From: Chryseobacterium sp. T16E-39
GTDB taxonomy: Bacteria; Bacteroidota; Bacteroidia; Flavobacteriales; Weeksellaceae
Direction of reading: 5' to 3'
DNA length: 64,000 bases
Assembly (NCBI RefSeq): GCF_002216065.1
Contig: NZ_CP022282.1
Coordinates: forward strand, 1,302,001-1,366,000
Shown here: one piece after another, positions 1 through 64,000 of the stretch
How the letters are laid out: each line of letters opens with the position of its first letter
How positions within the stretch are numbered: the stretch's first letter is position 1
The notes under the pieces: model-generated
What the model saw: only the letters and a program-made list of their open reading frames with translations
What the model was told of the DNA's origin: nothing
The model's database searches: none
Translations under genes and position numbers: made by a program

Positions 1-131
1 AAAATACTCAGGAAAAGGAAACAGATTCCAATATTGTTATGGTATATGGCAGAAGTTAATTTTTACCACAAATTTATATATTTAAACTTCCTTTTCTTTC
101 CAATTTATTTTAAACAAAAGGAACAACCACC

Positions 132-152
132 AAAAGGAGCAGCTCTCCTTTT
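132..152. other. Short hairpin near window edge
   Basis: Eight-base arms (AAAAGGAG / CTCCTTTT) enclose a five-base loop. Neither side carries a clear T-tract, so it is a weak terminator candidate at best. The 67-codon frame running through it has no recognisable features and I do not call it a gene. Confidence 0.25.
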
Positions 153-211
153 GAAGGACTTTAATTTAAAATTCCGTGAATGGCCGAATGAGTTTTATGG
201 TAAGGAAAATA

Positions 212-616
212 TTATTTCCATTCTGCTCTATGCATGATAAAACTGTTTTCCAATTTTTCAAATCCCACTTTCGGATAGTATTCCATCGCGGTTGGAACGG
301 ATAGCAGCAAGACCATCGATTGTTCACCTACCTTTTCTTTGGTCATATTGATCAGCTTTCTGCCAATTCCTTCTTTTTTGTATTCATCCCTAATGGCAAG
401 ATCTGATAAATAACAACACCAAACCCAATCGGTTATTGAACGGGAAACTCCTACTAACAGATCTTTATACCATGCTGTAATAATAAGGTTTGAATGATCA
501 AACATTTTTTGCATTCTCTCTTTGTCATGAGTTGGACGGGGCAACCCTGCGTTGTCATAAAGTTCAATGATCTGATCCGTTGTCGGTCTTTTATCTGTAC
601 TGTATTGTATTTCCAT
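212..616 (-). CDS. GNAT-family N-acetyltransferase
   Basis: A protein of about 134 residues with the GNAT fold: a conserved strand (LSDLAIRDEYKKEGIG) leading into the acetyl-CoA pyrophosphate-binding loop of the R/Q-x-x-G-x-G/A type (here KKEGIGRKL), followed by a C-terminal YYPKVGFEK segment typical of motif B. It would transfer an acetyl group from acetyl-CoA to an amine; the substrate cannot be read from sequence. An upstream in-frame start at 652 would add 12 residues with no homology-like character, so the internal Met at 616 (MEIQYSTDKRP) is preferred. It stands alone, with no operon partner. Confidence 0.8.
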   Translation of the reverse strand: MEIQYSTDKRPTTDQIIELYDNAGLPRPTHDKERMQKMFDHSNLIITAWYKDLLVGVSRSITDWVWCCYLSDLAIRDEYKKEGIGRKLINMTKEKVGEQSMVLLLSVPTAMEYYPKVGFEKLENSFIMHRAEWK

Positions 617-833
617 TTTGGGTATGAGTTTAGACATATGAAAGATACTCATACAATTTGTTTTGCACGTATGAATAGACTAAAAATAAGCAATTTTTTA
701 ATAACAATCTTATTAAAACCCCTATTAACAAAGAGGTTTCTATTTTATCTTAAGTTTTCACAAAATATTGTAGCACTTACTCCGTTTACTATACACGTAA
801 ACTCATGTTTGAGTTTCATGGTTATTAGTTTTT

Positions 834-863
834 AATCCTCAACTTCGGTTGAGGATTTTTTAT
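834..863 (+). terminator. Intrinsic terminator (UUCG loop)
   Basis: A 10-bp stem AATCCTCAAC / GTTGAGGATT with a TTCG tetraloop is followed by a run of T. The structure is strong, yet there is no rightward gene immediately upstream. Confidence 0.75.
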
Positions 864-907
864 TATATTTAACACATCTTGTGATCTAATCACATTTGTG
901 TTTTTTT

Positions 908-931
908 AAGCCTTCTTCGGAAGGTTTTTTC
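908..931 (+). terminator. Second intrinsic terminator
   Basis: Stem AAGCCTTC / GAAGGTTT with a TTCG loop and a T6 tract. It lies 50 bases after the first terminator, and no gene lies between them. Confidence 0.6.
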
Positions 932-933
932 AT

Positions 934-1020
934 GTTCTAAAATTAGTAGAAGAATCAACTGCAAAAGCAGTAGCTACAGGAAAAAAAGTATCTGTCTCCG
1001 ACTTTTTCAAGAAAAAATAA
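934..1020 (+). pseudogene. Possible C-terminal gene remnant
   Basis: An open frame of 28 codons with protein-like composition (LVEESTAKAVATGKK, then SVSDFFKKK) ends in TAA at 1020. It has no start codon and follows directly after a terminator. I read it tentatively as the 3' scrap of a lost gene; the family is not recognised. Confidence 0.25.
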
Positions 1021-1069
1021 GAATAATAAGGTATTAAACTAAAAAAATAATGTGCATATTTTTGTCATT

Positions 1070-1888
1070 CTATTCTCCAAAATCTGATCTCTGATGAATT
1101 TTTGTGGGACTATAACCAAATTGTTTTTTAAAAGCATATGAAAAATGAGAAAGGTCCTCAAACCCAATTTCAATATAAATATCTGAGGCAGTCTTTCCCA
1201 TTTCAGTGATCAGAAAATAAGCCTCATTCAATCGTTTTTGCAATATCCATTGATGGGGTGAAGCATGGAAAACTTTTTCAAAATCACGCTTAAAGGTCGC
1301 AAGGCTTCTCCCTGTGAGATATGCAAAACGCTCTAGATTGACATTATACCTGTAGTTTTGATTCATAAAGACCTCGAGATCAATTTTATGAGGCTGCGAA
1401 AAATCAAAAAGAATATTTCTCAGATCCGGCTGTGACTGCAATAAGATCAGCAAAAGTTCTTTTGCCTTCAGATCGATCAATGATTTATTATTTAGATGAT
1501 CACTATCAATAATAGTTTGAAGAGAAATCAAATAATTTTGAAGCAGGGCGTTCATAGGTATAGGAACAAGTGCCTGTACGGGTACAAAATGATCAGCGGA
1601 AAGGTCATATTCACGGGCCATATTCACCAGCATTTCTTCTCCTAAATAAATATTCATGCTTTCAAAAACTCCATTTTCTGGAGGATATTTTACAAACTTC
1701 ACAAGCTGATTTTTCCTGATAAGATTGAAATCACCCTCCTCTGCTCTATATTTTTCTTTACCATCAGCAAGAACAAAGCTTCCCGATAGTTGAAACGAAA
1801 GGGTATGCTGAGGAACAAAATTTTCCCCTTTTCTGCTTAGTTCGTGATAGCAGGAATAAACAATGCCTGAATTCTCTTTCTTTGCCAT
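1070..1888 (-). CDS. AraC-family transcriptional regulator
   Basis: 272 residues. The N-terminal part (about 1-160) looks like a cupin-type ligand-binding domain (SFQLSGSFVLADGKEKYRAEEGDF). The C-terminal AraC HTH (about 175-270) contains both helix-turn-helix units, ending with the signature IGFEDLSHFSYAFKKQFGYSP. It lies 51 bases downstream of, and on the same strand as, the aldehyde dehydrogenase gene, so the two may be cotranscribed. A pair of 16-base direct repeats two helical turns apart in front of the dehydrogenase gene is a plausible binding site. Its inducer is unknown. Confidence 0.88.
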   Translation of the reverse strand: MAKKENSGIVYSCYHELSRKGENFVPQHTLSFQLSGSFVLADGKEKYRAEEGDFNLIRKNQLVKFVKYPPENGVFESMNIYLGEEMLVNMAREYDLSADHFVPVQALVPIPMNALLQNYLISLQTIIDSDHLNNKSLIDLKAKELLLILLQSQPDLRNILFDFSQPHKIDLEVFMNQNYRYNVNLERFAYLTGRSLATFKRDFEKVFHASPHQWILQKRLNEAYFLITEMGKTASDIYIEIGFEDLSHFSYAFKKQFGYSPTKIHQRSDFGE

Positions 1889-1939
1889 ATAGATAAATCA
1901 GGCGTTATTTTCTGATAACGCCTGATCAAATTTACATTA

Positions 1940-3355
1940 TTATTTCAAAATTGCTTTGGCCTCAAGATAAGCCCCTAATCCATACACTCCAAATTCACGC
2001 CCAATACCCGATTGCTTAAATCCGCCAAACGGCAACATTGGATCATGGCTAAACCCATTAATGCAAACTCTTCCTGCATCAATCCTTGAAGCAACCCTCA
2101 AAGCATGTTCCTTATCTTCTGAACTGATATAGGCAGCCAATCCGTAAGGGCTATCATTAGCAATTTCTATGGCGTCTTCTTCAGTTTTATAAGGAATAAT
2201 CGATAATACGGGACCAAATATTTCTTCCTGGGCAATCCGCATATCATTTCGAACATTGGTAAAAATGGTTGCTTTCACAAAATTTCCCGCTTCTAGACCC
2301 TCGGGTTTTCCTACTCCTCCAGCAAGCAAAGTGGCCCCTTCTTCCAAGCCTAACTTAATATAGTTCTGAACCCTTTCAAACTGTTTAATACTTACCATAG
2401 GTCCTATATGCGTTTCCTGATTTTCCGGAAAGCCAACGATTACTTTTTCAGCAACAGATTTTGCTATAGCATTCACCTGATCAATTTTATGTTCAGGAAC
2501 CAAGAGTCTTGTTGGCGCAATACATGCCTGCCCACTATTCATATAAGCTCCATAGACGGCCATAGGTATAGCCTTCTCCAGATCAGCATCCTCCAGAATG
2601 ATGTTGGGTGATTTACCTCCCAATTCCAAAGTGACACGCTTCATCGTATCGGATCCATTTTTAATGATCATTTTACCGACTGCTGTAGAACCTGTAAAAG
2701 AGATTTTGGCTACATTCCGGTTATTGGTAAGTTCAGTTCCTACTACATTCCCCAAGCCGATTACAAAATTGATGATCCCTTTTGGCAGACCCGCATCATG
2801 AAAAGCTTCCATAAGGACCTGCGTCTGTAAACTGCTCATTTCACTGGGCTTGATAACGACGGTACATCCTGCTGCAATTGCAGTTGCCACTTTACTGCAA
2901 ATTGAACTATTACTTGCATTCCATGGAGTGATGATCCCGACAACCCCTACTGGCTGAAGTCTTACAATGGAAGAATTAATATTTTTTTCAAATTCAAAGT
3001 GTTTAAGCGTTTCGATAATACTGTCGAACCAGCCCCCTGTATTTTGGTTACTTAAAGTAGAAAACTGGTAGGTCCCTCCGTATTCTTCGATCATTACATC
3101 GATAAAATCCTGTTCTCTTTTTTCGACTGCATCTTTTAATTTCTCCAGATACGCAATACGTTCTGAAACACTGCTTTGAGAAAATGCTTTAAATGCTTCT
3201 TTTGCTGCCGCAATAGCATCTTGGGTATCTTTTTCATCCCCAAGTGTCACCTCACCAATTTTGATATTAGTGGATGGATTGATCAGGTCAAAAGTTTCAG
3301 TTCCATGAGGCGTTACAAATTCGCCATTGATGTAAATTTTATTTACTTTTTTCAT
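1940..3355 (-). CDS. Aldehyde dehydrogenase (NAD(P)+-dependent)
   Basis: 471 residues, the usual length of the ALDH superfamily. The general-base region VTLELGGKSPN puts the catalytic Glu near residue 244, and NSGQACIAP holds the nucleophilic Cys near residue 278; the cofactor loop FTGSTAVGK and the C-terminal PFGGFKQSGIGRE motif are present. It would oxidise an aldehyde to a carboxylic acid in the cytoplasm. The substrate cannot be assigned. The gene precedes an AraC regulator on the same strand and has paired operator-like repeats upstream, suggesting inducible aldehyde detoxification or catabolism. Confidence 0.92.
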   Translation of the reverse strand: MKKVNKIYINGEFVTPHGTETFDLINPSTNIKIGEVTLGDEKDTQDAIAAAKEAFKAFSQSSVSERIAYLEKLKDAVEKREQDFIDVMIEEYGGTYQFSTLSNQNTGGWFDSIIETLKHFEFEKNINSSIVRLQPVGVVGIITPWNASNSSICSKVATAIAAGCTVVIKPSEMSSLQTQVLMEAFHDAGLPKGIINFVIGLGNVVGTELTNNRNVAKISFTGSTAVGKMIIKNGSDTMKRVTLELGGKSPNIILEDADLEKAIPMAVYGAYMNSGQACIAPTRLLVPEHKIDQVNAIAKSVAEKVIVGFPENQETHIGPMVSIKQFERVQNYIKLGLEEGATLLAGGVGKPEGLEAGNFVKATIFTNVRNDMRIAQEEIFGPVLSIIPYKTEEDAIEIANDSPYGLAAYISSEDKEHALRVASRIDAGRVCINGFSHDPMLPFGGFKQSGIGREFGVYGLGAYLEAKAILK

Positions 3356-3375
3356 TTCTTATAATTTTATAAGAA

Positions 3376-3442
3376 CAAAATTAGGGGATATATGAATCAT
3401 AAACTTTGTAAAAAAGCTCAATTTATTTTGTAAAAAAGCTCA
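3376..3442 (-). promoter_or_regulatory. Candidate AraC-controlled promoter of the aldehyde dehydrogenase gene
   Basis: On the minus strand a -7 box TAATTTTG occupies 3383-3376. No TTG -33 element lies at normal spacing. Instead, two perfect 16-base direct repeats (TTTGTAAAAAAGCTCA on the plus strand) sit at 3405-3420 and 3427-3442, exactly 22 bases apart. The near repeat starts 21 bases from the -7 box, so it covers the -33 position. This is the usual layout for AraC-type activation; the adjacent regulator at 1070-1888 is the obvious candidate protein. Confidence 0.55.
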
Positions 3443-3600
3443 CTCATGTTTAAAATTTTAAGTTGGTCACCCATGAGATATTTCTTTCCCATATTTTCAT
3501 GATCAATGATTTTTACCTATCGGGAATGACCTACCACCCAATAAAGGAGCCCTTCAATAACGAAGAGCTCCAGGGGCATATAATATTAAAAAGTGTTTTA

Positions 3601-3681
3601 AATAAAAACTTCCCAATAAAGGGAAGCAATAATTATCCCTTGCGTTAAATAGACACTAAGTGATTACTATTAAAGGATTGT
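3601..3681 (-). ncRNA. Candidate small RNA A under a Crp/Fnr-type box
   Basis: A leftward unit: -7 box TATATTTG at 3693-3686, predicted start near 3681, and an intrinsic terminator (GCTTCCC / GGGAAG stem followed by TTTTTATTT) reading out at about 3604. The predicted RNA is 75-80 nt and has no plausible reading frame. The upstream dyad TTATGAT-N4-ATCATAA is centred 33 bases from the -7 box centre, about -41 from the start. The same geometry recurs at 8.2-8.3 kb. The RNA is inferred only from sequence layout. Confidence 0.4.
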
Positions 3682-3713
3682 AATACAAATATATCAATAG
3701 AGCTGCTACCGTT

Positions 3714-3731
3714 TTATGATCGCAATCATAA
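3714..3731. promoter_or_regulatory. Crp/Fnr-type operator dyad (copy A)
   Basis: A perfect dyad of 7-bp arms around four bases, containing TGAT-N4-ATCA, close to the FNR-family consensus TTGAT-N4-ATCAA. It sits where a class II activator would bind in front of sRNA candidate A. Confidence 0.45.
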
Positions 3732-3843
3732 ATTAGTGAATTATGATATTTTTTTATGATCATTAATCCTTTGTCGTTTTCTTAAACAGGTTTAAGAAAG
3801 TATACGATAGAAGCACATAAATTTGTGTTCATAAATCAATAGT

Positions 3844-4494
3844 ATGTCATTACAAACCCCAAAAATTGTCGCTGGTGTTTCAATTCCGGACAGCAGCTTA
3901 GCTCAACAGGCCACCCAACTTCTAATGGAACATGGTTCAGATGTTCTTTATAATCATTCATTACGGACATTTATTTTTGCTTCCCTACATGGAGAGCAAA
4001 GAAAATTGGTATATGATCCGGAACTTCTGTATGTTTGTTCTGTTTTCCATGACTTAGGACTAACTCCACACTACAGCAGCTCCAATAAACGTTTTGAAGT
4101 AGATGGAGCCGATGCGGCGCGTAATTTTTTAAAAGGGCATGGTTTACCTCAACAGACCTTACAATTGGTTTGGGATGCAATAGCACTACATACCACACCG
4201 GGTATTGTAGAGTATAAAGAAGCCGAAGCTGTACTACTGAACTCGGGAGTCGCCCTGGACGTTGTAGGAAGAGGATACGAACAATTATCGGATACTGTTC
4301 GTAAGGAAGTTACAGGATATTTTCCACGTGATCATTTTAAGAAAACAATTATCCCTACTTTTTTTGAAGGATTCAGACATAAGCTTCATACAACTTATGG
4401 CAACATGAATGCAGATATCTGTACATGCATGATCCCGGGATTCAAAAGTCCTAACTTCTGTGATGCAATTCTACAATCTCCATGGGAAGAATAA
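3844..4494 (+). CDS. HD-domain phosphohydrolase-like protein
   Basis: 216 residues with an HD metal-binding signature: His in YNHSLRTF (about 38), the paired VFHDLGLTP (about 76) and later His residues in AIALHTTPGI. The layout resembles small HD hydrolases of the cyanamide-hydratase-like type, but the substrate is not deducible. No signal peptide, so it is cytoplasmic. It stands alone and is followed by an imperfect terminator near 4550-4582. The start chosen is the first Met, just after an A/T-rich leader. Confidence 0.75.
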   Translation: MSLQTPKIVAGVSIPDSSLAQQATQLLMEHGSDVLYNHSLRTFIFASLHGEQRKLVYDPELLYVCSVFHDLGLTPHYSSSNKRFEVDGADAARNFLKGHGLPQQTLQLVWDAIALHTTPGIVEYKEAEAVLLNSGVALDVVGRGYEQLSDTVRKEVTGYFPRDHFKKTIIPTFFEGFRHKLHTTYGNMNADICTCMIPGFKSPNFCDAILQSPWEE

Positions 4495-4549
4495 ATATTA
4501 AAACAGAATACACTCCACTGTAATTTTATCTCTTCATCATATATAAATA

Positions 4550-4582
4550 AAGAGACTATCCGAAAGGACAGCCTCTTTTTTT
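4550..4582 (+). terminator. Intrinsic terminator after HD gene
   Basis: A stem of AGAG..ATCC / GGAC..CTCT around a GAAA loop, with internal mismatches, is followed by a T7 run. Confidence 0.5.
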
Positions 4583-4641
4583 GGTTATTAGTTAATACCC
4601 CTAATATTCTAAGAAAACTTACTCAATCTATTCAGCGGTTA

Positions 4642-4756
4642 AACTTCGGCTAAAATACAAAAATTCTTTAATTAGTGACTAATTAATATTTAAAAACACC
4701 TATTAGTAAAGAATTACAGAAGTTTATTAATTCACTTTAAAAGGAAATAAATTAAA
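4642..4756. repeat. Dispersed intergenic repeat, copy 1
   Basis: It aligns with 6700-6818 over about 115 bases, with shared blocks such as GCTAAAATA.AAAAATTCT, TTTAGTGAC and AAATAAAT. Both copies lie on the same strand in non-coding DNA beside exported-protein genes. The origin is unknown; it may be a duplicated upstream region whose gene has been lost. Confidence 0.45.
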
Positions 4757-5061
4757 TATTATATTATTTATTTTGTCATAAATGATTTAAAAACTCTTTC
4801 CCTACTTACTATTTTCCAATTTAAATCAAGAAAACTTTAAAATGTTTTACAACTCCTATTTCCAATCAGCATTTCCACTAAAAAAATAACTGTATAATCA
4901 ATGTTTAAATTATTTTAAATCACAAATACACTTACAAAAACATAAATATAAACACTTGTTTTAAAGTAGTTTAACATAATAAAAAAAGCCACAACTATAT
5001 GAATTATATTACTATATTTGGTAGAATCTAAATGTATTATTAACCGTTTTAAAAATCAATT

Positions 5062-5952
5062 ATGAAAAAACTTTCTGTTTTAGGTGCTTTTTTAGGTTTA
5101 TATTCCCTACATGCACAAACTACTATTTTTGAAGATAGCTTTGAAAGCTACTCAGATTTCGCCTATACTACCGGTACAGTGGGTGCCTGGACTTTAACAG
5201 ATGTAGACGGGAAAAACTCTTATGTCTTAAATGGTTCTACTTTTCCTAATCAGGGAATTCCAAAGGCCTTTATTGTTTTTAATAAAGCAGGAATTGTTCC
5301 AGCTACAGCTTCTACCCAGACTGCTGCAAGAACGGGCAATAAAGCAATGGCATGCTTTAATGTAAGTACTCCCGCCCCACTTGTTAATAATGATTGGCTG
5401 ATCAGCCCTAAAGTAAATTTAGGATCTACCGGGAACAATGTAAGTTTTTGGGTAAAACCCATCCATGAATTGTATGGTGAAGAAAAGTTCAATGTGTGGA
5501 TATCTACCACCAATACTAATACAACCAGCTTTACCAAAATCAACCCAAATGTAATTGTAACCCCGGCTGAAGTAGAATGGAATCAGCATACTTTCAATTT
5601 AGACGCTTATGCTGGTCAAGGTGTTTATATTGCAATACAATGTGTTTCGGATGACCAGTTCGCCTTGTTTGTTGATGACTTTAAAGTGACCACAACAGGA
5701 ACTTTGGGGACTTCTGAAACAGCTAAATCCTCGGCTGGTATTTCTGTATTTCCTAATCCAGTATCCGACATCCTCACCATTAAATCTAAAGAAAAAGTGA
5801 ATAATGCTGAAATTTTTGATATGAGTGGAAAAAAAGTAGAAGCCACTTTGACTAATGATAAAGTTGATGTGAGACATCTAAATTCCGGAAGTTACATCAT
5901 CAATATTGAAACTAAAGAGGGTAAAAAGACCGAGAAATTTATCAAAAAATAA
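5062..5952 (+). CDS. T9SS-secreted cleaved-adhesin-like protein
   Basis: 296 residues. A Sec signal peptide (MKKLSVLGAFLGLYSLHAQ) is followed by a jelly-roll domain of the cleaved-adhesin / choice-of-anchor J type (about 25-205: FEDSFESY, NDWLISPKVNL, YIAIQCVSDDQFALFVDDF). The C-terminal 70 residues form a type A T9SS sorting domain (VFPNPVSDILTIKSK, IFDMSGKKV, GSYIINI, EKFIKK). The protein should cross the outer membrane through the type IX system and be released or anchored at the surface. The ligand is unknown. A terminator follows at 5972-6002. Confidence 0.85.
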   Translation: MKKLSVLGAFLGLYSLHAQTTIFEDSFESYSDFAYTTGTVGAWTLTDVDGKNSYVLNGSTFPNQGIPKAFIVFNKAGIVPATASTQTAARTGNKAMACFNVSTPAPLVNNDWLISPKVNLGSTGNNVSFWVKPIHELYGEEKFNVWISTTNTNTTSFTKINPNVIVTPAEVEWNQHTFNLDAYAGQGVYIAIQCVSDDQFALFVDDFKVTTTGTLGTSETAKSSAGISVFPNPVSDILTIKSKEKVNNAEIFDMSGKKVEATLTNDKVDVRHLNSGSYIINIETKEGKKTEKFIKK

Positions 5953-5971
5953 ATGACTCACCTCCAATAAT

Positions 5972-6002
5972 AAAAAAACACTCCAGTTGGAGTGTTTTTT
6001 TT
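5972..6002 (+). terminator. Intrinsic terminator
   Basis: A stem ACACTCCA / TGGAGTGT with a T8 tail, 20 bases after the stop codon of the secreted adhesin-like gene. Confidence 0.8.
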
Positions 6003-6067
6003 GATAACACCAGTTCTCTGACAGATTTTTTTTACTAATAAAACAGCTATTCCATAATGGTATTTCA

Positions 6068-6096
6068 TAAAAAAGGTTGTCTATCAATAGACAACC
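6068..6096 (-). terminator. Intrinsic terminator of the 6118-6672 gene
   Basis: A stem GGTTGTCTAT / ATAGACAACC followed on the minus strand by T6. It lies 22 bases after the lipoprotein stop codon. Confidence 0.8.
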
Positions 6097-6117
6097 CAAG
6101 TATATACCTAAAAAAAA

Positions 6118-6672
6118 TTAAAAGCCACCGATATTTACATAAAACCTAGGACCATGATATTTCCATGTATCATTTCCATACCCCAATTCATTGAAACTTG
6201 TTGTATAGAAATGAGACCCTTTTTTGGTATTATAATATTCATATACCGGAACATTAGTTCCGTTCATATTGACGGATGCTCCCAGCATTTTTATTTTTGT
6301 CCAACCATTTTTGTTCTCTATTTCTCCGGGAATTGCACTGATATATGAATCTTCAGTTTGTGTATTGTACCAAATCGTAATATAAGGATTACTGGTTACC
6401 TCAGGACCTACAGCTCCTAAAACCCTTTCCTTAAAATAAGATGGCGGAGCCGGATGATCAACTACACTATAATAATGAATCATTTTTGAGGGACTGTAAA
6501 AACCTTGGATCAGGTTGCTCATTCCAACTTTAGCTTCCCCATTCTGTATTTTTGCTTTTGGAGCAGCTCCATTCATATTAGCATCATTCTGAATATCTGA
6601 ATCAGATGAGCAACTGGTCACGGCTAAAAATACGGTCAATGTCAATGCTGACATTTTAAAAAAATTCTTCAT
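6118..6672 (-). CDS. Lipoprotein with a DUF5648-like tail
   Basis: 184 residues. The signal peptide ends in a lipobox (AVTSCSSDSD, lipid-modified Cys at 21), so it should be a membrane-anchored lipoprotein. The body contains a repeat of the Y-Y-x(n)-G-S-H-F-Y-T-T type (EYYNTKKGSHFYTTS), a signature of DUF5648-like domains found in secreted bacterial proteins; an earlier weaker copy is IHYYSVVDHPAPPSYF. Function is unknown. It has its own terminator and an upstream region containing the dispersed repeat. Confidence 0.7.
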   Translation of the reverse strand: MKNFFKMSALTLTVFLAVTSCSSDSDIQNDANMNGAAPKAKIQNGEAKVGMSNLIQGFYSPSKMIHYYSVVDHPAPPSYFKERVLGAVGPEVTSNPYITIWYNTQTEDSYISAIPGEIENKNGWTKIKMLGASVNMNGTNVPVYEYYNTKKGSHFYTTSFNELGYGNDTWKYHGPRFYVNIGGF

Positions 6673-6699
6673 AAAATTTGTTTAATTATTTTACATTTA

Positions 6700-6818
6700 A
6701 GTCTCGCTAAAATATAAAAATTCTACATTTAGTGACAAATAAATGCTAAATATATGCTATTAATAAAAGAAAAAACAAATTATATAAATCACTAAAAAAA
6801 GAAATAAATAGCATTTAT
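6700..6818. repeat. Dispersed intergenic repeat, copy 2
   Basis: The partner of 4642-4756, lying directly upstream of the lipoprotein gene at 6118-6672. Confidence 0.45.
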
Positions 6819-6837
6819 ATGAAAATCAAGATACTAA

Positions 6838-6870
6838 AAAATCCCACGGGAGGAGTGGGATTTTTTTTAT
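6838..6870. terminator. Bidirectional terminator
   Basis: A stem AATCCCAC / GTGGGATT with a T8 run on the plus side and an A-run on the other. It ends the leftward lactonase gene 26 bases after its stop. Confidence 0.7.
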
Positions 6871-6895
6871 TTAAGTAATCGTATCGTTATTGGAG

Positions 6896-8017
6896 TCAGT
6901 ATCTTCTGATCTTCACGGTGGAAACCCCATATATTTTCACTTTTCTTCCCACTTTTTTAAGCAAACCCGTTTTTATATCACGTTTAAAAACAAAAGCATT
7001 TCCAGTCGACGCATTGGTTACAATTAAAAAGTTACCCATTTCATCAATATCAAATACCCTTAACTGTTTACCAAATGTTGGCTGATATCCTACAATCTCT
7101 AAGGTACCATTTTCACGAATTGAAAAAATAGCAATATTATTTTCATCGCCTCGATTAGAAGCGTATAAGAATCGTCCATCAGGAGAAATATGAATATCGG
7201 AACTTTCAAAATTCTCCTTAACTTCATCTGTATGAGTATTGATCCTTTGAATAGCTTCTAATTTCCCGTCATTATATGAATAAGCATCTACTGCTCCTCC
7301 TAATTCTTCGATACAATAGGCAAATTTTCCATTAGGATGAAATGTAAAATGTCTTGGACCCGTTCCTGCAATAGTTGTTACAAAAGGTTGTTCCGCAACC
7401 TGCAGCGGTTCAGTTTCATCACTTTTAAAGTGATAAGATCTGATTTTATCAGCTCCCAGATCAGGTGCAAACAGATCCTTAAAATCCGGTGAAAAAACAG
7501 TAGAATGGATGTGCGAGCGATCCTGTCGGTCTTCATTGATGCTGCCTTCTGAAAACTGATACCTTTGAGCCCTTGGATTAATTCTTCCATTTTCTGAAAT
7601 CGGATACACAGAAATACTTCCTTCGGTATAATTTCCATTCACGAGCCATCTCCCACTTTGATGGACAGTAAGATAAACAGGATTCTCACCTCCACTTTTC
7701 TGACTGTTTATAAAAGTCAGTTTTCCATCTTCGGGATTGAATTTAAAACTGCTGACGCTCCCTGCATTTTTGGTTTTGCTTTCTGTACAGGCAAAGAGGT
7801 ACTTCCCATCAGGGGATAATGTTAAAAACGATGGGTTCAGGATTCCTTTAACTGAACTTATTTTTTTCAGCTTTCCACGAAGGGTATCCATTCGATAAAC
7901 ATAGAGTCCTTCAGTAGTTTTATCACGATTAAAAGAGCCAAAGAACACATACGTATTCTGCGCATATACTTGTCCGCTTGTCAAAATTACAAGTAACAGA
8001 CCTAAGATTTTTTTCAA
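6896..8017 (-). CDS. Lactonase-family beta-propeller protein
   Basis: 373 residues. A Sec signal peptide (MKKILGLLLVILTSGQVYAQ) is followed by a seven-bladed propeller of the 6-phosphogluconolactonase-like lactonase family. Repeated blade motifs include FLTLSPDGKYLFAC, RHFTFHPNGKFAYCIEE and DIHISPDGRFLYASNRG. The signal peptide places it in the periplasm or at the cell surface, so it is unlikely to be the pentose-phosphate enzyme; a separate DevB-type gene for that is at 25.6 kb. The substrate lactone is unknown. Confidence 0.85.
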   Translation of the reverse strand: MKKILGLLLVILTSGQVYAQNTYVFFGSFNRDKTTEGLYVYRMDTLRGKLKKISSVKGILNPSFLTLSPDGKYLFACTESKTKNAGSVSSFKFNPEDGKLTFINSQKSGGENPVYLTVHQSGRWLVNGNYTEGSISVYPISENGRINPRAQRYQFSEGSINEDRQDRSHIHSTVFSPDFKDLFAPDLGADKIRSYHFKSDETEPLQVAEQPFVTTIAGTGPRHFTFHPNGKFAYCIEELGGAVDAYSYNDGKLEAIQRINTHTDEVKENFESSDIHISPDGRFLYASNRGDENNIAIFSIRENGTLEIVGYQPTFGKQLRVFDIDEMGNFLIVTNASTGNAFVFKRDIKTGLLKKVGRKVKIYGVSTVKIRRY

Positions 8018-8194
8018 TTTCTTTATTATTAAAAGGGAGTTGGAGCAATAGTGCCGGAAGTTGGCAAATTTAAATATTGTCTTAATTCAATGAAAAAAAA
8101 ATTTAATAAAATTGACTGTAAATGGCAAATTATTTTTAGAAATCCAGCAATTACTAATTTCGATTACCCTAAAAATAGCTCCAAAGCATACTAA

Positions 8195-8263
8195 ATAAAA
8201 ACTTCCCCATTAAGAGGAAGCATAAGATAGTAAATGATGAAAATTATTATTAGATAAATTGTT
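8195..8263 (-). ncRNA. Candidate small RNA B under a Crp/Fnr-type box
   Basis: A leftward -7 box TACCTTTG (8275-8268), start near 8263, and an intrinsic terminator (GCTTCC / GGGGAAG stem plus TTTTTATTT) ending near 8196 give an RNA of about 65-70 nt. The TGAT-N4-ATCA dyad is centred 33 bases from the -7 box centre, the same as in candidate A. The 5' ends are also alike (ACAAT...TAATAnTAAT). No open frame of note. Confidence 0.4.
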
Positions 8264-8296
8264 GATTCAAAGGTATAAAGAGATCAACACTTTATT

Positions 8297-8312
8297 TATG
8301 ATTGAAATCATA
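8297..8312. promoter_or_regulatory. Crp/Fnr-type operator dyad (copy B)
   Basis: TATGAT-N4-ATCATA, a perfect 6-bp dyad, centred about -41 from the predicted start of sRNA candidate B. Confidence 0.45.
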
Positions 8313-8327
8313 TATTGGGGAATTATC

Positions 8328-8832
8328 TTATTGTAACGTATTTACTATAAAATAAGTTGCCAGATCAGTATTGGAAAATCCGGTAAAATTCATTTGACGG
8401 AGCAATGTTACGAGTTGCCCCCTATGATAAGTAGCGTGATTAATATAATGAGGAAGGGTTTGCCAGAATAGCATTTTCGCTTCTCCCCCCTCTGGGATAT
8501 TTAATCGTGATGGGTTGTTTATAATCTTCTTCTGGATAGCTTTCTATAAAACTTTTCATGTCAACGGACGCTTTTTTCCAGATTTCTATCAGTTCATTTT
8601 TCGTCCCTTTGAATTCGGTCGATAAATAAATAGGATCGGGAGAACTTGTCCAAAAGTCAATCCAAATCTTTTTGGCACTGACGATATGGACAACCGTTTG
8701 TTTAATACCAGGAAAACTACTTACAACTGGCCGCTCCCATTGTTCATCATTAATTTGTTCGAGCCATTCAATTGTAATATTGTCTGCCCAATTGTTGTAA
8801 TCAACTAATTCTAAAAAAAACTTTTTTGTCAT
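8328..8832 (-). pseudogene. Frameshifted DinB-family protein
   Basis: The reading frame from 8832 encodes a DinB-like four-helix protein (ELVDYNNWADNITIEWLEQI; PGIKQTVVHIVSAKKIW) but leaves frame at a run of six C (8485-8490), giving a 130-residue product ending at 8440. Removing one base of that run restores a frame that continues (GGEAKMLFWQTLPHYINH, then ATYHRGQLVTLLRQMNFTGF) to TAA at 8328. That gives 167 residues, the normal family length, and restores the HxxxH metal-binding motif. It is either a sequencing error in the homopolymer or a real slippage mutation. Confidence 0.8.
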
Positions 8833-8891
8833 TTTACTTTTTATTTAAGTTCAATGCAAAAATAAGTTGAGGGAAAGCTATAAAGCTGTCG

Positions 8892-9773
8892 TTAATCGTT
8901 CAAAAGCTGTTTACCAACGTTCATATTCTGTTGCTGAAATTGTTTCGGGCTCATTCCATAAATCCGTTTAAAGGATTGAGAAAAACTTGAATGATTTTCA
9001 TAGCCTACTTCGTAAAATACTTCACTTGGATTTTTGTTTTGTAATAATAACAATGTCGCTGTTTCCATTTTCTTTTGTAAGAAATATTTACTGGGTACCA
9101 TATGATAAATCCTTAGAAATCTTCTTTTAAAAGTAGAGATACTGGTGTGGCACAGAAAGGCTAATTCATCTAATGTAAGATTGTTGGTGAGATTTTTTTC
9201 AACTGCTTTTTTTATTTCAATATCTGAATACTCTTCCACTTTTCTTGTTTGGAATGACAGGACAGCTTTGGGATATTTTTCAAGGAGATACAGCATTAAC
9301 TCTTCAAATTTTAACTGCAGCATTTGGGTTGAAATAACAGATGATTTTTGCTGAATTAATTTAAGTGATGCAATATAATAGTTAATGAATTCATCCTTTT
9401 CAAATACAAGCAGTGGCATTTCAAATTCTTCTATCCTTGTTGAAACTGCCTTAATAAGCTTAGCATACTTCGCGTAAAAATTAATCAATACCTCATCACT
9501 AAAGAAAAACAATGTACTGCGATACTCATTGTCTACCGAAAGCTTTTCTGTCATTAAACAATTATTCGAGGAAAGAATGGCAAATTGAGCGTCCGTAATT
9601 GTTGTGGCTTTATTTGCATAATGCACCACTTTCTCACCTTTTTCTAAAAAATTAATGAAATTCTCATGAAGAAGTATTTTATTCCTTTGAGCTTGTACAT
9701 TAGAAAAGTAGCTATATGTCCTAAGAACATTTTTATCCTGCCCTCTATTCACCTTTTGTTTGATCGTTTCCAT
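8892..9773 (-). CDS. AraC-family transcriptional regulator
   Basis: 293 residues. The N-terminal sensor domain (1-185) is of the type seen in Bacteroidetes AraC proteins (ILLHENFINFLEKGEKVVHYANKA split by a beta-rich segment). The C-terminal AraC HTH covers about 190-282, with LTLDELAFLCHTSISTFKRR and VGYENHSSFSQSFKRIYGMSP. It lies upstream of, and on the same strand as, the DinB-like gene, separated by 60 bases. Its targets are unknown. Confidence 0.88.
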   Translation of the reverse strand: METIKQKVNRGQDKNVLRTYSYFSNVQAQRNKILLHENFINFLEKGEKVVHYANKATTITDAQFAILSSNNCLMTEKLSVDNEYRSTLFFFSDEVLINFYAKYAKLIKAVSTRIEEFEMPLLVFEKDEFINYYIASLKLIQQKSSVISTQMLQLKFEELMLYLLEKYPKAVLSFQTRKVEEYSDIEIKKAVEKNLTNNLTLDELAFLCHTSISTFKRRFLRIYHMVPSKYFLQKKMETATLLLLQNKNPSEVFYEVGYENHSSFSQSFKRIYGMSPKQFQQQNMNVGKQLLND

Positions 9774-9846
9774 AAGTCATCTGATATCTTGGATGAGGAT
9801 TCAGTTATATACAAATATACCAAACAGAATTTATTATAGCGAAATT

Positions 9847-11163
9847 TTAGTTTTTATTGATACGCTCCACAATTAATGACGAAAAGCACTTCACCCCGGT
9901 TCTTATACTTTCTTCATCAACCTGAAAATTAGGTGCGTGATTCATCGCAATCATTCCCTTTTCAAAATTGGAACCGCCCAGAAAAAAGTAGACCCCCGGA
10001 ATTTTTTGTTGAAAATAGGTAAAATCATCATTAAAAAATGGAATCTGTCCATAATCTCTTGTTACTGCATCTTTTCCATAAATAGTCCGAAGTGTATTAG
10101 TTGCAATATCTGTCAATTGTTCATTATTAACAACCGTCGGGTTTTCCTGCATAAATGAAACAGAGACTAATTCATCTTTATAGCCAGTCTCTTCCACAAC
10201 CTTTTTAACTTTAGGAATTATGTCTTTCACAAGAAACGGATCCGTTTCGTATACATATGCTTCGAGGAAAAACTGATTGTTTTTAAAACGGGTAGTACAA
10301 TGTTCATCTACAAAAAGGTAATCTCTAAAAATCGTATTAGGATCCATTAAGCCGATTTTTGGATCAGTCATATTTTGTATTTCCCAAGGTTTACGATTGG
10401 TATTACGAGATAAAGCGTTGCTCACTCTTTTTGTTAATTCCTGTGCCTTTTCTTTTGGCAAATCATTTTTCAGTACAATTCTAATTCTTTTCTGGTAAGC
10501 AAATACTTCATTGGGCTTAACCATTATTTGCCCGGTTGGCAAAGCAGTGATGTGGAGTCCATATATTTCATCAGGATTTATTTTGGAAAACAAACCATTA
10601 TCGACCATAGATCTTGCTCCAATAAAGGTTTCTTCTTCAGGTTGAAATATAAAATAAACCGTTCCTTTTAAAGATTTTTTATTTTTTGCAAGAACCTCAG
10701 CAATCCCCAGTCCAACAGCCATATGAACATCATGACCACAACCATGCTGAACACCCTTTATTTTTGACTTAAAAGAAACAGGATCCGGATAATCATTAGG
10801 CAGCGCATCCATATCACATCTCCAAGCAATTTTTTTGCCTTTCTTATCCCCTTTTAAAATTCCTACAATACCATGACCATAAATATCTGTTTCTACTTCA
10901 AGGCCTAAATCCAGTAAATATTGTTTTATAATCTTTTGGGTACGTACTTCATTACCTGCCAATTCAGGGTTTTCATGAAAATCTCTTCTAATATCGACTA
11001 GCTTCTTAAAGATACGGTCCGTTTCAAGTTGAATAGATTGGTGTATCAAAAGCTCTTTTGTCTTTTTTAAAGGAGTAGCGCCTGGTATCGTTTTATCTTT
11101 TAATTCTTGTGCAGATACCGATAAATTAATAAGGCAAATCAAGCTTAATAAGAATGTTTTCAT
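9847..11163 (-). CDS. Exported M20-family amidohydrolase
   Basis: 438 residues. A signal peptide (MKTFLLSLICLINLSVSAQ) precedes an M20D metallo-amidohydrolase domain. Metal ligands are visible in VQHGCGHDVHM (Cys 142, His 144), FQPEEE (about 173-178) and the C-terminal IAMNHAPNFQVDEES. Relatives cleave N-acyl amino acids such as hippurate or indole-acetyl conjugates; the real substrate is not known. Export to the periplasm suggests scavenging of peptides or acyl-amino acids. The gene appears monocistronic. Confidence 0.85.
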   Translation of the reverse strand: MKTFLLSLICLINLSVSAQELKDKTIPGATPLKKTKELLIHQSIQLETDRIFKKLVDIRRDFHENPELAGNEVRTQKIIKQYLLDLGLEVETDIYGHGIVGILKGDKKGKKIAWRCDMDALPNDYPDPVSFKSKIKGVQHGCGHDVHMAVGLGIAEVLAKNKKSLKGTVYFIFQPEEETFIGARSMVDNGLFSKINPDEIYGLHITALPTGQIMVKPNEVFAYQKRIRIVLKNDLPKEKAQELTKRVSNALSRNTNRKPWEIQNMTDPKIGLMDPNTIFRDYLFVDEHCTTRFKNNQFFLEAYVYETDPFLVKDIIPKVKKVVEETGYKDELVSVSFMQENPTVVNNEQLTDIATNTLRTIYGKDAVTRDYGQIPFFNDDFTYFQQKIPGVYFFLGGSNFEKGMIAMNHAPNFQVDEESIRTGVKCFSSLIVERINKN

Positions 11164-11275
11164 GGGAGAATTTAAATAATTAAAGTAAGTAACCTATTGT
11201 ATATAGTATAACAATTATAGTGCTTAATCTGTTACTTATTTATATAATAATTGGTGAAGAAAATTTATACATTTA

Positions 11276-11905
11276 TCACCCATCTATATTTCTATATCTA
11301 TTTGAATAATAAATTGATATCATAAAAAACACATTATATATAGCATTGATAAAATATCCATAATTATATTTTTTCATTAATAGGACATCGTCCGAAGAAT
11401 AACCTGAAATATTAATTATTACAACAAGAATTAGCAGTACCAGCCAAAAGAGAATAAAGCTTATCGTGTTCCCTTTTAAATTATCCAGGGCTTTCTTATC
11501 CTGTAACCTGTATGAATATATATAATTAGGCATCCATGAACCTACAGTAAGCGCAATAGACAGATTAAAAGAGATAAAAAAAGGAAATAGGGCTAATACC
11601 GATAATGCACAGAAAAAATAAATCGCTACAAATCTGTTTTTGCTCTCTTTTTCATTTTCCTTATAGATAAATAATGGAATATTCATGAGCAACAAAAAAA
11701 ATAAAACCCAGAAATTAAAAAAGGAAAATTTCTCTACGCTTTTATTTTCTAAAAACATGTACATATTAAAGCCGGCCCAAAGGAGATTGATCCCGATTTG
11801 CACAAGTGCAGACCGGGTTAAAGGACTCACTTTCTTTTTATTTTCCTGATATTGTTGCTGAACTTTTTTAAGCTCTTCCTGTAATTTTTTATTTTTGCCA
11901 AACAT
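11276..11905 (-). CDS. Membrane protein, last gene of the T6SS island
   Basis: 209 residues. A short charged coiled coil (about 1-25, KLQEELKKVQQQYQENKKK) is followed by about five hydrophobic segments (near 30-50, 60-78, 92-118, 148-168 and 182-198). No known family is recognised. It starts three bases after the preceding lipoprotein gene ends, so it belongs to the same operon. As the last membrane gene after a 953-aa putative cargo protein, it could be an immunity protein, but this is only inference from position. Confidence 0.65.
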   Translation of the reverse strand: MFGKNKKLQEELKKVQQQYQENKKKVSPLTRSALVQIGINLLWAGFNMYMFLENKSVEKFSFFNFWVLFFLLLMNIPLFIYKENEKESKNRFVAIYFFCALSVLALFPFFISFNLSIALTVGSWMPNYIYSYRLQDKKALDNLKGNTISFILFWLVLLILVVIINISGYSSDDVLLMKKYNYGYFINAIYNVFFMISIYYSNRYRNIDG

Positions 11906-11908
11906 GGG

Positions 11909-12895
11909 TTATCTAATGATCTGCAGGCTGTCGGTCCCTTTTGGAATATAGAGCAGCATATCTATAAAAGTTTTTCTATTCATCCCATTTTTATCCGTAT
12001 CATCATAGCCTAATAAAGATTCTCCACGACTGAAGCCATCTTTTGGTTCTAATCTGACGATTTTATTATCGGCATAAAACTTCATTACATAATTTTCTAT
12101 AGGATAAACATTTTGTGAATATTGATCTGAATTCGCACGTGTTGTAGATACAGACTTCCCTTTTCTTCCTTTGGTTGACTGAAATTTTGTAATCATATCT
12201 TTAGGAAAATACTCTGACTGATACCATTCTGAGTCTGCATTTAAAAAAATAGTGTTCAAATAATCATAATCCTTTTCCTTGAAGGCTGCAACAGCTTTTT
12301 TATAGAAGCTGACAACTTTTAATTCTAAGTCTTTTTGATTTAATTTTGATAAATCTTCTCCATCCTCCCATCCTTTCATAGTGTAGGGAACGGAGGCATC
12401 AAAGCTGACGCTGGTTTTATATTCCGCTAATTTTGAATAATCAACATTACTATCACTATTTTTAAATTCCAGTACTTCTTCTGGGGTTTTTAATGATCCA
12501 TCTTTATTCCATCCGGTTTTTTCTACTTTCAGAATAAAGTTTTCACCATTCTCAAGAAAGTGTTTTTGTGCTCCATTGCTATCATATCCGGGATACAGCT
12601 CAACCTGAATATTTTGTTTACCGCTCTTCAGAATAGATGAATTAATATTCACTCTTGCCATCCCTGGAATCTTATCAAAGTTAGAATAAACAGGAACTCC
12701 ATTTACCATTACCTTAAAGCTAAATACAGATTGGATATCCAATTGATAAAGAGGTTCATTATTATATTTGTGAACTTTAGTGGAAAGATATTCTATTCTT
12801 TGTTCTGCTGTCATTGTTTTATTTTTTGATTCTTGTGCACAGCTAATAAGACTTGCTGTTAATAATACTGTTAATATAAATTTTGTCATTATCAT
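11909..12895 (-). CDS. Lipoprotein of the T6SS island
   Basis: 328 residues. A lipoprotein signal (TVLLTASLISCAQ) has the lipid-anchored Cys near residue 19. The mature part is beta-rich at first (FKVMVNGVPVYSNFDKIPG) and mixed later, with no recognised domain. Starts at 12895 and 12889 are both possible. It lies directly after the 953-aa gene, and the spacing implies translational coupling. A periplasmic lipoprotein next to a T6SS cargo gene fits an immunity role; that is a hypothesis. Confidence 0.65.
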   Translation of the reverse strand: MIMTKFILTVLLTASLISCAQESKNKTMTAEQRIEYLSTKVHKYNNEPLYQLDIQSVFSFKVMVNGVPVYSNFDKIPGMARVNINSSILKSGKQNIQVELYPGYDSNGAQKHFLENGENFILKVEKTGWNKDGSLKTPEEVLEFKNSDSNVDYSKLAEYKTSVSFDASVPYTMKGWEDGEDLSKLNQKDLELKVVSFYKKAVAAFKEKDYDYLNTIFLNADSEWYQSEYFPKDMITKFQSTKGRKGKSVSTTRANSDQYSQNVYPIENYVMKFYADNKIVRLEPKDGFSRGESLLGYDDTDKNGMNRKTFIDMLLYIPKGTDSLQIIR

Positions 12896-12896
12896 A

Positions 12897-15758
12897 TTAT
12901 ATTATAGGTAATTTCCAACCTGTTTTCCATGTATACGGATCTAACACTACTATTTTCCCGTCCGCGGTATAGTGAATTCCGTCTTTTTCTTTTAATGCTT
13001 TGATATCACCTGCCCCACCATCATCTGCAACAAATCCCAGACTGACGTTTGCTTCTAATAATAATCCTTCAAACTTCACCTCAGGTTCTACATAAATACT
13101 GTGCGTATCAGCTTTTGTCACAAATTCCAATGCCACACCAGTCTTTACTTCTACACTGGCTTCCAGATATGCTTTTGACTTCCAGAAAATAAAAACTTTC
13201 ATACTTCCGTTTGCCTGTAAATATCCTTTAATGGCAACAGAAACCTTCCCTCCAAATTTACAAGGACTTCCTTCATCATCTTTCATAAGTCTGGTCGTAA
13301 AATTACTCCCGGAAGCTGTATTAATATTTCCCTTTAAAGATCCATAAATTTCACTACTAATAATCAAATCCAGATTAATGTCAAAGTTATCACCTAATGC
13401 TTCATCGAGCACATCAAGTATAGCAACAACAGCAAGAACCACTGGATGCTTGATTTTGTACAGCAGCTGATACAGATCGTATTTTGCTTCAATTCCAAAC
13501 AAAGGATCTAAATCAATTGCTCCCTCTATTAAAGTACCCATTACAGGACTATTCAAATCTGCAGGAGCTTCAGCACACCAGCTAACAGAGAGTCCAACCT
13601 GTGGAGGAGTAAGCTCGAAACTCCAATTGCTTTTACCCTCACCGCCTCTTTTCTTTAGAAGTTCTTCAAGTTTAGCTTTACGGTTGCTTATCGTGGAATT
13701 ACCGGTCGGAGAGTTTCTAGTAGTTTCGCTGTTATTTCCTTTTACAATTTTCTCAATAAGCTCCTTTAAATTTACAATTTTTTGAAGAAACTCCTTGGCT
13801 TTACCAAATTCAGAGCTAAAATCCAGCGCTGCATAAGGCCTGTCGAACTCACAAATCAAATTGAATTCTGCATCAAGCGTTCCATGCGCCTTTTTAATAA
13901 GATTCGTAGCCTGGCTTCGGACAGAATTACTTTTACGGGCCCTGCTTCTTTCCTGTGATGCCTGCTGAATTTTCCGCTTATTTTTTTTCTTTTTACCTTT
14001 CGAAATATTTCCCTCCTGTTGAGCATTGAGTTGCTTTATCCGTTCATCTGCTTCCAGCTCCTTAAGTTTCCATGTTTCGTGATATTCTTCCCTAAGTTCA
14101 TTGAATTTATCCCCATCATAATTATAAGCTATTTGGAGTGTCCATTTGGTATCGGGATAGACAACAATATTTAAAGGCGTACGAAAGGCACAGGTATTGA
14201 GATTGACAGGATATTTTTGTGCTGCCCAGTCACTATTCGGCCAAATCGTGTTGACTAAACCTATTAGAGGATTCATTGTATTCCCCCAGGTGTAGTCATA
14301 CCCTATCTTTAGCTTAAGTAACTCATCTGTTGGGGGCTGATACTCGAAAGGATAGTAATTCTCCAATATTTTAAAACCGGATTGCATTTTCACTTTTTTA
14401 CCACCATTTACTAAGGTGATAGCCTGGGTTAAGCTGCTTTTATCACTTTCTTTTTTTGTCTGAGCTTCACCACCACTAAATAAGTCTTTGCTTTCCGCTA
14501 ATCTCCACCGCCTTTTTTTTGTGGTACCATCCGGCTTCAGCAACTGCTCGATTTTCGAGATATCAATTACTTTCCCCGTATGTCGTAAATCACCTTCATA
14601 TAAACAATCTTTTGAATTGACACCTTTTAATTCGACGGTCAGCTCCTTTCGCATTTTATCTACTCCTGCAACAACAGGAAATAGTAATTTTGAAGGATTG
14701 GGATTGTCTTTAAGCGGAAAAACCTGTATATCTACTTCTTCTTCATCCTTTTTATATTTCCCGTGAATTTCCGAATAACCACAAGGTAGAAAATTAGCAT
14801 AGTTTGTTTCTACATCTCCTACCAGGATCACCTGATTCCCCGTAGGTTCAAGTAAAGATGTCCCGGTATGTAATTTTCTGATATTTATGCTATTTTTATC
14901 GCATTCTAATTCCTTTCCTGAAAAAAAGAAAGAGGCTTGCAGTTGAATTGAATTTTCATCAAATTTCTTATTCTCATCATTTGCATAAAGACTCCAAACA
15001 GGATCAACGTAAATATTTGTTATGCATTTCTGGTAAGTCACTCCATCTTTTGCTTCATTTTTAATGGCATTAAAAGCAGGTTTGTTCTTAGAAAGAAATA
15101 CTCCTACTTCCCTGGTTATTTTGGGAAATGAGGTGGGTAATTTTTCTTTATCAATTTTGTCTAATTCTATTTTTTCACCATCTTTCTTCCATTTACCATC
15201 TTCTTTTTCATGCATAGGTAAGTCCTCAGCCCGGTAATTGTTATCAAATAATTGTATTTCTATATCTTCACCAAACAAGCCATCCGTATAGATATGCAAC
15301 TGAATAGTTTCACCATATTTTACATCTCTGGTGATCTTATTACCATCATTATTTACATCATATTCTCTCCATTCATAACCCACCACTTTTGGTTTGGTTT
15401 TAACCTGTATAAATACTCCATTTTTCGTACTATTAGTTGGTTTACCTTTACCTAAAATATAAGGCTCTAGCCAGGCAACTCCACCCCAATATAGATCAAT
15501 AAAATCCATGCTGTGCCCTTTTCCTTTTCCCATGCCTACATTGGTATTGTAAAAGCCATCCTGGAAATCCGGTTTATGTTTACAGATACTCCAAACCCAT
15601 ACTAAATTACTTTGCTCATCATTAGCCAACTGATCCCAGTTTTCAACTTCTGCTTTTAAATACGCCTTTCTTTCCTTTGGTTCCAGAAGAACATATTTAT
15701 TATTGGCATTGTACTTATCACTACTTTCAGGATAGATTTTTATTTTGGGAGTGTTCAT
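12897..15758 (-). CDS. Large T6SS-associated protein of unknown function
   Basis: 953 residues with no signal peptide. The N-terminal half is beta-rich (repeated Ig-like strands such as VQVKTKPKVVGYEWREYDVN and GDVETNYANFLPCGYSEIHG). A highly charged helical segment follows (about 545-640, with KKKKNKRKIQQASQERSRARK split), and then a C-terminal region with alternating strands and a hydrophobic stretch (LYKIKHPVVLAVVAILDVL). Its start overlaps the stop of the PAAR-like gene by 4 bp (ATGA). A PAAR-like/large-protein/lipoprotein order suggests a T6SS effector or effector carrier. The activity is unknown. Confidence 0.6.
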   Translation of the reverse strand: MNTPKIKIYPESSDKYNANNKYVLLEPKERKAYLKAEVENWDQLANDEQSNLVWVWSICKHKPDFQDGFYNTNVGMGKGKGHSMDFIDLYWGGVAWLEPYILGKGKPTNSTKNGVFIQVKTKPKVVGYEWREYDVNNDGNKITRDVKYGETIQLHIYTDGLFGEDIEIQLFDNNYRAEDLPMHEKEDGKWKKDGEKIELDKIDKEKLPTSFPKITREVGVFLSKNKPAFNAIKNEAKDGVTYQKCITNIYVDPVWSLYANDENKKFDENSIQLQASFFFSGKELECDKNSINIRKLHTGTSLLEPTGNQVILVGDVETNYANFLPCGYSEIHGKYKKDEEEVDIQVFPLKDNPNPSKLLFPVVAGVDKMRKELTVELKGVNSKDCLYEGDLRHTGKVIDISKIEQLLKPDGTTKKRRWRLAESKDLFSGGEAQTKKESDKSSLTQAITLVNGGKKVKMQSGFKILENYYPFEYQPPTDELLKLKIGYDYTWGNTMNPLIGLVNTIWPNSDWAAQKYPVNLNTCAFRTPLNIVVYPDTKWTLQIAYNYDGDKFNELREEYHETWKLKELEADERIKQLNAQQEGNISKGKKKKNKRKIQQASQERSRARKSNSVRSQATNLIKKAHGTLDAEFNLICEFDRPYAALDFSSEFGKAKEFLQKIVNLKELIEKIVKGNNSETTRNSPTGNSTISNRKAKLEELLKKRGGEGKSNWSFELTPPQVGLSVSWCAEAPADLNSPVMGTLIEGAIDLDPLFGIEAKYDLYQLLYKIKHPVVLAVVAILDVLDEALGDNFDINLDLIISSEIYGSLKGNINTASGSNFTTRLMKDDEGSPCKFGGKVSVAIKGYLQANGSMKVFIFWKSKAYLEASVEVKTGVALEFVTKADTHSIYVEPEVKFEGLLLEANVSLGFVADDGGAGDIKALKEKDGIHYTADGKIVVLDPYTWKTGWKLPII

Positions 15759-16219
15759 GGCAATACGTTTAATTGGATGTAATTCTGGTTATCAATAAAG
15801 AAAGGAATCATTTCAGCGATAACTTCTTTATCTGCATTAGCAACATTTTTCTGGGTTGCTTCCGCTGTCTGTCCATGATTGATGATTGTGATACAATCCG
15901 GGCTGCCAATAGGACAGGTTGCCTTACTGCTTTCCAACAAAGCTTTTCCATTATTATCCTGCAGCGTTATTTTTTCATAGAAACCACTCCATTGGGTCAC
16001 AACAACCTGACACGGATTATTGTTGAGCTTTGCACAACTTCCAAAAGTATTTTTCTCGAAAGTTTTACCGATATCCATATGTGTAGCCAACAGCTTACTG
16101 CTACCATCTTTATCATTGATGTAGCGTTTACTTTGCGTTTTTACCTTAAGTTTATCTGGTGTAGTACCAAAATTACATTTACAGGTAGCGCCTTGACAGA
16201 CTAAATGTTTTTCACTCAT
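15755..16219 (-). CDS. DUF4280 PAAR-like spike protein
   Basis: 154 residues. It begins with the DUF4280 signature (HLVCQGATCKCNFG...PDKL) and contains FGSCAKLNNNPCQV and SSKATCPIGSPDCITIINHGQ, with regularly placed cysteines. DUF4280 proteins resemble PAAR tips that cap VgrG spikes and carry effectors. It overlaps the next gene by 4 bp and lies in a VgrG operon, supporting a role in loading the 953-aa product on the spike. Confidence 0.85.
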   Translation of the reverse strand: MSEKHLVCQGATCKCNFGTTPDKLKVKTQSKRYINDKDGSSKLLATHMDIGKTFEKNTFGSCAKLNNNPCQVVVTQWSGFYEKITLQDNNGKALLESSKATCPIGSPDCITIINHGQTAEATQKNVANADKEVIAEMIPFFIDNQNYIQLNVLP

Positions 16220-16245
16220 TTTGTGTTTCTTTTGGTATTTTTTAT

Positions 16246-17232
16246 TTACTCTGGTCTATTCTGTTCATAAACCTGAAAATCAACGGTATACTCCTGCTCT
16301 TTATTAAAAGTAATGAGATAGCCGGTAATTGAAAATATTTCTTTTGTTTCCTGGTCAAACTTGTAGAGAAGTTCAACCTTTCCTTTTCTTCTGTTCTTGT
16401 TGAACAGTTCTTCTTCCTCAGTACCTGCTATTTTTAAAGCAATCCTGTTCCCCTTTGTATATTCTTTACTTAATATGTATTCAACGTCATATCCAACCTT
16501 CCGGGACAGACTTGAAAAGTAAACCTCTAATCTATCTTTCCTGAAAAAGAATGGATAGTTCTGATAAACAGGCAAAAAGAATAATTTATAAAACAGATTT
16601 CTACCAAATAAATCTTTTTTTGAGTCGATATCAGAATATGATTTATCTAGCTGGTCTAAGATCTGGTCTGTAATTTCCGACTGATAGTATTCTTTTAAAT
16701 TAGGTAAACATTCTGTTTTCCAACGTTCAGCTATACTTTCATGATTCAGAATCTTGCGAATTGCTCCATTGCTATCGGTAGATATTTGCAAAGGGTACAA
16801 TACTTTTTCTGCTTTTTCAAATAACTGTTCTATAATCTTATCAACTTCCTGATTGTTTACGTATGTTTTTTCCTTTATCAGTTCAATATACGCTTCTGTC
16901 CTTTTTACTTTTATTTTATAATGAATCTGCAGGTTTTTAGGCAGGAACTTTATAATGACTCCATATACTTTTTTGCTTACATTCTTTGGAATCTCTATTC
17001 CGGTGTTTTTCAGTAACCTGATATCCCTTACCTGGTATTTGTCTGAAGGAATATAAATATATTCAACATATTTAGGGAGTGAGACCGTTAGCAGTTCCGA
17101 GGCACTGCAACATTGATTATGAAAGCCAACCAGTTCTTCTGCCGTCATACCATACTCATTTGAGAGAGTTTCCAGATTAAGGATACCCTCTGTTTTTACT
17201 TTGATATATTCTTTTATGGCAGAATCTTTCAT
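16246..17232 (-). CDS. T6SS-island protein with LysM-like N-terminus
   Basis: 328 residues, no signal peptide. The first 65 residues resemble a degenerate LysM module (ILNLETLSNEYGMTAEELVG ... YIYIPSD). The remainder is mixed alpha/beta with no family I know. LysM-bearing adaptors occur in phage-tail-like particles, so a spike-adaptor role is conceivable. It sits 26 bases upstream of the PAAR-like gene in the same operon. Confidence 0.55.
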   Translation of the reverse strand: MKDSAIKEYIKVKTEGILNLETLSNEYGMTAEELVGFHNQCCSASELLTVSLPKYVEYIYIPSDKYQVRDIRLLKNTGIEIPKNVSKKVYGVIIKFLPKNLQIHYKIKVKRTEAYIELIKEKTYVNNQEVDKIIEQLFEKAEKVLYPLQISTDSNGAIRKILNHESIAERWKTECLPNLKEYYQSEITDQILDQLDKSYSDIDSKKDLFGRNLFYKLFFLPVYQNYPFFFRKDRLEVYFSSLSRKVGYDVEYILSKEYTKGNRIALKIAGTEEEELFNKNRRKGKVELLYKFDQETKEIFSITGYLITFNKEQEYTVDFQVYEQNRPE

Positions 17233-17260
17233 AATACTTTATTCCTCTACTCTAGCTCAG

Positions 17261-18088
17261 CTATTTCTTTTCCTTTCTTTCTTCAAATGAAGCTTCTGAT
17301 ACCTTTCTACTGTCATAATCCGATTTTGACTCATATCCAATTTTCAGATATTCCAGTTTCTTTGTTGCAGTGTAGGTTAATTCATAATATTGCAGTCTTC
17401 CATCTTTACATTCTGCTCCCGGTGCGCGGTAATCACCACCAAAAGTCTCGGTAGTTGTTCCCGAATCATTTACACCATCAATATCCTCATCTACATATCC
17501 GAATTTCCCAGAATAAGGAAGGTCAGCCCGGTAAGAATTGATTTCTTCCACTTTCATTCCAGCCTTTACGGGGAAACCATTCAGGTTGACAACATCCTTA
17601 TACACTTTGAAAGGATAGATATAATTTTTCTTCTTTAGTTCATTTTCAGCATTAAACTTTTTAACCTGATCATCTGTTATCAATGATTTTCCGCCTTCCA
17701 TATTTCTTGCAGCTATATTTTCTCCTGATTCAAAATCTCTGGCATGATTGAGCTGTTGTGATTTACCTTCCGGGCTATCCAGGTTAAGAAAGAAAATATA
17801 TACTCCGGCAACCTCTTTATTATTGTTTTGCCAGTCATCAACAGCAATTCCCAAATCATCCCATACATAGGCAAGATCCGTATCCCGGCTTGGCTTTCCC
17901 AATACTTTTATCCAATCTTCAATCGGAGTTCCCAATTCTAATTTTTTCCCTTTATAGGTTAACCCACAAGAGTCTATTTTTACAATGGCTTGGGACACAT
18001 CTATGGTTTCTTTTTTCATATTTTGACATTGAAAATTTATTATTGAAAATAAGAGTACTGAAAATATTATTTTTATTTTATTTCTCAT
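17261..18088 (-). CDS. Lipoprotein, DUF7738-like, possible immunity protein
   Basis: 275 residues. A signal peptide ends near FSIINFQCQN, which can serve as a lipobox. The segment CGLTYKGKKLELGTPIEDW ... VLGKPSR, then YVWDDLGIAVDDW, matches a small domain known from proteins near contact-dependent toxins (DUF7738-like by memory, not verified). Charged C-terminus. It follows another lipoprotein gene by two bases, in tandem behind the Het-C-like gene; immunity is a reasonable but unproven function. Confidence 0.6.
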   Translation of the reverse strand: MRNKIKIIFSVLLFSIINFQCQNMKKETIDVSQAIVKIDSCGLTYKGKKLELGTPIEDWIKVLGKPSRDTDLAYVWDDLGIAVDDWQNNNKEVAGVYIFFLNLDSPEGKSQQLNHARDFESGENIAARNMEGGKSLITDDQVKKFNAENELKKKNYIYPFKVYKDVVNLNGFPVKAGMKVEEINSYRADLPYSGKFGYVDEDIDGVNDSGTTTETFGGDYRAPGAECKDGRLQYYELTYTATKKLEYLKIGYESKSDYDSRKVSEASFEERKEKK

Positions 18089-18090
18089 AT

Positions 18091-19011
18091 TTATGTATTA
18101 CTAACAAGGTATATTGTTGAACGGCTATTGTCATAATATCGTCGTAATATTATTTTATTATTAAATGGATTTTTCCACTGCATTAAATTCCTTTGGTCAA
18201 GATTATTATTATAATATTTAAAATCCATACTATTTTTACCAGTTTTCAGCCGATAATAAGCATAACCATATGGATAGAATGAGAAAAAAAAGTGGTTTCC
18301 AGAACTGCCATTTCCTAAAACGGCTTTATCATTTAACTTTAAATTAGTCTCTGTTTGGGCTATATTCTTTGCCCAAAAAGGCTTAAGTCCTTTTTTATTC
18401 TCATAATATTTTTTCAATTCATAATCATACAGACCATATTCTTTACCTTTATAACTAAACAAAATGTAGCCTGAATCTTCAAAACTATAACAAGATATAT
18501 AATTTGAACGAATTTTTCTATCCAGAATCTCTAATTTTATATTTTCTATTCTTTTTTCTTTTATACTGTCATGAGTAAGGTCGTCCTGCAAATTTCCTAA
18601 TGTTGCCCTTATTGAATCAGCAATTTTATATCCATTTATGACCTCAACTTTTTCTCTTCTAGACCATGGGAATGCATATTTATAAACTTCTTCATTGTTG
18701 TATACATAAATATTCTTCTTTTCATCTACCTCAACATTATAGAGGTCACTTTTTTCTTTCCATACCCTTTTAAAATCCCTATTGTAGACAAAAAGAAATT
18801 TGCCGTTGGCCGCATAATAATAGTCTGAATCATATTTTAAGTTTAAAATACTATCATTAATAGAGTCCATTTTAAATCCGGAGCCAGCAAGTTTAGGAAA
18901 AGAGTCCCAATCGGGATGCTTATCTTTTTCAGTCATAGAATAATTACAATTCAAAAGAAGCATCATAAAAAGTATTCCGGTAAGATATTTTATGAAAGAC
19001 ATCAACCTCAT
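18091..19011 (-). CDS. Lipoprotein after Het-C-like gene, candidate immunity protein
   Basis: 306 residues with a lipoprotein signal (GILFMMLLLNCNYSM, Cys near 22). The rest is rich in Tyr, Asn and Lys with beta-propeller-like strands (KFLFVYNRDFKRVW, SGYILFSYKGKEYGLYDYE). No named family. Its start codon overlaps the stop of the Het-C-like gene (ATGA, 19008-19011), which gives tight translational coupling, the common arrangement of effector and immunity pairs. Confidence 0.65.
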   Translation of the reverse strand: MRLMSFIKYLTGILFMMLLLNCNYSMTEKDKHPDWDSFPKLAGSGFKMDSINDSILNLKYDSDYYYAANGKFLFVYNRDFKRVWKEKSDLYNVEVDEKKNIYVYNNEEVYKYAFPWSRREKVEVINGYKIADSIRATLGNLQDDLTHDSIKEKRIENIKLEILDRKIRSNYISCYSFEDSGYILFSYKGKEYGLYDYELKKYYENKKGLKPFWAKNIAQTETNLKLNDKAVLGNGSSGNHFFFSFYPYGYAYYRLKTGKNSMDFKYYNNNLDQRNLMQWKNPFNNKIILRRYYDNSRSTIYLVSNT

Positions 19012-21449
19012 TTGGTGAGCTTTTCAAAATACCCCATGATTTCCTTTATTTTCTTTACACTCTCACTATTCATTTCCAGTAACTCATGTTCTGCATGTTC
19101 GTAAATGGTCCCATATTTCAGATTCTTTACTATGGCAGGATTTCTTGCCACCCAATCAGTAAGGTAGGAATCACTCCATCTCGCATTGGGAGATGACGGA
19201 TGAACAAAATAGGTTTTGGTTGTGTAGTCAGCCAATGCAGCACCATCCATCCCATTTTTAAACCTTGTTGTTACCTCTTTTACCGCTATTTTTGCCAACT
19301 CTGCGCTGATCTTATTAAGAGGATGGGAATAGCTGTCTTTTGCAATCTGAGAGTGAGAAGGGTTAACCCCATAATTGGTATTCATATGAGATTGCGCTTC
19401 GGGAATAACCTCATCAAAAGAACCCAGCACCAGATTAAAAACAAGTTTTGGAAAAAAGGCCATAATTTGTCCTGTATATCCCATTCCTTTTTGAAGGTTC
19501 TCAGCACTGCGAGCCCCTAATTTCTCAAAGAAATCTCTTGACATCCACTCTTTGTTATCTGCATTCTGATATTCCTGAGCAAGAAAATCCTGAAATTTCA
19601 GAAATTGATTAAACCATGATAACCAGGTAGCATAATCCACCCCTAAATAACTGGCACTTTTCTCTGCCTTGTCAGATTTTTGTCCTTTACCAAGATCTTC
19701 CAGTACACTGATAATAAATTTTTCAGCGAGAGACCTCTGTCCCGGCACCCGTCTTTTATACTCTTTAATGGTAGGATCAAACAGGAGATCACCCATTTTA
19801 GGACCGACACTGGCCATCGTATCATCTGTTAAAAACCTGCCGCTAACTACCGGAATTTCAGTATATGGTTTTCCTTTGTAATAAGACACCCACGGATAGG
19901 CATCGACTCCTAATCTCCTCAAAGAGATTTCTACAAAATTAGTATGTGAAAAATAATCTTCTAAAACATGCAGTGCCCCTCCAAGATGTCTGAAGCCTTC
20001 CGGTGTTCCTCTTTTAGAAGCGGCCAGCTTAAGTTGCTCTTTTACATAGCTAACAGAAGACGGACGTTCCGGAAAATCTTTCCAAAAGAAAGAGGACATA
20101 TTTTTAGTGGCATCTATTTTCCAGGATTGGCCATTATCTCCGGCATAAAGTTTTTTCTCCCTACCCGTTCCATCATACATAAAAGAAATCACTTTTCCTT
20201 TATCATCTGTAGCATCAGATTCATCAGCCAGCCCATAGGGATTATCAATATGTTCCTCGGGACGATAAATTCCCAGAATATCTTTGGTAAGGCCTCCAAA
20301 TTCTTTGTTAAATTTTTCTTCCAGGGTTTTATAATCGTCTGCAGGATTTTTTCCTGAATCTTTCAATGGATCAAAAACAAATTCTCTGATGGCTAAAATC
20401 TTGATCAATTGCACCCATCCTTCATGAGAAAGCTGCATCGGACTGACCTCTTTGATCACCTTATTTTTCTGGGCCTTAATTGCAGCATTAGTACCCCTCA
20501 CTGTAATTTTTACAATGACCTGGGAAAAATCCCTTAACCAGTTTCCAAAATAAATTTTACGAACCTGATCTTCTGTATACAGTTCCTTTGAAACCAACGC
20601 TTCAAACTCTATATCTCCATGGGCAAATGCCGCATTTTTATTATGTTTACGATTCCTTCCCGCTCCGTAATTGGAGATATCATCCGTCGGATCTTCATCA
20701 TACTGCCTGTCTTCTTCTACATACGCTGTCACCTTGGAGTGTAGAGTTGAAAAATCGATAATAAGATCACCTTTAAAAGTCGGAAGCTCAGCTTTAGCAA
20801 ATTTCAGTTGTGATTCTTTAAAAATATCGAATCTGAACAGATAGTAAGCAAATTTTGCTCCTTCGTCTATAACATCTGTATCAGGAATTCCGTTCGAAGT
20901 CAGTTCTGTACGGAGAAGATTGTCAATATGATGTCCATATTCCTCAACAAGAGCTGCCATCAGCTCTGCCCTTTTATCATTGTCCTTTGTTGCGTCTTCT
21001 ACAAACTTTTCGTTAACAATGATTACTTTTCTTTTATTGCTGTAGCCGGCAGGACCTCCTCTTCTTCCTACCAACCCTTTAGAAACAATAATTTCCGGAG
21101 CTTTGATCTTGTTGTCACTTAAATCTCTATAAAGCCTGCTTAATGCCTCTGCATCAATCTCATATCCAAAAATCTGTGTCATAAAGAGCATAAATGTGAT
21201 CTCTCCAAGTTCTTTTGCGAGACTCATCAGTTGCTCATGAGCATAGGTACTTTCCAGTTTATATTCACTTTTCTGAATATCTATCGGAGGAGGTATAAAT
21301 TTTTCAGGATCTCCATAAACCACTCCGCCCTCTTTTCCGATCTGAATGACTTTGCTTCCTATATTTTCAATATTATCTTTAGAGTATCTTTTATAATCTC
21401 CGCCAACAATTTTGGTAATATTCCCTTTAACAATTCTTGTTCTGCTCAT
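19008..21449 (-). CDS. Het-C-like T6SS effector candidate
   Basis: 813 residues, no signal peptide. An N-terminal region (about 60-210) contains LVEEYGHHIDNLLR, similar to metallopeptidase zinc motifs. From about 265 on it matches Het-C family proteins: KHNKNAAFAHGDIEFEAL, YFGNWLRDFSQV, and then ALHVLEDYFSHTNFVEISL with clustered His/Asp typical of the Het-C / phospholipase-C-like zinc fold. Bacterial Het-C proteins are linked to T6SS loci. It is encoded 11 bases after vgrG and coupled to a lipoprotein gene, so a VgrG-delivered toxin is likely. Confidence 0.75.
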   Translation of the reverse strand: MSRTRIVKGNITKIVGGDYKRYSKDNIENIGSKVIQIGKEGGVVYGDPEKFIPPPIDIQKSEYKLESTYAHEQLMSLAKELGEITFMLFMTQIFGYEIDAEALSRLYRDLSDNKIKAPEIIVSKGLVGRRGGPAGYSNKRKVIIVNEKFVEDATKDNDKRAELMAALVEEYGHHIDNLLRTELTSNGIPDTDVIDEGAKFAYYLFRFDIFKESQLKFAKAELPTFKGDLIIDFSTLHSKVTAYVEEDRQYDEDPTDDISNYGAGRNRKHNKNAAFAHGDIEFEALVSKELYTEDQVRKIYFGNWLRDFSQVIVKITVRGTNAAIKAQKNKVIKEVSPMQLSHEGWVQLIKILAIREFVFDPLKDSGKNPADDYKTLEEKFNKEFGGLTKDILGIYRPEEHIDNPYGLADESDATDDKGKVISFMYDGTGREKKLYAGDNGQSWKIDATKNMSSFFWKDFPERPSSVSYVKEQLKLAASKRGTPEGFRHLGGALHVLEDYFSHTNFVEISLRRLGVDAYPWVSYYKGKPYTEIPVVSGRFLTDDTMASVGPKMGDLLFDPTIKEYKRRVPGQRSLAEKFIISVLEDLGKGQKSDKAEKSASYLGVDYATWLSWFNQFLKFQDFLAQEYQNADNKEWMSRDFFEKLGARSAENLQKGMGYTGQIMAFFPKLVFNLVLGSFDEVIPEAQSHMNTNYGVNPSHSQIAKDSYSHPLNKISAELAKIAVKEVTTRFKNGMDGAALADYTTKTYFVHPSSPNARWSDSYLTDWVARNPAIVKNLKYGTIYEHAEHELLEMNSESVKKIKEIMGYFEKLTK

Positions 21450-21460
21450 GGTGTAATGAT

Positions 21461-23398
21461 TTAAAAATTATTACCTTTCTCTGAGCTGTTATTCTTTACC
21501 GTTTTATCAGAATGCTGTTCATTGGTGCCCGAACTATGTGTTGTGATCTTTCCGTCACTTACTTCACTTCTCTCTTTCTTTGTCTCACTGTGCACGTCCC
21601 CGTCTATAATTTCTGTAAGTTTCCCAGTAATCATCATACTTGCATCACCCACAACAGAAGTTATTTTCATAGCACCAACACTCTGTGTGTCGTTCATGGT
21701 AACAGATTCTGTTTTGTTCATACCCACTATATTACTCTGGTCAGCACCTACGGTAGTACTCATATTCTGGCCTACACTGATCGTAAGGTTTTCTCCTGCT
21801 ATAAAGTTCATATTTTTGGGGGCGCTTACGGTAATATTTCCTTTACCATCCATAAAGTAGGAATTTCCACTTGGATCTTCGATGAAGATACTTCCTTCCG
21901 TATCATTGAAGATCACTTTATTTCCGCTTCTCGTCTGGATAGATTTAATATGATTTTCTATTCCGCCACCTAAAGCTACCTGCCCATGAAACATTCCTCC
22001 CATAGCGAAAGGAAAGTCCGGATGATGGTATTCAAAGCCAACCATGACCTGATCCCCAACCTCGGGAACTGCTACAAACCCTCTGTTTTGAGTGATTTGA
22101 TCCGTACCCCCGGCATCGGGACTCATCATTCTTATATAGTGAGTGGTATTATTCTGCTGCCAGTCAAACTGTACTTTTATACGCCCTTGATTTAATGGAT
22201 CGGTATTTGAGATAACCGTTGCAATCTGAGGGACTGCATTGGGGATTTCAAAATCGGGTTTAGGCATAAAACCGGTTCCTTCTGCAATTGCTTCAAACGA
22301 TCCTGTATAATATCCTCTGGCATCCACTTCATGACACGTTTCGGTGATCATTAATTTAGTAAAATGTGAGGTTTGGTTGGTGTCCGGCTTCCTCATTTCA
22401 ATATCTGCAGTACATCCGGGATATAAAAAGGGAACTGTGGTATCACCTGAAACAGTAAAAACCTGAACAGCGGCACTTCCGGCAGCACTTTTCTGCGATT
22501 GGTCTACGTCTATGGAAATATTTGCATTAATAGGAGCCGGAGTTAATGACCGGCTTGTAAAAATACTGTCATTAAGCTGATAAGCGTTTGAGGCGAGCTC
22601 TCCAAGATGTTTAATGTTTGTGGCAGTACTTAACATCTTTGTATGTCCGGCACTGTCATATCCAAAAAACTCAGGTTTGGTATGCACCGCACTCATCTCC
22701 ACCTGTACATTGCTTACATTACTGCCATAAATAAGCTGTACTGCTTTTTCTGCCGGAGGAAGATTCCCGAAACGAAGAACATATCCATCATAATAAAACT
22801 GTTCTCCATATGCTTCTGCTATTCTGGCCAGATAATTATAATGGGTTTCATTGTACTGGGCACTGTAATTTATATAACTTTTATTACGGCTGTCTACTTT
22901 ATAGTCAAACTTCCCTGAAGATGAACCTAAAGTCTCTTTGATCACATTTTCAGCAATAATTCCTGTATTTACAGATTGATCACCTCCGAAACTTTGTGTA
23001 TGAGGAGCAGAATCCATCAGTATTGTAGGACTTTTACCTTTTAGAATAATATTTCCCAGGCTCATTTTATCCTGGCTAAAGGCTACTTTTGTAATAATCC
23101 CGACAAAACTCCTTTCCGGGCTCTCATTTTCTGCATCTTTATACCTGAATGTTACCGTTAAACGCTGTCCTAAGAATTTTTGACTCTCCAAAAGATTATG
23201 ATTTTGAGCTTTCCCCAAAGAATCATGAGCCAATGTGAGTTCAAAATTATGGTGTGTTTTTGCGCTTTGCTCTAGTTTGAAATGTTTAAAATGCTTGATT
23301 ATATGGCCATCTATCACAATATCCAACTTTATCACACGGTTAATGCCTGCAATATTATTCTCTGAAATTTTTTCTGAGTTGGAAATACTTTTTTTCAT
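21461..23398 (-). CDS. vgrG: Type VI secretion tip protein VgrG
   Basis: 645 residues. The N-terminal two-thirds are the gp27-like hub domains (KHFKLEQSAKTHHNFELTLA; YLARIAEAYGEQFYYDG), followed by the gp5 OB fold (VISNTDPLNQGRIKVQFDW; GFVAVPEVGDQVMVGFEY) and a repetitive beta-helix (NMNFIAGENLTISVGQNMS and similar). The last 50 residues are hydrophilic and His/Ser/Lys-rich. It would form the trimeric spike that pierces target cells. It is the first gene of a nine-gene leftward operon; the sheath, tube and membrane complex must be encoded elsewhere. Confidence 0.92.
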   Translation of the reverse strand: MKKSISNSEKISENNIAGINRVIKLDIVIDGHIIKHFKHFKLEQSAKTHHNFELTLAHDSLGKAQNHNLLESQKFLGQRLTVTFRYKDAENESPERSFVGIITKVAFSQDKMSLGNIILKGKSPTILMDSAPHTQSFGGDQSVNTGIIAENVIKETLGSSSGKFDYKVDSRNKSYINYSAQYNETHYNYLARIAEAYGEQFYYDGYVLRFGNLPPAEKAVQLIYGSNVSNVQVEMSAVHTKPEFFGYDSAGHTKMLSTATNIKHLGELASNAYQLNDSIFTSRSLTPAPINANISIDVDQSQKSAAGSAAVQVFTVSGDTTVPFLYPGCTADIEMRKPDTNQTSHFTKLMITETCHEVDARGYYTGSFEAIAEGTGFMPKPDFEIPNAVPQIATVISNTDPLNQGRIKVQFDWQQNNTTHYIRMMSPDAGGTDQITQNRGFVAVPEVGDQVMVGFEYHHPDFPFAMGGMFHGQVALGGGIENHIKSIQTRSGNKVIFNDTEGSIFIEDPSGNSYFMDGKGNITVSAPKNMNFIAGENLTISVGQNMSTTVGADQSNIVGMNKTESVTMNDTQSVGAMKITSVVGDASMMITGKLTEIIDGDVHSETKKERSEVSDGKITTHSSGTNEQHSDKTVKNNSSEKGNNF

Positions 23399-23698
23399 GA
23401 GTGCTATTTCACGAAATATAGAAAGATTTTATCTTTTCAAATAATTTTACTGTAAAAATCTAAAAAATTGTAGTAGAAGTACGATTTTATTAATCAATTA
23501 TGTTAAATTGATTAAAATTATTCTAACCATCATTATAACAAAGAATTTTTGCTTACGATTAATATTTAAGAAAAATACTCCATTTTTTTTAAAATATTTT
23601 TATCCCAAAAGGAAAACTTATATTAAAAAGAAAAAACTCCCTCTAGCAGGAGTTTTCTTAATCAAACAATTTATGCTCATTTCATTTTTCCCTTTGCG
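23399..23698. other. Intergenic region upstream of vgrG
   Basis: 300 AT-rich bases without a credible gene. The vgrG promoter should lie in the left part, but I could not place a clear TTG/TAnnTTTG pair. The right end holds the terminator of the lyase-like gene. Confidence 0.4.
23624..23660 (-). terminator. Intrinsic terminator of lyase-like gene
   Basis: On the minus strand, AAAACTCCTG / AGGGAGTTTTTTC forms a stem followed by TTTTTCTTTTT, 40 bases after the stop at 23699. Confidence 0.65.
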
Positions 23699-25285
23699 TT
23701 AATTAGTGTAATTGAGAATCAATTTTCTAAGAGAATCATTACTTTTTTGTAAATCGGACTGTTTCTTTTCCAACCAGGCTTTTTTACTACTGATATCTTT
23801 TAATCCGTTATCGATCATACTTTGTACAGCAGTTGGCGCAGGCATTCCAAGACCTACTTTACGGGTTACGATTTGTACAGGATCCAAAGCCTCCTGAAGT
23901 TCACCGTTTGTAATATTGAGCTTCTGATTTCTTTTCGCTGCCACATTTTTTATCATGTCTATCGTAATTTTATCAGCGGTTTTCTTTTCTGTAATAGCAA
24001 GATTGACCACATCTGCTATGATTTCGTGCGCATCTCTAAAATCTATATCGTTTTTTCTAACAAGAAGATCCGCAAGGTCAGTCATCGTAGAAAAATTTTC
24101 TCTTGCATATTTCAGCATCTGCTCTTTATTGACCTGAAGTGTTTTAGTAAGTCCTGTCATTGCATGTGTAGCTGCCAAAACAGCATCCAGTGATTTTGGT
24201 TCCAGCGGTGATCGTGTACCACTATGCTGATATTCTACCGCATTAACCGAAGTAAGAATTGACATCAGCTGTCCCACCGAATTAGCCGCTGCTTTTCTGC
24301 TGCGCTCCAGGGCATCAGGATTTTTTTTCTGTGGCATCATACTGCTGATTCCTGCAAATGCATCATTAAGCTCTACAGATCTGTATTCATCAGTGCTCCA
24401 AAGTTGTATTTCCGATGCAAAACGACTTAAGGAACTCATATAGATCGCATTATCGGAAGCAAATTCCGAAATATGATCCCATCCTGCTACTCCTTCTATC
24501 GTATTAGATACAAGACCTTTAAAGCCTAACAATTCTCCAACACGTGCTCGGTTTATAGGCCAGCTTGTCCCTCCGGTCGCTCCTGCACCTAAAGGACATT
24601 CATCCATTCTTGTATAAAGTTCAATATAGCGATCCAGGGATTTTGAAAAACTTTCATCAATGGCTGTAAGGTAATGCGCAAACGTTATAGGCTGTGCTTC
24701 CTTACGATGAGTATAAGCTACCATAACAGTATTCAGATGGCCTGAAGCCTTAGATAAAAGTTCAATCCGGAACTGTATCAATGAGCTGATAATATCCAAT
24801 AGCCTATCCCGTAAAAACATTCTGTTGGTCGTATTATCCATATCATTTCTACTTCTCCCTATATGCATTTTACCCCCTAAGTTTCCTATTTCTTTTATTA
24901 AAGCTGATTCATAGGGCAGATAAAGACGGAGAGCAGGATCATTTTCAGCAAGTTCATCAACATTTTGTAATCCCTTAAGTATTTTTTTTGCTTCATCTTT
25001 AGAAATAATGTTTTGCTCAGCGAGCATAATGACATAGCCTTTATGAAGGTAACTTTGATAGGGAAACATAGCATCAGCTAAGGTTTCATTTTTTGTTTCG
25101 TAATCATATAGTTCCTGAAACTCTGGTGCTTTAGCAACCGAAGTTCTTCCGATGCGGCTTGCATCCTGTAAGGAATTGTTTCCATTGGGATTTGTTTCTG
25201 CTTTCTTCACTAGCTGAGCATTCGTATTTTTTGAGAATAAAAGGAAGATTCCTATTGTTACTATCTTTAAGGGGGCATGATGCAT
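23699..25285 (-). CDS. Exported argininosuccinate-lyase-like enzyme
   Basis: 528 residues from the chosen Met at 25285. This start yields a clear Sec signal peptide (MHHAPLKIVTIGIFLLFSK...NAQ). The mature part is a fumarase/aspartase superfamily protein of the ArgH type: GGKMHIGRSRNDM, the ECPLGAGATGGTSWP loop and the signature GISSMMPQKKNPDALE with the catalytic loop Ser. Normal ArgH proteins (about 430-460 residues) are cytoplasmic, so export suggests a different job, perhaps lyase activity on scavenged substrates. No arginine-biosynthesis genes are adjacent. A longer start at 25357 would hide the signal peptide. Confidence 0.8.
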   Translation of the reverse strand: MHHAPLKIVTIGIFLLFSKNTNAQLVKKAETNPNGNNSLQDASRIGRTSVAKAPEFQELYDYETKNETLADAMFPYQSYLHKGYVIMLAEQNIISKDEAKKILKGLQNVDELAENDPALRLYLPYESALIKEIGNLGGKMHIGRSRNDMDNTTNRMFLRDRLLDIISSLIQFRIELLSKASGHLNTVMVAYTHRKEAQPITFAHYLTAIDESFSKSLDRYIELYTRMDECPLGAGATGGTSWPINRARVGELLGFKGLVSNTIEGVAGWDHISEFASDNAIYMSSLSRFASEIQLWSTDEYRSVELNDAFAGISSMMPQKKNPDALERSRKAAANSVGQLMSILTSVNAVEYQHSGTRSPLEPKSLDAVLAATHAMTGLTKTLQVNKEQMLKYARENFSTMTDLADLLVRKNDIDFRDAHEIIADVVNLAITEKKTADKITIDMIKNVAAKRNQKLNITNGELQEALDPVQIVTRKVGLGMPAPTAVQSMIDNGLKDISSKKAWLEKKQSDLQKSNDSLRKLILNYTN

Positions 25286-25470
25286 AAAGTGTTTATATAT
25301 TTTAATTATTATTTTGAGTCTATTATAATTAGAAACTTCTATTATCAACACTTTCAATACAAGTTCCTGGTACAGTTAAAACTAAAAGCTCTATCACAAA
25401 AGTAAAAAGAAAAACCTAAATAAAGCAACATTGTTGCGTTAAAATATTACAAACTGACCGCATTATATAA

Positions 25471-25508
25471 GGAAGACCCTTACAAATTTTGTAAGGGTCT
25501 TCTTTTAT
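25471..25508. terminator. Long hairpin terminator between lyase and pgl genes
   Basis: A near-perfect 15-bp stem GAAGACCCTTACAAA / TTTGTAAGGGTCTTC with T4 on the plus side and a weaker T-rich tail on the minus side. It probably ends the gnd-zwf-pgl transcript from the right. Confidence 0.6.
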
Positions 25509-25601
25509 CATTGCCAGATTCAGCTAGTCGGGAAAAAGTAAAATCATTTTTCCGGAAAATTCTTTTTTTATATCTCAACAGTAAGCATATTCCTCTTTAA
25601 T

Positions 25602-26312
25602 TTACCCTCTCGCTTTTTCATCTGTAAAGAACTGAAATCCATCTTTTTTCTCAATAAGCTGCATTGGATATAACTTTGGATTATATGCTCCATTCAATAT
25701 TTCATTCAGTGCATGTTTTTTTGACTCCCCAAAGGCAACTACCAATATATTTTCAGCTTTATTGATCAACGGTGCGGTCAAAGTAATTCTGAACATTTCC
25801 TGAGGCTTCAGATAATAGGCAGAAACCCACTTCTCATTTTCATCAAGGACTTCTTCTCCTGGAAATAAAGAAGCCGTATGCCCATCATCTCCCATTCCTA
25901 AAAGAATAAAATCAAAAATACCTTTATCACCAAGGACATTTCGTATCTCTTTTTCATATAATACAGCATAATTTTCGGGAGATATTCCATCCTGATACAT
26001 TGGGAAAATATGGTCTTTACTCACCGGAACTTTATCCAACAGTGTTTCAAAAGTCATCCGTGCATTGCTTTTGTCATCATGTAAAGGAACCCAACGCTCA
26101 TCCACCCAAAAGAAATACACCTTATTCCATTCGATTTTTTCTGCATATTCCTGGGTGGCCAACAAACTGAAAATGGCTTTTGGAGAAGAACCTCCGCTTA
26201 ATGCAACTACAAAACGGTTATTTTTTTCAATAGACTTCTTTGAAAGATCAACAAAAGTATCAGCTGCTTTTTTATAGAGCTTCTCTAGATCTTCAAATAC
26301 GGTAATATTCAT
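25602..26312 (-). CDS. pgl: 6-phosphogluconolactonase (DevB type)
   Basis: 236 residues from Met at 26312 (MNITVFEDLEKLYKK); an upstream Met would overlap the zwf stop codon. DevB/SOL-type motifs are present: VVALSGGSSPKAIFSLL, VYFFWVDERWVPLHDDKSN and FDFILLGMGDDGHTASLFPG. It hydrolyses 6-phosphogluconolactone to 6-phosphogluconate, the second step of the oxidative pentose phosphate pathway, in the cytoplasm. It is the last gene of the gnd-zwf-pgl operon. Confidence 0.95.
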   Translation of the reverse strand: MNITVFEDLEKLYKKAADTFVDLSKKSIEKNNRFVVALSGGSSPKAIFSLLATQEYAEKIEWNKVYFFWVDERWVPLHDDKSNARMTFETLLDKVPVSKDHIFPMYQDGISPENYAVLYEKEIRNVLGDKGIFDFILLGMGDDGHTASLFPGEEVLDENEKWVSAYYLKPQEMFRITLTAPLINKAENILVVAFGESKKHALNEILNGAYNPKLYPMQLIEKKDGFQFFTDEKARG

Positions 26313-26338
26313 CTTTATTCTATTTAAATTATATTGTA

Positions 26339-27820
26339 TTATACCCAATTATGCCCTTGTCTTTCAACCAAAGAAATACTGTCATCTGGTCCCCAGCTTT
26401 CGGCCTTGTAATTAGGGAAAGACAAATCTTTATTATTTTCCCAGGCTTCCTGTATGGTGGTGACCACATCCCAGGCTTCTTCCACCTGATCAGAACGCAT
26501 AAATAAGGTAAGATCTCCTATAAGAGCATCCAACAGTAAAGTTTCATAAGCTTCAGGGGTATCTTCCTGGCAGACAAAATAATCAAAGATCATTTCAACG
26601 GGTTGTAAAACCAATGAAAGACCCGGTTTTTTCGTCATAAACTGCAGTCTGATATCCATCAATGGCTGAATATTGATGATGAGCCTGTTGGCAGATAAAA
26701 GATGCGGGGTATCTGAAAAAGTAGAATGAGGAAGCGCTTTAAACTGAATAGTAATATAAGAATGCTTTTCTTTCATTTTCTTCCCTGTACGAACGTAAAA
26801 AGGAACATCCTGCCATCTTTCGTTATCCAGATAAAATTTTACAGCGGCAAAGGTTTCCGTATTGGAATCTTTAGCAATCCCATCTTCCTGGCGATAACCT
26901 TTCGTCTCCACTCCGTTCACTATATTTTTCCCATACTGACCTCTTACCGCATAATGGTCAACCTGATCAGATGAAATTCTACGAATCGATTTAAGGACAT
27001 CTACTTTGCGATCCCTTATCTCTCCTGATTCCAATGACGCAGGGGGTTCCATAGCCACCATACACAGAATCTGCAATAAGTGATTCTGAACCATATCCCG
27101 CAATGCTCCGGTCTGCTCATAAAAAGCTCCCCTCGTTTCAACTCCTACCTCCTCGGCAACTGTAATCTGCACTGATTCTATGTATTTGCGATCCCATAAA
27201 GGTTCAAAAATAGAATTTCCAAATCTAAATGCCAGGATATTCTGCACCGTTTCTTTTCCCAGATAATGGTCGATACGATAGATCTGTTCTTCTTCAAACG
27301 TTTGTGCCAGAAGGCTGTTGAGTTCGATTGCAGATTGCTTATTGTAACCAAAAGGTTTTTCAATAATGATACGGTCCTTTTTGGCATCAGCTGCCAATGA
27401 CGTATTTTTAATATGATTGGAAATCGTAGAAATGAAATTAGGGCCAATTGACAGGTAAAATAACCTGTTTGCTCTCACTCCATATACTTTGTCGAAAACC
27501 TGTAATTTTTGATGCAGAGCCTCATACGAAGCTTCTTCATCCAATTGATGCTGAAAATAGGTAATATGAGCCTGAAAACCTGCCCAATCTTCAGAAGTTA
27601 CTTTCTTTCTGGAGAAATGCTCAAGGTTTTCTTTGATATAAGCTCTAAAATGCTCATCGGTATTTTCTGCTCTTCCCAATGCTATAATATTAAAGCCTTT
27701 GGGCATTCTGCCATCAATATATAAATTATAAAACGCAGGAAAAAGTTTTCTTTTTGCCAGATCTCCTGTAGCACCAAAAATAATGATTGTCGTTGGCTGC
27801 AAGATTTTATTGTCGTTCAT
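26339..27820 (-). CDS. zwf: Glucose-6-phosphate 1-dehydrogenase
   Basis: 493 residues from Met at 27820. The NADP-binding FGATGDLAKRKLFPAFY at the N-terminus, the substrate motif YRIDHYLGKETVQNILAFRF and the C-terminal half are complete. It oxidises glucose 6-phosphate to 6-phosphogluconolactone and makes NADPH. The long-start alternative at 27853 overlaps gnd by 22 bases and adds 11 unconserved residues. Tightly packed between gnd and pgl, so one transcript is likely. Confidence 0.96.
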   Translation of the reverse strand: MNDNKILQPTTIIIFGATGDLAKRKLFPAFYNLYIDGRMPKGFNIIALGRAENTDEHFRAYIKENLEHFSRKKVTSEDWAGFQAHITYFQHQLDEEASYEALHQKLQVFDKVYGVRANRLFYLSIGPNFISTISNHIKNTSLAADAKKDRIIIEKPFGYNKQSAIELNSLLAQTFEEEQIYRIDHYLGKETVQNILAFRFGNSIFEPLWDRKYIESVQITVAEEVGVETRGAFYEQTGALRDMVQNHLLQILCMVAMEPPASLESGEIRDRKVDVLKSIRRISSDQVDHYAVRGQYGKNIVNGVETKGYRQEDGIAKDSNTETFAAVKFYLDNERWQDVPFYVRTGKKMKEKHSYITIQFKALPHSTFSDTPHLLSANRLIINIQPLMDIRLQFMTKKPGLSLVLQPVEMIFDYFVCQEDTPEAYETLLLDALIGDLTLFMRSDQVEEAWDVVTTIQEAWENNKDLSFPNYKAESWGPDDSISLVERQGHNWV

Positions 27821-27831
27821 TTTTCCCAATT

Positions 27832-29250
27832 TTATTGATTTACATTTTGCCATGAAGTATGAAAAACACCTTCTCTATCGATTCGCTGATAGGTATGTGC
27901 TCCAAAATAGTCACGTTGAGCCTGGATGAGATTTACCGGCAGGGATTCCGTTGTATACGCATCGAAATATCCTAAAGCAGTTTGAAGTCCCAGGCTTGGA
28001 ATTCCATTTGAAACAGCAAAGGCAGCCACTTTCCGTAATGATGCGATTTTTCCTTTAACGATCACAGAAATATCCTTGTCAAGTAAGATATTAGAAAGAT
28101 CAGGATCCCTGGTATATGCCGAATAAAATTTTTCCAATAACACAGAACGAATAATACAACCGCCTCTCCAAATTTTCACCACATCCTTTAATGGAATTTC
28201 AAAACCGTATTCTTGAGACGCTTTAACCAATAAAGCCAATCCTTGTGCGTAGCTGATCAGGGTTGCTAAATAAAGAGCATCCCCAACTTCGCGGATGAAT
28301 CCATCAATATCTTCCGGGCTCATCATTTCCTTTCCGGAATACAGCTGAGAAGCCTGAACCCGCTCTTCCTTATAAGCAGATAAAATCCTTGATGTAACTG
28401 CAATATCGATCGTTGGAATAGAAACACCAATTTCCATAGCCTGCTCAGAAGTCCATTTTCCGGTTCCTTTTGCTCCGGCTTTATCCAGGATCTGATCCAC
28501 AAGATAACCTTCCGTCAGTGAATCTTTCTGTTGGAAAATGTCTCGGGTGATCTCAATTAAAAAAGAGTTCATTTCACCATTATTCCATTCTTTAAAAACT
28601 TCATATAGCTGATCATTATTCAGATTCGCTCCTTTTTTCAGCAAATCATAAGCTTCACTGATGAGTTGCATAATGGCATATTCAATTCCGTTGTGCACCA
28701 TTTTCACATAGTTTCCGGCAGAACCTTTTCCCATATATGCTGTGCAGGCTTCGTTATCCACCTTTGCAGAAATGGCTTCAAGCATTGGTTTAAGAAGATG
28801 AAAAGCTTCTAAATCTCCACCCGGCATAATACTCGGTCCTGTTCTTGCTCCTTTTTCGCCCCCGGAAACCCCCATTCCCATAAAATGCAGACCATTTGAG
28901 GCCAGATCAGCAATACGCCTGTTTGTATCTTCAAAATAAGAATTACCCGCATCAATAACGATATCACCTTTACTTAAAAGTGGTTTAATGCTTTCAAGAA
29001 CAGCATCTACAGGTTTACCTGCAGGTACCATAAGAATAATTTTTCTTGGTGTTTCTAATGCAGATACAAAATCTTCTAATGAGCCTGTACCTTTTATTTT
29101 CATTTTTGAGTTTGCTCCTTCGTGCAGATCTTTTACCTTCTCTTCATCAAGGTCAAATCCTGCAATTGAAAAACCATTATCAGCAATATTATAAAGAAGA
29201 TTTCTCCCCATTACGCCAAGGCCAACCATCCCGTAACTATATCCTTCCAT
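27832..29250 (-). CDS. gnd: 6-phosphogluconate dehydrogenase (decarboxylating)
   Basis: 472 residues from Met at 29250. The NADP-binding start GMVGLGVMGRNLLYNIADNG, the signature ISEAYDLLKKGANL region, MGVSGGEKGARTGPSIMPGG, the catalytic MVHNGIEYAIMQ and the C-terminal dimer tail (YQRIDREGVFHTSW) are all visible. It converts 6-phosphogluconate to ribulose 5-phosphate with CO2 and NADPH. It is the first gene of the operon, so the promoter should lie in 29251-29400. Confidence 0.96.
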   Translation of the reverse strand: MEGYSYGMVGLGVMGRNLLYNIADNGFSIAGFDLDEEKVKDLHEGANSKMKIKGTGSLEDFVSALETPRKIILMVPAGKPVDAVLESIKPLLSKGDIVIDAGNSYFEDTNRRIADLASNGLHFMGMGVSGGEKGARTGPSIMPGGDLEAFHLLKPMLEAISAKVDNEACTAYMGKGSAGNYVKMVHNGIEYAIMQLISEAYDLLKKGANLNNDQLYEVFKEWNNGEMNSFLIEITRDIFQQKDSLTEGYLVDQILDKAGAKGTGKWTSEQAMEIGVSIPTIDIAVTSRILSAYKEERVQASQLYSGKEMMSPEDIDGFIREVGDALYLATLISYAQGLALLVKASQEYGFEIPLKDVVKIWRGGCIIRSVLLEKFYSAYTRDPDLSNILLDKDISVIVKGKIASLRKVAAFAVSNGIPSLGLQTALGYFDAYTTESLPVNLIQAQRDYFGAHTYQRIDREGVFHTSWQNVNQ

Positions 29251-29609
29251 TGTATTGGTATTAATATGAATTTTATTATACAAAGAATAAATTTACGCAA
29301 AGCCCATGAAGAAAAAAATAAAAGTCAAAAAAAATTCCCCTGATTTAATACATGTCACTCATTTGTTCTTGATATTCAGTCTATCTTTTTTTTAAATAAA
29401 AAAAAATGACTCAATTCAGAATTTTATACAATCACGATCCAGACTATTTAATTACCCCGTATGTAATTCAGTACATGGTGAATAAGTATAAAATTCCGCT
29501 GTATTATATTGGTAATAACTGAATAATCGCTTATAATTATGAAAATAATCTATCAAAAAATAACTGCTATTTTGTACAATTAAGTATATATTTGCCAAAA
29601 TTTAAATTC
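29251..29609. other. Intergenic region with a possible 38-codon gene
   Basis: It contains the gnd upstream region, a possible short gene (29406-29522) and the promoter of the following gene: -7 box TATATTTG at 29587-29594. Nothing else is recognised. Confidence 0.4.
29406..29522 (+). CDS. Possible 38-residue protein
   Basis: ATG at 29406 opens a 38-codon frame with natural-looking composition (MTQFRILYNHDPDYL ... YMVNKYKIPLYYIG). Codon use fits the neighbourhood. There is no domain and no clear ribosome-binding site, so this is a weak call. Confidence 0.3.
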   Translation: MTQFRILYNHDPDYLITPYVIQYMVNKYKIPLYYIGNN

Positions 29610-29969
29610 ATGAACTATAAACTTGCGCTTAATACGCAGGAGCCTAACTCTAATATTGTATTTAATACAATTGTATTTGATGCCTTCAAGATCAATATAG
29701 TTGAGAGGTATGCTGGATCAATGAATTCTAGACCAAAACTATGTGAGGTTTTGTTTAAAGTAAGAACTTTAGATGATGACATCATTAAAAGAAGAGATGG
29801 TAATATAAGGGTAAAAATTAAAGGTGATGAGTTTGATGCCTATTTAAAGCTAACCCTGAAATTGAATTCTTATGAATACAAAAACAAACTAATCAACAGA
29901 AAAGATGCTGAACAGGATTATGTTCATTTTATTCTGAGTTTGGTAATTGCTAATTATAATCTCAATTAG
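29610..29969 (+). CDS. Hypothetical protein
   Basis: 119 residues. A TTG at 29592 would add six residues but lies inside the -7 box (29587-29594), so the ATG at 29610 is used. Soluble, mixed alpha/beta, no signal peptide (NTIVFDAFKINIVERYAGS; KIKGDEFDAYLKLTLKLNS). No family is recognised, and it is not obviously part of an operon. Confidence 0.6.
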   Translation: MNYKLALNTQEPNSNIVFNTIVFDAFKINIVERYAGSMNSRPKLCEVLFKVRTLDDDIIKRRDGNIRVKIKGDEFDAYLKLTLKLNSYEYKNKLINRKDAEQDYVHFILSLVIANYNLN

Positions 29970-30415
29970 TTTACTTTTTTTAATTAAAAGTTTCCCGGAA
30001 TTTCTGGTAAACGCGAACTGAAATACAAGTATTAAAGTTCCTAAAATTAAATAAAGTTCTGAAAGTCCGGAATTCTTAAGTCCCAATTTGCGTTGTTAAT
30101 TATATTCGATTCCCCAATCGATTACTGTTTCATATATATGACAACAAAAAAAGAATCAAAATCTTTAAATTATTATCAAACAGGTTTTGCTTCTGGTTTT
30201 CGCCTGCCTATGTTTTTTCATTAGTGGGTAACGATTCTTCTTATCTTTAATCTAACAGGTTTCTCCTCAAAATATTTATGACCTTCGAAGATCATTTCAC
30301 CGTTTTTATGTATATAGAAGTCGATCTAAAACCATAGTAAACCTTCTTTTCCGGCTCATTTGATTTTAACAAACCATCTGTTTCCTTACATTTGTTAAAT
30401 CATAAATAAAAATAA
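29970..30415. other. Intergenic region, promoter of AraC-like gene
   Basis: 446 bases with no supported gene. A -7 box TACATTTG occurs at 30387-30394, 22 bases before the GTG start of the next gene, with a TTG at 30360-30362 at a slightly long spacing. I see nothing else. Confidence 0.45.
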
Positions 30416-31504
30416 GTGGAAAAAAATATTGATTTGATTGCCAACTTTGGAAAATTAGTCGTTTTTCTAATGGTACTATTTTCTGTTTTTCTCTTTACAG
30501 TTAAAAGCAATAAGAGACTAGCCAATCAATTGTTTGCTTTGTTTATTCTGTTGACAGCATTTGACTTTACCGGTTTTTTTCTGGGCAAAGCGCTGGACGA
30601 CTACCCCACTATTCAGATCTTAAAAACGTCATCCTCTTTATTACAAATGCCTTTATTCTATCTGTATGTACTGGCGACTTGTTATTCTGATTTTAAGCTA
30701 AGCCCTAAACATCTTATCCACGCTGTATTATTCTTTTTGTTTGTCATCATTTTCAGTGTTACTTATATTTCTGATAAAAGTTTATCGTTATTTACCATCA
30801 TAGGGGAAATACAGTATTACGTGTATATTATTTTTATATTTTTCAGTTTAAAAAAATACAAGACAGTGTATTTGGAAAATTATTCCAATAACGATAACAG
30901 TACTTATAAATGGCTGTTCCAGATCACCTTGTTTTTTTTCTTTGCTCATCTTTTTGTATTGATAAAACTCGCTCTTTTATATTCCGGAAAAGATCAGAAT
31001 CTGCTACAAAACATGTATATCGTGATCAGTACTGTTGCTTTATTTACGATATGCTGGTTTGTATTAAAAGCTTTGTACAACCCCCATCTTTTTACAGGTG
31101 TCACTACTACCCTCGAGCCTATTGAATCTGCGCTTGAAAAAACCAAAATAAAAAGTGAAAGAAAGGAAATATCCGATGAATCCGCAGTCAGACTTATTTC
31201 TTATATGGAAAACAACAAGCCTTATCTTGATTTTGACCTGACCTTACAAAAATTGGCAGCTCAGATGGATTTACCTGAAAAAGAATTGTCGATACTTATC
31301 AATCAAAAAATAGGAAAGCATTTTTTTGATTTCATCAATGAATATCGGATTGAAGATGCCAAAATACTTTTAAAGGATCAACCTGAACTAACGGTCCTTG
31401 AAATCCTGTATGAGGTAGGTTTTAATTCTAAATCATCCTTTTACACCGCCTTTAAAAAAGAAACGGGAATTACACCATCAAACTACAGAAAATCAGCCTT
31501 TTAA
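30416..31504 (+). CDS. Membrane-bound AraC-type regulator
   Basis: 362 residues, GTG start supported by the promoter 22 bases upstream. The N-terminal 230 residues form about seven hydrophobic helices (first LVVFLMVLFSVFLFTV; last ISTVALFTICWFVLKAL). The C-terminal AraC HTH (about 262-360) contains LTLQKLAAQMDLPEKELS and VGFNSKSSFYTAFKKETGITP. Such integral-membrane AraC proteins are common in Bacteroidetes and probably sense an envelope signal. The serine hydrolase gene follows 118 bases downstream and may be its target. Confidence 0.85.
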   Translation: MEKNIDLIANFGKLVVFLMVLFSVFLFTVKSNKRLANQLFALFILLTAFDFTGFFLGKALDDYPTIQILKTSSSLLQMPLFYLYVLATCYSDFKLSPKHLIHAVLFFLFVIIFSVTYISDKSLSLFTIIGEIQYYVYIIFIFFSLKKYKTVYLENYSNNDNSTYKWLFQITLFFFFAHLFVLIKLALLYSGKDQNLLQNMYIVISTVALFTICWFVLKALYNPHLFTGVTTTLEPIESALEKTKIKSERKEISDESAVRLISYMENNKPYLDFDLTLQKLAAQMDLPEKELSILINQKIGKHFFDFINEYRIEDAKILLKDQPELTVLEILYEVGFNSKSSFYTAFKKETGITPSNYRKSAF

Positions 31505-31509
31505 ATAAT

Positions 31510-31556
31510 GTCCGACTTTTAATCGGACTCTTTAATTGGCACTAATGAGTCCGACT
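31510..31556. promoter_or_regulatory. Inverted and direct GTCCGAC repeats before serine hydrolase gene
   Basis: GTCCGACT occurs at 31510-31517 and 31549-31556. The inverted pair TCGGACTC (31523-31530) and GAGTCCGA (31547-31554) forms perfect 8-bp arms 16 bases apart. The left repeat plus TCGGAC also makes a short hairpin, possibly a weak terminator for the AraC-type gene. This could be an operator between regulator and hydrolase. Confidence 0.35.
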
Positions 31557-31622
31557 ACCGATACCCGGACTTTTATGATCTATTAAAATTTCAACTTTGT
31601 TTCAAATTAAATTTTGAATCAA

Positions 31623-33278
31623 ATGAAACATTTATTTCAGGTTACATCAATTCTTGCTTTTACACTTTTTTATAGTTTATTTTCTGCTCAAAGCGCAGAC
31701 AGGGTACAGCAATTCCATAAAGTAGATTCTTTATTAAATCACTACTATCAAAAAAGTAATCCCGGAATTGCCCTGGCCATTATTGAAAAAGGGAAAACCA
31801 TTTATATGAATCAAAAAGGTATTTCAAACATGGAATATAAGATCCCTATTACTGATTCTACCGCTTTTCATATTGCTTCTGTCTCCAAACAATTTACAGC
31901 TTTTCTTGCCGTTTCATTAGAAAAAGAAGGCAAACTTTCATTAGATGATGATATAAGAAAATATTTACCGGAATTGAAAGGTTTACCCTATAAAATAAAG
32001 CTTCGCCAACTGGCCAATCATACCCACGGACTACCCAATTTATATGAATTAGCCCAACTCAGAGGTATAGAACCCGGTGATAAAATGACGCATAAAGAGG
32101 TGGTAGACATGCTATTGCACATCAAGCAGGTTAATTTTAAACCAGGTGAAAAATACGAATACAACAATACAGGCTTTGTTTTGCTTGCCGAAATTATCGA
32201 ACGGGTATGTGGGAAGCCATTCCAGGAGGTATTAAAAGATAAAGTTTTTATACCATTGAAAATGAACAATAGCCTAGCCGTCAACACCCCTTCACTGATC
32301 GTTAAAAACAAAGCCTATTCTTATCGCCTAAACAAAGGAAAGTATGACAATTACGCATTTAACATCATGGCAAACGGTTCCTCGGGGGTTAGTACCACCA
32401 TTAAAGACCTGAGTAAATGGGTAATCCATCATCAGTACCCATCTCCAAGAGACAAGGAAATTTTAGACGAAATGCAACAACCTACCCTACTCAATTCAGG
32501 AGAGGTCATCCCATACGGTTTGGGATTAGAATCTAAAAATTATAAAGGTCTTGGCATCGTTTTCCATGGTGGTGGAGATGCGGGCTATCGCTCCTATATT
32601 TTAAATGTCCCGAAATATAAATTTTCCATTGTAATACTGGGAAATAATAATGATTTTAAACCATTTGAATTTGTTTATGAAATTCTCGATTTATATTTAA
32701 AAGAATATGAAAAAGAACCTTCACTACCCCTAAAAACGACTTACACGACACAGGAACTCAAGGCTTTTCAAGGTACCTACGAAATGTTTCCAGGATCATT
32801 TTTTACTATACTGGCGGAAAACAATTCACTTTATTACCAGCCATTTGGTTCAGAGAATAAAATGGAGTTACCCGCCATTGGAAATGATCGTTTTGCAAAT
32901 CCTCCTTTGCCAATCAGCTATTTTTCATTTGGTAAAAATACCTGCGACTTCCATATCGCCGATTTTAAATATCAAGGCAAAAAAGTACAGGTAGATCTTC
33001 CAAAGGCTAATGAAATAAATTTAGCTTCTTTTGTTGGAATTTACAAAAATGAAGAATTTAATACAGAATATGAATTGGTTTTGGAAAACGGTAAGTTGGT
33101 AGCGCACCACAGTCTTAATGAGGCTATTCTTCTACATCCGCTTACGAAGAGCAGCTTTTATTCAGACGAAGGATTTTTCGGAAAGCTTGTGTTTGCAAGT
33201 GACCCACATGGTAAGGTTACTCAATTCCTGTTATCAGGACAAAATTTAAAGGATATTACCTTTGTAAAACTTAGGTAA
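31623..33278 (+). CDS. Beta-lactamase-fold serine hydrolase (class C/PbpX type)
   Basis: 551 residues from ATG 31623; an in-frame TTG three codons earlier is less likely. A signal peptide (MKHLFQVTSILAFTLFYSLF plus SAQ) precedes a serine hydrolase domain with ASVSKQF (nucleophile Ser 86, Lys 89) and the second motif YNN (180-182); a VFHGGGDAG segment fits the third (HGG-type) motif. A C-terminal lipocalin-like region of about 150 residues follows, as in many Bacteroidetes relatives. Periplasmic peptidase or esterase activity is more likely than true beta-lactamase activity. Confidence 0.88.
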   Translation: MKHLFQVTSILAFTLFYSLFSAQSADRVQQFHKVDSLLNHYYQKSNPGIALAIIEKGKTIYMNQKGISNMEYKIPITDSTAFHIASVSKQFTAFLAVSLEKEGKLSLDDDIRKYLPELKGLPYKIKLRQLANHTHGLPNLYELAQLRGIEPGDKMTHKEVVDMLLHIKQVNFKPGEKYEYNNTGFVLLAEIIERVCGKPFQEVLKDKVFIPLKMNNSLAVNTPSLIVKNKAYSYRLNKGKYDNYAFNIMANGSSGVSTTIKDLSKWVIHHQYPSPRDKEILDEMQQPTLLNSGEVIPYGLGLESKNYKGLGIVFHGGGDAGYRSYILNVPKYKFSIVILGNNNDFKPFEFVYEILDLYLKEYEKEPSLPLKTTYTTQELKAFQGTYEMFPGSFFTILAENNSLYYQPFGSENKMELPAIGNDRFANPPLPISYFSFGKNTCDFHIADFKYQGKKVQVDLPKANEINLASFVGIYKNEEFNTEYELVLENGKLVAHHSLNEAILLHPLTKSSFYSDEGFFGKLVFASDPHGKVTQFLLSGQNLKDITFVKLR

Positions 33279-33454
33279 AATCTTCTGAACAATTCTTTTA
33301 TTAAACCAGTTCTGTATTTTAAATGATACCAATCTGTTGATAAGTTTTGCTTCTATATCCTATCAGTAAATTGAGAGATCTCATATTTATTGTTAGAAAA
33401 TGTAGAGGCATTACTTATAAACAATCTGAAATTGAAACTTATAAAAATCCCAAT

Positions 33455-34045
33455 TCATTCAATTTGATTCCCTAACCTCTTAAGGTACTCATTTCCTAAT
33501 GGTGAAATTTCATAACCCACCTGATGACTGATGGTTAAGCCAAGGTTCTTTAATTTGCGGATGTTCAATTTTAGCAAGTCTTTTTCAGATCCTGTCAAAG
33601 TTGCAATGCCAGCTGCGTGAAGGTGGGGATTTTCCTTTATGGCAGCTAAAACAGATTTTGTCCAGGCTCCCTGTTTACTAAACTGATCCATACGGTCCAG
33701 TTTTTTTGTCAGATCTGCAAACTGCTGTTCGGATAATTCCGCCTGTTCTCTCAATTCAATTCTAGGATCTTCGGAATGATAGCCAACCGTTATTTTAAAC
33801 AGCGTTCCGGTATTGTAATCCTTCAATGATTTCATTAATTCTTTTTTGTCTGTAAAGCCTGCATTTAAAGCATCTTTATCAGTTATATCATTTTCATTTA
33901 CCGCTTCAACGTTATGAATTTTAACCAAACCAATAGAAGTATGTAAAAGACTATCGCTATTTACCGTTGCCTTTTTCCAATTGCGAAATGCTAAGGTGAT
34001 ATCTCCTGATTTGATCCCTTTCAAATGTACTTCCTTGAATAACAT
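33455..34045 (-). CDS. ASCH/PUA-like domain protein
   Basis: 196 residues. The N-terminal 100 residues resemble an ASCH-type (PUA-like) RNA-binding fold (LFKEVHLKGIKSGDITLAFR followed by SIGLVKIHNVEAV). The rest is helical and charged, with a winged-helix-like end (LKNLGLTISHQVGYEISPLG). Cytoplasmic. The pairing suggests nucleic-acid binding, but no specific role can be given. Confidence 0.6.
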   Translation of the reverse strand: MLFKEVHLKGIKSGDITLAFRNWKKATVNSDSLLHTSIGLVKIHNVEAVNENDITDKDALNAGFTDKKELMKSLKDYNTGTLFKITVGYHSEDPRIELREQAELSEQQFADLTKKLDRMDQFSKQGAWTKSVLAAIKENPHLHAAGIATLTGSEKDLLKLNIRKLKNLGLTISHQVGYEISPLGNEYLKRLGNQIE

Positions 34046-34152
34046 ATTTAATTTTATTAGGCTAAATATACTTAAATAACATTTTAAAAGTTAAGATATT
34101 TCTTCATCGTAAGAGTGCAAATGAACTTATTTAACTATTGTTATATCATAAT

Positions 34153-34557
34153 TTAATGCTCTAAAGCTTTTACCAATCCAAGGGTATCTTCTAATAAAAT
34201 GTACTTGACAATCATTCCGTCAACGACAGTGATCTGAGTAAAAAAAATTGATTTGAAATTTTTTCCGGTTTTAAGCATATGGGTTTCAAAATTTCCTGAA
34301 CTAAGCACTACATTTCCTTCAATTGCAATATTATCAATCGAAGCAGAGACAGGCTCTGTACTTTGCCAAAGCAATTCAAAAAATTCTCTTACCTGACTAT
34401 AGGTTTTCCGATGCCCCAGCCAGGGAGCAATTGTTTCGTTACCCGGAACATACCAATCCAGTGTTTCAGGAATCAGGTTCATTATCATTTCAATATTACG
34501 CTCTCCTAACGCAGTGTAATATTTTGAGACTGTTTCGACAGGGGTTTTGCTTTTCAT
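34153..34557 (-). CDS. SnoaL-like (NTF2-fold) protein
   Basis: 134 residues from Met at 34557 (MKSKTPVETVSKYYTALGE); the longer frame adds 23 unlikely residues. Typical NTF2-like cone fold: a helical start, then IPETLDWYVPGNETIAPWLG, and the strand FKSIFFTQITVVDGMIVKY. Such proteins are small isomerases, dehydratases or binding proteins; here the ligand is unknown. It is followed upstream by a second NTF2-like gene, and both lie beside an AraC regulator. Confidence 0.75.
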   Translation of the reverse strand: MKSKTPVETVSKYYTALGERNIEMIMNLIPETLDWYVPGNETIAPWLGHRKTYSQVREFFELLWQSTEPVSASIDNIAIEGNVVLSSGNFETHMLKTGKNFKSIFFTQITVVDGMIVKYILLEDTLGLVKALEH

Positions 34558-34639
34558 ATATCTATTTGTTCTTTTATTAATAATATTTTTTAAGTGTACC
34601 AGATTCAATTTTTTAACCTGGTACACTTACAAGTTCATT

Positions 34640-35038
34640 TTAGCTTTTCCAAAACTGATCCTCCTGTATCAGGTCGGCAGAAAAAATTTCCACTTTTGAG
34701 ATTTTATTCTGCTCGATTGTATAAATATCAGTATTATAAACATCCAGTGTTTCACCGGAAACTTTCTCTCCGACCCAATGCAGCTGACATGCGATCCTGT
34801 TATTGTTGACACTTATGGAGTCAAAAGCTTTTAATTGTAAGGTATTGCCTGTAATTGCAAACATTTTGCCCACCATTTCAAATACTTCCTGCTGCGAATT
34901 CTTCTGACCAGAGATCTCATTATTTCCCGGCTGGTTCCATTGTACTTCAGGGTCCAGTAATGAACTTATTTTTTCAAGATCAATAAGTTTAACAGCTGTT
35001 AAAAATTCGGTCACGACTTGTTTTGGTTGATTTTCCAT
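34640..35038 (-). CDS. SnoaL-like (NTF2-fold) protein
   Basis: 132 residues, NTF2-like: VVTEFLTAVKLIDLEKISSL, LLDPEVQWNQPGN and ETLDVYNTDIYTIEQNKIS. It is a likely paralogue of the downstream neighbour at 34153-34557. It is divergent from the AraC regulator at 35188, and the 149-base gap between them should hold both promoters. Substrate unknown. Confidence 0.75.
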   Translation of the reverse strand: MENQPKQVVTEFLTAVKLIDLEKISSLLDPEVQWNQPGNNEISGQKNSQQEVFEMVGKMFAITGNTLQLKAFDSISVNNNRIACQLHWVGEKVSGETLDVYNTDIYTIEQNKISKVEIFSADLIQEDQFWKS

Positions 35039-35187
35039 ACTTTTTTTTATTTTTTTATCTACGTCAAAGTTCGCTGCTTTCCTAAAAATTTTAAATACCC
35101 CAAAACGACATTAAATGATCATTTCCCGCCAATTTTAATCCTTTACTCCCGGAATATTGATATTTTAGCGTATTGTAGTGATCTATC

Positions 35188-36216
35188 ATGGAAAACCAGT
35201 CTAAAATTTTCAGCTCAAAACTAATTAGCTATGCGGTTCAAAGAGATGTTTCTGCTGACCAGCTGATGCTTGCTTCAAATATCACCCTAAAGGAACTGAC
35301 AGACTTAAAAACGCCACTCAGCGATAAACAAATTGATGACCTTTGGTTGAATGCCATATCTATGACCAAGGATAGCATATTTGGTCTTCATCTTGGAGAA
35401 TCGTTACAACTACAGGCACTTGGAATCGTAGGAGAGATCATTAAAACAAGTAAAACTGTAGGTGAAGCTTTGACGAATGCAGCACCATTCGTCCATGTGA
35501 TCACCTCATCAGTGGAGCTCAGTATTTTAAAGGATGATGATCATTTTTCTATTGTCTTTATTCCCCTCAATCCTTTGTGGTATGAGCATATTGTGGATAT
35601 ACAAATAGTTGATCTTTTAATGGTTTTGGTTGTACATGAACTTAATGGACTATTGTTTAAAAAACTGTATCCCCGTTCAGTAAGTTTTGCCCGACCATTG
35701 GAGAACATAGAAGAGTATGAACGGGTCCTCCGGTGTCAACCGCAGGACAATGCGAAAATGAATCAAATTTCGTTTGACATTGCGTATTGGGATGAAAAAA
35801 TTATAACCACCAATCATGAACATCAGAAACTGCTTCTCAGCCAGTCACATCTTTGGCAAAATAATGATACTGCCAGGAAATTATTTAAAGACAAAGTGTA
35901 CAATTACATCCGTGCCAATTCTTATCTGAAAATGGTCACTCTGGACGACCTTGCAGGCAACTTCAACCTTAGTACACGTACTCTTCAGCGTAAATTAAAG
36001 AATGAAGAAATCAATTTTCAACAGCTCGCTGACGAAGCACGTAAAAACTTAGCCATCATGTATCTAAAAAATGACTCTTTCCAGATAACTGAGATATCGG
36101 GTATGCTTGGCTATAACGAGGTAAGCGCATTTATCCGGGCATTCAAACGATGGACAGGACTATCTCCTGCCAGCTATCAAAAGAATTTGAGCAAGCTTGC
36201 CATAGAGCCCGGATAA
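35188..36216 (+). CDS. AraC-family regulator with arabinose-binding-like N-terminal domain
   Basis: 342 residues. The N-terminal domain (about 20-205) is of the AraC_binding_2 / OruR type (TLKELTDLKTPLSDKQIDDL; IFGLHLGESLQLQALGIVG). The C-terminal HTH (about 235-335) has VTLDDLAGNFNLSTRTLQRK and MLGYNEVSAFIRAFKRWTGL. It is divergent from the SnoaL-like genes and probably controls them. Confidence 0.88.
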   Translation: MENQSKIFSSKLISYAVQRDVSADQLMLASNITLKELTDLKTPLSDKQIDDLWLNAISMTKDSIFGLHLGESLQLQALGIVGEIIKTSKTVGEALTNAAPFVHVITSSVELSILKDDDHFSIVFIPLNPLWYEHIVDIQIVDLLMVLVVHELNGLLFKKLYPRSVSFARPLENIEEYERVLRCQPQDNAKMNQISFDIAYWDEKIITTNHEHQKLLLSQSHLWQNNDTARKLFKDKVYNYIRANSYLKMVTLDDLAGNFNLSTRTLQRKLKNEEINFQQLADEARKNLAIMYLKNDSFQITEISGMLGYNEVSAFIRAFKRWTGLSPASYQKNLSKLAIEPG

Positions 36217-36345
36217 GGAATCTGAATCCTTGCTATTCTATGCATCCACATTCAATAAAAAAAGGAAAATCTGCCCTGTTAACTTTCCTGATTTTCTGTT
36301 AATAAAATTTGAAATAGTTTTTCATTAAGATCTGTCCTCTTTTGC

Positions 36346-36353
36346 TATATTTG
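36346..36353 (+). promoter_or_regulatory. -7 promoter box of the OmpA-family gene
   Basis: TATATTTG, matching the Bacteroidetes -7 consensus TAnnTTTG, 20 bases before the start codon. A -33 TTG at regular spacing is not clear. Confidence 0.45.
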
Positions 36354-36373
36354 ATCTTAAAAAAACGAACTAT

Positions 36374-37387
36374 ATGAAATTCAAATTACTAATACTAAGC
36401 ATGATAGCATCTATAGTAATAGCATGCAATTCCGAGAAAAAACAGAAAGAAGAATCAACGGGCAATACCGATTCTACCCAATCTGTAAATGCAAATCAGG
36501 AACCTCAGGCAGCAACTGCTACCAAAAAAATGGACATTAATTCGATTCCAATTTCAAACAAACCACTTGGTGCTTTTCCGTATTTTAATCTGCCTGAAAA
36601 TTATCAATCTACACCCACAAATAATACCGCCGACTTTGATGTTGCCTATTTCTGGGTAAAAGATCATTTTGAAAAACCGGAGGGAAAAATTTTCTATGCA
36701 AGAGTTACAGCCAAAGAAGGAAAATCTTACAGTGATCTTGAAGTAGAAAGGAACCTGGACGAGCTCATTAAAAGTGTTGACGGCCTAAAAGTATCTCAAA
36801 TGAAAATACCTGTCGATTCATCCTATGCGGTTCCGGATAATAATAAATTGAAATACATGAATGGATATGGGTTTATGTCCAGTGCAGTTACCACGACTTA
36901 CGTGATTCGCCGTTCTGACAGAAATATATGGATGCAGCTTACTCCCGGGGATGATGGAGTTTCAGCCGGTTGGATGATTTTGGAAACAAAACCATTCAAA
37001 ATGACCGCTTCCCTTACCCAGGCGGATGAAATGAAAAAAGAATTGGATACCAAGGGACACATTCCTTTGTATATCAATTTTGATACGGATAAAGCAACAA
37101 TTAAACCTGAATCCTTACCTATTATTGAAGAAATACAAAAATTGCTGGCAGGCAATACAGCCCTAAAAATCCTCATTGAAGGCCATACCGATAACAGTGG
37201 TGTTGCCACTCATAATAAAAAACTTTCTGAAGACAGGGCTAATGCTGTGAAAATGGCATTAATTGCTAAAGGAACAAATGCTGCGAGATTGCAGTCAAAA
37301 GGAATGGGTTCTGACAAACCTATTGCAGACAATACGAGTGAGGATGGTAAAGCAAAAAACCGCCGGGTAGAAATTGTGAAAATTTAA
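36374..37387 (+). CDS. OmpA-family outer-membrane lipoprotein
   Basis: 337 residues. A lipoprotein signal (MIASIVIACNSEKKQ, Cys 18) is followed by a low-complexity Gln/Thr/Ala linker (to about 50) and a central domain. The C-terminal OmpA peptidoglycan-binding domain (about 230-337) has LYINFDTDKATIKPES, ILIEGHTDNSG and SKGMGSDKPI ... NRRVEI. It should tether the outer membrane to peptidoglycan. Followed by a strong bidirectional terminator. Confidence 0.9.
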   Translation: MKFKLLILSMIASIVIACNSEKKQKEESTGNTDSTQSVNANQEPQAATATKKMDINSIPISNKPLGAFPYFNLPENYQSTPTNNTADFDVAYFWVKDHFEKPEGKIFYARVTAKEGKSYSDLEVERNLDELIKSVDGLKVSQMKIPVDSSYAVPDNNKLKYMNGYGFMSSAVTTTYVIRRSDRNIWMQLTPGDDGVSAGWMILETKPFKMTASLTQADEMKKELDTKGHIPLYINFDTDKATIKPESLPIIEEIQKLLAGNTALKILIEGHTDNSGVATHNKKLSEDRANAVKMALIAKGTNAARLQSKGMGSDKPIADNTSEDGKAKNRRVEIVKI

Positions 37388-37481
37388 AAACAGATATTAA
37401 TACAACCATTCTTTATTATCAGTTTTGTAAGATCAATTGGAACTCAGTTCTGTCCTGTTTCATTACTTACTAAATAATAAA

Positions 37482-37519
37482 AAACAGCACCAATGATTTT
37501 TCATTGGTGTTGTTTTTTT
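37482..37519. terminator. Bidirectional intrinsic terminator
   Basis: A stem AACAGCACCAATG / CATTGGTGTTGTT with T7 on the right and A-rich sequence on the left, between the convergent OmpA-family and outer-membrane barrel genes. Confidence 0.8.
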
Positions 37520-37569
37520 AAACCTATAAAATGTCGTTTATTAAATAAATTAGGTCACAAGGATACCTA

Positions 37570-39369
37570 TCAATTTCCAAAATTCACAAAATGAGGAACG
37601 TCTGTTCCAAAATTATTGATTGGTAAAAGGTTATTCCGGTTGCTATTGAAATCAAAAACAGAATGATTATCAAATGGAACACGGGGATAATAGGTGAAAG
37701 AGATCTGAATCCTGTTGAATACAAGGAACGGATTATTAATTAAAACACCAACCCCTATTTTTGTATTTGCTTTTGTTTTAAGTAAAGTATCATCCGGCAT
37801 ACCCAACCAGCCTACTGCTGCCGTTAAATATGGACTAAAATGGAAATTCTTCCAGCTTTTGTTGATAAAAAGCTGAAGCTGGTATCTTAAAACCAATTTT
37901 TTAGTTCCTATATAATCTGAATTGTAAACTGGAAATTCATCTGCAGAAGAAAGATTAATTCTATCTTTATAAGAATAATTATGCTGCGGATTTCCTAATG
38001 CTAAAGTCGGAGAAAAGAAATGCCTTACTTTGGCAAATTTCCAATCCATAAGATTAGTAAAATAAGTACCATCCAAGCGGAAAGACTCTCTATTTTTGTC
38101 ATCTTCATTAAAAAATCTTCCAAACTGAGCTTTTACATTGAAATAACCCACCTTTATAAATTTACCATAGGAAGCAGAAACACCTACATAGGGTTTTACA
38201 TCATTATTTCTTGATAAACCTCCTGCGGTGAAGTTCAATGAACTACCGTACGCAATATCCTCTGGCAAATCATATTGAAAAATATTCTTCTGAACCGAAA
38301 AATTCCTGTTTATAAACCCTACAGACATCAAAAAGCTGCTGTACGAATTAAAATACTGGTACTTGTCGATCTCAGGACTGTCTTTATATTGATAATTCTG
38401 AAATCTCCCTATGATGGCAATGTTACTGGAAACATTTTTAACGGGGTCAGAGGAAACCGGAATTTGATACCCACCCCATAAATCCTGACTGTACACTTTG
38501 ATTTGAACTTCCGGATACGTTGTATCTGTTTCTATCGGAAGCAGAACGTTTCGCATAAAATATTCGAAAGTAAAACCACCGGCCCATTTCGTAAGCGGTG
38601 AGAAAAAATCTCTTCTGACATTAAAATTGATCCTCTCATTTCTAAAAAAATCCCGTTCCCCTAAAATCTGCGCATTGATGTAAGAGCCAAAAAGATTATA
38701 TGCCGTATAGCTTCCTAAAATATAATTTTGCTTTTCCTTCGAATCATTTCTATAAAGAAAATCAAATGTATGCCCTAATCCCAAAACATTTTCATCCGTA
38801 ACTCCTAGCCCTATTTTACTTCCTGAATAGCTCAATCTTGGCTTTAAACTCCAGGAATCAAGAACTTTTACCACCACATCAATAGAATCTTTAGTGGAAG
38901 CACTGTCCGAAACGCTGATGTTAACCCTGTTTATAAAAGGCATTGTTCTCAGCAAACGCTCAGATTCGTAGAGTTTCTGAGCATTATATTCTTCACCTTC
39001 TTTAAAAAGCAAATAATTATTAACTGTAGAAATCCTTGTTGTAGAGTGAAGGTGATCGGTCACCCATTCGTACCATTTTAATTTTTCTTTATTATCTTTC
39101 GAACCATATCCAAACGGGTCAATTGTTTCAACCCGGATATTTCTGATATATTTTTTATGGTAAGTCTCCTGCAGCAACTTTTCAGTTCTGGACTTTACAG
39201 AAGTCGAGTCCGCTTCCCTACGAAACAGTAAACGATGAATGAATTTGGTCACTTTTCTCTGATCTGAAAATTCTTCTATTTTGTAGTAAAGAGAATCTTT
39301 TTTTTCCTGTGCCTGTAAGAAGCAAAAACCACTTAAAAAGAAAATTAAAATTACAATTGATTTAGTCAT
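37570..39369 (-). CDS. BamA/TamA-like outer-membrane beta-barrel protein
   Basis: 599 residues from Met at 39369, which gives a signal peptide (MTKSIVILIFFLSGFCFLQA). The N-terminal region (about 60-180) has POTRA-like features (IRNIRVETIDPFGY; RLLRTMPFINRVNISVSDS; VVVKVLDSWSLKPRLSYSG). The remaining 400 residues alternate polar and aromatic strands typical of a 16-stranded barrel. It may help insert or export outer-membrane proteins or lipids. Its role is not specific. Confidence 0.75.
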   Translation of the reverse strand: MTKSIVILIFFLSGFCFLQAQEKKDSLYYKIEEFSDQRKVTKFIHRLLFRREADSTSVKSRTEKLLQETYHKKYIRNIRVETIDPFGYGSKDNKEKLKWYEWVTDHLHSTTRISTVNNYLLFKEGEEYNAQKLYESERLLRTMPFINRVNISVSDSASTKDSIDVVVKVLDSWSLKPRLSYSGSKIGLGVTDENVLGLGHTFDFLYRNDSKEKQNYILGSYTAYNLFGSYINAQILGERDFFRNERINFNVRRDFFSPLTKWAGGFTFEYFMRNVLLPIETDTTYPEVQIKVYSQDLWGGYQIPVSSDPVKNVSSNIAIIGRFQNYQYKDSPEIDKYQYFNSYSSFLMSVGFINRNFSVQKNIFQYDLPEDIAYGSSLNFTAGGLSRNNDVKPYVGVSASYGKFIKVGYFNVKAQFGRFFNEDDKNRESFRLDGTYFTNLMDWKFAKVRHFFSPTLALGNPQHNYSYKDRINLSSADEFPVYNSDYIGTKKLVLRYQLQLFINKSWKNFHFSPYLTAAVGWLGMPDDTLLKTKANTKIGVGVLINNPFLVFNRIQISFTYYPRVPFDNHSVFDFNSNRNNLLPINNFGTDVPHFVNFGN

Positions 39370-39695
39370 TAGTCCTCGGAAATTCAATAAAGTTTGTAAT
39401 ATCAATTTATGAGCCAATAAAGATTAAAACCCTACTAATATATCGAAATATTAATGCAAAAGATAACAATTTATAATCTTTTGATGTTAAAATTTAATAC
39501 TGAAAAAGTCCGGTACAAATGATCCTATTTATTCTGATTTATCAAGATGCTTCCCTTTCAACAAACCTGTATAAGCATGATGATATAAATCATAAAGAAA
39601 ATCGTGTGTTAATGCCTGTTTTTTAAACAACAGCTTTCTATAACAGTCTTTTTTTAACTATTTTTACTCCATAATAAATAGAGAACTAATACGAT
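39370..39695. other. Intergenic region, divergent promoters
   Basis: 326 bases between divergent genes, without a reading frame of interest or a structured element that I can support. Confidence 0.4.
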
Positions 39696-40181
39696 ATGAG
39701 AAAAATTATATTTGCAGGCCTAATGGGTTTAGGAGGATTTTTAACAGCAAATGCACAGTGTAAAACGGTATCTACACTTGTAGAAAATTTTGATACATGG
39801 AAAGATGTGAACAAATGCTGGACTGCTCAGTCAGGAAAAGCAATGCTTTACCCTAATGATAAAAAAATTATATTTTATTCGATGAACAGCCCTGGTGAGA
39901 ACATGTATTTAATAACCCCGAAAGTTAAAGCAGGAGCGTATACACTTTCGTTTGACGTTTCAGACAATGGCGGAGAAACAACGGTGGAATTGTTCTCAAT
40001 AAGCAATAGCTCAGATGCAAAATCATATACTTCTATAGCCAAACCATCAAAAATAACAGGAGATAAAAAAGTATTTACTATTTCTCTAAAAAAAGACAGC
40101 CATTTGGGAATGAAGGTGGTCCTAAATGGAGTGCATCAGGCAGTTTACCTGGATAATGTATCTCTGAGTCCAAAAAAATAA
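39696..40181 (+). CDS. Small secreted jelly-roll protein
   Basis: 161 residues. A signal peptide (MRKIIFAGLMGLGGFLTANA) is followed by one beta-sandwich domain of the choice-of-anchor J type (STLVENFDTWKDVNKCWTAQ; GENMYLITPKVKAGAYTLSF; VYLDNVSL). It resembles the adhesin domain at 5062 but lacks the T9SS sorting tail, so it likely remains periplasmic. No known function. Confidence 0.7.
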   Translation: MRKIIFAGLMGLGGFLTANAQCKTVSTLVENFDTWKDVNKCWTAQSGKAMLYPNDKKIIFYSMNSPGENMYLITPKVKAGAYTLSFDVSDNGGETTVELFSISNSSDAKSYTSIAKPSKITGDKKVFTISLKKDSHLGMKVVLNGVHQAVYLDNVSLSPKK

Positions 40182-40243
40182 ACAGAATATAAAACCTAGT
40201 AACTGGATAACTGGGTAACTATGGAGAATATCATAGGTATTTA

Positions 40244-40285
40244 ATAAAATTCCAATGCCTAAATCTTATGGCATTGGAATTTTAC
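40244..40285. terminator. Bidirectional terminator
   Basis: A 14-bp stem AAAATTCCAATGCC / GGCATTGGAATTTT around ten bases, between the rightward secreted-protein gene and the leftward bacteriocin-like gene. Confidence 0.75.
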
Positions 40286-40311
40286 TCGTTAACATGCATG
40301 AGAAAAGTCAA

Positions 40312-40479
40312 CTAGCATGTTGGAGGAGGTGAATTTGGGCAAGTTGTATTACCACAGTAATCAGGAGCCCATGATTTGCAGCATCCTGCTACATTATCCC
40401 AGCTGTTACATCCAAGAGGCGGTCTTCCTCCAGTGATCGTTTTTAATTCTCCCTTGTTTAATTTTCTTAGATTGTTCAT
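40312..40479 (-). CDS. Bacteriocin-like peptide with double-glycine leader
   Basis: 55 residues, too short for normal gene calling. The leader MNNLRKLNKGELKTITGG has the pattern L-(K/R)-K-L-x(3)-(E)-L-K-x-I-x-G-G, cut after the Gly-Gly by C39-peptidase-type transporters in related peptides. The core of 37 residues starts RPPLGCNSWDN and has six cysteines (24, 33, 34, 42, 47, 55), enough for three disulfides, and a Pro-rich tail. Chryseobacterium and relatives carry many such peptides. No modification or export gene is nearby. Whether it is antimicrobial or a signal is unknown. Confidence 0.7.
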   Translation of the reverse strand: MNNLRKLNKGELKTITGGRPPLGCNSWDNVAGCCKSWAPDYCGNTTCPNSPPPTC

Positions 40480-40794
40480 AATTGTTATTTTAATTTGGTT
40501 GATCAGTAAATATCGAAAATCATTTCCAATTAGACAACATTTAGTGAATTATTTTATTAATTTCCAACAAGATCACCAACCTTTCATAGAATACTTAAAA
40601 CTAAGATACATCATCCATTTTCCTCATTCTACAGAGGTCAGAGGTGCTATTCGATGAACTATACAACAAGCTTAAGATCTAAGGTGAGAAAGGTATTTTC
40701 TTGTATGCTAATCATTAACCTGGAAAGATATCCTACTTGTTTTAAGCTTTAGATAATGCTTTTTATGTATATTTAAAGCAAACTTTTAGCTAAA
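40480..40794. other. Intergenic region
   Basis: 315 bases between the divergent bacteriocin-like gene and the repeat protein gene. A frame at 40376-40657 on the plus strand is antisense to the peptide gene and has no protein character. Confidence 0.4.
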
Positions 40795-42165
40795 ATGAAA
40801 CAACAATTATTCTTTAAGCAGATCTTTTTTCTGCTCTCCTTTGGCTTATCCTGCTTTTCATTCGGACAAAACAACAGCTGGCAGCCTCTTGGCCCTAATG
40901 ATTCCAGCCAACCTTCTTTTGGAACCTCTGATGTTACCAGCCTTACTATGGCTCCAAATGGTACGGTTTACTTTGGTTATAGGGACTATGCTAATAACAG
41001 TAAAGCTTCAGTAAAGAAATTTAACGGGATAAGTTGGGAAAATGTCGGTATAGAAGGATTTTCGGATGGCATCATTTCCCAGGTCGATCTTGCTATAGCC
41101 CCGAACGGCACTCCCTATATCGGATATCAGGATTACACTAATAATAGTAAAATGACTGTAAAAAAGTTTAATGGCAGTAGTTGGGAAACAGTTGGTACAG
41201 AAGGATTTTCCACCGGTGTTCCTGTTTTTACAAGTTTAGTTGTAGCACCTGACGGAACCCCATATATCGGATATTCAGATTTCAGCAACAGTAAAAAAGC
41301 TACTGTGATGAAGTTTAATGGTACCGATTGGGTAACGGTAGGTACGACCGGGTTTTCTGCGGGTGATGCCCAATATACCAGCCTTGCAATAGCCCAAAGT
41401 GGTACACTCTATTTAGGTTACAGCGATATAGCTAGCGGCGGTAAAACCACTGTAAAAAAATTTAATGGCAACAGCTGGGATACTGTTGGAACAGCAGGAT
41501 TCTCAGTAAATCCCAGTGCTTTATATGTCAGTCTTGTAATATCACCTGATGGTACTCCATATATAGGGTATTCAGATTTCTATGGCAGTGAAAAAGCCAC
41601 TGTAATGAAATTCAATGGCACCAATTGGGTAACAGTAGGTACGGCTGGGTTTTCTGCGGGTACGGCAGTGTATACGAGCCTTGCAATAGCTCCTGACGGC
41701 ACTCCTTATATAGCTTATTCAGATGGCACTAACAGCATGAAAACTACAGTAAAAAAATTCGATAACAACAATTGGGTTACGCTTGGGACGCCGGGATTCT
41801 CTGCAGGAGGTGTCAATTATAATGTTGACCTTGCCGTTAGTCCCGATAATAAACAAGTCATTGTAGGATACAGCTTATCAGGATCAAATGGTATTTTCGC
41901 TAAATACTACGATGCCGGCGAGTTGAATATCAAAGAAACGGAGATTCAGCATTCAGGAATATATCCCAATCCGACCAAGGGAGAACTCAATATCAAAACA
42001 GATAAGAAGATAAAATTATCAACCTTGTTTGATATGTCTGGAAGGAAAATTTTAACAACCTCATCACAGAAGATCGATGTTTCTCCATTGGCAAAAGGAA
42101 TTTATATGCTTACTGTACAGTTTACAGATGGTACCTCTTTATCAGAAAAAGTGATCAAAGAATAA
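40795..42165 (+). CDS. T9SS-secreted repeat protein
   Basis: 456 residues. A signal peptide ending near SCFSFGQ is followed by about seven tandem repeats of roughly 48 residues built on TSLAIAPDGTPYIGYSD ... KATVMKFNGTNWVTVG..GFSAG, probably a seven-bladed propeller. The last 75 residues are a T9SS sorting domain (IYPNPTKGELNIKTDKK; LFDMSGRKIL; GIYMLTV; EKVIKE). It should be exported to the cell surface or released. The ligand or activity is unknown. A terminator follows. Confidence 0.82.
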   Translation: MKQQLFFKQIFFLLSFGLSCFSFGQNNSWQPLGPNDSSQPSFGTSDVTSLTMAPNGTVYFGYRDYANNSKASVKKFNGISWENVGIEGFSDGIISQVDLAIAPNGTPYIGYQDYTNNSKMTVKKFNGSSWETVGTEGFSTGVPVFTSLVVAPDGTPYIGYSDFSNSKKATVMKFNGTDWVTVGTTGFSAGDAQYTSLAIAQSGTLYLGYSDIASGGKTTVKKFNGNSWDTVGTAGFSVNPSALYVSLVISPDGTPYIGYSDFYGSEKATVMKFNGTNWVTVGTAGFSAGTAVYTSLAIAPDGTPYIAYSDGTNSMKTTVKKFDNNNWVTLGTPGFSAGGVNYNVDLAVSPDNKQVIVGYSLSGSNGIFAKYYDAGELNIKETEIQHSGIYPNPTKGELNIKTDKKIKLSTLFDMSGRKILTTSSQKIDVSPLAKGIYMLTVQFTDGTSLSEKVIKE

Positions 42166-42200
42166 AATTCACAGGAAGATTCTGTGAATATATTTACAAC

Positions 42201-42227
42201 AAAAGCCTCTTATAGAGGCTTTTTTCA
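42201..42227 (+). terminator. Intrinsic terminator
   Basis: A stem AAAGCCTCT / AGAGGCTTT with a three-base loop and T6, 36 bases after the repeat protein gene. Confidence 0.8.
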
Positions 42228-42266
42228 ATTACAGATGTTCAATTGAAGGATTTCATATTATGTTTA

Positions 42267-42998
42267 TTACAAAGACACAGACGGTTTCATGGAAGATTTT
42301 CCAGATTTCTTTTCCAATTCATGAACTACAACTTTCGCTATCTTTTTCGAGCTGAATGGGTTTTGTCCGGTGATCAGATTCTTATCCACCACAACATAAG
42401 AAGTCATTGGAATCAAAGCTTTTTGATATCTGGATCCCCGTTTTTTCAAGGTATCTTCGAGATTGAAAGGCACTTCTTTTTTTCGACCTGCCAAGCCTTC
42501 TTCAAACCAATTATAGCCGGTTATTTTTTTATTTTTGATTAGATAATTTCCGTCCTTTGTTTTCACATTGATCAAACTGCTCACGCCATGACAAATGGCC
42601 GCTACCATTTTATTTTCTTCATATTGTTTAGCAATGATATTCTGAAGAACAGGGTTATCAGGGAAATCATACATTGTTCCATGTCCGCCTGTTACATACA
42701 CCACATCATAATTTTCATTTTCAACTTCTTTTAAACTCCTGGTCTTTTTGAGTTCCTCTCTAAATGTCTTATTATTCCAATACTTTTTAGACATTCTATC
42801 TAAAGTAAAAAATTTCAAACTCTCCGGATCAACAGGGGTATCCCCTCCGTTTGGACTTGCAATGGTAATATCATATCCTCTCACCTTCGCTGCATCATAC
42901 ATATGGGTAAGCTCGCTTAACCATAAACCGGTGGAATATTTCCCACTCGTGTACATACTGACGTTGGTAACAATTATTAAAATTTTTATAATGCCCAT
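42267..42998 (-). CDS. DJ-1/PfpI (class I glutamine amidotransferase-like) protein
   Basis: 243 residues. The nucleophile elbow AAICHGVSS (Cys 136, His 137) and the GGHGTMYDFPDN loop are those of Hsp31-like DJ-1/PfpI proteins (chaperone, glyoxalase or peptidase activities are known). The Glu expected near the N-terminus is in SELTHMYDAAKV. No export signal. It is transcribed left from a promoter with an operator shared with the epimerase gene at 44.0-45.0 kb, and follows an AraC regulator. Confidence 0.82.
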   Translation of the reverse strand: MGIIKILIIVTNVSMYTSGKYSTGLWLSELTHMYDAAKVRGYDITIASPNGGDTPVDPESLKFFTLDRMSKKYWNNKTFREELKKTRSLKEVENENYDVVYVTGGHGTMYDFPDNPVLQNIIAKQYEENKMVAAICHGVSSLINVKTKDGNYLIKNKKITGYNWFEEGLAGRKKEVPFNLEDTLKKRGSRYQKALIPMTSYVVVDKNLITGQNPFSSKKIAKVVVHELEKKSGKSSMKPSVSL

Positions 42999-43018
42999 AT
43001 TCTTTTTGTTTAATAGGA

Positions 43019-43081
43019 CAAAGTTGATGAGAAACCATTGAACGTGAGTAACTCAATTAAGGAAAATTGTAACTCAATCTC
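43019..43081 (-). promoter_or_regulatory. Operator/promoter of the DJ-1 gene, shared design
   Basis: A 36-base block at 43046-43081 contains GTAACTCAAT twice (43048-43057 and 43069-43078), 21 bases apart. A weak -7 box (CAACTTTG on the minus strand, 43026-43019) lies 27 bases from the block start. The same block (29 of 36 bases identical, with the same 27-base distance) occurs at 45114-45149 upstream of the epimerase gene. The AraC regulator encoded between them is the likely binder. Confidence 0.55.
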
Positions 43082-43112
43082 AGAATAACTATGCCGGGAC
43101 AGATCTTTTAAA

Positions 43113-44024
43113 TTAATTAAATGATGCTCTAAATTCAAGGGGGGATTTAGAGGTCCGGTTTTTAAACAAACGATGAAAAGATTGAGGATGCTCAAACCCC
43201 AAATGATAAGCAATTTCAGAAACCGACATTTCCGTAGTAGACAACATTTCTTTTGCTTTTTCGATTAAACGGTTCTGAATATGTTGCTGTGTGGTTTGAC
43301 CTGTCTGCGACCGGAGCATATCACTTAGGTAATTGGGGCTCAGGTGAAGCTGTTCTGCAATAAAGTAAACTGTTGGAATACCATTTATCATTAGTTTTTC
43401 ATTTTTAAAATAGTCATCCAACAAGGCTTCTAATTTTGAAAGTAAATCACTATTAGCCTTTTTCCTGGTCAGGAACTGCCTGTTATAATAGCGGTCACAG
43501 TATTTTAAGAGTAGATCAAGATTTGAAATTAATAAATCCTGTGTAAAAGAATCCATATTACCATTCATTTCCCGCTCTATATTATCGATAATATCTAAAA
43601 TGGATCTCTCTTCCTTTTCAGAAAGATGTAATGCCTCATTAGCGGTATAGGAGAAATAACCATATTCTTTGATGGAGGACGCCAACCCATATCCATGCAG
43701 AAAGTCAGGATGTAGCACCAAAACAAATCCTTTTACTCCATTCAAAAGAACATCTTCCAGCTGAAAAACCTGATTCGGAGCCACAAAATACATGATACCC
43801 TCATCAAAATCATAATATTGCTGTCCGTACCGAAACTTCCCGCCCGCACAGTCTTTTTTCAATGCAATCATGTAAAACTCAGTAGTCACTGCATTGACAA
43901 AGGTTTCTCCTTCCAGTTTTATATTATCAAAATTAAAGACACTAATCAGGGGATTTGATGGCTTTTCCAACCCTAGAAATTTGTGGAGTGAACTGATTGA
44001 TGAAACTTTTTCCGGAGTTTTCAT
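43113..44024 (-). CDS. AraC-family transcriptional regulator
   Basis: 303 residues. The N-terminal sensor (about 25-175) is a cupin-like fold (YDFDEGIMYFVAPNQVFQLED). The C-terminal AraC HTH (about 200-300) has VYFIAEQLHLSPNYLSDM and HLGFEHPQSFHRLFKNRTSKSP. It lies between two genes that share an operator-like block; the three form an apparent small regulon. The gene's own promoter may be in 44025-44048 or read-through. Confidence 0.88.
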   Translation of the reverse strand: MKTPEKVSSISSLHKFLGLEKPSNPLISVFNFDNIKLEGETFVNAVTTEFYMIALKKDCAGGKFRYGQQYYDFDEGIMYFVAPNQVFQLEDVLLNGVKGFVLVLHPDFLHGYGLASSIKEYGYFSYTANEALHLSEKEERSILDIIDNIEREMNGNMDSFTQDLLISNLDLLLKYCDRYYNRQFLTRKKANSDLLSKLEALLDDYFKNEKLMINGIPTVYFIAEQLHLSPNYLSDMLRSQTGQTTQQHIQNRLIEKAKEMLSTTEMSVSEIAYHLGFEHPQSFHRLFKNRTSKSPLEFRASFN

Positions 44025-44048
44025 ATTGTTTTTCGGATTTAAATAATA

Positions 44049-44999
44049 CTAATTTACTGATTTATATCTGACTAAATTCTGTTCGTCCCTTATGGTACTT
44101 ATACCTTGTTCATAGGTGGTTGTCTGAAATTCAGGAAACCGCTCTCTAAACTTTGAATCATCAAATATATTATCATACTTATATCTTGAAAGAAGCTCCA
44201 GTAATTCCTTGATATTCTTATTGAATAAAGAACCTAATTTAAATGCAAGCTTAGATACCAGCGAATATTTGAGATCTCTGTTATAAATAATTGAGGCAAT
44301 TCTTATAAACTCCTGATAAGTGGGATGACTTTTATCCACCGGAAGGTGCCAGGTCTGGCCATATGCGTCACGAGTATTCCCTATCAATGCCGTTGCCCGG
44401 CTAGCGTCAGGTGTCCATATCAAGCTTCTTTTTTTATGAGCACTTAAGGGTACTTTTAATTTTTTTTCTTTTTGAATATTGTTAAATATAAGGGTATTGG
44501 TGATACTCTGTGTTTTACCGGGTCCATAAAATTCAGGTGCACGGCAGATAACTGCTTCCAGCTCTCCAGACTCAATTTCTTTCAAAATCATTTCAGCCAT
44601 TTTTTTTCTTACTCTACCCTTTCTTCCAACAGGAGCAAATACAGTTTTTTCTGTCAGTATCCGACCATCCTGAGGATACATATAAGTATTATCAAAGAAC
44701 ACAAGCCTGGTTCCATTGATCTTACAGGCAGCAATCACATTACGAAGCATGAGTGGGAAATTCTTTTCCCATAGCTCAGTATTAGCAGGAAGTCCTAATG
44801 TAAAATAGGCAATTTCACTACCTCTTACAGCTTCAATTGCTCTTTCCCGGATAGAAATATCAGCAGAAAATAATTCATCAGTATCGTTTACTTTGATGGG
44901 ATTTCTACTTACAATACGTATCTCCGAAGTAAAGTTTCTTTTTAACTCCCTTGCCAATTCTTCCCCAATCTGACCGGTAGCTCCTAATATTGCTTGCAT
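44049..44999 (-). CDS. NAD(P)-binding epimerase/NmrA-like protein
   Basis: 316 residues with an N-terminal Rossmann motif (ILGATGQIGEELARELK) and an extended SDR layout: DISIRERAIEAVRGSEIAYF, RLVFFDNTYMYPQDG (Tyr of the active site region) and ICRAPEFYGPG. Cytoplasmic oxidoreductase or epimerase acting on an unknown substrate. Its upstream block at 45114-45149 matches that of the DJ-1 gene, so the two are probably coregulated. Confidence 0.8.
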   Translation of the reverse strand: MQAILGATGQIGEELARELKRNFTSEIRIVSRNPIKVNDTDELFSADISIRERAIEAVRGSEIAYFTLGLPANTELWEKNFPLMLRNVIAACKINGTRLVFFDNTYMYPQDGRILTEKTVFAPVGRKGRVRKKMAEMILKEIESGELEAVICRAPEFYGPGKTQSITNTLIFNNIQKEKKLKVPLSAHKKRSLIWTPDASRATALIGNTRDAYGQTWHLPVDKSHPTYQEFIRIASIIYNRDLKYSLVSKLAFKLGSLFNKNIKELLELLSRYKYDNIFDDSKFRERFPEFQTTTYEQGISTIRDEQNLVRYKSVN

Positions 45000-45086
45000 A
45001 GTATTTAATTCTTTTAATTTATTGTCAAGTATTCTTTTTTCAATGATACGTCCAATATATTCTTATTACACTGTTTTTTAATACAA

Positions 45087-45149
45087 CAAAGTTCGGAAGA
45101 GCTGAAATAATTGGAGTAGCTTAATTAGGGAAAGTTATAACAGAATCTC
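45087..45149 (-). promoter_or_regulatory. Operator/promoter of the epimerase gene, shared design
   Basis: A 36-base block at 45114-45149 is 29/36 identical to 43046-43081. A GAACTTTG -7-like box (45094-45087) lies 27 bases away, as for the DJ-1 gene. Confidence 0.55.
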
Positions 45150-45239
45150 TGCTATTATGAAGCGTATCCATTTACCAGCTTCCATTCGATTGGCACATCT
45201 TTATTAAGGATTTTCGGCAGGGTTATGGCTTTAATTAAA

Positions 45240-45301
45240 ATTATAAAAGCCCGTTCGAAAACAGGCTATAAAAAACACAAACGTGAAAAAAAATCACATT
45301 A
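45240..45301 (-). ncRNA. Possible small RNA C (weak)
   Basis: The third example of box, short spacer and terminator. The terminator is AGCCTGTT-TTCG-AACGGGCT followed by TTTTATAATTTT on the minus strand. The best -7 match (TACCTTTA, 45313-45306) is imperfect and lies 38 rather than 33 bases from the box centre, so this copy may be decayed or use another promoter. Confidence 0.25.
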
Positions 45302-45339
45302 TGTCTAAAGGTATAAAAATATTGTGCCAATCTACGTAT

Positions 45340-45355
45340 TGTGATCACGATCATA
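45340..45355. promoter_or_regulatory. Crp/Fnr-type operator dyad (copy C)
   Basis: TGTGAT-N4-ATCATA, a dyad with one arm mismatch, sharing the TGAT-N4-ATCA core with copies A and B. Confidence 0.35.
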
Positions 45356-45552
45356 AATGAACTTAAAATTTCTTTATAAGTTTACGGTAATATAATTTTT
45401 CATCGTTTTTGCTCGTAGTGCTTTCGGAAGCATTAAGAAAATTTTTAATGATCCAATAATTACAGCTTGAGGAGTCTTTCAATTGAAGGGCTCCTTTTTT
45501 GTATTGTGAGAATTTGTATATTTAAGAAAAACTAAAGGAAAATTAATATACC

Positions 45553-46515
45553 ATGGAAATATCACACTTCTGTATTGTAGAAATAAAAGGAATGGAGTTA
45601 GATAAAGACACATCTATTCCGTTTGAAAATTATTTTATTACAAATAAAGTTAAATCTTTACTTGAGCAAACAATTCCTTTTTTTAATCCTAATGAATTTT
45701 TAAAAATTTTTGGAGCTGGTGACTTCAATAAAATAGCAGATGGAAACATATTTCTTCTTTTCAGTCTTTTCAAAAATTTTAATCAAAACCAGGCTCAGAA
45801 TCATGTTTTGGGCATGTTGACTCATTTATGGCGAATAAAAGACAATAGTGTACACAGTGGACAATTTTTTTTCATACCACGTGGCCCCGAAGAAGTAGGT
45901 TATTACAGGGGCACAATGCCAATCATCTACAATTCTACTGGAAGTGTAAATAAGACGTATTTCAGTAATGATGATTTTAAAAGTTTGGTTACATATATTA
46001 AAGAGCTTCAAAGTAGAACAAGTACTATAAAAGTAGATTATAGCAAAGATATGGAGGGAGGTGAATTAGGTCTATGGCAAAAAGTCATTCATTATGAAGA
46101 CTTAGGTAGGTTAGAACGAGGAATGTCTTTCATAACAAATGCGAGATCTGAAAGTCTATTACCCTTAAAAATTACTAATTATATTGCATTTTTAGAATGT
46201 CTATTTTCAACAAGTACTGACCGTATAAGTCATACTGTATCAGACAGAGTTTCAAAGTTTGTATCTAAATATAATAGTACTGACCAAAACACAAGCTACA
46301 GATTAGTAAAAGATTGTTACGATGTTAGATCTAAATACATTCATGGAACCGAGCTTGTAAGAAACAAAACATCAGCAGAACTAAAAATAATCAGTGTTAA
46401 ACTTGATGAAGTATGTAGACTTGTAATTAATAATATATTAACTAAAAATTTGACAATTTTTAATGATAATAATACAAATCTTGATTTATACTTCTCCTCA
46501 TTACAAGGCTCTTAA
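45553..46515 (+). CDS. HEPN (Apea-type) domain protein
   Basis: 320 residues. The C-terminal 130 residues match Apea-type HEPN domains: KITNYIAFLECLFSTSTDR, ISHTVSDRVSKFV and the RNase motif RxxxxH as RSKYIHG (Arg 259, His 264). The N-terminal 180 residues are a mixed sensor-like region of unknown type. HEPN proteins are commonly RNases in toxin or anti-phage systems. It lies alone just outside the prophage boundary, with AT-rich composition. No antitoxin gene is obvious, so the assignment to defence is inference. Confidence 0.65.
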   Translation: MEISHFCIVEIKGMELDKDTSIPFENYFITNKVKSLLEQTIPFFNPNEFLKIFGAGDFNKIADGNIFLLFSLFKNFNQNQAQNHVLGMLTHLWRIKDNSVHSGQFFFIPRGPEEVGYYRGTMPIIYNSTGSVNKTYFSNDDFKSLVTYIKELQSRTSTIKVDYSKDMEGGELGLWQKVIHYEDLGRLERGMSFITNARSESLLPLKITNYIAFLECLFSTSTDRISHTVSDRVSKFVSKYNSTDQNTSYRLVKDCYDVRSKYIHGTELVRNKTSAELKIISVKLDEVCRLVINNILTKNLTIFNDNNTNLDLYFSSLQGS

Positions 46516-46742
46516 TACTTAAAAATCCCCGCTTAATTGGGTGTTTTTTTTTCTTCTCATTTTGTTTAGTTAGTTTTTATACTTACTATATCATCCATCT
46601 GCTCCACGGATGCAAATTGCATAGCGGAGTATGTACAAGCGGAGATGATAAGGTAGAGTTTTCGTTTTATCAAGCTATTGTCAAAGAAAAACAACAAAAA
46701 TTCCCACTTAATTACATTATAATATGATTCTTAACTTATAGA
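46516..46742. other. Intergenic region
   Basis: 227 bases between convergent genes. A weak hairpin with a T9 run (about 46525-46553) may end the HEPN transcript. No coding potential is seen. Confidence 0.35.
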
Positions 46743-47147
46743 TTAAGGATTAACAATTCGTTTAGATTTACCAGTAAACACTATTATTTTGTTATAGGGA
46801 ATTTTTTCATCTTTCCCCAATAAATAAACTCTAATATCTGAAATTATTTCTCTCATGCCTTTAGAGCCTTCTTGCATTGATAATGTTTTACTTAATTCCA
46901 GCGCATGCTTTTTTGGCAACCATAAAAAGATTTCAAAAGTTAATTCATTTATACGCTTAAAGTCATTGGGTTGAGAAATCCAAATTGATAGCAATTCAGC
47001 TATTAATTCTGATTTTTTCTTTATTAGTACAGAATTTTTATATCTTTCTAATCTTTTAGCAAAAACAATAGCGATTATAGAAGCAGCTAAAGCGGCTATG
47101 ATCGTGGAAATTGGTTGTGCAATCTTTGAAAATTCGTCAAAAGTCAT
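46743..47147 (-). CDS. Small membrane protein of unknown function
   Basis: 134 residues. One transmembrane helix near the N-terminus (PISTIIAALAASIIAIVFAK, about 12-31) and a cytoplasmic helical part (KSELIAELLSIWIS; KKHALELSKTLSMQEGS). No named domain. It is the last chromosomal gene before the prophage boundary. Confidence 0.55.
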   Translation of the reverse strand: MTFDEFSKIAQPISTIIAALAASIIAIVFAKRLERYKNSVLIKKKSELIAELLSIWISQPNDFKRINELTFEIFLWLPKKHALELSKTLSMQEGSKGMREIISDIRVYLLGKDEKIPYNKIIVFTGKSKRIVNP

Positions 47148-47226
47148 AGTTTTTCTTGTAAATCTACTTAAAAAAATTAATTCAAATCCCTTTTATATGC
47201 AACAGCTATCTTCACATTATAGTTGT

Positions 47227-47358
47227 TTACTTTATATCTGGGAACATTGTAGCTTTAACAAATACAGCCCGGTTTTTGTTTCGCAGATGACTGGTTAATC
47301 CAAGGGCTTTAATGTATCTTACGAAAGAATAAAGGTGATCCGTTTTGGAGCGATACAT
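47227..47358 (-). CDS. Possible 43-residue ORF or gene remnant
   Basis: The frame from ATG at 47358 reads MYRSKTDHLYSFVRYIKALG and continues TSHLRNKNRAVFVKATMFP. The composition is protein-like and basic, but it has no upstream signals and no family that I recognise. It may be the scrap of a mobile-element gene beside the integration site. Confidence 0.25.
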   Translation of the reverse strand: MYRSKTDHLYSFVRYIKALGLTSHLRNKNRAVFVKATMFPDIK

Positions 47359-47625
47359 TTTATTTACAAAGTCTTGAATTTAAGAATACGCCAGTGTCTT
47401 CCAATACTCCCCATAACTTGAAATGCACCTCATGAGCAAATCAATACGGCATCACGATTAACGCAACAGCTCTTTGCAGTTTAGAATGTCGTTCTGATTC
47501 TTTTCCATAGCCACATGGAGTCTTACAGGATTAGATTGAGCAAAAGTCCCCATTAGAGTCTGAAAAAGACTAAACCGATGAAGAGTTAGAAGTAAGAAAG
47601 AAATTCAATTTTGGGGATATAAAAC

Positions 47626-47650
47626 GAAAAAGCCCCTCAATAGGGGCAAT
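47626..47650 (-). terminator. Terminator of the interrupted tRNA gene
   Basis: GCCCCT / AGGGGC stem (47633-47648) with a four-base loop and, on the minus strand, a T5 tail. It directly follows the 3' end of the tRNA fragment and supports the reading that this side is chromosomal. Confidence 0.6.
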
Positions 47651-47652
47651 TT

Positions 47653-47698
47653 GTGACCGCAGAAGGATTCGAACCCTCACTGTCGGAGCCGAAATCTG
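47653..47698 (-). tRNA. 3' fragment of a tRNA gene, candidate attL
   Basis: On the minus strand this reads as the 3' half of a tRNA: a T-arm GAGGG-TTCGAAT-CCTTC, then the acceptor strand TGCGGTC and a discriminator A. The preceding TTTCGGC would be the anticodon loop (UCG, Arg, if numbering is right). No matching 5' half follows; the sequence turns to AT-rich DNA. A duplicated 3' tRNA end is the classic scar of integrase-mediated insertion, with the intact tRNA expected at the far end, beyond this window. Confidence 0.55.
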
Positions 47699-47861
47699 CT
47701 TTATTGAATTTTTAATACGTATTAATCGTGTTTCTTCGGGGTTTTTATTATTCTTTTTTATCTAGATGTTACGGATTGTTACCGATTTTGTTACTCTTTT
47801 TATCCTTGATTTTTATCTCTATTTACGGTGTATTACCAATCATTACTTCCTTCGTGATTCC
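47699..47861. promoter_or_regulatory. Candidate integrase arm-site region
   Basis: Just inside the tRNA fragment, TGTTAC occurs three times at 47767-47772, 47777-47782 and 47789-47794 (10- and 12-base spacing). Repeated short sites next to an att core are typical of arm-type binding by tyrosine integrases. The plus-strand frame at 47728-47991 across it looks spurious. Confidence 0.4.
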
Positions 47862-48782
47862 TCATCCTTCAAAATTCATTGTTAATGGCAGTCTATATAA
47901 ATACCTTACTGGTATTGAACTAATTTTAGCAGGAGACCATTTAGCTTTAATTGTTTTAACTGTTCTCACAGCCTCATTATTGAAGTCCTGATTCTTTCCA
48001 GTCGCTTTAACGTCTGAGATACTTCCATCTTTTTCGACTATAAATGTAACTTCAGTTTTCACAGCACCTTCATCACCTTTCATTACAGACTCATCGAAAG
48101 CACTAGATACTTTATTTCTAAAAGCATTAACACCTCCTGGAAACTCTGCCGTTTGATCGACATCTGTGTATATATTTGAATCATTGGGAGACACATATCT
48201 CTGCTCCCTCGCCTCTTGCTTAATTTCAGAATTTTTCTGTTTATTTAATGCCAATATTAGCTTGTCATATGCCCTTTCACCTAGATACATGCCTTTATTA
48301 TACTTGATTGTTCTAAATGTACCATCCATATATTGAATTTTAATAGCTGATATCTTTAGGGTTTCAACAACATCAGTAAACCAAACATAATCAAATGACC
48401 ATGTTGAAACTTCTAAGTTTTCTACTGGTCCAATTCCTTTTAATGTCTTATAGAATCCTACTTTAGTTTTTACTAAGTCTCCAACCGGATTTTCTCCAGC
48501 AACAGTAAACCATATGTATTTAATAGTTTTTTTTGATGGATTAATAATTTTAAAAGTAGCACCAGTTGAAGAATATCCAGCAGTTGCATAGTATTCTATT
48601 ATACCTAGACCATATTTCTTAACATCAATAAATGGCTGAATTGCTTCATGTACTTCATTGTCTATTGAAGTTGCTTCTATGTCAGTATATGGTGGTGGAG
48701 ATATTGAACTCACCGAACTAGGTTCCGGCACAGATTGAGCAAATAGAATATTTGAAAATATAAGTAGTAATATTTTTTTCAC
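47862..48782 (-). CDS. Exported TonB-C-terminal-like protein
   Basis: 306 residues. A signal peptide (MKKILLLIFSNILFAQ) precedes a beta-rich middle region (IIEYYATAGYSSTGATFKI; YIWFTVAGENPVGD) and a C-terminal TonB-like domain (about 220-305: FPGGVNAFRNKVSSAFDES; VTFIVEKDGSISDVKATG; VRTVKTIKAKWSPA). It lacks the N-terminal membrane anchor of true TonB, so it is a soluble periplasmic relative. It lies between the att scar and the phage repressor, a common place for lysogenic cargo. Confidence 0.65.
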   Translation of the reverse strand: MKKILLLIFSNILFAQSVPEPSSVSSISPPPYTDIEATSIDNEVHEAIQPFIDVKKYGLGIIEYYATAGYSSTGATFKIINPSKKTIKYIWFTVAGENPVGDLVKTKVGFYKTLKGIGPVENLEVSTWSFDYVWFTDVVETLKISAIKIQYMDGTFRTIKYNKGMYLGERAYDKLILALNKQKNSEIKQEAREQRYVSPNDSNIYTDVDQTAEFPGGVNAFRNKVSSAFDESVMKGDEGAVKTEVTFIVEKDGSISDVKATGKNQDFNNEAVRTVKTIKAKWSPAKISSIPVRYLYRLPLTMNFEG

Positions 48783-48784
48783 CG

Positions 48785-49225
48785 TTATTGTTTTTGATAT
48801 CTTTCTTCAAATGGAGTTTCGAATATAGACATAAAATTATTATTGAAGGTCAGTAAAAGTACTCTTTTATTAATTTTCATACCATTATCCGTATATGACA
48901 ACTCTATGTAAGGATTTAATTTATTAGTAGCAGGAATTATTTTAAATAATCCGTCGATTACCTTTCCGGATTTCTTATCATGAAACGTAAAAATATCGTT
49001 TGCTTTAAAGTCGTAAATTGAATACGCATCAAGGTTAGGTACCCATTGATTACGATCAATACTAAATCTACCCCAATATTTCCACTGGCCCATTAGCTGA
49101 TTTTTTATAAAATCCACATTGTTTAAACTCTTCTTTTGAGGAATGTCAAAATCATCACTGAAGCTACAGCTTGTTGAGGTAATTCCATAAAATACAAGTA
49201 CTGAAATTAAAATTATTTTTTTCAT
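48785..49225 (-). CDS. Small lipoprotein
   Basis: 146 residues from Met at 49225. The lipobox is in VFYGITSTSCSFSD (Cys near 20). The body has the layout of lipocalin-like bacterial lipoproteins (LMGQWKYWGRFSIDRNQW; DIFTFHDKKSGKVIDG). It is directly upstream of the TonB-like gene with two bases between, so the two form one operon and are likely prophage cargo. Confidence 0.65.
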   Translation of the reverse strand: MKKIILISVLVFYGITSTSCSFSDDFDIPQKKSLNNVDFIKNQLMGQWKYWGRFSIDRNQWVPNLDAYSIYDFKANDIFTFHDKKSGKVIDGLFKIIPATNKLNPYIELSYTDNGMKINKRVLLLTFNNNFMSIFETPFEERYQKQ

Positions 49226-49443
49226 GTGATTTAGTTTCTGCAAATGTATAAAATTATAAAAAATCACATTTACGGATAACCGTAGCCTCATTTGGAGTAA
49301 TTCTAAATTTGAGAAAATAATTATTTTTATTTCATTGCCATATGAATTAATTTAATATATTAGCAATTCGTACATATGTATAAAATCAGCAACGAAACAT
49401 ATTAATATTTAGTATTTTTATTGAAGTTTATTAAATAATAATT

Positions 49444-49725
49444 ATGAAAACACTAAAACTAATTTTTGCAGCGTTATTGGTAGCAGCTACAATGTACTCT
49501 TGTTCATCCGATAGGGATAATGAATCATCAAATCAAAATGAGACTCCAAAGGTGAACTTTAAGAAGCTAAAAACTAATAATAACCAAAGAGAAACCAGCA
49601 AAGCTGGAGATACAATTAATGTGGCACAACCACAAAGATTTGACCCGGTAACTGGCGAAGAAATTTCGAATGATCAAGAACTCATTCCTCCAGGAGATGT
49701 TAAGCCACCTAAAGGAGGTAAATAA
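49444..49725 (+). CDS. Small lipoprotein
   Basis: 93 residues: signal with lipobox AATMYSCSSDRD (Cys 20), followed by a hydrophilic, probably disordered tail ending PPGDVKPPKGGK. Function unknown. It overlaps the next gene by 29 bases in another frame; the pair probably forms one unit. Confidence 0.6.
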   Translation: MKTLKLIFAALLVAATMYSCSSDRDNESSNQNETPKVNFKKLKTNNNQRETSKAGDTINVAQPQRFDPVTGEEISNDQELIPPGDVKPPKGGK

Positions 49726-50176
49726 GATAAAATACTCGACCCTTTCAGCACTGGGAACATTCTTAGTGCTGTATTCTTCTTTAATTCCTTTTTCGAATAC
49801 AATAATAGAAGCATTTTATCCAGAGGTTAAAAATATAAGTGTTGAAGCCGCTAGTAACAATTTATCGGCGGTTATTTGGTCTGTGTTTATTTGCCTACAA
49901 CCAGCTTTTCTCATTTTAGTTCGACATCTGAAGCCTTATGAAATTTCTTACGCATTCCCATTATTTACCTCGTTGTATTCTGCGTCTTTTTATTTTCTAC
50001 CACTTCTTGGCCATACCCCAAATGAGAATTTTTGGTTTTTCTTTTGGCTAATTATAATCACATTATTTCTTTTAAGCACTATGCAAGCTATTAACGTGGT
50101 TTTCAAGATTCAAAAAGTTAAAGAAAAGGCCTATATGAACGCCATGCAAAAAAAATACTCAAACGATATTAAATAA
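49697..50176 (+). CDS. Four-helix membrane protein
   Basis: 159 residues if the ATG at 49697 is used. Four hydrophobic helices (STLSALGTFLVLYSSLIPF; WSVFICLQPAFLILV; FPLFTSLYSASFYFLPLLG; WFFFWLIIITLFLLSTM). A strong GGAGG lies inside the first codons (about 49712), and an unusual later start is possible, so the N-terminus is uncertain. No family recognised. Confidence 0.5.
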   Translation: MLSHLKEVNKIKYSTLSALGTFLVLYSSLIPFSNTIIEAFYPEVKNISVEAASNNLSAVIWSVFICLQPAFLILVRHLKPYEISYAFPLFTSLYSASFYFLPLLGHTPNENFWFFFWLIIITLFLLSTMQAINVVFKIQKVKEKAYMNAMQKKYSNDIK

Positions 50177-50182
50177 ACTGTT

Positions 50183-50425
50183 ATGAGTAGAGATATGCAT
50201 ATTGTAGATGTTATAGAATCTTTGTTAGATAAAAATGAATATTTTTATGAAAAAGGAGATATTACACTTGAAAAATACCATTATAATAGCTTTTATCTGA
50301 TAGGTGAGCTCGAAAAAATGCTCCGAAATAGAGAAAAAAAGTTTATTCCAGATTTTGAAGTTGATGATTATAGTTTTGCTAAATTCAATTTGAATATATT
50401 GTATTTAAAAACAGGAAACAATTAA
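50183..50425 (+). CDS. Small hypothetical protein
   Basis: 80 residues, acidic and helical (DVIESLLDKNEYFYEKGDI; LIGELEKMLRNREKKF). It begins six bases after the membrane-protein gene. No recognised family. Confidence 0.5.
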   Translation: MSRDMHIVDVIESLLDKNEYFYEKGDITLEKYHYNSFYLIGELEKMLRNREKKFIPDFEVDDYSFAKFNLNILYLKTGNN

Positions 50426-50426
50426 T

Positions 50427-50930
50427 TTATGGTTTAGTTTGATCAAGAAACTCTTCATTCAATCTTTCTCTTTCAATTTCTTCTGGCTTTATCTTGAGAT
50501 ACTTTACAATATTTTTCAACAGCCCCCTATTAATGATCTGTGAAATTCTAAGATCTTCATTTAATTTTCCAACAGCATCAATTAAAACTTTCTGATCGTC
50601 CTCAAGTGACACGATGCGATTTAGAAGTAATTCCATTTGCTTTCCATGAGGAAGGTCCTTAATTGACTCCTTCGAACTTACGATTTCATCTGAATCAATT
50701 AGCATGTTTCCATTACCCGATATCAACCACTCATATTTTACTTGTGGATATACAGCAATAATTTCTTTTGCCAAATCTGCACTAAGATTATTTTTTCCGT
50801 TTAAGACATTATAAACCCTATCAACCCTTACATGACCAAGTGACTCAGAAAAGGTTTTTGGTTTAGTTTTCAAATATAAAATAAGATCATACAAATAGTG
50901 ATTGTATTTTCTTGTATCTGATTGTCTCAT
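50427..50930 (-). CDS. CI-like phage repressor
   Basis: 167 residues from Met at 50930. The N-terminal HTH (about 10-70) has the form LILYLKTKPKTFSESLGHVR ... VYNVLNGKNNLSADLAKEI with the motif YPQVKYEWLISGNGNM, common in Bacteroidetes phage XRE regulators. A helical C-terminus follows and there is no LexA-type peptidase domain. The gene faces the rightward early operon across a 253-base gap, the normal lysogeny switch layout. A 15-bp dyad lies right at its start. Confidence 0.8.
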   Translation of the reverse strand: MRQSDTRKYNHYLYDLILYLKTKPKTFSESLGHVRVDRVYNVLNGKNNLSADLAKEIIAVYPQVKYEWLISGNGNMLIDSDEIVSSKESIKDLPHGKQMELLLNRIVSLEDDQKVLIDAVGKLNEDLRISQIINRGLLKNIVKYLKIKPEEIERERLNEEFLDQTKP

Positions 50931-51183
50931 GTTGTAAATTTTACAATTTATTACTAATTCGCAAAGGTAAAATACAAAACACATTTAAAATTTAGTGTTT
51001 TCACGGTATTTATCTCTCTAAAAATAGCCCACATTCTATACACGACAAATAAATAGTGAAATTTTTCTCACTGTATATCAACACATTATAAAAAATATAC
51101 AACCCTTTACAATTGAATACTTTTTTATATTGTATTTTCTTGTATATTTGTACATATAAATACGAACATAATTACACAAAGAT
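50931..51183. promoter_or_regulatory. Lysogeny switch region
   Basis: Divergent control region. A perfect dyad TTGTAAA-T-TTTACAA (50932-50946) covers the leader of the repressor gene, and a half-site TTTACAA recurs at 51106-51112 near the rightward promoter. The -7 box TATATTTG (51143-51150) lies 34 bases before the early operon's first gene. TGTA/TACA half-sites overlap it. Confidence 0.5.
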
Positions 51184-51393
51184 ATGAATATTTCAGAACT
51201 GATACTGTATAGAATAGAAACCGATAAAGTTTTTCGCAGAGAATTAGCAGTTAAAATCGATTTATCTGAAAGACAAGTTCAAAATCTTGTTGAAAATCAC
51301 AGACAGGGCAAATCGGTAAGACTTCGAGACTCATTTGCTGTTGACTTCTATAAGTCAAAAGGGTACAACAAGAAACAAATCTTTTCAAACTAA
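51184..51393 (+). CDS. Small DNA-binding protein (Cro-like position)
   Basis: 69 residues. A helix-turn-helix-like segment (LAVKIDLSERQVQNLVEN) and basic residues. First gene rightward of the switch, where Cro or an early activator is expected. Family not recognised. Confidence 0.55.
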   Translation: MNISELILYRIETDKVFRRELAVKIDLSERQVQNLVENHRQGKSVRLRDSFAVDFYKSKGYNKKQIFSN

Positions 51394-51405
51394 AATTACA
51401 CAATC

Positions 51406-51735
51406 ATGCAAACATTAACATCAATATCTCAGCTTGAATCAATTGCCTTTCAAAGATTGGCTAATGAGAACTTTATCACAGGTGAAGTTGATTTTAACGC
51501 TTCTCTTGGTGCATATACAGGCTATTTACAGATAACATCAACTATATGCATTGATTTTACTGATTCAAGATTTTGCCTAACAGATGAAGGTGATGAAATT
51601 TCTAAAATCAGCCCAAATCTTGAAAAAGCGATTGAAAATTACCTTGATGTTAATTATAGGTCTAGCAATAATGATGATGAATATGACTTTGCAGACAATC
51701 AACGCAAAATGAACAGAGAAAACCAAATTCAATAA
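51406..51735 (+). CDS. Hypothetical phage protein
   Basis: 109 residues, acidic, with alternating strand-like segments (ITSTICIDFTDSRFCLTDEG) and a polar tail (NNDDEYDFADNQRKM). No family. Part of the early operon. Confidence 0.5.
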   Translation: MQTLTSISQLESIAFQRLANENFITGEVDFNASLGAYTGYLQITSTICIDFTDSRFCLTDEGDEISKISPNLEKAIENYLDVNYRSSNNDDEYDFADNQRKMNRENQIQ

Positions 51736-51749
51736 CCAAAAAACACAAT

Positions 51750-51938
51750 ATGAAAACATTATTAAACATTTTGATCGCCACTACTCTACTAGTTGTCATG
51801 TATGATATAGATAGAAATACATGTGAAAACAAATTGAATCTTTCACTTTCAATTTATGCCCTATCAGGTACTTTTTTATTCGGATTCTTTAGGGTGTTTT
51901 ATGATGAATTTGTTGAATATATAAATAGACCAAAATGA
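51750..51938 (+). CDS. Small membrane protein
   Basis: 62 residues with two hydrophobic segments (LLNILIATTLLVVMY; LSLSIYALSGTFLFGFF). No family. Its stop codon overlaps the start of the next small gene. Confidence 0.5.
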   Translation: MKTLLNILIATTLLVVMYDIDRNTCENKLNLSLSIYALSGTFLFGFFRVFYDEFVEYINRPK

Positions 51939-52075
51939 GATTAAAGAACAGATTTAAAAACAGGTTTATCTCTCACCAGAAATACATTGAATGGTTTACA
52001 GCGATGAATTTTAGAGCGACAGTGCTTTGTACTATCGCAAAAATAGAAGCAATCAAATTACGAAAATCAGCATGA
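51935..52075 (+). CDS. Very small basic phage protein
   Basis: 46 residues (MRLKNRFKNRFISHQKYIEW, then FTAMNFRATVLCTIAKIEAI). It starts in ATGA with the previous stop and ends in ATGA with the next start. These overlaps on both sides strongly support a real, translationally coupled gene, though it is short. No known family. Confidence 0.55.
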   Translation: MRLKNRFKNRFISHQKYIEWFTAMNFRATVLCTIAKIEAIKLRKSA

Positions 52076-52251
52076 AAAGTTTAAGCACAAAAATATTAGA
52101 GCAAATACCGATTGAACATATATATCGGTTTCTCGAACAAAAAAACGCTTCCAAAAAGCAGAATGGCGGTAGCAAGGTGGGATTATCTACCGCCAGCCGA
52201 AAGGCTAAAATCGATGCACTTGAAGCAATGGCAAGACAATTAGCAAAATAA
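52072..52251 (+). CDS. Hypothetical phage protein
   Basis: 59 residues from ATG at 52072 (MKSLSTKILEQIPIEHIYRF), chosen because it overlaps the preceding stop. Basic, helical C-terminus (RKAKIDALEAMARQLAK). No recognised family. Confidence 0.5.
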   Translation: MKSLSTKILEQIPIEHIYRFLEQKNASKKQNGGSKVGLSTASRKAKIDALEAMARQLAK

Positions 52252-52266
52252 ACAAACACACAATAT

Positions 52267-52458
52267 ATGACAATAGATACATATTTCACCGAAACTATTA
52301 ACAAACGAAAAGAGATTGTTAATAAAGCCGATTTGAATACTGCCCCTTTTTGGTTACGACAATTAAAGACGGCAATTACGATACACTCACCTATTGGACT
52401 TTCTTTTTTAGATAACAGATTAGGTGATGAATACTGGTTATTAATTTCTAAAAACTAA
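52267..52458 (+). CDS. Hypothetical phage protein
   Basis: 63 residues, no known domain (FTETINKRKEIVNKADLNTA; SPIGLSFLDNRLGDEYW). It lies just upstream of the annealing-protein gene and may be coupled with it. Confidence 0.45.
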   Translation: MTIDTYFTETINKRKEIVNKADLNTAPFWLRQLKTAITIHSPIGLSFLDNRLGDEYWLLISKN

Positions 52459-52462
52459 GCTC

Positions 52463-52987
52463 ATGGAAAACAAAACAATAATGATTACGACTGCTGACAT
52501 CAGTAAAACAAAAGATTTGATTTTGTCCGTTGATCAACTTAATACAGTAATCGGTAAAACACCAGCGAAAGCAAAAAAAAATAGACCCGCGAAAGGTGGT
52601 GGCACATGGACTTATGTTTCAGGTTCTTACATGAAAAAACAGCTTAATATGTTGTTTGGTTGGAATTGGGATTTCGAGATCGTTTCAGAGCAAATTTTAA
52701 TTGAAGCAGGTGAAGTGATCGTAAAAGGCAAATTAACATGCAGATCAAACGGCAACACTATTGTAAAAATGCAATATGGCAACAAGGACATCATGTTTAA
52801 AAAAGGTACAACAGTACCATTATCAATTGGTAATGATATGAAAGCCGCCGCCACTGATGCATTAAAGAAATGTGCTGCTGAACTGGGTATTGCACAAGAT
52901 GTTTATGCTCCTGCCGACTTTAAAGATGTTGAAGTAGTAAATGAAATTCCTTCTGGTAAATCAAACGCTGATAAAATGGCCTTATGA
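52463..52987 (+). CDS. Rad52/Sak-like single-strand annealing protein
   Basis: 174 residues. The core WTYVSGSYMKKQLNMLFGWN plus a central beta-hairpin (VIVKGKLTCRSNGNT) and IGNDMKAAATDALKKCAAEL resembles Rad52/22-type phage recombinases. It would anneal complementary single strands. The start of the exonuclease gene overlaps its stop by 4 bp, giving the annealase-exonuclease pair used for phage recombination. Confidence 0.8.
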   Translation: MENKTIMITTADISKTKDLILSVDQLNTVIGKTPAKAKKNRPAKGGGTWTYVSGSYMKKQLNMLFGWNWDFEIVSEQILIEAGEVIVKGKLTCRSNGNTIVKMQYGNKDIMFKKGTTVPLSIGNDMKAAATDALKKCAAELGIAQDVYAPADFKDVEVVNEIPSGKSNADKMAL

Positions 52988-53661
52988 TACGGTACGCAGT
53001 TTTTGAGACAGAAGAATTATGGCTGAATTTCAGAGCACCATATTTTACATCTAGTGAATCATCAGCGCTAATGCCAGAGCCCAAAAATAAAGCAGAAATA
53101 TTATCAGTGGGTGCAAAAACTTACGTTAGAAAATGCGCTGCATCTGTTTTAGCACCGCCACCATTACCGCAATACAATCATGCAATGGAACACGGTAAAA
53201 CCACCGAACCATTTGCAGTGCTTGAACTAGCAAAGCACTTGGGTAAATCAATTGAAGATGATGATTTTATCTACACTTCAAATAATGGTTTTGTCTTCTT
53301 CTATGATGACGAGTACAATTTGGGAGGAACGCCAGATGTAATAATGAAGGCGCTTAAAAAGTCTGCGGAAATAAAATGTCCGAACTCCGATACTCACTTG
53401 GAACATTTGACTTTTCTAACCCCAGAAGATGTGAAAATACATCTGCCAAAATATTACGGACAAATGCAGAGTAATATGTATTTAACTAAAACAGATGAAT
53501 GTATTTTCATGAGTTACGATAATCGTTTTTACAATGATAAACTGCACGAGCATTACATCCACGTTCCAAAAGATGACGAGTACATAGAAAGGCTTTTAAT
53601 CAAAGCTAAAGCCGGAAAAGACTACAAAGAACTAATACTAAAAACAATAAATGAAAAATGA
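52984..53661 (+). CDS. YqaJ-family recombination exonuclease
   Basis: 225 residues, YqaJ/lambda-Exo fold. Expected motifs: FTSSESSALMPEPKNKAEI, the EHGKTTEP helix (Glu 75), GGTPDVI (Asp 118) and AEIKCPN (Glu 129, Lys 131), the usual two-metal active site. It should digest one strand from DNA ends so that the annealing protein encoded just before it can load. Start by ATGA overlap. Confidence 0.85.
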   Translation: MIRYAVFETEELWLNFRAPYFTSSESSALMPEPKNKAEILSVGAKTYVRKCAASVLAPPPLPQYNHAMEHGKTTEPFAVLELAKHLGKSIEDDDFIYTSNNGFVFFYDDEYNLGGTPDVIMKALKKSAEIKCPNSDTHLEHLTFLTPEDVKIHLPKYYGQMQSNMYLTKTDECIFMSYDNRFYNDKLHEHYIHVPKDDEYIERLLIKAKAGKDYKELILKTINEK

Positions 53662-53834
53662 AAGTCTACGACAAAGAAGATCACCAAAACTTTGCAAGCT
53701 GGTATTTAGCCAAGCTACACAAAGTCCTCACGAAGTCAGAAATGAAATCCACACGAAAGAATTTTACTTACGACATGGATTATTACATGGAGCTTCCAAA
53801 CCCAAGTAAAAACATTAAAGTTTATAAGCCATGA
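53658..53834 (+). CDS. Small hypothetical phage protein
   Basis: 58 residues (MKVYDKEDHQNFASWYLAK ... FTYDMDYYMELPNPS). Its start overlaps the exonuclease stop and its TGA lies in the start of the next gene (ATGA), which supports it. No family recognised. Confidence 0.6.
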   Translation: MKVYDKEDHQNFASWYLAKLHKVLTKSEMKSTRKNFTYDMDYYMELPNPSKNIKVYKP

Positions 53835-54043
53835 ATCTCTACCACAGAATTAAAGAAGTTAGAAATCACATTGATGATCTCCAGCAGATAGCAAACAAAC
53901 ATAAAGCTAACAATAAAATTCACAGTTATAATCGTGTTTGTGATACTATAAAAGAAAATAAGCTAAATCTTAAAGTATTAAATGAAGATCTAGTAAAACA
54001 CAATAGAATATTATTATACAGAATCCATGCAGAAACACACTAA
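53831..54043 (+). CDS. Small coiled-coil phage protein
   Basis: 70 residues, mainly helical, heptad-like (YHRIKEVRNHIDDLQQIANK; ENKLNLKVLNEDLVKHN). Function unknown. It overlaps both neighbours. It is not Avd-like in length or composition. Confidence 0.55.
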   Translation: MNLYHRIKEVRNHIDDLQQIANKHKANNKIHSYNRVCDTIKENKLNLKVLNEDLVKHNRILLYRIHAETH

Positions 54044-54299
54044 AAATTATCTACAGTTTTTCAAACCTCACGATGAACAAAATATTCCATGCGAGGTTTG
54101 CGCCAACAGGGCTGTAGATATACATCATATAATTCCAAGATCAAAATTTGGTAAGAAAAGAAAGGAGGAACAGGATCATGTTGAAAACTTAATTGCCTTA
54201 TGTCGTGTTTGTCACGATATGGCACACGATGAGAAATTCAGCAAAGACTATCTATCTAAGATACATTTTAAAAAAATTAAATCTATAAATACACTTTAA
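54027..54299 (+). CDS. HNH endonuclease
   Basis: 90 residues. Compact HNH fold with CxxC pairs (Cys 22/25 and Cys 59/62), DIHHIIPRS (His 33/34), Asn 54 and the final His in DMAHDEK. It probably nicks or cleaves phage DNA during recombination or packaging, or is a homing-type enzyme. It overlaps the preceding gene by 17 bp and sits just before the DGR target genes. Confidence 0.85.
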   Translation: MQKHTKNYLQFFKPHDEQNIPCEVCANRAVDIHHIIPRSKFGKKRKEEQDHVENLIALCRVCHDMAHDEKFSKDYLSKIHFKKIKSINTL

Positions 54300-54321
54300 C
54301 AATAAAATTAATATTTAAAAT

Positions 54322-54777
54322 ATGGAAACATTAAAAATCGAAATTCCCAAAGGATTCGAAATCGAAAAATTTGACACAACTACAGGTGTGGTTTCATTCA
54401 AGGAAAAACCAAAAGACATCAAAGAAAGAATTAAATCATTTTCTGAAGTGCTTAATATACTTGAAATTGATGAGGATGATTTTGACGAGGAAAACGAAGA
54501 TTTAAGTGCTGATGAAGTTGCTTACAGACAAATTAAATTAATTGTCAAAGCTTTAAATGAGGGATGGATTCCCGATTGGACTAATTCAAAACAATACAAA
54601 TACTTTCCATGGTTCAATATGGGTTCTTCTTCGGGTTCGGGTTTCTCGTACGGCGGCTACGGTGGCTGGAATGCGCGTTCGGCTGTCGGCTCTCGCCTTT
54701 GCTTCAAGTCTCGTGAACTTGCAGAATATGCAGGAAAGCAATTTACCGAAATCTACAAACAATACATGACAATCTAA
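54322..54777 (+). CDS. DGR variable target protein 1
   Basis: 151 residues. An acidic N-terminal region (about 1-75; SFSEVLNILEIDEDDFDEEN) precedes a conserved joint AYRQIKLIVKALNEGWIPDW, then KYFPWFNMGSSSGSGFSY and a variable region (residues 101-127) with positions GGYGGWNARSAVG. A constant C-terminal helix (SRELAEYAGKQFTEIYKQYM) follows. Every base difference between its VR and the template repeat at 55195 falls on a template adenine. There is no signal peptide, so the diversified face is presumably used inside the cell or on a phage particle. Function unknown. Confidence 0.85.
   Translation: METLKIEIPKGFEIEKFDTTTGVVSFKEKPKDIKERIKSFSEVLNILEIDEDDFDEENEDLSADEVAYRQIKLIVKALNEGWIPDWTNSKQYKYFPWFNMGSSSGSGFSYGGYGGWNARSAVGSRLCFKSRELAEYAGKQFTEIYKQYMTI
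54623..54702 (+). repeat. DGR variable repeat VR1
   Basis: 80 bases aligned without gaps to TR 55195-55274. Of 20 template adenines, 16 are changed and four retained; none of the 60 other bases is changed. It lies inside the first target gene, about 25 codons before its end. Downstream CAAGT / ACTTG (54705-54721) could form a short hairpin. Confidence 0.92.
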
Positions 54778-54788
54778 AATTTCCAAAA

Positions 54789-55163
54789 ATGAATATCACA
54801 GAAAAAATTAAAAGCTTTGAAGACGCTTGTCAATTATTAGGTATCGAACCAACGGTACCTGAAGTTTCAATGCTTCCCGAAAACCAGCAAAAAGCGCTTG
54901 TATCACATTATAAGTTAGTGATCATTACGGAAGCTATAAATGAAGGTTGGAAACCTAACTGGAACAACTGGGAAGAAAGAAAGTATTACCCATGGTTCAA
55001 TATGGGTTCTTCTTCGGGTTCGGGTTTCTCGTACTACGACTTCGTTGGCTGGTATACGGCTTCGGCTGTCTGCTCTCGCCTTTGCTTTAAAACTTACGAG
55101 TTGGCAAAGTATGTAGGTGAAACGTTCATAGATCTTTATAAAGACTACTTCTTACTAGAATAA
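54789..55163 (+). CDS. DGR variable target protein 2
   Basis: 124 residues, a paralogue of the preceding gene: SFEDACQLLGIEPTVPEVS, then the shared VIITEAINEGWKPNWNNW and KYYPWFNMGSSSGSGFSY. The variable region covers residues 73-99 (YDFVGWYTASAVC), followed by RLCFKTYELAKYVGETFIDL. The VR differs from the template only at adenines and independently of VR1. One reverse transcriptase thus serves two targets. Confidence 0.85.
   Translation: MNITEKIKSFEDACQLLGIEPTVPEVSMLPENQQKALVSHYKLVIITEAINEGWKPNWNNWEERKYYPWFNMGSSSGSGFSYYDFVGWYTASAVCSRLCFKTYELAKYVGETFIDLYKDYFLLE
55006..55085 (+). repeat. DGR variable repeat VR2
   Basis: 80 bases aligned without gaps to the TR: 15 of 20 adenines are changed and five kept, and no other base differs. 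CTTTGC (55080-55085) and GCAAAG downstream could pair, a hairpin at the 3' edge where target recognition is usually encoded. Confidence 0.92.
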
Positions 55164-55194
55164 ATATTAAAGGTTGTGTGATGTTGTAGTTGTA

Positions 55195-55274
55195 GTTCTT
55201 CTTCAGGTTCAGGTTTCTCGTACAACGACTACGATAACTGGAATACGAATTCGAATGTCAGCTCTCGAATTTGC
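55195..55274 (+). repeat. DGR template repeat (TR)
   Basis: The template for both VRs lies between target gene 2 and the reverse transcriptase gene. In the target frame it reads SSSSGSGFSY, NDYDNW, NTNSNVSSRI. Of 20 adenines, many lie in AAC/AAT codons, which under adenine mutagenesis can give many residues and never a stop. The homologous stretch may begin one base earlier (55194, A versus G in both VRs). Confidence 0.93.
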
Positions 55275-55374
55275 AAAACATTTACATCGCAGACCATACC
55301 ACTTGGTAAAAAACAACAAAATTTTAAAGGCGTTGGTAATGAAATTGAAGACGACTTTACAAAAAGCAAAGGAT

Positions 55375-56337
55375 ATGAAAAGAGCCGGAAGTTTATTTCA
55401 GAAAATCACAAGTTTAGAAAACTTAATCCTAGCAGATGGAAAGGCACAAAAAGGAAAGTCTAAACAATATGGGGTTATAGCTCATAATAAGAATAAAGAA
55501 AGAAATATTGCAAGCCTTAATGATATTTTAATTAGCAAGACTTATAAAACTTCAAATTATAGTGTGTTTAAAGTATACGAACCTAAAGAAAGAGAAGTTT
55601 ACAAGCTCCCATATTTCCCGGATAGAATTTGCCATCATGCAATAATGAATATTTTAGAACCAATATTTCTAAATGTTTTCACTGCTGATTCTTACAGTTG
55701 TATTAAAGGAAAGGGAATTCATGCTGCTTCATTTAATTTAAGAAAGGCGTTGAAGAATGAAGAAGAAACGACCTTTTGTTTGAAACTTGATATTAAGAAG
55801 TTTTATCCAAATGTTGACCATGACATTTTGAAATCACTTTTGAGAAGAAAATTTAAAGATCAAGATTTATTATGGTTGTTGGATGAGATTATTGATAGCT
55901 CGCCTGGATTACCAATAGGTAATTATTTAAGTCAATATTTTGCAAATTTCTATCTAACATATTTTGACCACTGGATTAAGGAAAGATTGAAGGCAAAGTA
56001 TTATTTCAGGTATGCAGATGATATTGTGATCTTGAATAGAGACAAGGAAGTACTTCATCGAATTCTGTACCTAATCAAAAGCTACTTTGAAATTAACTTA
56101 AAACTTCAAGTGAAAGAGAATTGGCAAGTATTTCCAGTTAAAGTTAGAGGAATTGATTTTGTTGGATATAAACATTTTCATTCACATACTTTGCTTCGAA
56201 AATCAATAAAAAAACGATTTGCAAGAATGCTCAAGACGAATCCTAAAAGTGAATCAATAGCATCATATAAGGGGTGGACAAAGCATTGCAATTCTAAAAA
56301 CTTACTTAAAAAACTAATACCTCATGAAACACTTTAA
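55375..56337 (+). CDS. DGR reverse transcriptase
   Basis: 320 residues from Met at 55375 (MKRAGSLFQKITSLENLILA), the usual start of this family; a Met at 55339 is possible. RT motifs: CLKLDIKKFYPNVDHD (catalytic Asp 139), IGNYLSQ at 181-187, the form that marks DGR rather than retron or group II enzymes, and YADD at 213-216. It would copy TR RNA with errors at adenines for transfer into the two VRs. The open frame extends upstream through the TR itself (to 55174), but that part encodes nothing plausible. Confidence 0.93.
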   Translation: MKRAGSLFQKITSLENLILADGKAQKGKSKQYGVIAHNKNKERNIASLNDILISKTYKTSNYSVFKVYEPKEREVYKLPYFPDRICHHAIMNILEPIFLNVFTADSYSCIKGKGIHAASFNLRKALKNEEETTFCLKLDIKKFYPNVDHDILKSLLRRKFKDQDLLWLLDEIIDSSPGLPIGNYLSQYFANFYLTYFDHWIKERLKAKYYFRYADDIVILNRDKEVLHRILYLIKSYFEINLKLQVKENWQVFPVKVRGIDFVGYKHFHSHTLLRKSIKKRFARMLKTNPKSESIASYKGWTKHCNSKNLLKKLIPHETL

Positions 56338-56620
56338 AGATTTAAATATCAAAACGATTTTAACATCATTTATTGGAGAAAAAGTTAGAATAAATAAAAT
56401 ATTAAACACTGAAATTATAGTTCACGATTATAAAATTAAAGAATCAGAAAAGAAACCAGGAACAAAGTATCTGACATTGCAGATAAGTCGAAAAGGAGAA
56501 AAGGAAGTGATATTCACGGGATCAAAAATATTAATGAACATGATTGAGCAGGTATCAAAAGAAAACTTTCCATTCACTACGACTATTATTCAAGAAGATC
56601 AAATGTTTCAATTCACATAA
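56324..56620 (+). CDS. Hypothetical protein overlapping the DGR RT gene
   Basis: 98 residues, with an OB-like or ssDNA-binding-like beta pattern (GEKVRINKILNTEIIVHDY; KYLTLQISRKGEKEVIFTGS). It starts 14 bases before the RT stop. It lacks the basic four-helix character of Avd. It may be a DGR accessory protein or just the next phage gene; position alone cannot decide. Confidence 0.5.
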   Translation: MKHFKDLNIKTILTSFIGEKVRINKILNTEIIVHDYKIKESEKKPGTKYLTLQISRKGEKEVIFTGSKILMNMIEQVSKENFPFTTTIIQEDQMFQFT

Positions 56621-56633
56621 AACTAAATGAAAA

Positions 56634-56945
56634 ATGAAAAAATTCAAAAAGAGAATAAACATAGAAAATGCTACCTCATTCAAATTGGATTATTACGAAG
56701 GTGGAACTGAATTGAAGAGCAAAGAATTTAATACTTACAAATCAATGGAACAATTCCATAATAGGCAAACTGATTTCATGTATTTAGATTTTAACAGGCA
56801 CGCTTTAGTAGATGGAATTTGGTACAGATTTATAAAGCTTCGTTCTCCATTTGTTTTTCAAGAAGAATTGGATTTCATTAATAAAACATTTCATGAAAAT
56901 AATGAATCTGTAAATCTTCAAAAATACAAACTTGAAGAATGTTAA
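56634..56945 (+). CDS. Hypothetical phage protein
   Basis: 103 residues, soluble, aromatic-rich (MEQFHNRQTDFMYLDFNRHA; LVDGIWYRFIKLRSPFVF). No family recognised. Confidence 0.5.
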   Translation: MKKFKKRINIENATSFKLDYYEGGTELKSKEFNTYKSMEQFHNRQTDFMYLDFNRHALVDGIWYRFIKLRSPFVFQEELDFINKTFHENNESVNLQKYKLEEC

Positions 56946-56957
56946 CATCATAATGAG

Positions 56958-57158
56958 ATGGCATTTATATATAAGGGAATTGAATATTATATTGGGTCTT
57001 ATGCTTCAAAGTTCACTATTTCTATTCCTATGATAAAAAATTACTTTAAAGAAGTAGAAGCAAAAAAAAGCGATTATGCACACAATATAGCACAAACAAT
57101 TATAGAAGATGAATTATCAAGAATTTCTAAAGAAAAAAACAAAAGTCCATACACATAA
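56958..57158 (+). CDS. Hypothetical phage protein
   Basis: 66 residues (FIYKGIEYYIGSYASKFTIS). It overlaps the helicase gene start by 50 bases in another frame. Function unknown. Confidence 0.45.
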   Translation: MAFIYKGIEYYIGSYASKFTISIPMIKNYFKEVEAKKSDYAHNIAQTIIEDELSRISKEKNKSPYT

Positions 57159-58389
57159 AGGCTTTTCACCATTTGAGATGAATTCAAACCTATTTCCTTT
57201 TCAGCAATTTATTGTTGAAAGAAATATTGCAAAAGCAAAGCATGGAGTATTCGCAGATTGTGGATTAGGTAAAACCATAATGGAACTTGAAACAGCTACA
57301 CAAACCGTGAGAAAAACTAATAAAAAAGCTTTAATCCTAGCTCCATTAGTTGTAGTTGCTCAAACGAAAAGAGAAGCTGAAAAGTTCGGATTTGATTTAG
57401 ATAAAGTTGTTATAACAAATTTTGAAAATCTGCATAATATTGATCCAAGAGAATTTTCTTCTTTGATTGTAGACGAAAGCTCGATTATGAAAAATTTTGA
57501 AGGAAAAGTAAAAAAACAAATATTCGATTACTTCAAAGATTCTGATTTTAAGTTTGCTTTTACGGCAACTCCATCACCTAATGATCCTATGGAGTTAGGT
57601 AATCATTCTGAATTCTTGAACTATCAATCAAGATTAGAAATGTTGGCAACTTATTTCATAAATGATCAGGACCATACAAGCAAATGGAGATTGAAAGGTC
57701 ACGCAATCGATAAGTTTTATCAATCAATTTCTTCATGGGCGTTAATGCTTACAAAACCTCAGGATATTGGATTTGAAATGGCAGGTTATGACCTGTCTGA
57801 AATTAATTACACAGAACACAAAATAGAAACTGAAAAATTAAATAACGGTTTACTTTTCAATGATCTGGCAGTATCTGCAACTGATTTTAATAGTGAATTA
57901 AGAAGAACTAAAAAACAAAGAATTGAACAAGCTGCAGAATTAGCACAAATAAAAACAAATCATATTGTTTGGGTAAAGCATAATGAAGAAAGCGCAGAAG
58001 TTACTAAAATGATTGATGGTGCAATTGAAGTTTCTGGATCTGATAATCCGGAAGCAAAAGCAGAAAAGCTTTTAGCATTTTCAAATAATGAATTTAGAGT
58101 TTTAGTGACTAAATCTAAAATAGCTCAGTATGGTTTAAATTTTCAAAATTGTGCAAGTCAAATATTCATGAGTCTAGATTTCTCATTTGAAAGTTTGTAC
58201 CAATCTATAAGACGTAGTCACCGTTTCGGACAAAAAAATCAAGTTAACATTAACATCATTACAACTGATACAATGCAAAACGTTGTTGCCACAATAAAAA
58301 ATAAGGAAGAACAATTTAAAGCAATGCAACAAATAATGATCAAAAATCAAAACATATGGAATACAAAGCAATTTATGGAGACTGCGTAG
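57109..58389 (+). CDS. SNF2-like phage helicase
   Basis: 426 residues, a superfamily 2 helicase of the SNF2/DEAD type. Walker A ADCGLGKT (50-56), VDES in the Walker B position (121-124), FTATPSPND (motif III) and the C-terminal LYQSIRRSHRFGQ (motif VI). Likely a DNA-translocase involved in replication or recombination. It overlaps the methyltransferase gene by 34 bases. Confidence 0.85.
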   Translation: MNYQEFLKKKTKVHTHKGFSPFEMNSNLFPFQQFIVERNIAKAKHGVFADCGLGKTIMELETATQTVRKTNKKALILAPLVVVAQTKREAEKFGFDLDKVVITNFENLHNIDPREFSSLIVDESSIMKNFEGKVKKQIFDYFKDSDFKFAFTATPSPNDPMELGNHSEFLNYQSRLEMLATYFINDQDHTSKWRLKGHAIDKFYQSISSWALMLTKPQDIGFEMAGYDLSEINYTEHKIETEKLNNGLLFNDLAVSATDFNSELRRTKKQRIEQAAELAQIKTNHIVWVKHNEESAEVTKMIDGAIEVSGSDNPEAKAEKLLAFSNNEFRVLVTKSKIAQYGLNFQNCASQIFMSLDFSFESLYQSIRRSHRFGQKNQVNINIITTDTMQNVVATIKNKEEQFKAMQQIMIKNQNIWNTKQFMETA

Positions 58390-59222
58390 AAGAAGTTTCC
58401 AAGTTAGAAGATAATAGTATTGATTTTTCAATATTTAGCCCTCCTTTCGCTGAGTTATTTGTTTACTCTGATGACATTAGAGATATGGGAAATTCAAAGA
58501 ATTATAAAGAATTCTTTACTCATTTCAAGTTTCTAATTGAGCAGCTAAAAAGAGTAGTAAAATCAGGAAGGCTGGTAGCAATACATTGTATGGACTTGCC
58601 AATTATGAAAGGTAAAGAGGGATTCGTAGGCCTTAGGGACTTTTCTGGAATGTTAATTCAGGCTTTCCAGGATTATGGATTTATTTATCATGATAGGATT
58701 ACAATTTGGAAGGATCCAGTGGTAGAAATGACAAGAACTAAGTCAGTCGGATTACTTCATAAAACGATAAAGAAAGATGCAGTTATGAGCCGAACTGGAA
58801 TCCCTGATTATATTCTAGTTTTTAGAAATTCAGGAGAAAATGAAGTCCCAATTATACATCAGGATAAAGATCATACTAAAGAAAATTATTTGCCTGTAAA
58901 TCTATGGCAAAAATATGCTTCGCCTGTTTGGAATGACATCAATTATTCTGACACTCTTCAATATCGAAGTGCTAGAGATAATAAAGATGAAAAACATATT
59001 TGTCCCCTACAATTAGAAACAATCAGACGTTGTTTGCATTTATGGAGTAACGAGGGTGAAACGGTTTTAAGCCCATTCGGAGGAATAGGCAGTGAGGGCG
59101 TAGAGTCAATAGATTTAAATAGACGACCTATCCTAATTGAATTAAAAAAATCCTATTTCAATCAATTAGAAAAGAATTTAAAAATCGCATGGGATAAGAA
59201 AAATCAATTGCAATTATTCTAA
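58356..59222 (+). CDS. Phage DNA (N4/N6) methyltransferase
   Basis: 288 residues, N-4/N-6 amino-methyltransferase fold. Catalytic motif SPPF (28-31, in SIDFSIFSPPFAELF) and the AdoMet-binding LSPFGGIGSEGVES near residue 250 give the permuted (beta-type) order. It probably modifies phage DNA to resist host restriction. No cognate endonuclease is next to it. The substrate sequence cannot be deduced. Confidence 0.85.
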   Translation: MEYKAIYGDCVEEVSKLEDNSIDFSIFSPPFAELFVYSDDIRDMGNSKNYKEFFTHFKFLIEQLKRVVKSGRLVAIHCMDLPIMKGKEGFVGLRDFSGMLIQAFQDYGFIYHDRITIWKDPVVEMTRTKSVGLLHKTIKKDAVMSRTGIPDYILVFRNSGENEVPIIHQDKDHTKENYLPVNLWQKYASPVWNDINYSDTLQYRSARDNKDEKHICPLQLETIRRCLHLWSNEGETVLSPFGGIGSEGVESIDLNRRPILIELKKSYFNQLEKNLKIAWDKKNQLQLF

Positions 59223-59362
59223 GATTTTAATAAAAGAAGATTACTGACTCCGCAAAAATTGAAGAGTGTGTAAAAAGCCGGATGATCAGAAAAAATTGAA
59301 AGAAAAGAAGTGATGAATCTTTTCTATACCGTAAAAGTTTTGAAAATATATATTAAGAAGAT

Positions 59363-60094
59363 ATGGAAAGAGACGGATTTGTTTTTTACCGAAGCTTCTA
59401 CGAAGGAATTAAAGATCTGCCGAGAGATATTCAGGGAGACGTACTTACAGCCATAATGGAGTATGGCTTAAATGGAGTAACAACTGATAATCTAAAGCCT
59501 GTAGCCAGAGCTATATTTACTTTAATCAAACCACAGATAGATGCTAATAATCAGAAATTTATGAATGGTAAAAGCGGGGGAAGACCTCCAAAAGAAAAAC
59601 CTAACCATAACCAAGAAGAAACCAAACAAAAACCAAACCGAAACCAAACAGAAACCAAACCAGAACCTAAAGAGAATGTAAAAGAAAAAGAGAAAGTAAA
59701 AGAAGAAAGTAAAAGTAATACCCCTTTTATTCCCCAAGGGGAAAAGCAAGAAAATTTATTTCAAGAAGAGCATTTAAATTTTTCAATTCCAGTAAACTCT
59801 GAATCTGAAGAAAAAGAAAAAAGTTCCGCAAAAAAAGAAAAGGAAAATCCACCCGATCTTAACACTTTTATGCAATGGGCTAAAGAAATCTATCAGAATG
59901 AATTAAAAATTGATTTTACGCCTTTTTCCTTTGCTGTGGAATCAAAATATAATACCTGGAAGGACTCTGGATGGAAAGATGGGTACGGCAAGCCAATTAA
60001 AGGCTATAAAAACAAGTTGCGTAATGCAATTCCACATTTAAAAGCAATTAATAATTTCAACAATAATGGAAGTTCACAAGCAAGAAGAAGGTAA
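59363..60094 (+). CDS. Phage replication protein (DUF6291-like)
   Basis: 243 residues. An N-terminal DUF6291-like domain (about 1-75: FVFYRSFYEGIKDLPRDIQG; MEYGLNGVTTDNLKPVARAI), then a low-complexity Asn/Gln/Lys/Thr linker (about 80-115), an acidic section and a C-terminal helical domain (WAKEIYQNELKIDFTPFSFA ... KLRNAIPHLKAIN). The layout resembles phage replisome organisers. It overlaps the DnaC-like gene. Confidence 0.75.
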   Translation: MERDGFVFYRSFYEGIKDLPRDIQGDVLTAIMEYGLNGVTTDNLKPVARAIFTLIKPQIDANNQKFMNGKSGGRPPKEKPNHNQEETKQKPNRNQTETKPEPKENVKEKEKVKEESKSNTPFIPQGEKQENLFQEEHLNFSIPVNSESEEKEKSSAKKEKENPPDLNTFMQWAKEIYQNELKIDFTPFSFAVESKYNTWKDSGWKDGYGKPIKGYKNKLRNAIPHLKAINNFNNNGSSQARRR

Positions 60095-60986
60095 ATTCAT
60101 TCCTCCACGTAAAAGTGCTGCGATTGATGCCATTTTAAAAATTTACCCTGATCATCCTTTGGCTAAAAAGTACTTGGAAGATTTTAAAGAATACGGTGAA
60201 AGATTTACTGAATTTGTAAATAGCCGGAAGCCAGAGCAAGAAATAGTAAAACCCGAATTAAAGCCAATAGATCCCGAACACCTGTATGAAGTCTTTGTAG
60301 ACAATTACAAGTTTGTGAATATTAGGGAATTTGATGAGTCTCATAATGATTTCGAAAGCAGAAAACTAGCAAGAACATTAGCGCTCTACTTTATTGGCAA
60401 TAGAAATTTTTATAAATCTCCATTATTGTGTAAAAATCCAGATGGAACTTTCAAAAGCATGCCTGACTTAAATAAAGGTATTATGATTATTGGATCTTAT
60501 GGTATTGGGAAGACATCAATTATCAAAACTTTTCATGAGGTTTTTAAATATGCTAGAAATAATGAATTGCATGTTAAAAATAAGCTTGGAGAATTTGAAT
60601 TACTAATGTGGTATGAAATATACTTCGGTTTTTCCACTACCAATGATGTAGTAAGTGAATTTGAAGGTATCAAAAGAAACGAGCATTCTGATGAAGACTA
60701 TATATGGGATCAGTTCTGGAAAAAGCATTCCAAAGGTTTTCGATATTATGATGATGTAATGACCGAGAAAGTTGCGAGTAATTTTGGAAAGGTAGAATTA
60801 TTCAAATTAATATTTGAAAAAAGATACTCCAACAAGGCAAAAACAATTATCAGTCTGAATTACGAAGGTGAAACTGTTGATTCAACTCTGGAAGCATTTG
60901 CAAATAGATATGGCGAGAGGAACTACGATAGGTTATTCGAAATGTATAATATTATCGAATTAAAGGGTGAAAGTTTAAGAAAATGA
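60066..60986 (+). CDS. DnaC-like AAA+ helicase loader
   Basis: 306 residues. Walker A GSYGIGKTS (143-151), a Walker B-like segment FRYYDDVMTEKV and TIISLNYEGE as sensor. DnaC/DnaI-type loader that recruits the replicative helicase to the origin, working with the preceding organiser. Start overlaps the preceding gene by 29 bases. Confidence 0.8.
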   Translation: MEVHKQEEGKFIPPRKSAAIDAILKIYPDHPLAKKYLEDFKEYGERFTEFVNSRKPEQEIVKPELKPIDPEHLYEVFVDNYKFVNIREFDESHNDFESRKLARTLALYFIGNRNFYKSPLLCKNPDGTFKSMPDLNKGIMIIGSYGIGKTSIIKTFHEVFKYARNNELHVKNKLGEFELLMWYEIYFGFSTTNDVVSEFEGIKRNEHSDEDYIWDQFWKKHSKGFRYYDDVMTEKVASNFGKVELFKLIFEKRYSNKAKTIISLNYEGETVDSTLEAFANRYGERNYDRLFEMYNIIELKGESLRK

Positions 60987-61279
60987 GCCCAGAGTTAGAA
61001 AGCTTAATACAAGTGTTTAAATCAAACAGAGAGAACATGAAACTATCTTATAATTCAACACTGACATTTAAAGAGCAAGGCTATGAGTTTTCAATGAAAA
61101 TTCCTGGTAAGAGATACAGAGGTCAAGTAGCGCTAGAAGTTCAAAAATTTTGTTTTGACAGATGGAAAGAAGGTCATACATTGGCAGAAATTGGAGACAT
61201 GCTTGGATTAAAAAGTCACGCTTCTGTAAAGAATCATCTTAAGAATTTTACAGGAATTGGAAAATCTAAAGTTTCTTAA
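60983..61279 (+). CDS. Small HTH protein
   Basis: 98 residues. The C-terminal part looks like a helix-turn-helix (GHTLAEIGDMLGLKSHASVK). It overlaps the DnaC-like stop by 4 bp (ATGA). Probably regulatory or a replication adaptor. Confidence 0.6.
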   Translation: MSPELESLIQVFKSNRENMKLSYNSTLTFKEQGYEFSMKIPGKRYRGQVALEVQKFCFDRWKEGHTLAEIGDMLGLKSHASVKNHLKNFTGIGKSKVS

Positions 61280-61481
61280 TTTCATCGGCAAGTTTATTTA
61301 GAACGCGTTTAGCATCCTCGAGATCTTTATCTGTGATTCTTTGCGTTCCACTACCTGAGATTTTTTCATTGAGTTTATTATATAGCTTAATACGAGCATT
61401 TTTATTATCAGGCCACATTTCATTAGAAAGTTGCGACATGTTAATAATTGGATTGTTATCTAAAAAATCTTTCAAACTCAT
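61266..61481 (-). CDS. Small leftward protein, possible regulator
   Basis: 71 residues with helical, basic and acidic segments (INMSQLSNEMWPDNKNARI; DLEDAKRVLNKLADEI). The 3' end overlaps the preceding rightward gene by 14 bases. It has its own leftward promoter (61486-61514) with an almost leaderless start, suggesting a separately controlled phage gene such as an antitoxin or regulator. It has no matching family. Confidence 0.55.
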   Translation of the reverse strand: MSLKDFLDNNPIINMSQLSNEMWPDNKNARIKLYNKLNEKISGSGTQRITDKDLEDAKRVLNKLADEIKKL

Positions 61482-61485
61482 AAAG

Positions 61486-61562
61486 CAAAAGTAATAAAAA
61501 AAAATATATTACAATTGATATATATTTTATTTGGTCAATATATTACATTTGTTATATATTTG
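61486..61562. promoter_or_regulatory. Divergent promoters with paired 25-base repeats
   Basis: Rightward: TTG 61531-61533, 21 bases, then TATATTTG 61555-61562, 20 bases before the start at 61582. Leftward: CAA (TTG) 61512-61514, 18 bases, then TACTTTTG at 61493-61486, five bases before the start codon. Two 25-base repeats (61504-61528 and 61538-61562) match at 22 of 25 positions, and each covers one promoter, as expected for an operator pair. Confidence 0.6.
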
Positions 61563-61581
61563 AAAAATCAAATCAAGCAAA

Positions 61582-61935
61582 ATGAAAACAATTACAATAA
61601 AACTAAGCAGTGGACTTGAAGTCACTTTAACAGAAGAGGACAAGAAGTTAATAGATGAGAAGTTTGCGAATCTTGATGAAAACCTTTATTCGATATTAAA
61701 AGTTTCCTCACCTGATCAAATAAAAGCAGTTTTAGAAAAAATGACAAACGAAGAGCTTTTACAATTCGCAAAGTTGAATGACCAAGAGATTGAAGAAACT
61801 TATTATCCTGATCCATTTTCTCAAAAGATTTACAGTGAGATTTTCAAGAGAAACAATTTAGGATTTAAGCAATTAAGAAAGTTAAGCTCTATTCAAAGAG
61901 ATTTTTTAAAGAGTCTAGGCTTAAAAGTAAAATAG
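61582..61935 (+). CDS. Hypothetical phage protein
   Basis: 117 residues, helical (LTEEDKKLIDEKFANLDENL; IYSEIFKRNNLGFKQLRKLS). It is divergent from the gene at 61266 with operator-like repeats between; it could be part of a phage regulatory or toxin-antitoxin-like pair. No family recognised. Confidence 0.55.
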   Translation: MKTITIKLSSGLEVTLTEEDKKLIDEKFANLDENLYSILKVSSPDQIKAVLEKMTNEELLQFAKLNDQEIEETYYPDPFSQKIYSEIFKRNNLGFKQLRKLSSIQRDFLKSLGLKVK

Positions 61936-62006
61936 ATTTTATGTTAAAGCCAACCTAAGCATGTTGTAAAAAGGCTTTTTTAATAACTCTAAAAAATCAA
62001 AATATT

Positions 62007-62252
62007 ATGGAAAACAACAATAAAAAAAGATCTGGCGCTGCAAATGCTTTTGATAGAAGATACTTAGAAGCCAATCTAGTCGGTGAAATGCATCGAGGAT
62101 CTAAAGTAACCGCTGTTACAAGTAAATATATATATACAGAAACAGATCGATACGAGAAAAAAGGTTACCGAATTTCTTTCGAAGAAAAAGAGGGTACAGA
62201 TAAATTTATTACACCTGATACTTCTGGCGACACTGAAGGTGACAGACTTTAA
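62007..62252 (+). CDS. Hypothetical phage protein
   Basis: 81 residues, charged and probably partly disordered (SGAANAFDRRYLEANLVGEM; YRISFEEKEGTDKF). No known family. Confidence 0.45.
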   Translation: MENNNKKRSGAANAFDRRYLEANLVGEMHRGSKVTAVTSKYIYTETDRYEKKGYRISFEEKEGTDKFITPDTSGDTEGDRL

Positions 62253-62278
62253 CTACTTAACGAACTAAATAAACAATC

Positions 62279-62689
62279 ATGAGAGAAATAAAATTTAGAG
62301 GACAAAAAATCAATTCAAATGAATTTGTAATAGGTGGATATTTCGGATGCTCAGAAGAGGATGGATATGTTCATTACATTTTCACTCAACCAAATGGTGC
62401 AGAAGCCGTAAAGAGTGAAACAGTAGGCCAATACACAGGCTTAAAAGACAAAAACGGAGTAGAGATATATGAGGGAGACATTCTAACAAGAACTAATGGA
62501 GAAGTCCGAATTGGAAATGATTGGCACCCCAATGTGGAGAAATCATATGTAGTTTGGGAAGATGCTGCGTTTGCTTTAAAATCACCTGGTTCCGAAGCTG
62601 TAGACTGGGCTCATTCAAGCTATTACCAAGAAACTGAGGTCATCGGCAACATCCACTCTAACCCCGAACTACTAAATAACAAAAATTAA
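62279..62689 (+). CDS. YopX-family phage protein
   Basis: 136 residues. Typical YopX pattern: MREIKFRGQKINSNEFVIGG at the start, VGQYTGLKDKNGVEIYEGDI in the middle and VIGNIHSNPELL at the end. Widespread in phages; the function is not established. Confidence 0.88.
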   Translation: MREIKFRGQKINSNEFVIGGYFGCSEEDGYVHYIFTQPNGAEAVKSETVGQYTGLKDKNGVEIYEGDILTRTNGEVRIGNDWHPNVEKSYVVWEDAAFALKSPGSEAVDWAHSSYYQETEVIGNIHSNPELLNNKN

Positions 62690-62694
62690 ATACA

Positions 62695-62964
62695 ATGGCA
62701 ATACTAGAAAATTTAAAAGGAGTAAAAAAATCCAGAACTGAGTTTGAATATATAAATGACTCTTCTGAAATACAAAACATACTAAGCGAAGGCAAGGCGT
62801 GTTCTGCAGCTGGTGATAATGGCGCAATTAATATTTACAAAGATGATAAAGGTGTATTCAGGTGTGAAGCAATGCGATTCCGTGTAACAATTGAAGAAAA
62901 ACGCCTTAATATTATTACCGATGTCATAGAATGGGCTGACACATGGCTAGATAATATTAAATAA
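62695..62964 (+). CDS. Hypothetical phage protein
   Basis: 89 residues, soluble alpha/beta (GKACSAAGDNGAINIYKDDK; VRFRVTIEEKRL-like strand). No family recognised. Runs with the YopX gene in one operon. Confidence 0.5.
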   Translation: MAILENLKGVKKSRTEFEYINDSSEIQNILSEGKACSAAGDNGAINIYKDDKGVFRCEAMRFRVTIEEKRLNIITDVIEWADTWLDNIK

Positions 62965-62985
62965 TATACCAAATATAAATACATT

Positions 62986-63357
62986 ATGGAGAATACATTA
63001 GAACAAAACGAAAATTATGGAAAAGCCACAATCGGATTTGGTACATCAGAGCAAAAAGAATTAAATATTGTTGATTTCCTTAAAGCGGAATATAAAGATA
63101 ATAGACTAATGTCTGTGGTAATGTTGGAAGATGAAACATTTATTTTTTCCGTTGAAAATCCGGTTTCATCTGGCAGAGCACCACATCAAGCAATGCGACT
63201 TGGTAAGGAGTCAGCTATCGGAATGCTTTCAACTATTTTATTATACTTCAATACTAAATTAGGAGAAAACGGCATACAGGAAGCTATAAAAGATGCTTCT
63301 GTTAGAAATGAAATAAATTATTCCACCTCTCATAATTTCAAACTAAAGACTGAATAA
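62986..63357 (+). CDS. Hypothetical phage protein
   Basis: 123 residues (SVVMLEDETFIFSVENPVSS; LGKESAIGMLSTILLYFNTK). No signal peptide or named domain. In operon with its neighbours. Confidence 0.5.
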   Translation: MENTLEQNENYGKATIGFGTSEQKELNIVDFLKAEYKDNRLMSVVMLEDETFIFSVENPVSSGRAPHQAMRLGKESAIGMLSTILLYFNTKLGENGIQEAIKDASVRNEINYSTSHNFKLKTE

Positions 63358-63360
63358 ATT

Positions 63361-63864
63361 ATGGAAAAGCTAATATCAATGACTGATTTCGTCCTACAAT
63401 TTGAAAAGCCCGTTGGTTATTTTGAAGATCAAAGTGATTTTCTTCATTGTCAAGTTGAATACATGCAGAATGTAATGAACTATGCTAAGTTTCTCAAACA
63501 GCCTTTAACCCTTGGAATGTTTGTTCCTTGTGACGAAGAGTGCAACGTTTTAAGTGAGCCGATTTTGGGACGCGAACCATTTAGTAATAATGAGGAAGAT
63601 TTTTCAAATTGGGAGCGTCACCGAAAAAAATACATTGAAGCAAAAGAAAAGGTTCTGTTTGATGGATTTGAAATAGGATCATTAAACACAGTTTTTAATG
63701 TAGAATTAGGGTTAACCATCTATTTAGACAATTGTCAATTTTCGATTGAAGATAGTTTAGGAATAGGCGGTGGTGATTTAATGGGAAAAACAATTGAGGC
63801 TTTAGCTTACGCACCTTTGGAAATTAAGTTAACCCCTTCCACCTTAAAACAAATAGGACTTTAA
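63361..63864 (+). CDS. Hypothetical phage protein
   Basis: 167 residues, acidic (FVPCDEECNVLSEPILGREP; NVELGLTIYLDNCQFSIEDS). Starts three bases after the preceding gene. Function unknown. Confidence 0.55.
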   Translation: MEKLISMTDFVLQFEKPVGYFEDQSDFLHCQVEYMQNVMNYAKFLKQPLTLGMFVPCDEECNVLSEPILGREPFSNNEEDFSNWERHRKKYIEAKEKVLFDGFEIGSLNTVFNVELGLTIYLDNCQFSIEDSLGIGGGDLMGKTIEALAYAPLEIKLTPSTLKQIGL

Positions 63865-63914
63865 CCATATACCCGACATCGGCAAAATGGTAATTAACCA
63901 ATAAAAACAAAACA

Positions 63915-64000
63915 ATGACTAAAGAAGATATTTACACCACTGAGTTTGATTTTATAAATGATTTTAAATTTTTTCAAAAAGTCCAGTTAAAGCAAGTAGT
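63915..64000 (+). CDS. Partial hypothetical phage protein (cut by window end)
   Basis: ATG at 63915 opens a frame (MTKEDIYTTEFDFINDFKFF...) still open at the end of the window. Too short to classify. Confidence 0.45.
   Translation, partial: MTKEDIYTTEFDFINDFKFFQKVQLKQV

Follow-up and report, generated by a model that had tools for sequence, protein, structure and literature searches.

The window analysed here, a 64,000-nucleotide stretch of Chryseobacterium sp. T16E-39 (contig NZ_CP022282.1, positions 1,302,001 to 1,366,000), holds a diversity-generating retroelement (DGR) within a prophage. One template repeat (TR) serves two tandem target genes, as the first-pass annotation had proposed, with variable repeat VR1 inside T1 and VR2 inside T2. 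The features, in coordinates of the window, are as follows.

52463..52987, +, Rad52-type annealing protein (PF04098, 1e-6)
52984..53661, +, YqaJ-type exonuclease (PF09588, 2.8e-9)
54027..54299, +, HNH endonuclease (PF01844, 2.3e-9)
54322..54777, +, T1, open reading frame of 151 aa carrying VR1 (phrog_11581, 1.7e-24; no Pfam match; AlphaFold2 pLDDT 88.7)
54623..54702, +, VR1, 16 of 20 TR adenines changed
54650..54688, +, putative mutable core of VR1, changed at 12 of 16 core adenines
54789..55163, +, T2, open reading frame of 124 aa carrying VR2 (phrog_11581, 9.1e-29; AlphaFold2 pLDDT 85.9)
55006..55085, +, VR2, 15 of 20 TR adenines changed
55033..55071, +, putative mutable core of VR2, changed at 11 of 16 core adenines
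55195..55274, +, TR, from a gapless 80-nt alignment (core 55222-55260)
55205, 55211, 55268 and 55269, +, putative fixed donor marks in the TR
55292..55373, +, RT-17 RNA (Rfam RF03020; 44.9 bits against a gathering score of 40.4)
55339..56337, +, DGR reverse transcriptase (RT), 332 aa (PF00078, 3.4e-19; phrog_1423, 4.4e-125; 8ub7, 2.9e-47)
56324..56620, +, ORF98, 98 aa, candidate accessory protein (phrog_19665), overlapping the end of the RT
57109..58389, +, SNF2-like helicase (PF00271, 6.2e-7)
58356..59222, +, DNA methylase (PF01555, 6e-20)

Template and variable repeats

Gapless alignment of the TR with either VR places every mismatch (16 in VR1, 15 in VR2) opposite one of the 20 TR adenines and leaves the other 60 positions identical in both (60/60 in each), exactly as first reported. 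The hypergeometric chance of mismatches being so confined is 1.8e-13 for VR1 and 2.3e-12 for VR2. An independent repeat search gave the same three 80-nt copies, and a search of the 4.87-Mb genome with the TR adenines replaced by N and up to three mismatches allowed found exactly these three; a reversed control pattern gave no matches. Thirteen adenines are changed in both VRs, eight of them to the same base, and the earlier claim that each VR was written separately is therefore only partly borne out at the locus, although it is seen directly in a pair of relatives described below.

The adenine-only pattern survives scrutiny but the reading of every mismatch as hypermutation does not. TR adenines at offsets 10, 16, 73 and 74 (0-based) are G, G, C and C, respectively, in both VRs, and outer positions like these are fixed across related cassettes, even at synonymous sites; these four of the 20 adenines are best read as fixed marks distinguishing TR from VR. 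The synonymous sites fit the idea that outer-arm adenines lie outside the copied stretch, with the mutable core spanning approximately TR offsets 27-65. The extents of the arms were set by an alignment rule that penalises non-A mismatches, so that the absence of such mismatches from the 5' arms (0 of 1,845) arises partly by construction. Counting this locus with its relatives, 175 of 206 VRs have the motif TCNCGNC at the 3' end, against three of 206 targets whose TR has it (each TR being counted once per target), a pattern suggestive of a recipient mark that is altered in the TR, in the manner of IMH and IMH*. A further proposal had CAG in the TR invariably yielding G; it was abandoned because CAG within the core of one relative (L020) gave A, T and T. 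The computed diversity amounts to 1.24e10 variants per target, with no stop codon reachable, or to ~3e9 sequences if the four outer adenines stay unwritten.

Reverse transcriptase, spacer RNA and ORF98

The RT, whose start was placed by its ATG and the point at which relatives begin to align, has an intact frame, and its translation contains the IGNYLSQ and YADD motifs on which the first-pass annotation had based its assignment to the DGR type; the comparison with Pfam RVT_1 suggested at that time yields the PF00078 match listed above. Among solved structures the best match is 8ub7 (E 2.9e-47), which we take to be the BPP-1 enzyme, followed by a structure named as a retron-type RT at 1.2e-14. 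The presence of a TR/VR pair and the far lower scores of retron and group II intron RTs argue against membership of either class, and PADLOC returned generic RT matches only. A tree built without retron or group II RTs holds the enzyme together with RTs of crAss-like phages, which are its nearest annotated phage relatives (57-59% identity at best); the crAss-like RTs fall there with those of cassettes that have a single long target.

The RT-17 RNA forms the spacer between TR and RT and overlaps the start of the RT frame. In 16 sequences picked among close relatives, nine of its 13 pairs show compensatory change. It exceeds the gathering score in four of ten further loci, always in the TR-RT spacer or overlapping the RT start, and was found in one of the two long-target loci scanned. 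Weinberg and colleagues reportedly described RT motifs in 2017.

The first-pass annotation had also called this a complete core DGR. The element is indeed a DGR but its completeness requires qualification, as neither the prophage nor any of 20 related virus records (a good many of them fragments) yielded an Avd-like gene (PF05635). Of the 11 PF05635 matches elsewhere in the genome (E 0.01 or below), the nearest lies ~200 kb away. To our knowledge, Avd is not universal among DGRs; accessory genes of DGRs are said to have been treated by Wu and colleagues in 2018. The accessory proteins named in the available text of PMC10053308 are Avd, HRDC and MSL.

In place of Avd the cassette has ORF98, for which Pfam and the PDB offered nothing usable and PADLOC a weak ZorD match (4e-4). 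All 55 aligned members match phrog_19665. ORF98 was detected in 135 of 155 loci with a related RT, whereas eleven other phage genes flanking the cassette in the window each occur in just one to seven of them. When loci were found through ORF98 alone, the best 80 of 255 all had a DGR RT (80/80), with ORF98 immediately 3' of it in 76. We consider that ORF98 probably stands in for Avd. That it is instead an ordinary phage gene trailing the RT in an operon, with no part in the DGR, is unlikely, although this would account for its non-detection in 12 of 17 long-target loci, for the gap of 0.25-1.2 kb between RT and ORF98 in a few loci and for two of 20 distant ORF98 loci in which no RT was detected (in one of these, L298, 4 kb of upstream sequence is present). 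The frequency of ORF98 in the RT loci set against that of the flanking genes, together with the DGR RT in all 80 of the best ORF98-only loci, speaks against it.

Conservation and activity among relatives

The 155 loci were collected by RT similarity and are not independent counts, as the same phages occur twice among them (L008 and L128, for example, are 100% identical). Small targets are present in 121 and exactly two targets in 99; tblastn finds T1-type relatives in 122 loci and T2-type relatives likewise in 122. The cassette is thus conserved, and the same type of DGR recurs in other Bacteroidota phages. One of the apparent three-target loci (L142) proved spurious, the extra match using a different stretch of the template. 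T1, which has an N-terminal extension missing in T2, and T2 appear to be old paralogues on the basis of nearest-neighbour counts, with low support (0.52) for the T1/T2 split in the tree; they are joined in a single frame once among the relatives (L154).

Signs of activity were sought by comparing 12 pairs of relatives around the cassette, four of them near-identical. In three of these four, every difference lies at a TR-adenine site of a VR. L027 and L123 differ at 21 sites, all of this kind (11 in VR1, 10 in VR2) and none elsewhere in 12,990 bases; for L009 and L011, compared over 4,659 bases, 11 of 11 differences are of this kind and every one falls in VR1, with VR2 unchanged, which shows separate writing directly; and for the long-target cassettes L172 and L173 the count is 15 of 15 differences. 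The fourth pair, L050/L051, has five differing sites, none within a VR, and in the eight more diverged pairs the differences lie mostly outside VR adenine sites. Because near-identical relatives differ at these sites alone in three of four pairs, the cassette family can be taken to be active, as seen in relatives. The one record matching the present phage, L006, shows no difference from it across 12,996 bases.

Role of the targets and place among known DGRs

Neither T1 nor T2 matches a Pfam family or a structural protein family, and Foldseek and VIA-align found no notable match to either in the PDB, which is not proof of a new fold. PADLOC gave nothing for either protein. BFVD gave eight uncharacterised phage proteins for T1 at E 0.001 or better, none with a named function, and 1288 homologues of T2 were found, with no Pfam domain in any of the 120 listed. 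Confidence in the T2 model is low over its VR. In the targets 24-25 residues follow the VR, which is thus not C-terminal.

Both genes sit among recombination and replication genes, the early block of a temperate phage, and the terminase, portal, head and tape-measure genes of this prophage lie on the opposite strand, the tape measure ~22 kb away. Neighbours were scanned at 29 hand-picked loci (frames of 145 aa or more lying no further than 4.2 kb away; 94 of 95 upstream frames, the one dropped being a copy of T1, and 101 of 101 downstream). Among the 25 commonest families tabulated, the named upstream neighbours are mainly transposition ATPases, RecT, Sak4, DnaG and DnaB. In some relatives the cassette is followed downstream by genes for head, portal and tail completion, and a terminase occurs once among the upstream neighbours.

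The explanation that we favour, and regard as very likely as a whole, is that of a DGR working from the early block of a temperate phage. The TR and RT-17 spacer would be transcribed together, with the spacer recruiting the RT by analogy with BPP-1. The RT would then make cDNA from the TR, misincorporating opposite adenines, a step supported by the adenine-only pattern here and the fresh changes in near-identical relatives. The cDNA would replace the core of VR1 or VR2, TCNCGNC marking the recipients and its alteration in the TR presumably sparing the TR from being overwritten. The outcome would be altered forms of both small paralogues, with up to ~1.2e10 sequences open to each. We count against this explanation the identity of L006, the position of the L050/L051 differences outside the VRs and of most differences in the eight more diverged pairs, the loci in which ORF98 or its RT went undetected, the low confidence of the T2 model over the VR and the recovery of RT-17 in only four of ten further loci. 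To judge from gene position and size, the targets probably serve in intracellular binding. That T1 and T2 act jointly as one intracellular binder, for example against host defence or rival phages, is its weakest step and can be put forward only tentatively; the head and tail-completion genes downstream in some relatives count against an intracellular role.

Those same genes, and the upstream terminase, would suit T1 and T2 as receptor-binding or other virion proteins whose encoding in the early block is incidental. Viral DGR targets are mostly annotated as tail proteins in the available portion of PMC8144416, and the VR tail VGSRLCF is one that long targets have too (hhalign 92% over 28 columns), although as a DNA recipient mark it could be shared for another reason. 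The small size of the targets (124-151 aa) with no structural-family match, the recombination and replication genes upstream in relatives and the distance to structural genes on the other strand led us not to adopt this reading, which we keep as a rival but judge rather improbable.

It is also conceivable, with a low probability, that the DGR is now dead in this prophage and its VRs frozen relics. The only matching record is the identical L006, and at least two relatives (L145 and L156) have an in-frame stop in the RT; yet the RT frame here is intact with both its motifs, the relatives are active, and a frozen copy would accumulate drift, of which the 60 non-adenine positions bear no trace in either VR. 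Gene conversion between paralogues in place of reverse transcription would explain why paired VRs share bases, both here and across related pairs (593 of 933 against 41% expected). Conversion, however, is unable to confine changes to one template base; shared synonymous changes are almost confined to the outer arms, and the non-synonymous ones may reflect residues kept by selection, Gly and Arg for example. The fresh changes in L027/L123, at TR adenines only, we count as already refuting conversion unless RT-free lineages match, and we give it almost no credence.

Returning to the favoured early-block explanation, it can be extended to a clade of Bacteroidota phages in which the DGR diversifies, rather than the tail, a matched pair of small intracellular proteins produced along with the replication genes, as a two-part, antibody-like binder, ORF98 serves for Avd and TR adenines act as end marks separating donor from recipient. 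All of this together is possible but doubtful. In this joint reading adenine is the sole base that the RT does not pass on from the TR, and the partners in conflict are host defence or rival phages.

The BPP-1 DGR (mtd, avd, TR, brt) resembles the present one, according to PMC3240598 and PMC12875486, in having its TR ahead of an RT of the DGR type, changes at adenines only, a TR-RT spacer RNA and a 3' VR mark (IMH) altered in the TR (IMH*). It differs in having a single tail-fibre target rather than two small early-block ones, and avd where ORF98 is found here. BPP-1 has a hairpin/cruciform just downstream of the VR; among the ten inverted-repeat pairs listed here, no short one adjoins VR1 or VR2. 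The non-C-terminal VR, the repeat of ~80 nt and the core of ~39 nt likewise set the present cassette apart. In two crAss-like phages the gene beside the RT, a candidate target, is of another kind: the one just upstream of the cr52_1 RT is 1242 bp long and labelled 'tail protein, similar to sulfatase, major tropism determinant', and that beside the cr55_1 RT encodes a hypothetical protein (1719 bp). The long-target DGRs (17 loci; Bacteroidales and others) share the 3' mark (12 shown) but have one target, mostly of 430-480 aa (879 aa in L178), with a C-terminal VR; profile comparison of 11 of them found no relationship to T1 except in the last 28 columns.

That one template serves two targets has precedent. 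Several VRs are reported for 271 of 948 DGRs in the available text of PMC6642488 and for roughly one in seven in that of PMC3521204, often with paralogous targets. Those surveys cover mixed lineages, whereas here the two-target layout, the target family and ORF98 recur in one part of the RT tree. The nd4 and nd12 phage DGRs (tentaclins) also have one TR and two target genes; according to PMC10743442 the two have different topologies, each with a C-type-lectin domain of the receptor-binding type, whereas here both are small paralogues with no recognised fold. A literature search covering titles and abstract openings found no description of this paired cassette.

Phage DGRs are usually read as host-range machines, and a conserved lineage, active in relatives, with two small early-block targets would widen the uses of directed hypermutation. 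The cassette also offers a candidate replacement for Avd and a proposed job for RT-17, an orphan Rfam RNA, and a recipient mark common to two otherwise unlike target families suggests how DGRs may switch targets.

A diversity-generating retroelement within a prophage

The diversity-generating retroelement (DGR) proposed in the first-pass annotation, in which a single template serves two targets, is real; the two-target arrangement itself is already known, according to parts of PMC6642488, PMC3521204 and PMC10743442. As far as the literature searched shows, what is new is the conserved pairing of small targets in an early gene block, the linkage to a 98-amino acid gene (ORF98) and the assignment of an RT-17 RNA. 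The features concerned are as follows.

54322-54777, plus strand: target gene T1, with variable repeat VR1 at 54623-54702
54789-55163, plus strand: target gene T2, with variable repeat VR2 at 55006-55085
55195-55274: template repeat (TR)
55205, 55211, 55268 and 55269: window marks, adenine in the TR and one fixed base in the VRs
55292-55373: RT-17 RNA in the TR–RT spacer
55339-56337, plus strand: reverse transcriptase (RT)
56324-56620: ORF98, directly 3' of the RT

Direct alignment and an independent repeat search confirmed that the three 80-base repeats lie where they had been placed. The TR contains 20 adenines, 16 of them changed in VR1 and 15 in VR2; all changes are at adenine sites and the 60 other positions are unchanged in both, exactly as first counted. 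A search of the whole 4.87 Mb genome with the TR adenines masked found these three copies only. The RT frame is unbroken and, in keeping with its original identification, matches PF00078 (3.4e-19) in a Pfam search, as well as phrog_1423 (4.4e-125). Its closest solved structure is 8ub7 (2.9e-47), the runner-up scoring just 1.2e-14. The genome also encodes a second RT (G000:C1:2023893-2024360, RVT_1 1.1e-11) in a 545-codon frame.

The window corresponds to 1302001-1366000 of a single-contig genome, and the same sequence is found within a 55.3-kb viral contig of IMG/VR, with identity over 12,996 bases. T1 and T2 belong to a plus-strand gene block that also encodes Rad52-type annealing, YqaJ exonuclease, HNH, SNF2-like helicase and DNA methylase proteins. 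Outside the window, tape-measure, head, portal and terminase genes occupy the minus strand (~1,380-1,397 kb), the tape-measure gene being ~22 kb distant from the targets; an integrase is encoded at about 1,402 kb. The nearest RTs and targets with named hosts belong to Chryseobacterium, Elizabethkingia and Epilithonimonas, which makes a Weeksellaceae host probable.

A conserved pair of small targets

To survey related cassettes, 155 loci with related RTs were collected (from IMG/VR the best 80 of 328, from GTDB genomes all 75) and scanned for TR/VR pairs, a small target being defined as a frame of no more than 300 amino acids. Small targets were found in 121 loci: two in 99, three in 15 (at least one spurious), four in one and one in six. 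The remainder comprised 17 loci with a long target, two others and 15 with no VR, 13 of which have the RT within 400 bases of a contig edge. By tblastn, T1 and T2 relatives are each detected in 122 of the 155. A 100-row RT tree needs two changes between small- and long-target types, one long-target row (L178) being placed beside a small-target row.

Neighbouring genes were surveyed at 29 loci. The families named most among 94 upstream neighbours were DUF3164, transposition-type ATPases, Sak4, RecT, primase and helicase, with terminase once; the 101 downstream neighbours include Mu-type head, portal and tail-completion proteins at some loci and replication and methylase genes at others. Since these families vary, the cassette recurs in differing phage contexts, and it seems to sit where the early block ends. 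At one locus (L156) there are four VRs, and two of these lie thousands of bases to either side of the TR (at 2035 and 14098, with the TR at 6831); targets, then, are not necessarily adjacent.

T1 (151 amino acids) and T2 (124) are related to each other with 100% probability by hhalign. When relatives were compared with the VR excluded and other loci at least 15% diverged, the nearest relative elsewhere occupied the same upstream or downstream position for 148 of 155 targets; the same-locus partner was closer for just four. On these comparisons the pair looks to predate the radiation of the cassette, and the likeness between the two VRs is maintained via the shared TR. At L154 (5940-6800) one open frame of 286 residues joins the two targets and keeps their VRs in phase; no other neighbouring VRs in the 155 loci share an open frame. 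This natural fusion suggests that T1 and T2 act together.

AlphaFold2 yields confident models (pLDDT 88.7 for T1 and 85.9 for T2) that predict a helical body for both and a hairpin (93-99/109-116) in T1; the T2 model is weak in its VR part. Structure searches with either model matched no solved fold, and T2 has one match, weak and partial, in 50,697 annotated phage records. Our best guess, a tentative one, is that the pair forms an intracellular binder. Seven of 35 T2 relatives (L103, L104, L107, L111, L112, L113 and L116) have no RT in the DNA examined, L107 retaining two tandem targets; these may be former targets or pre-DGR relatives.

Fixed marks, the spacer RNA and ORF98

At synonymous TR-adenine sites altered in both VRs, the base is the same in 114 of 115, against ~41% expected from the substitution spectrum, and these sites fall almost exclusively in the repeat's outer arms. 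The sole exception is a synonymous 5'-arm mark of L014, which reads T in VR1 (1057-1129) but G in VR2. A context bias like that measured for the BPP-1 enzyme (part of PMC12875486) could explain some of the spectrum. One idea is that the 5' marks are adenines in the TR because adenine is the only base not faithfully handed to the VR. At the 3' end, TCNCGNC is found in 175 of 206 VRs but in the TR for only three of 206 targets; a mark present in the VR and changed in the TR matches the BPP-1 IMH/IMH* logic as set out in part of PMC3240598. The VR ends of 12 long-target cassettes are of like kind, and the 3' mark would account for the occurrence of the peptide VGSRLCF in two otherwise dissimilar target families (hhalign 92%, 28 columns).

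The RT-17 assignment rests on a score of 44.9 bits (Rfam gathering threshold 40.4). RT-17 was also found in four of ten further loci (L009:5930-6011; L022:5914-5999; L151:6942-7019; L171:6929-7012), three of them with small targets and one with a long target. In all five cases, the window included, the RNA maps to the interval from TR to RT or runs into the start of the RT. Compensatory changes occur at nine of 13 predicted pairs across 16 sequences. As the BPP-1 spacer recruits the complex of RT and the accessory protein Avd (part of PMC12875486), RT-17 would by analogy have the same role here.

ORF98 is present at 135 of the 155 RT loci, including 119 of 121 with small targets (in one of the two exceptions, L181, the sequence stops inside the RT) and five of 17 with a long target. 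Conversely, the best 80 of 255 IMG/VR relatives by ORF98 profile all have a DGR RT, with a spacing of -10 to +33 bases in 76, and a distant ORF98 used as query found one at 18 of 20 loci. A survey of 296 genomes from the order yields three ORF98 copies, in two genomes: that of the window, next to its RT, and two whose coordinates are those of L119 and L182, where an RT also adjoins. Eleven flanking window genes each occur in only 1-7 of the 155 loci. No match to the Avd-like family PF05635 turned up in 20 virus records or near the locus; the host chromosome has 11 matches to this family (23S rRNA intervening/Avd-like fold), none near the prophage.

Recent rewriting of the variable repeats in related loci

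Twelve pairs of related loci were compared, four of them near-identical. L027 and L123 differ at 21 sites in 12,990 bases, all TR adenines (11 in VR1, 10 in VR2), and the long-target pair L172 and L173 at 15, TR adenines throughout. Around the cassette, L009 and L011 show 11 differences in 4,659 aligned sites, all at VR1 TR-adenine sites, with VR2 identical; other differences in their 11.2-kb aligned block are solely at 1779-2042, more than 3 kb upstream, and beyond it there is no one-piece alignment. Because such differences fall on TR-adenine sites of the VRs, rewriting is recent and targeted and can hit one target alone; judged from these sequences, the DGR family is active. L050 and L051 differ at five sites, none in the VRs, and the eight other pairs are diverged, with 267-924 differences mainly outside the VRs.
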